From assembly GCA_017458195.1 (NCBI GenBank), contig JAFTGI010000112.1:1-35488 (forward strand): 35,488 nt of DNA. Direction: 5' to 3'. A model generated the notes under the pieces. It made no database searches. It was not told the origin of the DNA and was given only the letters and a program-made list of their open reading frames with translations. This document shows, in pieces, positions 1 through 35,488 of the stretch; position 1 is the first letter of the stretch; each line of letters opens with the position of its first letter. Source of the stretch: Prevotella sp. Lineage in GTDB: Bacteria > Bacteroidota > Bacteroidia > Bacteroidales > Bacteroidaceae. The position numbers were made by a program, and so were the translations under genes.

Positions 1-105
1 CCAATAACCAGCTTGACTCAGTAATGCAATCTGGTCAAAATTGCGATGGGCTTTCTCCAACTGGAGACGCACCACCGTGCGGCGTTCGTCATTACTGAGA
101 CTCAT
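1..105 (-). CDS. HEPN-domain protein, HepT-like toxin (partial)
   Basis: Only the first 35 codons are inside the window; the gene runs off the left edge. The visible N-terminus begins MSLSNDERRTVV and continues as a charged amphipathic helix that reads like the first helix of HEPN-domain proteins. Its ATG shares four bases (ATGA, 102-105) with the stop of the nucleotidyltransferase gene, the usual arrangement of MntA/HepT pairs. In characterised pairs HepT is an RNase toxin that its partner silences by adding AMP. The diagnostic RX4-6H motif lies beyond the edge, so the toxin assignment rests on the neighbour and the overlap. Confidence 0.6.
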   Translation of the reverse strand, partial: MSLSNDERRTVVRLQLEKAHRNFDQIALLSQAGYW

Positions 106-419
106 ATTAGCTCTATTTTGTCGTGCTCAACATTTTTGTGGAATGGCAGGAACGAGATGTCGTCCCACTCTTTCTTGGTATACATCTGCGGACTGATCAG
201 CTCGCCAATGTTCCACCCTAACAAAGTGAAGGGGAAGGACACGTCGTCATAGTCGCTCTCAGTCAACTGGGGCTTGTTGAGAACGATCAGCAAATCCCAG
301 TCGCTACCTTTGTGGTAGTCGCCGCGGGCACGCGACCCATAGAGCAGCAGGCGACTTCCTTTGGGCAGTGTGCGTTGTGCCACTTGCTTAATGCTGTCAA
401 TGACTTCCGTTCTTTCCAT
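102..419 (-). CDS. Minimal nucleotidyltransferase, MntA-like antitoxin
   Basis: A 105-residue protein with the polymerase-beta-type nucleotidyltransferase signature: G28-S29, ten residues, then D40-W-D42, the GSX10DXD metal-binding motif. This size is typical of stand-alone MNT proteins. In known MntA/HepT systems the enzyme transfers AMP to the HEPN toxin and blocks its RNase activity; that role is inferred here from family and context. It is first in a two-gene unit and overlaps the HEPN gene by ATGA. A well-formed promoter lies upstream at 446-477. No membrane segment or signal peptide is visible. Confidence 0.8.
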   Translation of the reverse strand: MERTEVIDSIKQVAQRTLPKGSRLLLYGSRARGDYHKGSDWDLLIVLNKPQLTESDYDDVSFPFTLLGWNIGELISPQMYTKKEWDDISFLPFHKNVEHDKIELI

Positions 420-445
420 AATCTCTATCAGCTATGTGTCGGGTG

Positions 446-477
446 CAAAGTTAGCGATAAATCCTGAGAAATGCAAA
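446..477 (-). promoter_or_regulatory. Promoter of the MNT/HEPN pair
   Basis: Read on the minus strand, TTTG (477-474), 20 bases, then TAACTTTG (453-446). This matches the Bacteroidota housekeeping promoter (-33 TTTG, -7 TAnnTTTG). It implies a leader of about 20 bases before the ATG at 419. Confidence 0.7.
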
Positions 478-537
478 CTTTCGGACGCTTTTTTGCCGCC
501 TACGGCTCGCCGAGGTACTATAAAAATATGAATAAAA

Positions 538-569
538 TTTGGTTTTTCGCTCGCTTATTCGTAATTTTG
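538..569 (+). promoter_or_regulatory. Promoter of the symporter gene
   Basis: TTTG at 538-541, 20 bases, then TAATTTTG at 562-569, matching the Bacteroidota -33/-7 pattern. The ATG at 575 is only 5 bases after the -7 box, so the transcript would be leaderless or nearly so. The promoter also rules out the upstream TTG start at 539, which lies inside the -33 box. Confidence 0.7.
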
Positions 570-574
570 CAGCC

Positions 575-2104
575 ATGATTGCATTGCTGACCATTCTCGT
601 CTACTTTGCGGCGCTCTTTGCGCTGAGCCGGCTGACGGCCGGAAGGGGCTCCGACAACGACACGTTCTTCCGCGCCGGGCGACGGTCGCCCTGGCTGATG
701 GTTGCCTTCGGCATGGTGGGCGCTTCCATTTCGGGCGTCACGTTTGTCTCCGTGCCTGGTATGGTGCTCACGGGCGGAATGACTTACCTGCAGCTCTGCA
801 TGGGCTTCATCCTGGGCTATGCGGCCGTGGCGTTCGTGCTGCTGCCTGTCTATTACCGGCTTAACCTGACTTCCATCTATGCCTACTTGGGCGGGCGGCT
901 CGGTCGCCGCTCGCGCCTGTCGGGCGCATGGTTTTTCCTGTTGTCGAAGTTGGTGGGATCGGCCGTCAAGTTCTATGTGGTGTGCATGATTCTGCAGCAG
1001 TTTGCGTTCGACGGCCTTGGCGTGCCTTTCTGGCTGAACGTTGTCGTGATGGCAGCCCTCATCTGGCTCTATACGCGGCGCGGGGGGGTGCGCACGCTCG
1101 TCTTCACCGACGTGATGCAGACGGCTTGCCTCTTTGCTGCCCTCCTTCTTATTATTTATATGGTAATGCGGCAGCTTGGCTTTTCTCCGGCTGAGGCTCT
1201 CCGCTCAGTGATGGCCGACGAGCGCAGCCGCGTCTTTGTGTTTGACGACTGGACCAGCCCCGGTTACTTCTGGAAGCAACTGCTCAGCGGAGCCTTCGTC
1301 GTCGTCGTGATGACGGGCCTCGACCAGGACATGATGCAGAAGAACCTGACTTGCCGCTCGCTGCGTGAGGCTCAAAAGGACATGTGCAGCTACGGTCTGG
1401 CCTTTCTGCCTGCCAATTTCTTGTTTCTGGCCCTCGGCGTGCTCCTGGCTCAGTGGCTGCAGGCTGGGGGACAGCCCCTGCCACTGCAGGGCGACAGTCT
1501 GCTCCCCCTGTTCGTCGAGAGGGCTGGCCCGGGTGTCACCGCCCTGTTCACGCTGGGCATCGTGGCCGCTTCGTTTTCCTCTGCCGACTCAGCACTGACG
1601 TCGCTGACCACGTGCTATTGCGTCGACATCCGCCAGCGTCCGGCTGACGAACGGCTACGCAAGCGCACCCATCTGGCGATGTGCCTCCTCTTTGCCGTGT
1701 GCATCCTGCTGTTCCGCATTGTCAACAGCACGTCGCTCATCGATGCCATCTACACCATCGTTGGCTACACCTACGGCCCGCTGCTCGGTCTCTTTGCCTT
1801 CGGGCTGTTCACTGGCAGGGGAGTGCGCGACCGCTACGTGCCGCTCGTCTGCATTGTCTCGCCTCTGCTGAGCTATGCTGCCGACCGGGTGGCGTTGAGT
1901 CTCTGGGGCTATCACTTCGGCTACGAGCTTCTGCTGCTCAACGGGCTGATCACTTTCGTCGGCCTCTGCGTCCTTTCCCATGGCCGTGACGGCGGCCGCC
2001 GCTGCTCTTGTGACCGCTGGCCTGATAGGCAGGCGGCTCACCGAGACCTTCGGGCAGGGGCGTCTTCTCAACCTCCTTGCCAAGGAACTTCTCAATCTGA
2101 ATGA
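575..2104 (+). CDS. Sodium:solute symporter (SSS family)
   Basis: A 509-residue polytopic membrane protein of the SSS/SLC5 type, expected to import a small solute with Na+ across the inner membrane. Visible features are an N-terminal hydrophobic helix, the stretch GASISGVTFVSVPGM typical of this family, about a dozen further hydrophobic helices, and ASFSSADSALTSL, which matches the conserved helix that contributes Na+ ligands. The substrate cannot be read from the sequence. The start is set at ATG 575 because the promoter lies just before it. The last 50 or so residues are oddly hydrophilic and Cys/Arg-rich and lie antisense to the end of the helicase gene, so an original stop near 1980 may have been lost. 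Confidence 0.85.
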   Translation: MIALLTILVYFAALFALSRLTAGRGSDNDTFFRAGRRSPWLMVAFGMVGASISGVTFVSVPGMVLTGGMTYLQLCMGFILGYAAVAFVLLPVYYRLNLTSIYAYLGGRLGRRSRLSGAWFFLLSKLVGSAVKFYVVCMILQQFAFDGLGVPFWLNVVVMAALIWLYTRRGGVRTLVFTDVMQTACLFAALLLIIYMVMRQLGFSPAEALRSVMADERSRVFVFDDWTSPGYFWKQLLSGAFVVVVMTGLDQDMMQKNLTCRSLREAQKDMCSYGLAFLPANFLFLALGVLLAQWLQAGGQPLPLQGDSLLPLFVERAGPGVTALFTLGIVAASFSSADSALTSLTTCYCVDIRQRPADERLRKRTHLAMCLLFAVCILLFRIVNSTSLIDAIYTIVGYTYGPLLGLFAFGLFTGRGVRDRYVPLVCIVSPLLSYAADRVALSLWGYHFGYELLLLNGLITFVGLCVLSHGRDGGRRCSCDRWPDRQAAHRDLRAGASSQPPCQGTSQSE

Positions 2105-3173
2105 AGCGGCGGATGTCGCGGTCGCTGACGAGCGTGACTGCCTCGCCGTCGCGCTCGGCACGTGCTGTGCGCCCGATGCGGTGGACGTAGTCCTCATCGT
2201 CGTGTGGTACGTCGTAGTTGAGCACCATGTGGATGTCGTCGATGTCGATGCCGCGCGAGACGATGTCGGTGGCGCAGAGCACGTCAATATGGCCTGCCTT
2301 GAAGCGGCGCATCACTTCGTCGCGCTCAGGCTGGGTCAGGTCGGAATGCATGGCCGCGCAGTTGATCTTCATGCGCTTCAGCTCGCGGGTGACGTCCTTG
2401 ACGCGCTCTTTCTTGCCGCAAAAGATGATGACTCGCTGCAGGTTGCCCTGCTTGAAGATGTGCTGGATGATGGCCAGCTTCTGTGGCTCGTAGCAGACGT
2501 AGGCCGTCTGATGGATCTTGTCGGCAGGACGGCTCACCTTGAGCTTCACCTCGACGGGGTCGTGAAGCAGCGTGACGGCCAGCTCGCGAATCTTTGCCGG
2601 CATGGTGGCTGAGAACATCACGCGCTGGCAGTTGCGGGGCAGCAGGGCGTTGATCTGCAGAATGTCGTCAGAAAAGCCCATGTCAAGCATGCGGTCGGCT
2701 TCGTCGAGCACAAAGAAGGAGGTGCGCGAGAGGTCGAGGTTGCCCACCTTCAGATGGCTAAGCAATCGCCCGGGGGTGGCGATGACAACGGGGGCTCCGC
2801 CGCGAAGTCCTTTCATTTCCTGGTCGAAGCGGGTGCCGTCGTTGCCGCCATAGACGGCTATCGACGACACGTCGTCCAGATAGTAGCTGAAGCCTTCCAT
2901 GGCCTGGTCGATTTGCTGTGCAAGCTCTCGTGTGGGTGACATGACTACGCAGTTGATGGCATCCTCAGGGTAGCCACCGTCGTCGAGCAGCGAGAGGATG
3001 GGCAGCAGGTAGGCGGCAGTCTTGCCGGTGCCCGTCTGTGCCACGCCGAGCACGTCGTGTCCGTTGAGTATTTCGGGTATGCAGCGTTCCTGGATGGGCG
3101 TCATCTCGTCGAAGTGCATGTCGTAGAGCGCATCCAGAATATTGTCATTGAGTTTAGTTTCTTCAAATGTCAT
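1950..3173 (-). CDS. DEAD-box RNA helicase (RhlE-like)
   Basis: A 407-residue ATP-dependent RNA helicase with both RecA-like lobes. Motifs in order: Q-motif with Q28, Walker A AQTGTGKT (45-52), PTRELAQQ, TPGRL, DEAD (157-160), SAT (188-190), then IIFC, ATDIVSRGID and HRIGRTAR in the second lobe. The last 30 residues form a Gly/Arg/Lys/His-rich basic tail, as in RhlE/DeaD-type proteins that bind rRNA or mRNA. Probable roles are ribosome assembly or mRNA turnover. It lies 67 bases downstream of the LptF/G gene on the same strand, separated by a purine-rich microsatellite directly in front of its ATG. Its 3' end overlaps the convergent symporter gene by 155 bases. Confidence 0.93.
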   Translation of the reverse strand: MTFEETKLNDNILDALYDMHFDEMTPIQERCIPEILNGHDVLGVAQTGTGKTAAYLLPILSLLDDGGYPEDAINCVVMSPTRELAQQIDQAMEGFSYYLDDVSSIAVYGGNDGTRFDQEMKGLRGGAPVVIATPGRLLSHLKVGNLDLSRTSFFVLDEADRMLDMGFSDDILQINALLPRNCQRVMFSATMPAKIRELAVTLLHDPVEVKLKVSRPADKIHQTAYVCYEPQKLAIIQHIFKQGNLQRVIIFCGKKERVKDVTRELKRMKINCAAMHSDLTQPERDEVMRRFKAGHIDVLCATDIVSRGIDIDDIHMVLNYDVPHDDEDYVHRIGRTARAERDGEAVTLVSDRDIRRFIQIEKFLGKEVEKTPLPEGLGEPPAYQASGHKSSGGRRHGHGKGRRGRRK

Positions 3174-3240
3174 TTTTCACTTTTCACTTTTCACTTTTTA
3201 CCTTTTTACTTTTTTACCTTTTTACCTTTTTACTTTTCCC
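3174..3240. repeat. Microsatellite upstream of the helicase start
   Basis: The whole gap between the LptF/G stop and the helicase ATG is simple sequence. On the plus strand there are three TTTTCAC units followed by five TTTTTAC(C) units. In the direction of transcription it is a run of AAAAGG and AAAAGTG units ending right at the start codon, where a ribosome-binding site would be. Confidence 0.9.
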
Positions 3241-4350
3241 TTAGTTAGGCGCTTGCCTATAGCAGAAATAGGCGATGAATACATATATGAAATTGGGCAG
3301 CCAGGCCGCAAGCCATGCCGGCCAACCTGCATTGATGGCAAAGGTAGAACTGATGGTCTGGAGCAGGATGTAGGTGAACGAGAGGGCCAGTCCGATGCCG
3401 AGATAGAGGCCCATGCCTCCCTTGCGCTTTCGCGACGACAGTGAAGCTCCGATGATGGTCAGGATAAAGGAGGCAAAGGATGTGGCAATTCGCTTATGGT
3501 ATTCCACCTCGTACTGCACGACGTTGACCGAGCCGCGTTCCTGCTGCTTTGAAATATAGCGCTTCAGTTCGGGCGACGTGAACGTTTCCTGCTGACCTTT
3601 AGAGAAAACAAGGTCCATGGGCTCCATCATGATGAGGGTGTCGAGCTCGGCGCCGGTTTCGATCTTTTCGCGAAGCCCCTTGAGCGTGCGAATCTTGTAA
3701 TTTACGAGCTTCCAGTGGTAACGCTCGTCGGCAATCGTGTCGTATTGTGCAACGTTGGCCGTCATGTGGCTGACGAGTTTCTTGTTTTCAAACTTATCGA
3801 GCGAGAAGCCGTATCCTCGCTTGATGTTGTTATCGTATTGCTGCAGGTAGGCGATGATGCCGGGCCCCACCTGCAACTGCACGTTGGAAGCCGATGTGTT
3901 TTTCTTCTTGTTCTTGTAGAGCGTCTCGAAGTTCTGCCTTACGATGTTGCCGTGGGGGATGATATAGGCGCCAAGATAGAAGTTGAGGGCGGCAATGAGG
4001 GCGGCTGACAGCATGTAGGGCCGCATCAGTCGCTTGAAGCTCGTTCCGCAGGCCAGCATGGCAATGATCTCGCTGTTGCCGGCCAACTTCGAGGTGAAGA
4101 AGATGACGGCAATGAAGACAAATAGCGGCGAGAAAAGGTTGGCAAAATAGGGAACGAAGTTGGCGTAATAGTCGAAGATGATGGCGCGCCATGGTGCATG
4201 GTAAGTGGCAAACTTAGCCATGTTCTCGTTGAAGTCGAAAACGATGGATATGCTGATAATCAGCACGATGGAGTAGATATACGTGCCGATGAACTTGCTG
4301 ATGATGTATCGGTCAAGTCGGGTGAGCAGTTTGCCGAGAGGATTCTTCAT
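3241..4350 (-). CDS. LptF/LptG family (YjgP/YjgQ) permease
   Basis: A 369-residue inner-membrane protein of the YjgP/YjgQ family. In Gram-negative bacteria LptF and LptG form the membrane part of the LptB2FG ABC transporter, which extracts lipopolysaccharide for transport to the outer membrane. Hydrophobic helices cluster in the first about 115 residues (starting near IIDRY-type sequence, with YSIVLIISISIVF) and in the last about 80, around a central hydrophilic periplasmic domain, the classic layout. Whether it is LptF or LptG cannot be decided from sequence alone. Its ATG overlaps the tgt stop by ATGA (4347-4350), so translation is probably coupled. Confidence 0.88.
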   Translation of the reverse strand: MKNPLGKLLTRLDRYIISKFIGTYIYSIVLIISISIVFDFNENMAKFATYHAPWRAIIFDYYANFVPYFANLFSPLFVFIAVIFFTSKLAGNSEIIAMLACGTSFKRLMRPYMLSAALIAALNFYLGAYIIPHGNIVRQNFETLYKNKKKNTSASNVQLQVGPGIIAYLQQYDNNIKRGYGFSLDKFENKKLVSHMTANVAQYDTIADERYHWKLVNYKIRTLKGLREKIETGAELDTLIMMEPMDLVFSKGQQETFTSPELKRYISKQQERGSVNVVQYEVEYHKRIATSFASFILTIIGASLSSRKRKGGMGLYLGIGLALSFTYILLQTISSTFAINAGWPAWLAAWLPNFIYVFIAYFCYRQAPN

Positions 4351-5474
4351 AGGCGCCGTCCCAGGTTTTCAATGACTGAGCGCTTCCATTGACTGAAGTC
4401 GCCCTTCTCGATATGTTGGCGGGCATCGCCGACAAGACGCAGATAGAAGGCCAGGTTGTGGATGGAGGCAATCTGAAGGGCCAGCAGCTCCTGGGCCTTG
4501 AATAGATGGTGCAGGTAGGCCTTTGAGTGCAGTCGGTCGATGTCGCAGCCATCCGGGTCTATTGGTGTGAAGTCTTGTTCCCACTTCTTGTTGCGCATGT
4601 TCATCGTTCCGTCGTAGGTGAACAACATGGCGTTACGGCCGTTGCGGGTGGGCATCACGCAGTCGAACATGTCGACGCCGCGCTCAATGGCTTCCAGAAT
4701 GTTCTGCGGCGTCCCGACCCCCATCAGGTAGCGGGGACGGTCCTTGGGCAGGATGTCGTTCACCACTTCAATCATTTCGTACATCACCTCCGTGGGTTCG
4801 CCAACAGCCAAGCCGCCGATGGCATTGCCCTCTGCACCCTTGTCTGCCACGTACTTGGCTGCTTCCTGGCGAAGATCCCTGAACGTGCAACCCTGCACGA
4901 TGGGGAACAGGGCCTGATGGTGTCCGTAGAGCGGCTCGGTCTCGTTGAAGCGCTTGATGCACCGGTCCAGCCAGCGCTGTGTGAGCCCGAGCGACTTCTT
5001 GGCGTACTGGTAGTCGCTTTGGCCAGGGGGACATTCGTCGAGGGCCATCATGATGTCTGCACCGATGATGCGCTCCGTGTCCATCACATTTTCCGGCGTG
5101 AATACATGCTTGGAACCGTCGATGTGCGAACGGAATTCGCACCCTTCTTCCCTCAGTTTCCGGATGCCGGTCAGTGAGAACACTTGAAAACCGCCAGAGT
5201 CGGTCAGGATAGGGCGATCCCATGTGTTAAACTTATGTAGTCCGCCTGCTTTCCGCAGGGTGTCAAGTCCTGGACGCAGATAAAGATGGTAGGTGTTGCC
5301 AAGAATGATCTGGGCCTTCACCTGCTCGCGGAGTTCCGAAAAGTGAACGCCTTTCACCGAACCGCAAGTACCGACAGGCATAAAGATAGGCGTCCGAATC
5401 TGTCCATGGTCTGTCGTAATCAGACCTGCACGGGCGGAGCTGTAGGGATCGGTATGTTGTAGTTCGAACTTCAT
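4347..5474 (-). CDS. tgt: tRNA-guanine transglycosylase
   Basis: A 375-residue enzyme that exchanges guanine-34 in GUN anticodons for the queuosine precursor preQ1. Hallmarks are TDSGGFQVFSL, MALDECPPG, IGGLAVGEPTE, GVGTPQNILEAIERG and DCVMPTRNGRNA, which together hold the catalytic aspartates and the substrate pocket. The C-terminal zinc site looks degenerate: where E. coli has three cysteines before SRAYLHHL, this protein has only one (DPDGCDIDRLHSKAYLHHL). It sits between lon and LptF/G with ATGA overlaps on both sides. queA, the next queuosine enzyme, is in a separate operon near 27.4 kb. Confidence 0.95.
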   Translation of the reverse strand: MKFELQHTDPYSSARAGLITTDHGQIRTPIFMPVGTCGSVKGVHFSELREQVKAQIILGNTYHLYLRPGLDTLRKAGGLHKFNTWDRPILTDSGGFQVFSLTGIRKLREEGCEFRSHIDGSKHVFTPENVMDTERIIGADIMMALDECPPGQSDYQYAKKSLGLTQRWLDRCIKRFNETEPLYGHHQALFPIVQGCTFRDLRQEAAKYVADKGAEGNAIGGLAVGEPTEVMYEMIEVVNDILPKDRPRYLMGVGTPQNILEAIERGVDMFDCVMPTRNGRNAMLFTYDGTMNMRNKKWEQDFTPIDPDGCDIDRLHSKAYLHHLFKAQELLALQIASIHNLAFYLRLVGDARQHIEKGDFSQWKRSVIENLGRRL

Positions 5475-7927
5475 TTCTTCTGCTCCTTTTCTTCTTCAAT
5501 AGTGAAGTCCATGGGCTTGTCGACTATCTCGTCGGTCAATGCAAAATCCCATACGTCCTGAATGTTTTCAACGTAGTGGAAACTGACGCCACGCAGATAG
5601 ATTTCAGGAATCTCCTGTATGTCCTTCTCGTTCTCACGGCACATGATGATGTCGGTAATGCCGGCACGCTTAGCTGCCAGGATCTTTTCCTTGATGCCAC
5701 CTACGGGAAGAACTTTTCCGCGCAGGGTTATCTCACCTGTCATGGCTGTGTTTTTCCTGACCTTGCGCTGAGTCAGGGCAGAGGCTATCGAGGTGGCAAT
5801 CGTGATGCCGGCCGAGGGGCCGTCCTTGGGGGTGGCACCCTCAGGCACGTGGATATGAATGTTCCAGTTGTCGAAGATGCGATAGTCAATGCTTAGCAAG
5901 TCAGTATGGGCTTTCACATATTCCAGGGCCAGAACGGCTGACTCCTTCATTACGTCGCCGAGGTTGCCAGTCAGTGTGAGCTTGGCGCCTTTTCCTTTCG
6001 AGAGCGAGGTCTCAATGAACAGTATTTCGCCGCCAACGCTTGTCCATGCCAAGCCTGTCACTACGCCCGCATAATCGTTACCTTGATAAATGTCACGATA
6101 GAAGGGAGGCTTGCCGAGCAGTCCCTCAAGTGACTCGGGTGTCACCTTCCATTCGATGTGCTCGCCGTCAACCTGATACTTGTAGGCCATCTTGCGCATG
6201 GCTTTGTTTATCTGTTTCTCTAGCTGGCGGACGCCACTTTCGCGTGTATACTGCTCAATGATTTTCTCGATAGAGGCCTTGTTGAACTTGGGCTTCTGTG
6301 CGAGTTGCTTCATGCCTGTGTTCTCCAGTTCGCGGGGAATGAGGTGGCGCTTGGCAATCTCTATTTTCTCCTCAGTGATATAGCCGCTGACCTCGATGAC
6401 CTCCATGCGGTCGAGCAGCGGGCGGGGAATGGTCGAGAGATTATTGGCCGTCGCAATGAAAAGCACCTTTGAAAGATCGTAGTCGACGTCCAGATAGTTG
6501 TCGTGGAACGCGTTGTTCTGCTCAGGGTCGAGCACCTCGAGCAGGGCTGAAGCGGGATCACCATTGACCGTTGCCTGGGTGACCTTGTCAATTTCGTCAA
6601 GAATGAAGACGGGATTGCTGGAACCTGCCTTCTGAATACTTTTCAGGATACGTCCCGGCATTGCCCCCACATAGGTACGGCGATGACCGCGAATCTCTGC
6701 TTCGTCATGAAGGCCGCCAAGCGACATGCGGACATACTTGCGCTTCATGGCACCGGCAATCGACTTACCCAGCGAGGTTTTGCCCACGCCCGGAGGACCA
6801 TACAGACAGAGTATGGGGGATTTCAGATCGCCGCGAAGGGCCAGCACTGACATATATTCCAGAATCCGCTCCTTGACCTTCTCCATGCCGTAATGGTCAT
6901 GATCGAGAATTTTCTGAGCTCGATTCAGGTTGAGGTCGTCAGTGGTGTATTCATTCCATGGTAACGACACAAATGTCTGTAGATAGCTCAGCTGGACATT
7001 GTAGTCGGGCGACTGAGTCTGAAGGCTGTCGAGCTTCTCAATCTCCTTGTAGAATTGCTTTTCTACATCGTCGCTCCACTTTTTCTTTGCCGCTTTCTCA
7101 AGCAGCTTGTCGCGCTCGGGTGAGCTTTCGTTACCAATCTCAGCCTGCAGATTCTTAATCTGCTGCTGCAGGAAGTAGTTCTTCTGCTGCTCGTCAATGT
7201 CCTGGCGGGTCTTGTTGCGAATATCGGCTTTCAGTCGTTGAAGGTTGATTTCGCGGTCGAGAGCCTTCATGGTGCTGAAAAGACGTTCCTTGACCGATTC
7301 CATGCTGAGCAGCTTCACCTTTTCCTGAATGCTGAACGGCATGTTGGTACACACAAAGTTGAGGGCCATCACGTCGTTCGAGATGTTGCTGATTGCAAAA
7401 TTGGCTTCGTCGGGGATGTCGTCGCTGACGGAGATATATTCACGGGTCATGCGGCGCAGATCGTCCATGGCCGTGCGCCACTCCTTGTCGTGCTTGTCGG
7501 GCATGAGCTCGGGTGCCGACTGCACCTCTCCATGCAGATAGGGGGTGTCCTTCGTCAGTCTGACCAGCCGCAGGCGCCCCAGCCCTTGCAGGATGGCTGT
7601 CACCGCATTGTTGGGCAGGGTGACATGCTTAACGACGCGTGCAAAGATGCCATACTCATAGAGATCCTCTGTGTCGGGCTCCTCCACGTCAGGATCCTTC
7701 TGACAGACGATGCCAATGATACCGCCTGCACGCTCGGCCCGCCGGATGAGCTTCATGCTCGAGTCGCGTCCTATCAGGATGGGATCAACCACGCCGGGAA
7801 ACAGCACCAGGTTTCTGACAGGCAGGATTGGGAGTTCGCTTGGCACGTCAACGTCCATTAAATCTGTGAAGTCGCCGTCAATATCGGCAATCATTGAGAA
7901 TGCGTTGTTATTCTGATTATCACTCAT
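5471..7927 (-). CDS. lon: ATP-dependent protease Lon
   Basis: An 818-residue cytoplasmic AAA+ protease that degrades damaged and regulatory proteins. Domains in order: N-terminal substrate-binding LON domain (starting about residue 30 with [13 protein letters not shown]), a coiled-coil region rich in Glu/Lys/Gln, AAA+ module with Walker [14 protein letters not shown] and Walker [10 protein letters not shown], and the C-terminal serine-lysine protease domain with Ser about 705 in PKDGPSAG and Lys about 746 in GGIKEK. Length is normal for the family. It is the first gene of the lon-tgt-lptF/G run; its stop overlaps the tgt ATG. The acidic/lysine-rich tail (EEEKEQKK) is also usual in Bacteroidota. 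Confidence 0.97.
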
Positions 7928-7957
7928 TTCTTTTCGTTCTGACTTCTAATTGGGGTG

Positions 7958-7965
7958 CAAAGGTA
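7958..7965 (-). promoter_or_regulatory. -7 box upstream of lon
   Basis: TACCTTTG on the minus strand fits the TAnnTTTG consensus and would give a leader of about 25 bases before the lon ATG. A clear TTTG at the -33 spacing is not present. No heat-shock type element was recognised. Confidence 0.55.
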
Positions 7966-7973
7966 CTAAATAA

Positions 7974-8012
7974 ATTTAAGAATTAAGAATTAGGAATTGA
8001 GAATTAACAAAT
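7974..8012. repeat. AT-rich microsatellite between lon and trmN6
   Basis: Imperfect tandem units of the form AATTAAG, AATTAGG, AATTGAG, AATTAAC lie between the two divergent promoters and overlap the -33 region of both. It resembles the ATTGAAA tract near folK. Confidence 0.65.
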
Positions 8013-8026
8013 AATTAGTAACTTTG
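7997..8026 (+). promoter_or_regulatory. Promoter of trmN6-like gene
   Basis: TTG at 7997-7999, 19 bases, then TAACTTTG at 8019-8026. The upstream in-frame TTG at 8024 lies within the -7 box, which supports the ATG at 8039 as the start. Confidence 0.65.
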
Positions 8027-8038
8027 CCTCGATTTAAA

Positions 8039-8713
8039 ATGGCCAACGACTATTTTCGCTTTAAGCAGTTCACTGTCAGTCAGGCGCGGTGTGCCATGAA
8101 GGTCGGTACTGACGGAACACTCCTCGGCGCCTGGGCGAGGGGAGGTTGCCGAGTGCTCGACATTGGCACGGGGACGGGGCTGATTGCCTTAATGATGGCC
8201 CAACGGTTCCCGTCAGCTCAGGTACTGGGCATCGACATTGATCCCGATGCTGTCCTTCAGGCTAAAGCTAACGCAGCTTCATCGCCTTTCGCGGAGAGGG
8301 TCTCTATTGAGCAAACTGACGTAAAATGTCTCTTTGCCCAACCTCTTGATGCTATTGTGTGCAATCCGCCTTATTTCGTCGATTCACTCGAATGTCCTGA
8401 CAGTCAGCGAACCTTGGCCCGGCATGCTGCAACCTTGTCGTATGCCGACCTGATGGCTAATGCCTGGCGATTGTTGACTGACGATGGTGAGTTGTCGGTT
8501 GTTATTCCGTTCGACTGCAAAGCGAGACTGGAAACAGAGGCCGTGATACAAGGCTTCTTCAAGGTTCGGGAATGGGCTGTGAAGACAACGCCTCATAAAA
8601 TGCCTCGTCGCTATCTGCTGTCGTTTGGGAAGCATGCGGGCGAACTGGACAGAGGTGAAGGCGTCATCGGCTCCCAATGGTATAATGAACTTACGAAAGA
8701 TTTTTACTTATGA
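8039..8713 (+). CDS. trmN6: tRNA1(Val) adenine-N6 methyltransferase (YfiC/TrmN6-like)
   Basis: A 224-residue class I SAM-dependent methyltransferase. Motif I (VLDIGTGTGLIALMMA, about residues 39-54) binds SAM, DIDPD (66-70) binds the ribose, and NPPY (109-112) is the catalytic motif of N6-adenine and related amino methyltransferases. The N-terminus FRFKQFTVSQARCAMKVGTDGTLLGAWA is characteristic of YfiC, which methylates A37 of tRNA-Val. It is first in a two-gene plus-strand unit; its TGA overlaps the ATG of the amidase gene. Assignment to the family is strong; the exact tRNA target is inferred. Confidence 0.88.
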   Translation: MANDYFRFKQFTVSQARCAMKVGTDGTLLGAWARGGCRVLDIGTGTGLIALMMAQRFPSAQVLGIDIDPDAVLQAKANAASSPFAERVSIEQTDVKCLFAQPLDAIVCNPPYFVDSLECPDSQRTLARHAATLSYADLMANAWRLLTDDGELSVVIPFDCKARLETEAVIQGFFKVREWAVKTTPHKMPRRYLLSFGKHAGELDRGEGVIGSQWYNELTKDFYL

Positions 8714-9447
8714 AAGTGTGTCTGATGGAAATGGATCTGGCTTGGGCCAATCCAGGGAAGAACGTGGCTGAGGCCGAGCGTGTCGTGGCATCAAGTGAGC
8801 CAGCTGATCTCTATATACTGCCAGAGATGTGGTCGACAGGGTTCTCCGTTGAACCTGAGAGCGTTGCGGAAGATGAAGACAAATCGCTCGCTCTGAAATG
8901 GATGAAGACCACATCTCTTGAGCACAACTGCGCGCTTAGTGGAAGCCTTGCGGTCAGGGTGGCCGAAGATGGAAGCTATCGCAACCGGCATTATTTCGTC
9001 ACACCTGACAGTGTCGTTTTTTACGACAAACATCACCTCTTTACACACGGTGGCGAGGATGCCCACTATACGGCAGGGAGTGAGCCCGTCATTGCCCCGT
9101 GGCAAGGGGTTCGCTTCCTTCTCCAGACGTGTTATGACCTGCGCTTTCCCGTCTTCTCGCGTTGGGGGAGGGCAGGCGAGTACGACGCCATTATCTATGT
9201 CGCCAACTGGCCTGCTTCACGCCAATTGGCATGGGATACCCTCGTCAGGGCAAGGGCTATCGAGAATCAGTGCTATGTCGCTGCGGTCAATCGTATTGGC
9301 CACGATCCTTTCACGTCATATGAGGGCGGCAGTTGCCTGATAGAGCCTACCGGGAAAGAGGTTGATGAACTCAATATGGAACGGCTCCACAAGATGCGGA
9401 GTCATTTCCGCGTGCTGGCCGATCGTGATAGTCAGTCAATCATATAA
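8710..9447 (+). CDS. Nitrilase-family omega-amidase (YafV-like)
   Basis: A 245-residue carbon-nitrogen hydrolase. The catalytic triad is visible: Glu39 in LPEMWSTGF, Lys107 in YDKHHLF and Cys141 in QTCYDLRFPVFSR. The WSTGF and CYDLRFP contexts match the YafV/Nit2 omega-amidase branch, which hydrolyses alpha-ketoglutaramate and related dead-end amides from transamination. This substrate is inferred from subfamily resemblance. The gene is translationally coupled to the methyltransferase (ATGA at 8710-8713). Its last 16 bases overlap the convergent small membrane protein gene. Confidence 0.88.
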   Translation: MKVCLMEMDLAWANPGKNVAEAERVVASSEPADLYILPEMWSTGFSVEPESVAEDEDKSLALKWMKTTSLEHNCALSGSLAVRVAEDGSYRNRHYFVTPDSVVFYDKHHLFTHGGEDAHYTAGSEPVIAPWQGVRFLLQTCYDLRFPVFSRWGRAGEYDAIIYVANWPASRQLAWDTLVRARAIENQCYVAAVNRIGHDPFTSYEGGSCLIEPTGKEVDELNMERLHKMRSHFRVLADRDSQSII

Positions 9448-9620
9448 ACGGCTATGAGGGCAATAACCGATAGGACTGCCAGGGCAAAGAGCAGGCGAAA
9501 TCCCCATTTTGCTATTTGCTTACGCCGTTTGATGGCTTTTAGACTCTCATACTTAAAACGGCTTGCGTTGTCCATGTGATGTGTGTGATGGTGTTTATGT
9601 ACCTCTTTCTGTGTAGCCAT
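9432..9620 (-). CDS. Small His-rich single-pass membrane protein, unknown
   Basis: A 62-residue protein of no recognised family. Residues 8-15 are a histidine cluster (HKHHHTHH), residues 25-37 are very basic (KAIKRRKQIAK), and residues 39-60 form one hydrophobic helix (FRLLFALAVLSVIALIAVY). The positive-inside rule predicts the His-rich N-terminus in the cytoplasm and almost no periplasmic tail. It starts 15 bases after the rhamnosidase stop on the same strand, so it may be the last gene of that operon. The His cluster could bind metal, but nothing in the sequence proves it. Confidence 0.65.
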   Translation of the reverse strand: MATQKEVHKHHHTHHMDNASRFKYESLKAIKRRKQIAKWGFRLLFALAVLSVIALIAVYMID

Positions 9621-9635
9621 AATGTGATAAAATCG

Positions 9636-12199
9636 TTATTTCCTAAATAGTTTAATTTTTGAGTTCAGACCGCTGGGCATCGGCTCCCACTGGTCGTAAA
9701 GTGTTTTCTTATAGTTGATGTCCACAACATTGATTTCTTCCATTTTGCGCCATTTCCAGCCTTGTCGGTCTAATTCGGCAATGCGGTTGGCTGGCAGGTT
9801 GGTCACTTCGATGCGTAGCTCGTTCATGCCTGTCCTCAGTGTGCCTTTGGTGTCGAGCACGAAAGGCACAGACCATGCGCAACCAATATACTGGCCATTG
9901 ATGTAGACGCGAGCCGACTCACGGACGTCTCCAAGGTCTATCAGCCAAGGGCCTTTCGGGTCTTCCTTCTTCGAGAGTTTGAAGCGCGTAGTGTAGACGC
10001 CCGTGCCCATCGTCACTTTGGTCCTTTCATCAAGGGACTCCCACGTTTGCAGACGGCTCAGCTGATAGGTGTTTTCAACCTTGGGGGATTCTTCCATGAA
10101 ACTGAGCGTCCAGGGGCCTTCAATCTCAATGATGTTCCAGCGGGTGTTGTCATTTGCCGTTTGGCCTTTCTCACTTGACGGCAGTGGTTCATCAAAGGTT
10201 TGCAGAATCATCGACTCGCCGCTCCTGAGGCTGATGTCAATGCCACTGGCATCGAATTGGGCCTCGGTGATGTCGCCGTTAAGAGGATTAAACCATATGG
10301 CACCCTTGAAGTCGACTGCAAGTTTCACGCGCTTATGAATATCCTGTGGGGTCAGGTTAGCCATGAAATAGTGATAGCCGTTAGTGTTCTTGCGCCGGAT
10401 GGCTTTCAGGCCTAATTCGGTCTTCATCGGCTCAGCCTTGGCCGATTCGGCCATAGCCGATGGGGCAATGCCATAAATGATATGGGCTCCCTGTGCCTTC
10501 AATAGGCGGATGTGCTCTTTGACGGCTTCAGGCATCTCGCCGCTGCCCGGTATGATCAGACCTTTATAGATGGTACCGCCGCTTGTGACGAGTTTTCCAT
10601 TCTTGCAGGTGGTCTGCATCAACAGTCGTTCTGAGATGTAGTCACAGTCGAAGCCTGCCTTGTCGATGTCAAGGATGGCGTCGCGGAATTCAGGCATCAG
10701 TTTGCCCATGGCATGGATTGAGAACTGCATGAGCAGTTGCCAGTCGGCTTCTTCCAGGCATCGCGTACGGGCAGAAGCACCAGGAAATCGTTGTCGGGCT
10801 GTCCCCATTGCAGGAAACTCTGACAACGCTCCACGTATTGCGTAAAATAGGGGGCGTCGCGCCAGATGGAGTTTGTCGGACTCATATCGATGGAGGCATA
10901 GAACTTCCAGCCTGGCCATTCGTCGTCCTTGGGGCTATAGCATGTGCCGTGGAAGAACATGTGGTTCACGCCGGCACAGAACATCAGGTCAATGTCGGGC
11001 TTCAGTTGTGACAGGCTCGTACGGAAATGTTCGGTCAGCCAGGTAAAGGTCTCGCTGCTCGTGTATGGTTTTCCGCAGATGTGGGCCACTGATGGCGCAT
11101 ACTTGAACATGGAGTAGTCTGAGTCGTTCTTGCGCGTCTTGCCGGGGTCTTTCCTTAATCCCTTGATGCCAAAGTCGGAGAGGCCAAACCCTTCAATCTC
11201 AGGAATATCGACAGCAGCGTAGCAGTCAATCAGGTTGGCTGGCGAGCCATGCGCCTGGTTGCGGGTGATGGCCCCATGCCGGTGTGCCCAAGCTGTCCAT
11301 TGGTTAGTGAAGTTCTCGAGGAGCAGGTCGCCGAGTGTCTCACGATAGTCGCTCAGCACTTTCGGCTCATAGGCAATCAGCTCCGGCAGGTGTTCTTCAA
11401 GTTTATAGCCACGGCGCTTCTCGAACTCATCAAAGAGGGTAGGTGTCCACGTTGCCGCTTCAACCTCATAAGAGTCGTTGAAGAACGTGTGGGGATAAGG
11501 TGTATGCGTACGCTCGAAAGCTTGTTCGATATGCTTCAGATAGTTGGCTACGGCTTTCTTGTCGAAATGGTCGATGACCAGTCCTTCGCCGCCGGGAGCT
11601 GCCCGCTTGACCTTCATAACGCCATATTTGATATATACGGCAATGACTCTGCCGGAGGTAGAAGCATGTAAAAGGTTATTCTGAACCTCATTGGTGACAT
11701 CTTGGACTTTCCCGTCGCCATAAAGCATCACTTTGTTCAGAAATGCATTATTACGTTCCTTGTCAGGTGCCGAGAGGTCAACTGTTTCATCGAGGGCTAC
11801 TTCCTTGTCGACGAATACCACCTTGCAGGCGCTCTCCTCCAGCGGCACCCACGGGCCGCCGAATGGCCATCCTGTGCCCGTTGCCATATCGACCTCAATG
11901 CCGTTGTGGGCGGCTTGGTCTTCAGTGAATCGAAGCATTTCCATCCATCGGTCGCTCAGGAAGGGAATATTGTTCGCCTCGTTGCCTTGTACGCCGTAAA
12001 TGGGGGTTATCTCAACTGCGCCTGCCCCATGGCTGGCATATTGTTGCAGATTCCACTTCAAGTTCTCCTTGTCAACAGCTGACCCAAGCCACCACCATCG
12101 CAGTCCAGGCTTCGCTTCCGTCGTGGGTGTCGGCCATGACTGTGCATAGGCAGTTAGGGCTGTCATGGCCAATAACAGAATTGTCAGTTTCTTCTTCAT
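9636..12199 (-). pseudogene. GH106-like alpha-L-rhamnosidase, frameshifted
   Basis: Two overlapping reading frames together make one protein of about 850 residues. The first begins at ATG 12199 (MKKKLTILLLAMTALTAYAQ, a signal peptide, preceded by AAAGGAAA) and shows the N-terminal GH106 features PGLRWWWLGS, GAGAVEITPIYG and GTGWPFGGPW. It reads to LLPVRDAW and then derails. The other frame picks up at EEADWQLLMQFSIH and continues through a C-terminal beta-sandwich domain (GPWLIDLGDVRESARVYING) to 9636. One missing G after the TGG near 10754 would restore the frame, giving DAWEEADW. GH106 enzymes remove terminal L-rhamnose from pectin. The break may be a real mutation or a sequencing error. 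It is downstream of the acetylesterase gene. Confidence 0.8.
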
Positions 12200-12238
12200 T
12201 GCTTTCCTTTTTGTGTCAGTTACTTGTCTGGCCACTGG

Positions 12239-13486
12239 TTAATTGCCATCAGGCTTCACTAAGTCCGCATTGCGGGCGGGAGCCCACTTGAACGTCTTCC
12301 AGTCGTCGGGCCTGGCGGGATTAAAGTCGCGCCAGTCGGAGCGTAGATAGTCGGCCAGGGGCAGCTTGAGCTGCTTGATGCCCATCACCACGCACTTAGC
12401 CACTTCGTAGGCACCGTAAGGGTTGAAGTGGGTGTTGTCGGCCAGTTCCTTCGGCTGGTTGGGGAACGTATTGGCGGGGTAGTGCACCAGGGCCCGCTTG
12501 GAGTTCTCGTAGCCCAGCGCCTCGAAGAATGTCTTAGTCATCTGGTTCAGGTCGATCAGGGGCACCTGCTCGCGCTCTGCCACTTGCTTCATGGCGGCAG
12601 GGAAGTCGCCGTGCGTGTTTCGGATGGTCTTGTTGTCATTTTCAAACTGGCGGCGTTGCGTCGGTGTACAGAAGACGATCTGTGCACCCTTCTGACGCAC
12701 CTGGTCGATGAAAATCTTCAACTGATAGACGTAGTGATACCACGCGTCGTCGCCCGGGCGTTTCTCCTTCTCGTCGTTATGACCGAACTCCACGAACACA
12801 TAGTCGCCGGGTTTCAGCGTCTGAAGAATCTTGTCCAGACGGAATGAGCCAATGAACGTGCGGGCCGTCAGTCCGCTCTCAGCATGGTTCGAAATAGCCA
12901 CTTCGGGACCAAACCAGCGGGTAATCATCTGTCCCCAGGAGGCCCAGGGCTCATTGTTCTGGTCGACAACTGTAGAATTGCCGCAGAGGTAGACCGTAGG
13001 CACCTTATCGTCTCTCTCAATATGGATGGATTGCACGGCCGGCTGGTCGCCGTTGAACTCCAGCGTCAGCTTGTCGTCCCATGCCAGATAATCCTTCTCG
13101 CGGTCTTTGATCTTCACGCGCTTGTCGCCTTCAATCAGCGGTGAACGCTTATTGACGGTGAACTCTATCGTCTTAGTGTCCTTCTTTTTCTTTGTCGTCA
13201 CATTGTCCATCATCAGGCGCCGGCCTTCTGCCCGGACTGTTGTGCTCGAGTTCTTGATGCCGCCCAGGACGACGCGCACCCTATAGTTGCCATCAGGTAC
13301 ACGCACAGAAAAGTAGAATGGGTCAGCCGTCGGCTTCTTAACATTGGGGGCTGGCAGCAAGTCGTAGCCATAGCCGTCGTGCTCGTTGTAAGTAGGTTGC
13401 TGGCGGGTCATGTCGAAATCGAAACTTTGGGCAATGAGGGCCATTGGTATCATTGCCAAACCTATGAGAACTGCTTTTTTGATCAT
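12239..13486 (-). CDS. Rhamnogalacturonan acetylesterase (CE12-like, SGNH/GDSL)
   Basis: A 415-residue secreted esterase predicted to remove acetyl groups from the rhamnogalacturonan backbone of pectin. Residues 1-20 are a signal peptide (MIKKAVLIGLAMIPMALIAQ). Residues about 21-160 form an N-terminal beta-rich domain, and from about 164 the SGNH hydrolase follows: catalytic Ser171 in CGNSTVVDQ, Asn237 in FGHND, and Asp350/His353 in DNTHFNPYGAYEVAK. The start at 13486 is preferred over 13522 because it begins the signal peptide. It is the first gene after a good promoter and is followed 39 bases later by the rhamnosidase, its natural partner. Confidence 0.88.
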   Translation of the reverse strand: MIKKAVLIGLAMIPMALIAQSFDFDMTRQQPTYNEHDGYGYDLLPAPNVKKPTADPFYFSVRVPDGNYRVRVVLGGIKNSSTTVRAEGRRLMMDNVTTKKKKDTKTIEFTVNKRSPLIEGDKRVKIKDREKDYLAWDDKLTLEFNGDQPAVQSIHIERDDKVPTVYLCGNSTVVDQNNEPWASWGQMITRWFGPEVAISNHAESGLTARTFIGSFRLDKILQTLKPGDYVFVEFGHNDEKEKRPGDDAWYHYVYQLKIFIDQVRQKGAQIVFCTPTQRRQFENDNKTIRNTHGDFPAAMKQVAEREQVPLIDLNQMTKTFFEALGYENSKRALVHYPANTFPNQPKELADNTHFNPYGAYEVAKCVVMGIKQLKLPLADYLRSDWRDFNPARPDDWKTFKWAPARNADLVKPDGN

Positions 13487-13519
13487 CTTAGATTTGTATT
13501 TAAAAGTAATTTTGGTATG

Positions 13520-13551
13520 CAAAGGTACATAATTAAAACGAAATAGCCAAA
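13520..13551 (-). promoter_or_regulatory. Promoter of the pectin operon
   Basis: On the minus strand, TTTG (13551-13548), 20 bases, then TACCTTTG (13527-13520): a full match to the Bacteroidota promoter pattern. The leader to ATG 13486 would be about 25 to 30 bases. No binding site for a regulator was recognised. Confidence 0.7.
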
Positions 13552-13573
13552 TTTTATGCCCTCATATATTGAA

Positions 13574-13610
13574 AGAAGTGCCGCTTTTCCCTCAAAGAAG
13601 CGGCACTTCT
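13574..13610. repeat. Perfect 13-bp hairpin (copy 1 of a pair)
   Basis: AGAAGTGCCGCTT (13574-13586) and its exact reverse complement (13598-13610) with an 11-base loop. It lies between the dcu gene stop and the pectin promoter, and is followed at once by a related hairpin. Confidence 0.85.
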
Positions 13611-13616
13611 CTTGGC

Positions 13617-13655
13617 AAGAAGTACCGTTTCTCTTGCTCCAAAGCGGTACTTCTT
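13617..13655. repeat. Perfect 11-bp hairpin (copy 2 of a pair)
   Basis: AAGAAGTACCG (13617-13627) pairs with CGGTACTTCTT (13645-13655); three more TTT/AAA pairs are possible across a one-base bulge. The stem shares the GAAGT-CCG core with copy 1 and differs mainly at one position (TG versus TA). It may serve as terminator for the upstream minus-strand operon, though no long U tract follows. Confidence 0.82.
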
Positions 13656-13669
13656 TTATTCAAGACGTC

Positions 13670-15004
13670 TTAGTAGATCATCATCGACAGTATATATGCC
13701 ACGATCGTCGATACAAAGACGCAGATCAGGCCGGGCATCATGAACGAGTGGTTGAGCAGATACTTGCCAATGACAGTCGTGCCTGAGCGGTCGAAGTTGA
13801 CGGTTGCGATGTCGCTGGGGTAGTTGGGGATGAAGAAGTAGCCGTAGACGCTGGGCAGCACACCCAGCAGCACAGGACCTTCGATGCCCAGCTTGTATGC
13901 CAGAGGCAACATAGCCACGACGACGGCACCCTGCGAGTTGATCAGTACGGACACGAGGAAGAACACGATGGCAATCGACCTGGGATATTGGGCAACGATG
14001 TCCTCAAGCATCACCTGTATTTCTGCCATATAGTTCGAAAAGTAAGTGTCGGCAATCAATGCAATGCCGTAGATAGCCACCACAGCCACCATGCCGCTCT
14101 GCCACACAGGTCCGGCAACCGCTTTCTTCGGCTGGGCTTTGCAGAAGATGATCATCAGGGCAGCTGCCGAAATCATCACGATCTGGATGACGATGTTCAT
14201 CTTCAGTGACTGGCCGTCCCATGAAGGGAGCAGGCCTGGGAAAATAGCGAACATCACAATGACGGCCAGGGCGCCCAGGAAAATGAAGACAGCATTCTTG
14301 GCTTCACGCGTAATCTTGAGATCAAGCGTAGTCGCATTATTGCCATAGATGTAGGCACGCTGCTCAGGATCCTGGAGCTTGGCTTGGAACTGAGGATCCT
14401 TGTCAAGGTCGAGGCCGCGATGATAACTGGCTGCTGCGGCGGCCATGAGTCCGCACAGGCAGGCTGGGATGCTGACCATGAGCACTCCGGGAATGTTGAC
14501 GTCGAAACCGTTTGCGTTGGAGATTGTTACGAATGCGACGACTGCTGCTGCAATAGGCGAACAAGTGATGCCAACCTGCGATGCGATCGAGGCCACGCCG
14601 CAGGGTCGCTCCGGGCGGATGCCTTTCTTCAGGGCAATGTCGCAGATAATCGGCATCAGGGTGTAGACAACGTGGCCCGTTCCAACCAATACGGTCAGGA
14701 AGAAGGTGGTCAGCGGAGCCAAAAAGGTGATGCGGTCAGGATGCTTGCGCAACAGCCGCTCGGCAATCTGAATGAGCCAATCCATGCCACCGGAGGCCTG
14801 CATGATGCCAGCGCAGGTGACGGCCGCAATGATGATATAGATGACGTCGGTAGGAGGAGTGCCTGGTTTCAGGTTGAAACCAAAAACGAGAATAGCCAGT
14901 CCGATGCCGGAAATGGCGCCAAGTGCGAGCGAACCGTAACGAGAGCCCACCCACAGCGCTCCCAATACGATGAGGAGCTGAAGAATCATTGTGAATGTAA
15001 CCAT
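13670..15004 (-). CDS. Anaerobic C4-dicarboxylate transporter (DcuA/DcuB family)
   Basis: A 444-residue inner-membrane protein with 10 to 12 hydrophobic helices spread over its length. GTGHVVYTLMPIICDIALKKGIRPERP and ASQVGITCSPIAAAVVAF are highly characteristic of Dcu carriers, as is FIPNYPSDIATVNFDRSGTTVIGKYLLNHSFMMPG near the C-terminus. Dcu carriers exchange fumarate, malate or aspartate for succinate during anaerobic fumarate respiration, which fits a succinate-producing gut anaerobe. DcuA and DcuB cannot be separated here. It is 37 bases after fbp on the same strand and probably ends the operon that begins at ftsE. Confidence 0.92.
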   Translation of the reverse strand: MVTFTMILQLLIVLGALWVGSRYGSLALGAISGIGLAILVFGFNLKPGTPPTDVIYIIIAAVTCAGIMQASGGMDWLIQIAERLLRKHPDRITFLAPLTTFFLTVLVGTGHVVYTLMPIICDIALKKGIRPERPCGVASIASQVGITCSPIAAAVVAFVTISNANGFDVNIPGVLMVSIPACLCGLMAAAAASYHRGLDLDKDPQFQAKLQDPEQRAYIYGNNATTLDLKITREAKNAVFIFLGALAVIVMFAIFPGLLPSWDGQSLKMNIVIQIVMISAAALMIIFCKAQPKKAVAGPVWQSGMVAVVAIYGIALIADTYFSNYMAEIQVMLEDIVAQYPRSIAIVFFLVSVLINSQGAVVVAMLPLAYKLGIEGPVLLGVLPSVYGYFFIPNYPSDIATVNFDRSGTTVIGKYLLNHSFMMPGLICVFVSTIVAYILSMMIY

Positions 15005-15041
15005 AGGTTTTCAGTAATTTGTATTTGTTAGTAGTATTGTT

Positions 15042-17006
15042 TTATGAACGTTTCTCCTTGATGATGCCGTGTCGATAGGCGTACAGCAGGTCTTTCAGGT
15101 CGGCGATCTGTGAGCGCAGTTCTGTGCCCTTGTCGGTGTCGGCGACGAGCATGCGATGGGTGGACATCTCCACAATCTGAGTGGTCGACTTAATGTCGGT
15201 GCCTCTGATGATGGCGTCCCGTTCACTCGTAAAAGGTTCATGCTGAACGAGTTGGAACCCGCGGCTATGGTAAACCAGCGTATAGCCGGCAATGCCGGTC
15301 TCCTTGTGGTAGGCCTCCGAGAAGCCACCGTCGATGACCATCAGCCGTCCGCCGGCCTTGATGGGGTTCTCGCCTGAGCCGGCATGCACTGGCACGTGGC
15401 CGTTGATGATGTGGCGCGTCTCTCCCTTCACGCTGAAGGCGTCGAGGATGCGGTCGCATACGTCCTGTGAGTCGCGCAGCTTGAAGTAGTTGCCTTTCTC
15501 CTCATGGTAAGTGGCCTTGTCCTCAAGGAAATAGCGCTCGAAGGTTGCCATCTTTGACTTGTCGAACAAAGGGGAGTCCTTGCCGCACCAAAGGTAGAGG
15601 AAGTAGTCTTTGGCAAAGGCTTTGATCTCTGCCGGGGTGTCGTTCTCGAAAGCGGCACGTATCAGCTGGCCGGTGAACTCCATCAGTTCCCTTCCTGCGT
15701 ATGCCTTGCCTAAGATTTCAACCTCCTTCAGGGTGCCGTCGGCGTTCAGCGGAATCGATGCGTGGAACAGGAGGTTCTGGTTGCAGACGTTGTACATGCA
15801 CCCATGGCTCAGGATCGTGCGGATATGCTTTCTGAGCTTTTCCGATACACGGAATGAGTGGTGTAGCTTTTGCATCAGGCTTTCCTCCTCAGCTGTGAGG
15901 GCTGAAGGATTCTTCGGGTCGACCGTCGGGAAGCAGCAAGATTTCATTGCATATTTCTCACCGCCTATAGTGCAAACGTGCTCTTGGAAATCAATGTTCT
16001 CAAGTAAACAGCGGTCTTCCATCTGCCATTCCGGCCTGCGATGGAAGATGCGGGCTTCCTCCTTGAATTGGATGATGGCTATTGCCTTGTGCATCTTGGC
16101 GGTCAGCTGAAGGGTCTTTTCGTCCATACGACCGTCTTTTCGTAGCACTTTCGGAATGAATTCGGAGCAGGGGTCATCGCCATAGACGTCCAGCGCAAAC
16201 GTAGCCAGCGGCACAAGATTGATGCCGTAGCCTTCCTCGAGTGTCGTCAGGTTGGCATAGCGCAGCGACAGACGCAGGACGTTGCAGATGCAGGCATTGT
16301 TGCCGGCGCAGGCACCCATCCAGAGAATGTCGTGATTGCCCCACTGGATGTCCCACGAGTGGTATTGCTCCAGCGTGTCCATGATGATGTGTGCTCCCGG
16401 ACCTCGGTCGTAGATGTCGCCCAGGATGTGCAACTGGTCGATAGCCAGTCGCTGGATGACCTTTGAAATGGCAATGATGAAGGCGTCGGCTCGTCCCGTT
16501 GAGATGATGGTGTCGACGATGACGGCCACGTAGGCCGCCTTGTCCTGGTCGTCGGTGCGCTCATGGAGCAGTTCCTCAATGATGTACGAGAATTCCGTCG
16601 GCAATGATTTGCGCACCTTCGAACGTGTGTATTTTGACGAGACGTCGCGGCAGACACGCACCAGCTGGTGGATTGTGATGCGGTACCAGTCCTCCAGGTC
16701 CTCCTCGTTGGTTTTTATCAGCTCGAGTTTCTGTTCGGGATAGTAAATCAAAGTGCATAGTTCCTTCTTCTCCGACTCCCGGATGGTGTTGCCGAATATT
16801 TCGCCCACCTTGCGCTTGATGTTGCCGGAGGCATTCTTGAGCACATGGCGGAACGCTTCGTATTCACCATGCAGGTCAGCGAGGAAGTGCTCCGTCCCTT
16901 TGGGCAGATTCAAGATGGCCTCAAGATTGATAATCTCGCGGGCAGCATCGGCCACCGTGGGAAAGGAGTTCGAGAGCAGATGGAGGTATTTCTCGTCAGT
17001 ATTCAT
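15042..17006 (-). CDS. fbp: Fructose-1,6-bisphosphatase class 3
   Basis: A 654-residue gluconeogenic phosphatase of the large class 3 type, which differs from the E. coli class 1 enzyme and is common in Firmicutes and Bacteroidota. It hydrolyses fructose-1,6-bisphosphate to fructose-6-phosphate. The metallophosphatase motifs are visible: FLADLHGEYEAF near residue 41, LGDIYDRGPGAH near 196 and WGNHDILWMG near 222, then NGHVPVHAGSGENPIKA and VIDGGFSEAYHKETGIAGYTL towards the C-terminus. Its ATG overlaps the stop of the glycosyltransferase-like gene (ATGA, 17003-17006). Confidence 0.94.
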   Translation of the reverse strand: MNTDEKYLHLLSNSFPTVADAAREIINLEAILNLPKGTEHFLADLHGEYEAFRHVLKNASGNIKRKVGEIFGNTIRESEKKELCTLIYYPEQKLELIKTNEEDLEDWYRITIHQLVRVCRDVSSKYTRSKVRKSLPTEFSYIIEELLHERTDDQDKAAYVAVIVDTIISTGRADAFIIAISKVIQRLAIDQLHILGDIYDRGPGAHIIMDTLEQYHSWDIQWGNHDILWMGACAGNNACICNVLRLSLRYANLTTLEEGYGINLVPLATFALDVYGDDPCSEFIPKVLRKDGRMDEKTLQLTAKMHKAIAIIQFKEEARIFHRRPEWQMEDRCLLENIDFQEHVCTIGGEKYAMKSCCFPTVDPKNPSALTAEEESLMQKLHHSFRVSEKLRKHIRTILSHGCMYNVCNQNLLFHASIPLNADGTLKEVEILGKAYAGRELMEFTGQLIRAAFENDTPAEIKAFAKDYFLYLWCGKDSPLFDKSKMATFERYFLEDKATYHEEKGNYFKLRDSQDVCDRILDAFSVKGETRHIINGHVPVHAGSGENPIKAGGRLMVIDGGFSEAYHKETGIAGYTLVYHSRGFQLVQHEPFTSERDAIIRGTDIKSTTQIVEMSTHRMLVADTDKGTELRSQIADLKDLLYAYRHGIIKEKRS

Positions 17007-17971
17007 ATTTTCAAGTGATTGGTCAGGCTCGTCCTAAGCTGTGCCGTTGTCCGATTGTTCACTGGCACACACGGCATATAGCCTTCGTCGAGCAATAGTT
17101 CTTCTTTTAATATTTCTAATACGCTGGTGAACAGGGTGATTAGCTTTTCTGCTTCAAGTTCTTTGAGAAGCTTTTCTTCGTCGAGTGATGGATGTCTGAG
17201 AGCCTGATGCAAGTCGCACAGCAGCATCAGTTCCAGCCGTCCTTGGCGCATCTGCCGTTCCACTTCCTTCAGCAGTTCCACAATGCTGGCCTTGGGCCTC
17301 GAGGCCGGTCGTTCGTACACTTCCGGCAGATAGCTGACGGGTGTCGTGTGCGGAGGAATCTGCAGACCCATAAGGCTCAGCCCCCGGTCGAGTAGGGCGC
17401 TGACCCCTTCGTGCCAGGTGTAGTTGTAGAGCAGTTGCCATTGTGGCTCAGCTGGTAGCTCCTTTCCTTCAATCCATTGGCGGTCGCCGCAGAGTGCCAC
17501 CTTCATCAGCAGATGCATGGCTTGTCGGGAGTTGTCGCTCAAGAATGTCAGCACGTCGGAGTTCATCACCTTTTGGTAGATCCGCATCATTCTTTCGGCA
17601 GTGTCCTCAGGTCGTACTGTCTTAGTCACCAATGGGTTGCGGACGATTTCAATTCTTGGATTGTTCTCTATCTGACGGGCCTCGATATCGCTTCGGGCTA
17701 TGACGACATAGACTCCTTGCCCATCGGTCAATTGGCCGTGGGGCGTCATGATCTTTCTCGTAGTCTTCAGTTCAAGTTGAGAGGCCCATGCAATCAGGCC
17801 ATGCTGATGAAGGATGTCGGGCTTTTGCTCTTTCATGATGTGCTTCGCCTCCTGAAGATCGTCCGTAGCCGTGGAAGCAATCCTGTCGCCCAAGGCCTGT
17901 GTCAGCATGGTCACGTAGTTGGCTGTCATGCTGTCGTTCTTCGGAAAGATGTGAAGCACTCTTGTTGTCAT
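17003..17971 (-). CDS. Glycosyltransferase-like protein of unknown function
   Basis: A 322-residue soluble protein. The N-terminal 130 residues have a GT-B-like Rossmann pattern (RVLHIFPKNDSMTANYVTML, then KPDILHQHG at 50-58, then TPHGQLTDG and VVIARSDIEARQI), which resembles the donor-independent half of family 4 glycosyltransferases. The remaining 190 residues are helical and charged and match no motif I know; the usual C-terminal nucleotide-sugar site (EXFG-type) is absent. It overlaps lysA and fbp by ATGA at both ends, so all three are probably made together. It may have lost catalysis or be a regulatory protein. Start at 17971 is chosen over 18013 because of the overlap geometry. Confidence 0.7.
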   Translation of the reverse strand: MTTRVLHIFPKNDSMTANYVTMLTQALGDRIASTATDDLQEAKHIMKEQKPDILHQHGLIAWASQLELKTTRKIMTPHGQLTDGQGVYVVIARSDIEARQIENNPRIEIVRNPLVTKTVRPEDTAERMMRIYQKVMNSDVLTFLSDNSRQAMHLLMKVALCGDRQWIEGKELPAEPQWQLLYNYTWHEGVSALLDRGLSLMGLQIPPHTTPVSYLPEVYERPASRPKASIVELLKEVERQMRQGRLELMLLCDLHQALRHPSLDEEKLLKELEAEKLITLFTSVLEILKEELLLDEGYMPCVPVNNRTTAQLRTSLTNHLKI

Positions 17972-19128
17972 ATCAATTCGTCGCTGATGTATCCCTTTGG
18001 CAGTGGACGGCAATTGTAGCCAGAGGCCATGATTTCGCCATATGCACCGGCTGACCGGATGGCGATGAGGTCACCGCGCCGAGAGCGGTTCAGGTCGATT
18101 TGCTTGGCATAGACGTCGCTCGACTCGCAGATGGGGCCCACCACGTCGTAGGTTTCCGGTTCCTCGTCGCTTGTCAGGTTCTCAATCTTATGGTAGGCCT
18201 GATAGAGGGCCGGTCTGATGAGGTCAGTCATACCGGCATCCACGATGCAGAACTTCTTAGCTGCACCTTCTTTTATATATAAGGTTCGCGTGATGAGCGA
18301 CCCGCAGGGAGCCACGACGGCACGTCCCAGCTCGAAGTGCAAAGTCTGACCAGGCCTCAGCTTCAGTCGGCGGGCATAGGTGTCGAAGTAAGCCTTGAAG
18401 TCAGCCATAGGCACCCGGTTGGGGTGTTGATAGTCAATGCCCAGTCCGCCGCCCACGTTGATACTCTCCACGTGGACGTGATGACGCTCCAGTTGCAGCT
18501 GAAGGTCGTTGATGCGGTTGCAGAGTGCCTGAAAGTCGCCCATGTCGAGAATCTGACTTCCTATGTGAAAGTGCAGACCGACGAACCTGACGTTCGCCAT
18601 CTGTGCGGCACGCCCGATGACCTCCTCCATATCGCGCATGGCAATGCCGAACTTGTTCTCAGCCAGTCCCGTTGTGATGTTGCTGTGAGTATGGGCCCCG
18701 ACGTCGGGGTTGATGCGCAGAGCTATTCGTGCTGTCTTTCCCTCACGCTCTGCCAGTTGGTTGATCACCTCCAGCTCCGCCAGGCTCTCTACATTGAAGC
18801 ACAAGATGTCGTGCTCGAGTCCCAGGAGGATTTCCCAGTCGCTCTTGCCGACGCCTGCATAGACGATCTTGTCTGCAGGAAAACCTGCCCTGATGGCAGC
18901 CTCAATCTCACCGCCGCTGACGCAGTCGGCCCCCAGTCCTGCCTGGCGGATAATGCGCAGCACCTTTGGGTTGGCATTGGCCTTCACGGCGTAGTGCACC
19001 ATAAAGCCCTCGTGCCTGCCCGCCTCATGCTGGATGGCACTAAGCGTCTGGCGCAGCAAGTCGGCGTCGTAGTAGTAGAACGGCGTCCTGATCTGCTCAA
19101 GCCGGTCGATGGGGAATTGTCCTTTCAT
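17968..19128 (-). CDS. lysA: Diaminopimelate decarboxylase
   Basis: A 386-residue PLP enzyme that converts meso-diaminopimelate to L-lysine, the last step of the pathway. Lys49 in HYAVKANANP carries the cofactor, HFHIGSQ and NVGGGLGIDY bind the phosphate, Cys334 in GPICESSDVYA is the active-site cysteine donated across the dimer, and AGAYGEIMASGYNCRP closes the active site. Length is normal. It lies 6 bases after lysC, forming a lysC-lysA unit for lysine and peptidoglycan precursors, and its stop overlaps the next gene's ATG. Confidence 0.96.
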   Translation of the reverse strand: MKGQFPIDRLEQIRTPFYYYDADLLRQTLSAIQHEAGRHEGFMVHYAVKANANPKVLRIIRQAGLGADCVSGGEIEAAIRAGFPADKIVYAGVGKSDWEILLGLEHDILCFNVESLAELEVINQLAEREGKTARIALRINPDVGAHTHSNITTGLAENKFGIAMRDMEEVIGRAAQMANVRFVGLHFHIGSQILDMGDFQALCNRINDLQLQLERHHVHVESINVGGGLGIDYQHPNRVPMADFKAYFDTYARRLKLRPGQTLHFELGRAVVAPCGSLITRTLYIKEGAAKKFCIVDAGMTDLIRPALYQAYHKIENLTSDEEPETYDVVGPICESSDVYAKQIDLNRSRRGDLIAIRSAGAYGEIMASGYNCRPLPKGYISDELI

Positions 19129-19134
19129 GATTAA

Positions 19135-20451
19135 TTATTTGAACAGGTGGTCGCTGAGACTCTGGAGAGCGCGTCGCTTGTCTTCCTCTCGCACCAGGAA
19201 CGAGATGTTGTAGTTTGACCCGCCGTAGCTGATCATCCTGACGGGGATGTCCTTCATGGCATCCATCACGCGGGTCTCGAAGCCCACGTTTGACCAGTCG
19301 AGATCGCCCACGACGCAGATGACGCAGAGATTCGTGTCGACGGTCACGGTGCCGTATTTCTTCAGCTCATCGACAATCTCTCCCAGGTGTGCTGAGTTGT
19401 CGATCGACATTGATACGCCCACCTCCGAGGTGCACACCATGTCAATAGGTGTCTGATAGCTCTCGAAGATTTCAAAGACCTTGCGCAGGAAACCCGTAGC
19501 CAGCAGCATGCGGCTCGACTTGATCTTGATGGCGATAATATTGTCCTTGGCGGCAACAGCTTTAATCTTGCCGTATTCAGTGGCGTTGCTGATGATGGTG
19601 CCCTCGGCTTCGGGGGCCATGGTGTTGAGAAGCCTGACGGGGATTCCTGCGTACTTGGCAGGTTGCACACACGTCGGGTGAAGGATCTTCGCACCGAAAT
19701 AGGCCAGCTCGGCAGCCTCCTCAAAGTGGAGATGATGCACGGGCTCGGTCTTGTCCACAATGCGCGGATCGTTGTTGTGCATACCGTCGATGTCAGTCCA
19801 AATCTGGATCTCCTCAACGTTCAGGGCGGCTCCGACAAGCGAGGCCGTGTAGTCGCTGCCGCCACGCTGTAGGTTGTCAATCTCGCCATAAGCGTTGCGG
19901 CAGATGAACCCCTGTGTGATGTAGACCTGAGCCCCCTGGTTTTGCTCCATCAGGGCCGTCAGCTTCTCTTTGATATAGACGGGGTCGGGCTCCGCATTCT
20001 TGTCCGTCCGCATGAAGTCGAGCGCGTTCAGCAGCACGGTGTTGACGCCCTGTTCCTGCAGGTAGGCAGCCATCATGTGGGTCGACATCATCTCGCCTTG
20101 AGCCACGATGCTCTTTTCCTCGAACGAGGTGAACAGCTCCTTGGTGAACGAGCGCAGGTACTGAAACTCCTCATGCAGGAACTCGCGCGTCTGGGTCAGC
20201 AGCTGCTCGTTTGTCAGCAGCTCGGGCAGATGGCGCATGTACTTGTCCTCCAGCTTGTTGATCACCTCATTGGCTCCGTCAGGATTCTTCTTGTAGAGGT
20301 AGTCGGAGATTTCCACCAGTGAGTTGGTGGTGCCCGACATGGCTGACAGCACGACAAAGACCGGCTCGCCCGGAGCCGTCACCAGTCTTGCCACGTCCTT
20401 CATCCGTTGCGGCGAACCCACAGAGGTGCCGCCAAATTTCATCACTTTCAT
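19135..20451 (-). CDS. lysC: Aspartate kinase
   Basis: A 438-residue monofunctional aspartokinase, the first step from aspartate to lysine, threonine, methionine and diaminopimelate. The N-terminus MKVMKFGGTSVGS is the classic kinase signature and fixes the start at 20451; an upstream extension would run into ftsE. QGFICRN, GGSDYTASLVG and DGMHNNDPRIV are catalytic-domain motifs. The last 140 residues hold two ACT domains (for example FLRKVFEIFESYQTPIDMVCTSEVGVS), which usually bind lysine for feedback control. It follows ftsE by 25 bases and precedes lysA. Confidence 0.96.
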   Translation of the reverse strand: MKVMKFGGTSVGSPQRMKDVARLVTAPGEPVFVVLSAMSGTTNSLVEISDYLYKKNPDGANEVINKLEDKYMRHLPELLTNEQLLTQTREFLHEEFQYLRSFTKELFTSFEEKSIVAQGEMMSTHMMAAYLQEQGVNTVLLNALDFMRTDKNAEPDPVYIKEKLTALMEQNQGAQVYITQGFICRNAYGEIDNLQRGGSDYTASLVGAALNVEEIQIWTDIDGMHNNDPRIVDKTEPVHHLHFEEAAELAYFGAKILHPTCVQPAKYAGIPVRLLNTMAPEAEGTIISNATEYGKIKAVAAKDNIIAIKIKSSRMLLATGFLRKVFEIFESYQTPIDMVCTSEVGVSMSIDNSAHLGEIVDELKKYGTVTVDTNLCVICVVGDLDWSNVGFETRVMDAMKDIPVRMISYGGSNYNISFLVREEDKRRALQSLSDHLFK

Positions 20452-20476
20452 ATTGTCGTATTTTGTTTTTGTTGCT

Positions 20477-21187
20477 TTATTCGTTGTCGTCGCTGACCGC
20501 TTCCATCTTTCGGTCATCGCCCGTAACCTCTTCAAAACGTCCTTCACAGCAGCGGTAAACGACGCCGGGGAACTGGTCGAGTAGGGGCATGTTGTGGGTC
20601 GACATCACAACGGCCGTCCCCTGCTGGGCGATGTCCTTGAAGATGTGCATGATGCCCGCTGCGGTCTCGGGGTCTAGGTTGCCTGTCGGCTCGTCGGCCA
20701 CTATCAGGCGGGGATGGTTCAGGATGGCCCTTGCAATGGCTATGCGCTGCTGTTCGCCGCCCGACAGCTCGTGAGGCATCTTGCGGCTCTTGTCGCTCAT
20801 GCCGACAGCCTCCAGCACTTCCTCGATGCGCTGGCGCCGCTCCTCTTTGTCCTTCCATCCCGTGGCTTTCAGCACGAACGACAAGTTCTTGAAGACCGAG
20901 CGGTCGGCCAGCAACTGAAAGTCCTGAAAGACGATGCCAATCTGGCGTCGCAGTGCCGGCACCTCTTTTCTTCGGATGGAGGTCATGTCGTAATCCAGCA
21001 CCACTGCCCGCTCGGCCTCGTCAATGTCCAGTTCGTTGTAGATGGTCTTCAACAGTGAGCTCTTGCCAGACCCCACTCGTCCGATGATGTAGACAAATGC
21101 CCCGTCCTCGACGGTGAAGTCAACGGCGTTCAGTATGCGCTGTCCGTCCTGTTGGTCGATGTTCGCTTTCTTGTAGTCTATCAGCAT
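20477..21187 (-). CDS. ftsE: Cell-division ABC transporter ATPase FtsE
   Basis: A 236-residue ABC ATPase. Walker [14 protein letters not shown]-loop [11 protein letters not shown], signature [16 protein letters not shown], Walker [13 protein letters not shown] and H-loop STHN are all present. The wording [17 protein letters not shown] is typical of FtsE, which with FtsX activates peptidoglycan hydrolases at the septum. ftsX is not adjacent but about 3.4 kb away on the other strand. Start at 21187 is chosen because the region before it contains the promoter. It heads the long minus-strand operon with lysC, lysA, fbp and dcu. Confidence 0.9.
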
Positions 21188-21217
21188 AATATCACTTAAA
21201 TTTCCCTTTCGAGGTTG

Positions 21218-21225
21218 CAAAGATA
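21218..21225 (-). promoter_or_regulatory. -7 box upstream of ftsE
   Basis: TATCTTTG on the minus strand fits TAnnTTTG, with about 30 bases to the ftsE ATG at 21187. A TTTG occurs farther upstream but with short spacing (14 bases), so the -33 element is uncertain. Confidence 0.55.
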
Positions 21226-21284
21226 CAAAAAATATCCCCCAAAACACCCTTTTTCCCGTTTTTTTTGATAAATAATCCAAAATG

Positions 21285-21318
21285 TTTGATGATATGTCAG
21301 AAAAAAACGCTATATTTG
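21285..21318 (+). promoter_or_regulatory. Promoter of the AraC-type gene
   Basis: TTTG at 21285-21288, 22 bases, then TATATTTG at 21311-21318. It is divergent from the ftsE promoter. Confidence 0.6.
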
Positions 21319-21346
21319 CAGAAATTATTCGCTGTGCACCTAATAA

Positions 21347-21353
21347 AAGGAGG
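21347..21353 (+). promoter_or_regulatory. Strong Shine-Dalgarno site
   Basis: AAGGAGG ends 5 bases before the ATG at 21359. A full consensus site is unusual for Bacteroidota, where most genes here have none. Confidence 0.7.
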
Positions 21354-21358
21354 AAACT

Positions 21359-21823
21359 ATGACTAAGTACAACATTACAGAACGAAAAGAAAGGGAGGCC
21401 ACCTACCGCTCGTTGGTAAGCCCCGCACTGATGGATGAGCTCAAGGACAAGATACTCAACCTGATAGTGATGCAGAAGAAGTACAAAGACCAGGACTACT
21501 CAGCCAAGAAACTGGCAGCTGACCTGGGCACCAACACCCGCTACGTCTCGGCTGTGGTCAATGTGAAGTTTCACATGAACTACACGTCTTTTGTAAACAA
21601 ATATCGCATTGAGGAGGCGATGTCTATCCTCACTGACAAGCGCTATCAGAAGCTCCGCATCGAGGAAGTCAGCGACATGGTCGGCTTCTCCAACCGCCAG
21701 TCCTTCTATGCCTCGTTCTATCGCATCATGGGCATCACGCCCCGCGAATACAGGGCTCAGCACGCTGTACAAGTGAAGCCGGCAAAGGCTTCTAAAAGGA
21801 AAAAGTCCGATGGTCAAGGATGA
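21359..21823 (+). CDS. AraC-type helix-turn-helix regulator (short)
   Basis: A 154-residue protein whose residues about 45-140 form an AraC-type DNA-binding domain with both helix-turn-helix units: SAKKLAADLGTNTRYVSAVVN and the family signature IEEVSDMVGFSNRQSFYASFYRIMGITPREYR. The first 40 residues are a charged helix and there is no ligand-binding or membrane domain, so it probably acts without a sensor of its own. The C-terminus is lysine-rich. It overlaps the downstream M49 peptidase gene by 14 bases, suggesting coupled translation. Confidence 0.88.
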   Translation: MTKYNITERKEREATYRSLVSPALMDELKDKILNLIVMQKKYKDQDYSAKKLAADLGTNTRYVSAVVNVKFHMNYTSFVNKYRIEEAMSILTDKRYQKLRIEEVSDMVGFSNRQSFYASFYRIMGITPREYRAQHAVQVKPAKASKRKKSDGQG

Positions 21824-23771
21824 TTTCTGCTATACTGACGAGCGTTTTGCCGACCTTCAGCTGCTACGTTATCGGCTCAATGGCTTTGAGACCTTGACCC
21901 TCAGGCAGAAAGAGCTCGTCTACTGCCTCTCGCAGGCTACCCTCTACGGCCGCGACATCACCTTCGACCAATTCGGGCGCTTCAACCTTTTGGTCCGGAA
22001 GGTGCTCGAGACCATCTATACCGACCTCACGATCGACCGTTCCGGACCAGAATTTCAGGCGCTTGCCGTCTATCTCAAGCGCGTCTGGTTCTCCAGCGGC
22101 ATCTATCATCATTACGGCTCCGAAAAGTTTGTTCCGGGCTTCTCACCCGACTATCTGCTCCGATGCATGCATCAGGTTGATGCCCGTCGGCTGCCACTCG
22201 GCGAGGGCCAGACGGTCGACGACTTGTTCCTTCTTCTGCAGCCAGTCATCTTCTCGCCAGAGATTCTTCCAAAACGCGTCAACAAGGCTGACGGCGACGA
22301 CCTCGTCCTGACGTCGGCCTGCCATTTCTATGAGGGCATCACGCAGGCCGAGGCCGAGCAGTTCTATGCCAATCAGAAGCAACTCCATGCTGACGACCCC
22401 GAACCCGTGTCCTATGGACTGAATTCAACGCTGGTCAAGTTGCCGGACGGTTTACTTCGGGAGGAGACGTGGTCGTCGCGCGGCCGCTATGCCAACGCTA
22501 TCCGTCACATTGTCTATTGGCTCGAAAAGGCTGCCAATGTGGCTGAGACGCCCGCCCAGCAGCATGTCATCCGCCACCTTATTAACTATTATAATGAAGG
22601 CGACCTGCGCCACTTCAACTCGTATTGCATCGAGTGGGTCAGCTTGCTCGACACGCGCGTCGACTTCATCAATGGCTTCATCGAGGTCTATGGCGACCCA
22701 TTGGGGCTGAAGGGATCCTGGGAGGGACTTGTCGAATATATTGACGAGGAGGCCACCGGCCGCACACGCATCATCAGCAGCAATGCCCAGTGGTTCGAGG
22801 ACCATTCGCCCGTCGCCCCCCGCTTCCGCAAGCCTGTCGTCAAGGGCGTCTCGGCCAATGTCATCTGTGCCGCCATGCTCGGCGGCGACGAATATCCCTC
22901 GACGGCCATCGGCATCAACCTGCCCAATGCCGACTGGATACGTGCTGAACATGGTTCCAAGAGCATCACCATCAGCAACATCACTGATGCCTACAACAAG
23001 GCTGCCCATGGCAATGGCTTCCGCGAGGAGTTTGTCATAGACGAAGCCACGCTCGACCTCATCGACCGCTACGGTGACGTCTGCGACGACCTGCACACCG
23101 ACCTCCACGAATGTCTCGGACATGGCAGCGGCCAGTTGCTACCCGGTGTGGACCCTGACGCCCTCAAGGCCTACGGCAACACCATCGAGGAGGCACGTGC
23201 CGACCTCTTTGGCCTCTATTACATTGCCGACCCGAAGCTTGTCGAACTTGGTCTTCTGCCCGACGGGGAGGCCTTCAAGTCGCATTATTACACCTACATG
23301 ATGAACGGACTCATGACCCAGCTGGTGCGCATAGAGCCCGGACGTCAGATTGAGGAGGCCCACATGCGCAACCGCGCCCTCATCGCCCGCTGGTGTCTTG
23401 AGCGGGCACGGCATACGCAGATTGTACGTCGTGAGGGCAAGCACTATCTGCAGATACTTGATTTCCAAGAGCTCCGGCAGCTCTTTGCACAGTTGTTGGC
23501 CGAGGTGCAGCGCATCAAGAGCACAGGCGACTTTGAGGCTGCCCGCACACTTGTTGAGACGTATGCCGTCAATGTTGACGCCGACCTGCACGCTGAGGTG
23601 CTCGAGCGCTACAAGCGGCTTAACCTGGCTCCATACAAGGGCTTCATCAATCCTTGGCTCCAGCCCGTCTACGACCGTGAGGGCCATTTCGTCGATCTCC
23701 AGGTTAATTATTCCGAGTCCTACGACCATCAGATGCTGCGCTACAGCTCTGAATATGCTACACTGATTTAG
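21810..23771 (+). CDS. Dipeptidyl peptidase III (M49 zinc peptidase)
   Basis: A 653-residue zinc exopeptidase that removes dipeptides from the N-terminus of short peptides. The M49 signature HEXXXH is present as H433-E-C-L-G-H438, and the second zinc motif EEARAD as residues 460-465. Unlike HEXXH peptidases, the extra residue between histidines is diagnostic. No signal peptide is visible, so it is probably cytoplasmic, although some Bacteroides homologues are exported. Length is close to the family norm. It lies in a plus-strand unit with the AraC-type regulator upstream and the AlkD-like gene 15 bases downstream. It uses TAG as its stop. Confidence 0.92.
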   Translation: MVKDDFCYTDERFADLQLLRYRLNGFETLTLRQKELVYCLSQATLYGRDITFDQFGRFNLLVRKVLETIYTDLTIDRSGPEFQALAVYLKRVWFSSGIYHHYGSEKFVPGFSPDYLLRCMHQVDARRLPLGEGQTVDDLFLLLQPVIFSPEILPKRVNKADGDDLVLTSACHFYEGITQAEAEQFYANQKQLHADDPEPVSYGLNSTLVKLPDGLLREETWSSRGRYANAIRHIVYWLEKAANVAETPAQQHVIRHLINYYNEGDLRHFNSYCIEWVSLLDTRVDFINGFIEVYGDPLGLKGSWEGLVEYIDEEATGRTRIISSNAQWFEDHSPVAPRFRKPVVKGVSANVICAAMLGGDEYPSTAIGINLPNADWIRAEHGSKSITISNITDAYNKAAHGNGFREEFVIDEATLDLIDRYGDVCDDLHTDLHECLGHGSGQLLPGVDPDALKAYGNTIEEARADLFGLYYIADPKLVELGLLPDGEAFKSHYYTYMMNGLMTQLVRIEPGRQIEEAHMRNRALIARWCLERARHTQIVRREGKHYLQILDFQELRQLFAQLLAEVQRIKSTGDFEAARTLVETYAVNVDADLHAEVLERYKRLNLAPYKGFINPWLQPVYDREGHFVDLQVNYSESYDHQMLRYSSEYATLI

Positions 23772-23786
23772 ACTTCTTTTGTAATT

Positions 23787-24407
23787 ATGGATGAAGTTCA
23801 GCAGAAGGTTAAGGAGATTAAACAGTCGTTCCGGCTGATGATGGACGGCGCCGTTGCCCAGTCGATGCGGCAGAAGGGCCTCGATTACCATCTCAACTGG
23901 GGGGCCACCATTCCGCGGTTGCGCCAGCAAGCCGACGAGCTGGGCCCCGACTACAGCCTTGCCATCGCCCTCTGGAAGGAGAACATCCGCGAGTGCAAGA
24001 TTCTCGCTACGATGATTATGCCGCCCGACGAGATGCCCTCCGAGGTCGTCGACATCTGGATGGAGCAGACCCATACCATCGAGATTGCCGAGCAGGCTGC
24101 CTTCAATCTCTACCAGCATCTGCCCTATGCCGCTGAGAAAGCCTTCCAGTGGCTCGCCTCGCCCGACGACCTCCCGCAGCTGTGCGGCTATCACGTCCTC
24201 TCACGTCTGTTCATGCGGCATCAGGAGCCCAACGAGCGCGGCATCAACGAGTTCATCGACCAGGCCCTTGCTGCCCTCCAGAGTCCCAACACATCACTTC
24301 GCAAAGCCGCCATGCAGGCCCTTTTCCGATTCTCGGAGCTTGGACTTATCTATGAGCGTATTGCCCAGTCAGCCCTCCGCAATCACGAATCTGCCCTGAC
24401 CATTTAG
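23787..24407 (+). CDS. AlkD-like DNA alkylation repair protein
   Basis: A 206-residue all-helical protein resembling the AlkD family, built of HEAT-like repeats (helices with NWGATIPRLRQQADEL, LAIALWKENIRECKILATMIM, DLPQLCGYHVLSRLF). AlkD glycosylases remove positively charged alkylated bases such as 7-methylguanine. The length is slightly short for AlkD, and the catalytic Trp/Asp positions could not be placed with certainty, so glycosylase activity is inferred. It follows the M49 gene by 15 bases. Its stop is TAG, and a paired palindrome begins 22 bases later. Confidence 0.75.
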   Translation: MDEVQQKVKEIKQSFRLMMDGAVAQSMRQKGLDYHLNWGATIPRLRQQADELGPDYSLAIALWKENIRECKILATMIMPPDEMPSEVVDIWMEQTHTIEIAEQAAFNLYQHLPYAAEKAFQWLASPDDLPQLCGYHVLSRLFMRHQEPNERGINEFIDQALAALQSPNTSLRKAAMQALFRFSELGLIYERIAQSALRNHESALTI

Positions 24408-24429
24408 CTTTCCGTTCGCTGTGAAGAAC

Positions 24430-24533
24430 CAGATAAAATTATTTCAAAGGCTTTGAAATAGTATTCACTGACACTGAACAGTATTTCAAAGCCTTTGAAA
24501 TAGTATTCAGTGTCGGTAAAATAGTTTTATCTG
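24430..24533. repeat. Nested inverted/direct repeat, 104 bp
   Basis: The outer arms CAGATAAAA (24430-24438) and TTTTATCTG (24525-24533) are perfect inverted repeats and extend to about 15 pairs. Inside are two copies of a palindrome, TATTTCAAAG-N-CTTTGAAATA type, around 24440-24460 and 24482-24502. Each is followed by GTATTCA(C/G)TG, so they form a 34-base direct repeat with few differences. The second copy is also enclosed by GACACTGAA (24470-24478) and TTCAGTGTC (24506-24514). Terminator, cruciform or a small mobile element (MITE-like) are possible. Confidence 0.85.
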
Positions 24534-24571
24534 CCGTTTCTGTTAATTGATGGGATAAAAAATGTTAATAC

Positions 24572-24604
24572 TTGCCGATGATTCCCGATTTTTTATTACT
24601 TTTG
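24572..24604 (+). promoter_or_regulatory. Promoter of the ftsX operon
   Basis: TTG at 24572-24574, 22 bases, then TACTTTTG at 24597-24604, a TAnnTTTG match. The leader to the ftsX ATG would be about 25 bases and contains a 5-codon open frame. Confidence 0.6.
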
Positions 24605-24622
24605 CAGTCAAATTGGCATAGT

Positions 24623-24640
24623 ATGCCTCCATTCGAATGA
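24623..24640 (+). other. Five-codon leader ORF overlapping the ftsX start
   Basis: ATG CCT CCA TTC GAA TGA encodes MPPFE, and its stop overlaps the ftsX ATG as ATGA. This is the same junction used between genes elsewhere in the window. It could couple ftsX translation to ribosomes starting upstream, or be chance. Confidence 0.45.
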
Positions 24641-25518
24641 AGAAAAAACAGAAACCGGCCGGCCGCCGCCATGGCATGCAGGTCGTAACTTTGTGTATCA
24701 GCACCACGATGGTGCTCATCCTGTTGGGGCTCGTGGTGCTTTCGGTGCTGACGGCTCGCAACCTGTCCACCTATGTGCGCGAGAATATGACCATGACGGT
24801 GATGCTGGGCGACAGCGTCCCCGTGCTGGAGGGTGCTGCCCTGGGCCAGATGCTCGAGGCTCAGCCATGGGCCAGGCATGTCAGCTATATCAGTAAGGAG
24901 CAGGCACTGCGCGAGGGCACGGAGGCCCTGGGCAGCGACCCCTCGGAGTTTGTGGGCACCAATCCGTTTGAGGCGATGCTCGAAATCCAGATGGCTGCCG
25001 ACTATGCTAACGGAGACTCGCTGCGCAAGGTGTCGGCCGAACTGATGAAGCAGTGGCGGCAGGTGACCGATGTGGCCTATCAGGAGGACCAGATTGAGGA
25101 CGTCAACCGCAACCTGCACCGCATCAACCTGATTCTGCTGGTGCTGGCAGCGTTGCTCATTTTTGTCTGCTATGCACTGGTCAGCAATTCCGTCAGGCTG
25201 GGCATCTATGCGCGTCGCTTCTCCATCCACACGATGAAACTGGTCGGAGCCCGATGGTCGTTCATCCGCCGGCCCTTCGTGCGCCAGGCCATGACGGTAG
25301 GCGTACTGGCAGCCCTGCTGGCTTGTGGTGTGCTGGGCGGCGTTGCCTATGCGCTCTATCGCTATCAGCCGGGCATCGAGGACATCATCGGTTGGCCTGA
25401 GATGGCGATTACGGCGGCAGCAGTGTTCGTGTTCGGCTTTGTCATCATGATGCTGTGCACACTGCTGTCGGTCAACAAGTTCCTGCGCATGAAGGCGGGA
25501 GAGCTGTATAAGATATAA
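24637..25518 (+). CDS. ftsX: Cell-division protein FtsX
   Basis: A 293-residue inner-membrane protein with the FtsX layout: a short cytoplasmic basic N-terminus (KKKQKPAGRRHG), helix 1 about residues 20-45, a periplasmic domain of about 120 residues, then three helices near 165-190, 220-245 and 255-285. It partners with FtsE to control septal peptidoglycan hydrolases. In most bacteria the two genes are adjacent; here they are separated by about 3.4 kb and point in opposite directions. It leads the operon with DUF3098, uppP, truB, queA and folK. Confidence 0.88.
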   Translation: MKKKQKPAGRRHGMQVVTLCISTTMVLILLGLVVLSVLTARNLSTYVRENMTMTVMLGDSVPVLEGAALGQMLEAQPWARHVSYISKEQALREGTEALGSDPSEFVGTNPFEAMLEIQMAADYANGDSLRKVSAELMKQWRQVTDVAYQEDQIEDVNRNLHRINLILLVLAALLIFVCYALVSNSVRLGIYARRFSIHTMKLVGARWSFIRRPFVRQAMTVGVLAALLACGVLGGVAYALYRYQPGIEDIIGWPEMAITAAAVFVFGFVIMMLCTLLSVNKFLRMKAGELYKI

Positions 25519-25558
25519 AGATAATAAAGATAAAAGAGATAATAGATAAAAGATAAAT
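25519..25558. repeat. AGATAAA microsatellite upstream of DUF3098
   Basis: The 40-base gap between ftsX and the next ATG consists of imperfect AGATAAT, AGATAAA and AGATAAAT units on the coding strand. It occupies the whole ribosome-binding region. Confidence 0.75.
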
Positions 25559-25798
25559 ATGGACAAGAAAAACTTTGCATTCGGACGCATGAACTTCATC
25601 CTGCTGGCTGTGGGAATGCTCATCGTCATCATCGGGTTTATCCTGATGGGGGGCAGCGGCTCATCGGAGTCGGCCTTCAATCCCGACATCTTCAGTGCCC
25701 GCCGCGTCAAGGTGGCTCCGCTGGTGTGCCTGTTTGGCTTTGTGTCGATGATCTATGCCGTAGTACATAAGCCCAAGGACAAGGAGGAGGCCGAATGA
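25559..25798 (+). CDS. DUF3098 small membrane protein
   Basis: A 79-residue protein with two hydrophobic helices (about residues 12-31 and 53-71) joined by a polar loop (SGSSESAFNPDIFSARRVKVAP). It matches what I know of the DUF3098 family, which is largely confined to Bacteroidota and found next to uppP. No function is established. Its stop overlaps the uppP ATG (ATGA, 25795-25798), so the two proteins are likely made together and may act together at the inner membrane. Confidence 0.8.
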   Translation: MDKKNFAFGRMNFILLAVGMLIVIIGFILMGGSGSSESAFNPDIFSARRVKVAPLVCLFGFVSMIYAVVHKPKDKEEAE

Positions 25799-26652
25799 CT
25801 TGGATTGAGACAATCATCATCTCCATTGTGGAGGGCCTCACCGAGTTCCTGCCGGTATCGTCGACGGGCCACATGATCATCACCCAGAACCTGCTCGGCA
25901 TTCCTCAGGGCGACCCTTTCGTCCATGCCTTCACGTTCATCATCCAGTTTGGAGCTATCCTGTCGGTGGTGTGCCTCTATTGGAAGCGCTTCTTCCAGTT
26001 CGACAAGAGTCCGGCGCCTGAGGGCAGCTCGACGCTCCAGAAGCTGAAGCACCGCTACTATTTCTACTGGCTGCTCATCGTCGGCGTGATTCCCGCCGTG
26101 GTCATCGGACTGGCCACCAAGAAGTCGGGGCTGCTCGACTGGCTGCTCGACAGTGTCGAGGTGGTGGCCGTCATGCTGGTGCTTGGCGGCGTGTTCATGC
26201 TGTTCTGCGACCGACTGTTCAACAAGGGCGACGAGCAGAACAAGGTCAACGAGAAGCGGGCTTTCAACATCGGCCTCTATCAGTGCATCTCCGTCATTCC
26301 TGGTGTATCGCGGTCGATGGCCACGATTGTCGGCGGCATGACCCAGGGACTGACCCGCAAGCGGGCCGCGGAGTTCTCCTTCTTCCTGGCCGTGCCCACC
26401 ATGGCCGGTGCCACGCTGCTCGACCTGCTCGACCTGCTGAAGGAGGAAGCCTCCTGGGCGTCACCCCACAACATCACGATGCTGCTTCTGGGCTGCGTCG
26501 TCTCGTTCGTGGTGGCCCTGCTGGCCATGAAATGGTTTGTCGGCTTCCTCACTAAATATGGCTTCAAGGCCTTCGGTGTCTATCGCATCATTGTCGGCGG
26601 CATCATCATCGTGCTGCTGCTGACGGGCCACTCACTTGCAATGGTTGACTAA
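25795..26652 (+). CDS. uppP: Undecaprenyl-diphosphate phosphatase
   Basis: A 285-residue polytopic inner-membrane enzyme (BacA family) that dephosphorylates undecaprenyl diphosphate, recycling the lipid carrier for peptidoglycan and O-antigen. Both signature motifs are present: EGLTEFLPVSSTGH (13-26) and PGVSRS (169-174, with catalytic Arg173). Overexpression of this family is known to confer bacitracin resistance. It is coupled to DUF3098 upstream and followed with no gap by truB at 26653. Confidence 0.96.
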   Translation: MTWIETIIISIVEGLTEFLPVSSTGHMIITQNLLGIPQGDPFVHAFTFIIQFGAILSVVCLYWKRFFQFDKSPAPEGSSTLQKLKHRYYFYWLLIVGVIPAVVIGLATKKSGLLDWLLDSVEVVAVMLVLGGVFMLFCDRLFNKGDEQNKVNEKRAFNIGLYQCISVIPGVSRSMATIVGGMTQGLTRKRAAEFSFFLAVPTMAGATLLDLLDLLKEEASWASPHNITMLLLGCVVSFVVALLAMKWFVGFLTKYGFKAFGVYRIIVGGIIIVLLLTGHSLAMVD

Positions 26653-27363
26653 ATGAACTTCCACGAAGGAGAAATCCTTTATATCAATAAGCCATACGGC
26701 CTGACGTCGTTCGGGGCGCTGGCTTTCGTGCGCACCCGGTTGTCTAAGAAGCTGCACGTCAAGCGGCTGAAGACCGGGCATGCCGGAACGCTCGACCCCT
26801 TGGCAACGGGCGTGCTCATCCTGTGCACCGGCAAGGCCACGAAGCGCATCGAGTCGTTGCAGGCCGCGACGAAGGAGTACACCGCCACACTGCAGCTCGG
26901 GGCAACGACGCCCAGCTATGACATGGAGCACGAGGTGGACAAGACTTATCCGACCGAGCATATCACCCGTGAACTGATTCTTGAGGTGCTGCCGCGCTTT
27001 GTGGGCGAAATCCAGCAGGTGCCGCCCGAATTCTCGGCCTGTAATGTCAATGGCCACAGGGCCTATAAGATGGCCCGTCGCGGTGAAAAGGTGGAACTGC
27101 AGCCCAAGACGCTGAAAATTGACGAGCTGGAGATGACGGCCTTCGACCCGCAGACGATGCAGCTCAGCATCCGCGTGGTGTGCAGCAAGGGCACGTATAT
27201 CCGGGCCCTCGCCCGTGACATCGGCGAGGCCCTCGGCACCGGTGCCTACCTGACAGCCCTCTGCCGCACCCGTGTCGGCGATGTGCGCATCGGTGACTGC
27301 ATCACGCTCGACGAGTTTCCTGCGTGGCTCGATTCAATAGAAATAGAAAACGAAACGATATGA
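26653..27363 (+). CDS. truB: tRNA pseudouridine-55 synthase
   Basis: A 236-residue enzyme that makes pseudouridine-55 in the T-loop of tRNAs. The catalytic motif GHAGTLDPLATGVL is at 42-55 with Asp48 as nucleophile; KEYTATLQLG and FSACNVNGHRAYKMARRGE are further TruB motifs, and CSKGTYIRALARDIGEAL is near the C-terminus. It is a short form without a PUA domain, which is common in Bacteroidota. The start follows directly on the uppP stop and its own stop overlaps queA (ATGA). Confidence 0.95.
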   Translation: MNFHEGEILYINKPYGLTSFGALAFVRTRLSKKLHVKRLKTGHAGTLDPLATGVLILCTGKATKRIESLQAATKEYTATLQLGATTPSYDMEHEVDKTYPTEHITRELILEVLPRFVGEIQQVPPEFSACNVNGHRAYKMARRGEKVELQPKTLKIDELEMTAFDPQTMQLSIRVVCSKGTYIRALARDIGEALGTGAYLTALCRTRVGDVRIGDCITLDEFPAWLDSIEIENETI

Positions 27364-28502
27364 AACTGTCACAATTTAAGTTTAAACTGCCGGAGGAGCA
27401 GATCGCCCTCTATCCGCCTCATCGCGCCTTTGAAAATGAGGATGGCAGCGTGGAGCGCATCTATAACCGCGACCAGTGCCGGCTGATGGTGCTCCACCGC
27501 AAGAGTGAGCGCATCGAGATGTTCAAGAAGGATGCCGACGGCAATGATACCGAGCAGCCGATGACCTTCCGCAACATCCTCGACTACTTCGACGAGGGCG
27601 ACACATTCATCTTCAATGACACGCGCGTGTTCCCGGCCCGTCTTTACGGTACGAAGGAGAAGACCGACGCCAAGATTGAGGTGTTCCTGCTGCGCGAGCT
27701 CAACGAGGAGCTGCGCCTGTGGGACGTGCTCGTCGAGCCTGCCCGCAAGATCCGCATCGGCAATAAACTGTTCTTCGACGGCGACGGCCCCATGGTGGCT
27801 GAGGTCATCGACAACACTACCTCGCGCGGGCGCACCCTGCGCTTCCTCTATGACTGTCCGCACGACGAGTTCAAGAAGGAACTCTTTGATTTGGGCGAGG
27901 CTCCGCTGCCACGCTACATCGTCGACCGCCGGCCCGCCACGCCCGACGACATGGAGCAGTTCCAGACCATCTTTGCCAAGAACGAGGGTGCCGTGACCGC
28001 ACCGTCGACGGGCCTTCACTTCAGTCGCGAGCTGATGAAGATGATGGAAATCCGCGGTTTCGAGTTTTCCTATGTCACCGTTCACTGCGGACTGGGCTCA
28101 TTTGATCCCATCGAGGTGGAGGACCTGACGAAGCACAAGATGAACTCCGAGCAGATGCTCATCACGGCTGAGGCCTGTCAGCAGGTGAACGCCTCGAAGC
28201 AGGCCGGTCACCGCATCTGTGTCGTGGGTATCAGCACGTTGCGCGCCACGGAGTCGGCCGTCGGCACCGACGGTCTGTTGAAGGAGTATGACGGCTGGAC
28301 CAACAAGTTCATCTTCCCGCCCTACGACTTCGGTTTGAGCAATTCGTTGATTACGAATTTCTACCATCCTGAGTCGACCATGATGATGGCTACGGCAGCC
28401 TTTGGCGGCTACGACCTGGTCTACGAAGCCTACAAGCTGGCCCTGAAGAATAATTTCATGTTCGGTTGCTACGGCGACGCCATGCTTATCCTCGACGATT
28501 GA
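27360..28502 (+). CDS. queA: S-adenosylmethionine:tRNA ribosyltransferase-isomerase
   Basis: A 380-residue enzyme that transfers the ribose of SAM to preQ1-34 in tRNA to make epoxyqueuosine. Motifs FNDTRVFPARLYGTK, TAPSTGLHFS, VHCGLGSF, GISTLRATESA and NFYHPESTMMMATAAFGGY are typical. The start is the ATG at 27360, which overlaps the truB stop; an upstream in-frame start at 27324 would lie inside truB. It acts after Tgt, whose gene is at 4.3 to 5.5 kb on the other strand. Confidence 0.96.
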   Translation: MKLSQFKFKLPEEQIALYPPHRAFENEDGSVERIYNRDQCRLMVLHRKSERIEMFKKDADGNDTEQPMTFRNILDYFDEGDTFIFNDTRVFPARLYGTKEKTDAKIEVFLLRELNEELRLWDVLVEPARKIRIGNKLFFDGDGPMVAEVIDNTTSRGRTLRFLYDCPHDEFKKELFDLGEAPLPRYIVDRRPATPDDMEQFQTIFAKNEGAVTAPSTGLHFSRELMKMMEIRGFEFSYVTVHCGLGSFDPIEVEDLTKHKMNSEQMLITAEACQQVNASKQAGHRICVVGISTLRATESAVGTDGLLKEYDGWTNKFIFPPYDFGLSNSLITNFYHPESTMMMATAAFGGYDLVYEAYKLALKNNFMFGCYGDAMLILDD

Positions 28503-28545
28503 ATTATTGAAAATTGAAGATTGAAAATTGAAAATTGAGGATTGG
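28503..28545. repeat. ATTGAAA microsatellite between queA and folK
   Basis: Tandem ATTGAAA, ATTGAAG and ATTGAGG units fill the gap and supply the probable TTG start of folK. A related tract in the opposite orientation lies inside folK at 28851-28880. Confidence 0.8.
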
Positions 28546-29033
28546 AAACTGACGTTTTGACTTCGGCATCGGGGGAGCTCCATCGGGTTTATCTCGGCTT
28601 GGGGGCAAACCTTGGCGACCGCGAGCAGACTATACTTCGCGCATACCGACACATTGAGAGGCTGATTGGCACCATCCGGCGCCGGTCAGCCTTCTTCTAT
28701 TCCGAGCCCTGGGGCTTCGAGTCCAGCAATCATTTTGTCAACACGGTCATCATGGTCGAAACCTCGTTGAAGCCCATCGAGGTCCTCCACCGTACCCGGC
28801 TCATCGAGCGTCAGCTGGGCAAGCGCCGCGAACATGCTACCGAGCGCCTTTCAATCCTCAATTCTAAATCTTCAATTTACCATGACCGCCCCATCGACAT
28901 CGATATTCTGCTCTACGACGACCAGCACCTTGACACTCCGAAACTGAAAATCCCTCACCCGCTGATGCAGGAGAGGGACTTTGTCATGGTTCCGCTGCGT
29001 GAGATTTTAGAAACGGATTGCGAGATTCTATAA
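28542..29033 (+). CDS. folK: 2-amino-4-hydroxy-6-hydroxymethyldihydropteridine pyrophosphokinase
   Basis: A 163-residue HPPK that transfers pyrophosphate from ATP to hydroxymethyl-dihydropterin in folate synthesis. The family core VYLGLGANLGDRE begins at residue 16, FFYSEPWGF is at 51-59, and the signature DRPIDIDILLYDD at about 115-127. No ATG is available: the frame opens at TTG 28542 after a stop at 28536, so the start is non-standard. Residues about 104-112 (SILNSKSSI) look like an insertion between KRREHATERL and YHDRPIDID, encoded by a microsatellite-like tract. It ends the ftsX operon and converges on the M15 gene. Confidence 0.88.
   Translation: METDVLTSASGELHRVYLGLGANLGDREQTILRAYRHIERLIGTIRRRSAFFYSEPWGFESSNHFVNTVIMVETSLKPIEVLHRTRLIERQLGKRREHATERLSILNSKSSIYHDRPIDIDILLYDDQHLDTPKLKIPHPLMQERDFVMVPLREILETDCEIL
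28851..28880. repeat. Microsatellite-like tract inside folK
   Basis: The stretch TCAATCCTCAATTCTAAATC and the following 10 bases closely match the reverse complement of the ATTGAAA tract at 28503-28545. It encodes the extra loop SILNSKSSI. Confidence 0.7.
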
Positions 29034-29046
29034 GGTCGGTTCGGTG

Positions 29047-29068
29047 CCCTTCACTCAGAGTGTAAGGG
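29047..29068. terminator. Hairpin between convergent folK and M15 genes
   Basis: CCCTTCACT (29047-29055), a 3-base loop, and AGTGTAAGGG (29059-29068) form a stem with one bulge. There is no long T tract on either side, so it may act as a weak bidirectional terminator. Confidence 0.5.
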
Positions 29069-29077
29069 TAGGGGTGG

Positions 29078-29881
29078 TCAGGGCATTTCGAAGTGCTGAT
29101 AGTCCTTTTGGCGCCGCCAGTTGCCGCCCCATCTGAAGCCTTCAGCTGTGAAGAGCTTGTAGGCCAGGTCGTCAGTGTCGATTTTCATGGGAATGTCGTT
29201 GCGCCGGGCGCGGTCGAAGGCGTAGGGCTCGCCTGTAGCCGGTTCGAAGTCGTAGGTGTATCCCTTCAGCCTCGTGCCGTAGTTATAGTTGGCGGGCATC
29301 TTTGGTTTTATTACTTTGACGTAGGGATTGTAGAGAGTGTTGAGGTCGATAGCCAGCCCGTAGCCGTGTTTGGAGATTTCAGAGTTGGAGTTCGACTTGA
29401 ACCTGAAGTTGAACGACGACGTGTTGTTGGCCCTCATGGCCGTCTCGTCATCTGCCCCGTATTCGTCCATCAGCATGATGCGTTCAATCTTGTAGCCAGC
29501 CTCATAGAGCTTTCGGAAGATGCGCAGCGTGCGCTCGGCAATCCTCTTGTTGACCACCATTTCGCCCCTGTGTGTCCGTCCGTCGGTGCCCGTGTGGAGC
29601 ATCCTCAGGTAGCGCAGCTCGTGGCGCAGCCATGCCGGGGTGTTGGCCTTCCAGGTCTTTCCTTCCTTCATGCGGCGTAGCAGCTGGTCGCTGATGGTGT
29701 CGATGGTGAACCAGTGGCCCAGTCCAGTGGCGTCTATGTCCGACTGTTCGACGACACTGCCGGCAACCCACGTGTCGGTGGCCGGCCTCCGTTGTTGTTG
29801 GCCGTTGCATACCGTCGGAGCCAGTAGCACTGCTGTGACGAATAGCGTCCGTATGGCTTTTTTAATGGTTCCCATGTCCAT
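29078..29881 (-). CDS. M15 family peptidase (VanY/D,D-carboxypeptidase-like)
   Basis: A protein of 265 to 267 residues (starts at 29881 or 29875) with a signal peptide (IKKAIRTLFVTAVLLAPTVCNG) and a LAS-type zinc peptidase domain. The zinc motifs SKHGYGLAIDLN (SxHxxGxAxD) and KDYQHFE (the final His) are both present. Such enzymes trim peptidoglycan peptides or recycle muropeptides in the periplasm. The residues MDMGT at the start leave two possible ATGs. It lies immediately after the rpsO terminator, so it depends on read-through or on a promoter I could not recognise. Confidence 0.82.
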   Translation of the reverse strand: MDMGTIKKAIRTLFVTAVLLAPTVCNGQQQRRPATDTWVAGSVVEQSDIDATGLGHWFTIDTISDQLLRRMKEGKTWKANTPAWLRHELRYLRMLHTGTDGRTHRGEMVVNKRIAERTLRIFRKLYEAGYKIERIMLMDEYGADDETAMRANNTSSFNFRFKSNSNSEISKHGYGLAIDLNTLYNPYVKVIKPKMPANYNYGTRLKGYTYDFEPATGEPYAFDRARRNDIPMKIDTDDLAYKLFTAEGFRWGGNWRRQKDYQHFEMP

Positions 29882-29892
29882 TATAAGTGGTA

Positions 29893-29935
29893 TCAAAAAA
29901 ATACTCGCCCGCATACCAGAGTCGGCATACGGGCG
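29893..29935 (-). terminator. Rho-independent terminator of rpsO
   Basis: On the minus strand, a 12-pair GC-rich stem (29935-29924 with 29917-29906, two G-U pairs, 6-base loop) is followed by AGTATTTTTTTGA. It starts 20 bases after the rpsO stop. Confidence 0.85.
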
Positions 29936-29954
29936 GGCACGTTGTTTCGGATTA

Positions 29955-30224
29955 TTACTTACGCAGACCGAGAGCCTTGATGATGGCACGATAGCGAGTA
30001 ATGTCGTTTTCGTAGAGATACTTCAGCAACTTGCGACGACGACCTACCATCTTGGTCAGTGAGCGAGCCGTGGCGAAGTCCTTGTGGTTCTGCTTCAGGT
30101 GCTCGGTGAGGTGCTTGATGCGATAGGTGAACAATGCAATCTGGCTCTCGGCTGAACCGGTGTCAGTGGCCGACTTGCCATACTGCGTGAAAATCTCTTG
30201 CTTTTTAGCTTGATCTAAATACAT
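29955..30224 (-). CDS. rpsO: Ribosomal protein S15
   Basis: An 89-residue protein with the S15 pattern: MYLDQAKKQEIFTQYGKSATDTGSAESQIALFTYRI, HLKQNHKDFATARSLTKMVGRRRKLLKYL and RYRAIIKALGLRK. S15 binds 16S rRNA helix 22 early in 30S assembly. The start at 30224 is the usual S15 start; an upstream in-frame ATG at 30260 would add residues not found in the family. The gene is monocistronic: strong promoter about 110 bases upstream, long leader, and its own terminator. Confidence 0.97.
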   Translation of the reverse strand: MYLDQAKKQEIFTQYGKSATDTGSAESQIALFTYRIKHLTEHLKQNHKDFATARSLTKMVGRRRKLLKYLYENDITRYRAIIKALGLRK

Positions 30225-30330
30225 GGTTTGTTTGTTGATTAAAGTTTTTTGCTCTGACATCCTTCTGACGCCTTGACTGCCTTAATCACGGGCAGCGACG
30301 TCGTCGAATGCTTCGGGTTTTCCGAAAAGC
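30225..30330 (-). promoter_or_regulatory. Long rpsO leader, possible S15 autoregulatory element
   Basis: About 105 untranslated bases separate the promoter from the rpsO ATG, much longer than other leaders here. Near its 5' end TTCGG and CCGAA form a stem with an AAAAC loop, extended by GC pairs. S15 represses its own mRNA through leader structures in several phyla. Whether this leader does so is inference. An open frame of 69 codons across it (30448-30239, minus) was judged spurious. Confidence 0.4.
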
Positions 30331-30334
30331 GGTG

Positions 30335-30365
30335 CAAAGGTACTGCTTTTTTCTGAATCCGCCAA
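30335..30365 (-). promoter_or_regulatory. Promoter of rpsO
   Basis: On the minus strand, TTG (30365-30363), 20 bases, TACCTTTG (30342-30335), a full match to the Bacteroidota promoter. Confidence 0.7.
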
Positions 30366-30464
30366 GTTTTTTGAACTTTTTTTCTTCTGCGCCGGATATT
30401 ATTTGCATACAAATCCGCTTTGTGTCCTAATATTTTATTTATAATCATTTTAATTTCAAAAAAC

Positions 30465-30495
30465 TTGCAAATATCATTTCTTTTTATTACCTTTG
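30465..30495 (+). promoter_or_regulatory. Promoter of the SusC/SusD locus
   Basis: TTG at 30465-30467, 20 bases, TACCTTTG at 30488-30495. The leader to ATG 30568 is about 65 bases. The 343-base divergent region between rpsO and susC is thus explained by two promoters, two leaders and an AT-rich stretch. Confidence 0.7.
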
Positions 30496-30511
30496 CGCCG
30501 GTTAATTAAAA

Positions 30512-30534
30512 GGAGATTAGTTACACTGATCTCC
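30512..30534 (+). promoter_or_regulatory. Leader hairpin of the SusC gene
   Basis: GGAGATTAGT, a 3-base loop, then ACTGATCTCC forms a 10-pair stem with one T-G wobble, placed about 10 bases after the expected transcription start. It hides the AAAAGGAG-like sequence in its 5' arm and could stabilise the mRNA or be a regulatory target. Confidence 0.55.
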
Positions 30535-30567
30535 ACTTACCAGCAGAAACTAATATTAACGCTATAT

Positions 30568-33500
30568 ATGTATAAACGAATATCTATTTTGTGGATATTT
30601 TTGCTGCTGGCCGTCAGTGCGGCTGTTGCGCAAACGAAGATAACGGGCACCGTTGTGGAATCTGACGGTGAACCGGCTATTGGCGCTACGGTGCAAGTGC
30701 AGGGCAGCAAGACTGGGACTGCCACCGACATCAACGGCCACTTTGCCATTGAGGTACCTCAGGGGAAGAAACTCGTTTTCAGCTATGTTGGCATGGCCAC
30801 ACAGACACTGTCGCCCCGCAACGGCATGCGAGTCGTCTTGCAGCCTGACCAGGCGCTGATGGTCGAGGAGGTGGTGGTCACCGGCATGCAGAAGGTGGAT
30901 AAGCGCACGTTCACCGGATCGACGACCAAGGTGAACGCTGCCGACGCCAAGATTGACGGCGTGGCCGACATCAGCCGTGCCTTGGAGGGCCGCGCTGCCG
31001 GCGTCTCCGTCCAGAACGTCAGCGGCACGTTTGGCGCAGCCCCGAAGATTCGCGTGCGTGGTGCCACGAGCATCTACGGCGCGTCGAAACCCCTGTGGGT
31101 GGTCGACGGCGTCATCCTGGAGGACGTCATCGACGTCTCTGCCGACGATCTCTCCTCGGGCGATGCCAACACGCTCATCTCGTCGGCCATTGCCGGCCTG
31201 AACTCCGACGACATCGAGTCGTTCGAGGTGCTGAAGGATGGTTCTGCCACCTCAATATATGGCGCGCGCGCAATGGCCGGCGTCATAGCCGTGACCACCA
31301 AGAAAGGCCGTGCCGGCCACAACCGCATCAGCTATACGGGTGAGTACACCATGCGTCTGAAACCTTCCTATCGCACCTTCAATATCATGAACTCGCAGGA
31401 CCAGATGTCGGTCTATCAGGAGCTGCAGCAGAAGGGCTACCTGAACTACGCCGAGACGGCCAACACCTCCGAGAGCGGCATCTACGGCAAGATGTATCAG
31501 ATGCTGTCGCAGTACGACCCCGTGACCAAGACGTTCGCCCTCGACAACAGCGACGCGGCCATCGCCGATTATCTGCGGGCCGCCGAATATCGCAATACCG
31601 ACTGGTTCGACCGCCTTTTCTCCACGGCCATACAGCACAGCCACTCCGTCTCGATGGAGGGCGGATCAGACAAGACCACCTACCGCGCATCGGTCAGCGC
31701 ACTGATGGATCCGGGCTGGACCAAGCAGTCGAAGGTGGAGCGCTACACGGCCAACATCAATGCCGACTTCAACCTGTCGAAGCAGCTGGCCTTGAAGGTC
31801 ATCTCGAGTACGTCGTTCCGCAACCAGGAGGCCCCTGGCACGCTGTCGCGCTCCATCGACCCCGTGGCAGGCGGTGTCAGCCGTTCGTTCGACATCAATC
31901 CCTATTCCTACGCGCTGAACACCAGCCGTGCGCTGGATCCCGAAGCCTATTATACGCGCAACTACGCCCCGTTCAACATTTTCAACGAGCTGGCCAACAA
32001 CTACATCGACCTCAAGTCGAACGAGTTCCGCCTGCAGGGACAGCTGACGTATAAGCCCATCCGCAAGGTGGAACTTGTAGCGCTGGGCTCCATCCGCAAC
32101 GTCACTACTTCGCAGGAGCATTTCATCCGCGAAAACTCCAACCAGGCCATGGCCTACCGGGCGATGGACAACTCTACGATCCGTTCGCGCAATCCTTATC
32201 TTTATTTAGACCCTGACAACATCTATGCACTGCCCGTCTCCGTGATGCCCGAAGGCGGCATCCTGCGCCGGACGGACAACAACATGTTCAGCTATAACTT
32301 CCGTGCCTCGGGCAGCTATAACGACGTCTTCGCCGAGCTGCATCAGGTGAATCTCTATGCCGGTATGGAGGTGACGTCGCTCAAGCGCCATTCAAGCGAG
32401 AATACCGACATGGGCGTGCTTTTCGACAGCGGCATGCTGCCGAACTTCAACTATTTGGCCTTCAAGCAGATGCAGGAGCGCAACACCAGCTACTACGGAC
32501 TGAGCGACACCCGCGAGCGCACGGCCGCCTTCTTTGTCAACGCCACCTATACGTTTAACCGTCGCTACGTCCTGAACGGCACCTTCCGCTACGAGGGTAC
32601 CAACCGCATGGGCCGCTCGCGCTCTGCCCGCTGGCTGCCCACGTGGAACGCCTCGGCCCGCTGGAACATCGACGAGGAGACGTGGTTCGAGCGTCTTGAG
32701 CCCGTGATGAGCAGTCTGTCGCTGCGCGCCAGCTATTCGCTGACGGCCGACCGCGGTCCTTCCGACGTGACCAACTCCACCGCCATCATCGTGCCGACGA
32801 CGCTCTGGCGCCCCTTCACCAGCGTCACCGAGAGCGGTCTCGTCATCGACGCACCGGCCAATGCCGATCTGACCTACGAGAAGAAGCACGAGCTGAGCAT
32901 CGGTCTCGATGCCGGTTTCTTGGACAACCGCATCAACCTGACCTTCGACTGGTACAAGCGCAACAACTTCGACCTGATCGGCCCCATCTTCACCGCAGGC
33001 TATGCCGGTGGCGGCGTCACGCAGCGGGCCAATACGGCCGAAATGACGGCCGACGGCGTCGAGGTGAGCCTTTCGACGGTGAATATCAAGAACAAGCACT
33101 TCACGTGGACCACCAGCTTCGTCTACTCCCACACGCACAACAAGGTGACGCGGCTCATGTCGCGCAAGCGCCTCATCGACCTGCTGACCAGTTCGAGCGA
33201 GGCCAGCCTTGAGGGCTATCCCGTCAACAGCTTGTTCTCCATTCCCTTTGCCGGACTCAACAAGGAGGGTCTGCCCACCTTCAGCGTCGGCAACGGTCAG
33301 ACCACGACGACCGGCATCTATTTCCAGGAGACCGACCCCGAGGAGATGGCGTTCCTCAAGTATTCAGGCACCATCGACCCCTCCGACATGGGATCGCTGG
33401 GTAATATCTTCAAGTACAAGGGCCTGACGCTCAATCTGTTCCTGACCTATTCGTTCGGCAATGTCATCCGGCTCGACCCCGTTTTCTCGAACACCTACAG

Positions 33501-35346
33501 TGACCTGACCGCCATGCCGAAGGAGTTCAAGAACCGCTGGATGGTGCCCGGCGACGAGAAGTACACCGACATTCCCGTCATTGCCAGTTCGCGCCAGAAC
33601 CGCAACGACACCGACCTCAGTTATGCCTACAATGCCTACAACTACTCGACGGCCCGCGTGGCCAAGGGCGATTTCGTGCGCATGAAGGAAATCTCGCTCA
33701 ACTACGACTTCCCCCGCACGCTGGTAGCCCGCTTGGGCCTGACCACCCTCGGACTGAAACTTCAGGCCACCAACCTGTTCCTGCTCTACAGCGACAAGAA
33801 GCTGAACGGTCAGGATCCAGAGTTCACCAACAGTGGTGGTGTTGCAGTGCCTATGCCTAAGCAGTTTACGTGTACGCTGCGGGTGGGTCTGCTTCTCCTT
33901 TCCCTCCTTTTATTTTCCTGCGACAGCTATCTTGACGAGATGCCGGACAACCGCATGGAGGTCACGACGATTGAAGACGTGCAGAAGCTGCTCGTCACGG
34001 CTTACCCGACCAATGAGCCCATGCTCGTGGCTGAGTTCATGAGCGACAACGTTGACGACTACGGCAGCAATAATCCCAACACGTCGCGATTCATGGACCA
34101 GCTGTTCTACTGGCGCGACGTCACCGAGGCCAACAACTCGAGCCCCGAGAACTTCTGGGAAGACTGCTACGAGTGCATCGCCACGGCCAACCAGGCTTTG
34201 CAGTACATCGACGAGCTGTCGGCCGAGAACGCCAGTGCCACCCTTTCCGAGAGCCGCGCCGAGGCCTTGCTTTGCCGGGCCTACGCTCACTTCATGCTGG
34301 CCAATATGTTCTGTCAGGCCTATTCGCCTGCGACGGCCGAGTCGAACCTCGGCATCGTCTACATCGACAGCCCAGCCCCCGAGCTCACGTATAACCCCGA
34401 CCGCGGCACCCTGGCCGATGTCTATCGCCACATCGACCGCGACCTGCAGGAGGCGCTCCCCTTGGTGGGCAGCAACTACAGCGTGCCCAAGTATCACTTC
34501 ACGCCGCGTGCGGCCTATGCGTTTGCGGCCCGTTTCTATCTCTATGCTGAGCAGTGGGACAAAGCCATCGAATATGCCAACCTCTGTCTGGGCAGTGCGC
34601 CGGAGAGCCTGCTGCGCGACTGGGACTATATGGCCACGATGACGCAGACCTATGAAGCCCTCTCGCAGCACTACATCGACGCCTCGCTCAACTGCAACCT
34701 GCTCATGCTGACGGCCTATTCTGCCATGGGCCTCTGCTTCGGGCCCTACCGCTACATGTCGAAGTATTCCCACGGACAGTATCTGGCCCGCCACGAGACC
34801 AGCGAGGCCCTCAACATCTGGGGCAATGCCGACTATTTCCAAGGCACCCACACCTATTCGGCCACCAATCTGGACAAGACCGTCTTCTGGAAACTGCCCT
34901 ATCTCTTTGAATATGCCGACCCCGTGGCCGGTACGGGCTATTACCGCACGGTCTATCCCGCCTTCACGACCGACGAGTGCCTGCTGAACCGCGCCGAGGC
35001 CTACGTGCTGACGGGCCGCTACGACGAGGCTGCCCGCGACCTGACGGTCTGGATGCAGAATATCGTCGACACCTATGAGGAGCTGACCCCGCAGTTCATT
35101 ACCGACTTTTATAATGACGTCGACTATTCCTACAGCGACGACCTGCACATCAGTTCCACCATCAAGAAGCACCTGAACCCCAAGTTCGACATCGGGGCCG
35201 AGGGCGAGATGAAGGAGGCCATGCTGCAGTGCGTGCTGGGTTTCCGCCGAATCGAGACGTTGCAGGCCGGCCTCCGCTGGTACGACATCAAGCGCTACGG
35301 CATCGAGGTGGTGCGCCGCGTCATCAATGCCGCCGGCGAGCCCTAG
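30568..35346 (+). CDS. SusC-like TonB-dependent receptor continuous with SusD-like lipoprotein
   Basis: One open frame of 1592 codons holds two normally separate proteins. Residues 1-22 are a signal peptide (MYKRISILWIFLLLAVSAAVAQ). About 25-100 is a carboxypeptidase-regulatory-like domain, VEEVVVTGM near 107 is the TonB-box/plug junction, and the plug (GRAAGVSVQNVSG, IRVRGATS) leads into a beta-barrel ending at about residue 1107 (PMPKQFTCTLRVG). Without a stop the frame enters a lipoprotein signal LLLLSLLLFSC and then CDSYLDEMPDNR, a SusD/RagB N-terminus. SusC barrels import glycans with energy from TonB, and SusD is the surface lid. The start is ATG 30568; upstream starts overlap the promoter. 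The frame ends at a TAG that looks premature. Confidence 0.85.
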   Translation: MYKRISILWIFLLLAVSAAVAQTKITGTVVESDGEPAIGATVQVQGSKTGTATDINGHFAIEVPQGKKLVFSYVGMATQTLSPRNGMRVVLQPDQALMVEEVVVTGMQKVDKRTFTGSTTKVNAADAKIDGVADISRALEGRAAGVSVQNVSGTFGAAPKIRVRGATSIYGASKPLWVVDGVILEDVIDVSADDLSSGDANTLISSAIAGLNSDDIESFEVLKDGSATSIYGARAMAGVIAVTTKKGRAGHNRISYTGEYTMRLKPSYRTFNIMNSQDQMSVYQELQQKGYLNYAETANTSESGIYGKMYQMLSQYDPVTKTFALDNSDAAIADYLRAAEYRNTDWFDRLFSTAIQHSHSVSMEGGSDKTTYRASVSALMDPGWTKQSKVERYTANINADFNLSKQLALKVISSTSFRNQEAPGTLSRSIDPVAGGVSRSFDINPYSYALNTSRALDPEAYYTRNYAPFNIFNELANNYIDLKSNEFRLQGQLTYKPIRKVELVALGSIRNVTTSQEHFIRENSNQAMAYRAMDNSTIRSRNPYLYLDPDNIYALPVSVMPEGGILRRTDNNMFSYNFRASGSYNDVFAELHQVNLYAGMEVTSLKRHSSENTDMGVLFDSGMLPNFNYLAFKQMQERNTSYYGLSDTRERTAAFFVNATYTFNRRYVLNGTFRYEGTNRMGRSRSARWLPTWNASARWNIDEETWFERLEPVMSSLSLRASYSLTADRGPSDVTNSTAIIVPTTLWRPFTSVTESGLVIDAPANADLTYEKKHELSIGLDAGFLDNRINLTFDWYKRNNFDLIGPIFTAGYAGGGVTQRANTAEMTADGVEVSLSTVNIKNKHFTWTTSFVYSHTHNKVTRLMSRKRLIDLLTSSSEASLEGYPVNSLFSIPFAGLNKEGLPTFSVGNGQTTTTGIYFQETDPEEMAFLKYSGTIDPSDMGSLGNIFKYKGLTLNLFLTYSFGNVIRLDPVFSNTYSDLTAMPKEFKNRWMVPGDEKYTDIPVIASSRQNRNDTDLSYAYNAYNYSTARVAKGDFVRMKEISLNYDFPRTLVARLGLTTLGLKLQATNLFLLYSDKKLNGQDPEFTNSGGVAVPMPKQFTCTLRVGLLLLSLLLFSCDSYLDEMPDNRMEVTTIEDVQKLLVTAYPTNEPMLVAEFMSDNVDDYGSNNPNTSRFMDQLFYWRDVTEANNSSPENFWEDCYECIATANQALQYIDELSAENASATLSESRAEALLCRAYAHFMLANMFCQAYSPATAESNLGIVYIDSPAPELTYNPDRGTLADVYRHIDRDLQEALPLVGSNYSVPKYHFTPRAAYAFAARFYLYAEQWDKAIEYANLCLGSAPESLLRDWDYMATMTQTYEALSQHYIDASLNCNLLMLTAYSAMGLCFGPYRYMSKYSHGQYLARHETSEALNIWGNADYFQGTHTYSATNLDKTVFWKLPYLFEYADPVAGTGYYRTVYPAFTTDECLLNRAEAYVLTGRYDEAARDLTVWMQNIVDTYEELTPQFITDFYNDVDYSYSDDLHISSTIKKHLNPKFDIGAEGEMKEAMLQCVLGFRRIETLQAGLRWYDIKRYGIEVVRRVINAAGEP

Positions 35347-35442
35347 TACTACACCGACATGCTCCGCGTCGACGACCCGCGGCGCGCCGTCCAGATTCCA
35401 ATCAAGGTGCGCACTGCCGGCGTCACGCCGAACCCGCGATAG
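33853..35442 (+). pseudogene. SusD-like lipoprotein module with in-frame TAG
   Basis: An in-frame ATG at 33853 would give MPKQFTCTLRVGLLLLSLLLFSC: basic residues, hydrophobic core and lipobox LFSC with Cys23, a workable lipoprotein signal. After it come the SusD helices and TPR-like region (ANQALQYIDELSA, ALLCRAYAHFMLANMFCQAY, PRAAYAFAARFYLYAEQWDKAIEYANLCL). The frame meets TAG at 35344, but the next 31 codons to TAG 35440-35442 read YYTDMLRVDDPRRAVQIPIK and then VRTAGVTPNPR. That is the usual SusD C-terminus (DDPR-AIQ-P-E...G--PNPR). So one codon, probably GAG or CAG, has become TAG. SusD-like proteins bind glycan at the cell surface and close over SusC. The glycan target is not evident. Confidence 0.75.
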
Positions 35443-35455
35443 GCGGAACGGCAGA

Positions 35456-35481
35456 CCCTCCCCCGGCCCCGCCCGGGAGGG
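35456..35481. repeat. GC-rich inverted repeat at the right edge
   Basis: CCCTCCC (35456-35462) and GGGAGGG (35475-35481) enclose a C/G-only loop, 13 bases after the ancestral SusD stop. Base use differs sharply from other intergenic DNA here. It may be a dispersed repeat or a terminator; the window ends within it. Confidence 0.6.
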
Positions 35482-35488
35482 AGGGGCC

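Follow-up and report, generated by a model that had tools for sequence, protein, structure and literature searches.

A fused susC–susD frame in Prevotella as a probable scar of a lost pair of dispersed palindromic elements

In a 35,488-base stretch of DNA from a Prevotella sp. (the window, which is the whole of contig C200 in a MAG of 238 contigs that is 76% complete), susC and susD occupy one open frame, which starts at the susC ATG (30568), passes through SusC, a hydrophobic stretch with a lipobox and then SusD, and closes at a TAG (35344–35346). We think it probable that a real deletion at an inverted pair of dispersed palindromic elements fused what had been a normal susC–susD pair, and the locus has the look of damaged genes rather than of a novel type of transporter. 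At the joint, which lies about 1.6 kb from the contig end, PKQFTCTLRVG is followed directly by LLLLSLLLFSC. The fused chain matches TIGR04056 at residues 25–1108 (630.5 bits for the SusC half, against a curated cut-off of 368.25; E = 6.6e-189) and PF14322 at residues 1122–1326 (125.3 bits for the SusD half, against a curated cut-off of 27; E = 4.5e-36), and the SusC half also matches PF07715, PF00593 and PF13715. With the frame open as far as the TAG and both profiles in one chain, the claim of a first-pass annotation that SusC and SusD share a single open reading frame is borne out. By profile, both halves are ordinary members of SusC/SusD (RagA/RagB) pairs, in an operon of the SusC–SusD–Peptidase_Mx1 (TIGR04549) type. 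In contrast to ordinary pairs, the window has no susC stop and no susD start with a normal context; the SusD lipoprotein signal lacks its beginning, and susD carries a premature TAG (Table 1).

Table 1. Features of the fused locus in the window, with examples of element-bearing frames and extended SusCs from other loci
Feature	Position	Strand	Basis or remark
susC (SusC/RagA TonB-dependent transporter)	30568..33880	+	Start codon to about the last base aligning with the nearest relatives' SusC
Internal ATG, proposed nested SusD start	33853..33855	+	Context poorer than 49/49 relatives' SusD starts
Remnant of palindromic element 3' end, GGGTGGGTCT	33881..33890	+	At breakpoint; in frame, most of V-G-L in ...LRVGL
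Retained hydrophobic core and lipobox of SusD signal, LLLSLLLFS-C	33892..33921	+	Sequence; alignment with relatives' lipobox Cys
Lipobox Cys codon	33919-33921	+	Aligned with relatives' lipobox Cys
susD mature part, without own start and last 31 residues	33919..35343	+	PF14322; relatives' identity
Premature TAG in susD	35344..35346	+	Conserved C-terminus beyond, in frame to TAG 35440-35442
Palindromic element copy where contig ends	35453..35488	-	Pattern match with 2 mismatches; matrix rank 1
Element-bearing ORF examples, own genome	L193:1446-2846; L190:1570-2934; L188:1428-2993; L125:1390-3159; L163:1501-2472		
SusC OmpA extensions	L061:3111-3668 (G233); L063:892-1437 (G158); L069:3004-3549 (G111); L070:3083-3640 (G210)		

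A recount of SusC ends across all fetched loci, made without requiring a stop, gave 56 distinct SusC-end motifs. In 51 of these the frame stops 7 residues past the motif, in four it runs on for about 170 residues, and in one, that of the window, it continues for 491 residues into SusD; none of the 55 further ends in the fetched loci, stop or no stop, is a SusC–SusD fusion. The window SusC thus fails to end with its last barrel strand, a rule that is not strict, as four of the 56 ends carry an OmpA domain. Within the MAG itself, one of 29 SusD-like_3 matches lies in a long frame, the window's (1630, with 741 for the next), and of the 32 SusC matches that pass the cut-off, the longest frame after that of the window is 1176. 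Open frames of 1636–1653 aa in G293, G160 and G252 were considered as further fusions and rejected, each having one or two in-frame stops between SusC and SusD. Scanning the named genomes returned 15 loci with relatives of the window SusD (26–78% identity), and the nine above 50% identity come from Prevotellaceae, Prevotella, Bacteroidaceae or Hoylesella, several of them MAGs from deer rumen, reticulum or abomasum, which suggests that the window, too, comes from a Prevotella of the gut or rumen; a scan of viral contigs found no relative. A literature search that took in few subscription papers and no preprints found nothing on SusC–SusD fusions, and a broader search around SusC–SusD with the same coverage had nothing pertinent among the matches listed. 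The first-pass annotation had stated that SusC normally stops after its last aromatic strand and that SusD has its own ATG. Relatives do end SusC with a stop and start SusD separately, but their last SusC residue is rarely aromatic (L in 28, I in 21, M in one and F in one of the 51 that stop). SusCs of other groups in the same genome, on contigs C126 and C227, end in F.

Compared with these relatives, the window lacks sequence at the joint. The distance from the SusC stop to the lipobox Cys codon is 72–213 nt (median 90) at 49 junctions selected for having a stop, whereas 27 nt separate the last SusC-like Leu codon of the window from its lipobox Cys codon. The gap is seen in alignment with G251, G041, G297 and G129, and the missing stretch amounts to about 48 nt against the tightest relative and 74 to 134 nt against the four nearest. 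G041 and G297 match the window up to CTGCG at 33881 and then diverge.

The point of divergence coincides with the edge of a dispersed, GC-rich palindromic element. A pattern for this element, built from copies already seen and therefore describing that pattern and not every variant, has 101 matches in the genome with two mismatches allowed, as against one for the reversed control. When scored with a matrix made from 43 copies elsewhere in the genome, the joint (33877–33894) reaches 20.1 bits and ranks second among 70,942 positions on both strands, behind the copy at the contig end and ahead of a third-ranked site at 12.8 bits; the best of 53 SusC ends of relatives scores 5.6. About 10 nt of the element remain at the joint. 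Elsewhere in the genome the element commonly occurs in inverted pairs: 28 of the 39 copies with at least 260 nt of upstream sequence are so arranged, forming 14 pairs with 60–143 nt between cores. With up to three mismatches allowed, the genome has no second copy of the retained susD signal sequence. Repeats within the window alone give no explanation of the joint, and the DNA folding predicted for the joint, the contig end and a string resembling the element is not significant against shuffled sequences. Close relatives also carry the element (matches/control: G041 21/3, G297 12/1, G382 5/1, G251 25/2), as do 91 of 200 genomes drawn from the genus, this one included, when at least one match with one mismatch is counted, although single matches could be chance. 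Papers on such repeats in Prevotella were absent among the matches listed by a literature search that covered few subscription papers and no preprints.

At two other susC–susD junctions of the genome, inverted copies of the element lie on either side of the SusD start. On C126 and C227 the order is SusC stop, inverted copy, SusD start and a second copy within the SusD signal; the left copy starts at the SusC stop codon or a few bases past it, and the right copy is read within the SusD signal peptide, in frame and immediately ahead of the lipobox. In these signals the element encodes the approach to the lipobox, as APLPWGGVGGGLVSC and APLPWGGVGVGLSSC (L125 ~1270–1540, C126; L122 ~2050–2410, C227). 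By pattern, one of 28 other SusD loci in the genome (C126) has the element upstream; C227 was recognised by eye. In G129, the orthologous junction carries two copies, the first following the SusC stop and the second within the SusD signal. The junction that comes next in the window operon, between the susD stop at the end of C200 and the gene at the start of C44, very probably shares this two-copy layout. C44 (7554 bases) starts inside an element copy that sits in the signal of a Peptidase_Mx1 lipoprotein, the product of the third operon gene in relatives, and this contig very probably continues the window operon. The SusD signal peptides of the close relatives G251 and G382 (L032, L074) contain low-complexity repeats of the TTATCATTTATC type.

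Palindrome-associated deletion is a known process. Because element pairs are so placed in other loci, the deletion in the window ends, on the left and on the right, near the outer limits expected of such a pair. We propose that a normal susC–susD pair lost a short stretch at an inverted pair. Its left copy would have started at the SusC stop or directly behind it, and its right copy would have been read in frame as part of the SusD signal. The loss would have removed the final codons of SusC together with its stop, the spacer, and the SusD start with the beginning of the SusD signal. Nearly the whole element pair would have gone with them, leaving the roughly 10 nt at the joint as the outer end of the right copy. 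We infer both the earlier pair at this locus and its loss in the organism. Against this model, the susC–susD interval of the four closest relatives (G041, G297, G382 and G251) is without the element, the remnant in the window is short, and few other SusD loci of the genome have the element upstream. Nevertheless, the suggestion in the first-pass annotation of a deletion that fused the genes finds support in the stop and separate SusD start of relatives, in the palindromic repeat edge at the joint and in the pairs so placed in other loci.

The same deletion could have arisen in the library or the assembly, with a polymerase or assembler jumping the GC-rich inverted pair while the living cell keeps two normal genes. 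We regard this as possible but unlikely. The MAG is fragmented into its 238 contigs, and both C200 and its likely neighbour C44 end in element copies, so assembly does fail at the element in this very operon. Both susD lesions, moreover, are found in the last 1.6 kb or so of the contig, and another susC of the MAG (G000:C47:22500-25600, L166) is broken into three reading frames, either as a pseudogene or through an error of assembly. On the other hand, fourteen inverted pairs were assembled intact in the sampled loci, the sequence visible at the joint appears too short for a simple k-mer collapse, and a jump at the joint does not account for the separate TAG in susD.

This TAG, the second susD lesion, is followed by a conserved C-terminus that continues in frame to the TAG at 35440. 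Over the 32 columns from the premature stop on, conservation is 0.72, compared with 0.73 for the rest, in 20 distinct SusD relatives (a motif filter yielded SusD from 25 of 38 loci, 20 of them distinct). The tail being as conserved as the remainder, 31 constrained SusD residues are lost. Up to that point, susD is open for 475 codons with a low dN/dS, which is not expected of a long-dead gene. The window SusC is 91% identical at the amino-acid level to those of G041 and G297 (dN/dS 0.08 against G041), and the window SusD is 83% identical to that of G041 (dN/dS 0.14), as compared with 0.05–0.36 for SusC and 0.10–0.48 for SusD between intact relatives; for these substitution comparisons, and for those of start context, susC was taken from 30571, one codon past the ATG. 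Positions that are invariant in six others and changed in the window number 10 of 682 in SusC and 3 of 277 in SusD, and with every relative treated likewise the counts are 1–48 and 2–21, respectively. With so little excess change, either the lesions are recent, or the pair still works, or the lesions are not in the organism.

One way for the pair to work would be a nested arrangement, raised in the first-pass annotation, in which SusD is made from an ATG inside the end of susC (Table 1) with the lipoprotein signal MPKQFTCTLRVGLLLLSLLLFS-C. The peptide so produced, though a chance one, has basic residues, a hydrophobic core and LFS-C ahead of mature SusD. We nonetheless consider this arrangement quite improbable, and the comparison with relatives weakens it. 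The ATG is an ordinary SusC codon, with PMPK at this place in 32 of 49 relatives, and its surroundings are worse than those of all 49 relatives' SusD starts (for each, the in-frame ATG closest to a point 21 residues ahead of the Cys was taken) with respect to A content, A+T content and predicted folding. The 20 nt upstream hold 5% A, as against a median of 50% in the relatives, none of which is as low; A+T content is below that of every one of them; and the segment from -35 to +25 folds at -13.1 kcal/mol, against a median of -2.3, with none of the 49 as stable. Positions -3 and -6 are not A, whereas A occupies them in 31 and 29 of 49 relatives. In Flavobacterium johnsoniae, adenines at -3, -6, -12 and -13 are described as favouring initiation (PMC6847099). 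Even if started at this codon, the product would still be without the SusD C-terminus.

The remaining way to a working pair is a functional SusC–SusD chain, whether left whole or cut at the lipobox by signal peptidase II, and here the four related SusCs with extended C-termini are informative. Each extension, of about 170 residues, consists of a linker of coiled appearance with an OmpA domain (PF00691; E = 2.6e-14 to 5.5e-14), and each is followed by a separate SusD frame of 532–550 aa. OmpA domains are periplasmic, and a SusC extended in this way would be tied to the cell wall. Because four relatives bear such a domain there, the SusC C-terminus is placed in the periplasm; these cases show that a C-terminal extension can be tolerated, yet they put it on the periplasmic side. 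SusC is described as a 22-strand barrel (PMC12611786), and SusD as a lid on the outside of the cell, held at the surface by an N-terminal lipid anchor (PMC7782687). The topological objection to a single chain in the first-pass annotation is therefore strengthened. Although the frame is kept across the joint, the lipobox is retained and OmpA-bearing SusCs make a C-terminal extension possible in principle, we give a working chain almost no credence, because the SusC C-terminus is periplasmic and SusD is lipid-anchored on the outside, and also in view of the lack of a second fusion among the 56 SusC ends, the wrong orientation in which an internal site in a secreted chain would meet signal peptidase II, and the truncation of SusD.

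If a deletion fused the pair in the organism, SusD, which is also truncated, would no longer reach the surface as a lipoprotein, and SusC would carry a hydrophobic stretch and a SusD remnant on its periplasmic end. SusC may still assemble, given that related SusCs tolerate an OmpA domain there, but it would do so without its lid. SusD is probably dead, because 31 conserved residues are cut off and the internal ATG has a poorer context than the starts of 49 relatives. Loss of surface SusD is the most likely outcome, and the susC–susD pair is probably a recent pseudogene, intact copies of which are present in relatives.

More broadly, the element itself appears to enter proteins. Half of the 44 distinct copies sampled from the genome (22) fall, in frame, among the first 50 codons of an ORF that is 120 aa or longer, as compared with 6 of 44 for the opposite strand of the same copies; some of the 22 are probably not genes. 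For 10 of the 22 in-frame copies, the pattern finds an inverted partner ahead of the ATG. A scan of ten of the 22 element-bearing ORFs assigned Pfam domains to all ten. Just 2–7 residues separate the element peptide from the start of the domain in MurD, SufD, a pyruvate formate lyase-like protein and an ABC ATPase, a spacing that makes translation of the element very probable as judged from sequence. Near the N-termini of unrelated proteins the element often reads TPLP[HR]REGxGVGLL, and sometimes an inverted pair straddles the start codon.

REPINs are inverted pairs of short palindromes present in many copies. The Prevotella element shares with REPINs and MITEs its many copies and its inverted pairs (28/39); the genome has a single Y1_Tnp match, which is not linked to the element. 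Protein-coding repeats have reportedly been seen in Wolbachia. A closer parallel is with Rickettsia palindromic elements (RPE), described as dispersed palindromic repeats that lie in frame inside unrelated proteins (PMC10969869, PMC3733652). Like RPE, the Prevotella element has many dispersed palindromic copies that are in frame in genes of known families, a likeness by description. In contrast to RPE and the Wolbachia repeats, it occurs in another phylum, is mostly N-terminal and often forms inverted pairs that flank the start codon.

We lean, somewhat narrowly, towards a general model for Prevotella genomes, in which an RPE-like element that codes for protein occurs in inverted pairs placed around start codons. 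In such a pair, the left copy would abut the upstream stop, and the right copy would join the next N-terminus, where it would supply the hydrophobic stretch of lipoprotein signals, that of SusD among them, and their approach to the lipobox. In this model, the SusC–SusD fusion would be the scar of a lost pair, and the element would both build and destroy gene boundaries in nutrient-uptake operons. One practical implication is that a SusC–SusD single chain annotated in a MAG can be a deletion scar or an artefact at a repeat. Of more interest than the fusion is the element, which offers, in a large gut and rumen genus and thus beyond Rickettsia and Wolbachia, a testable case of N-termini and signal peptides that are encoded by a repeat.
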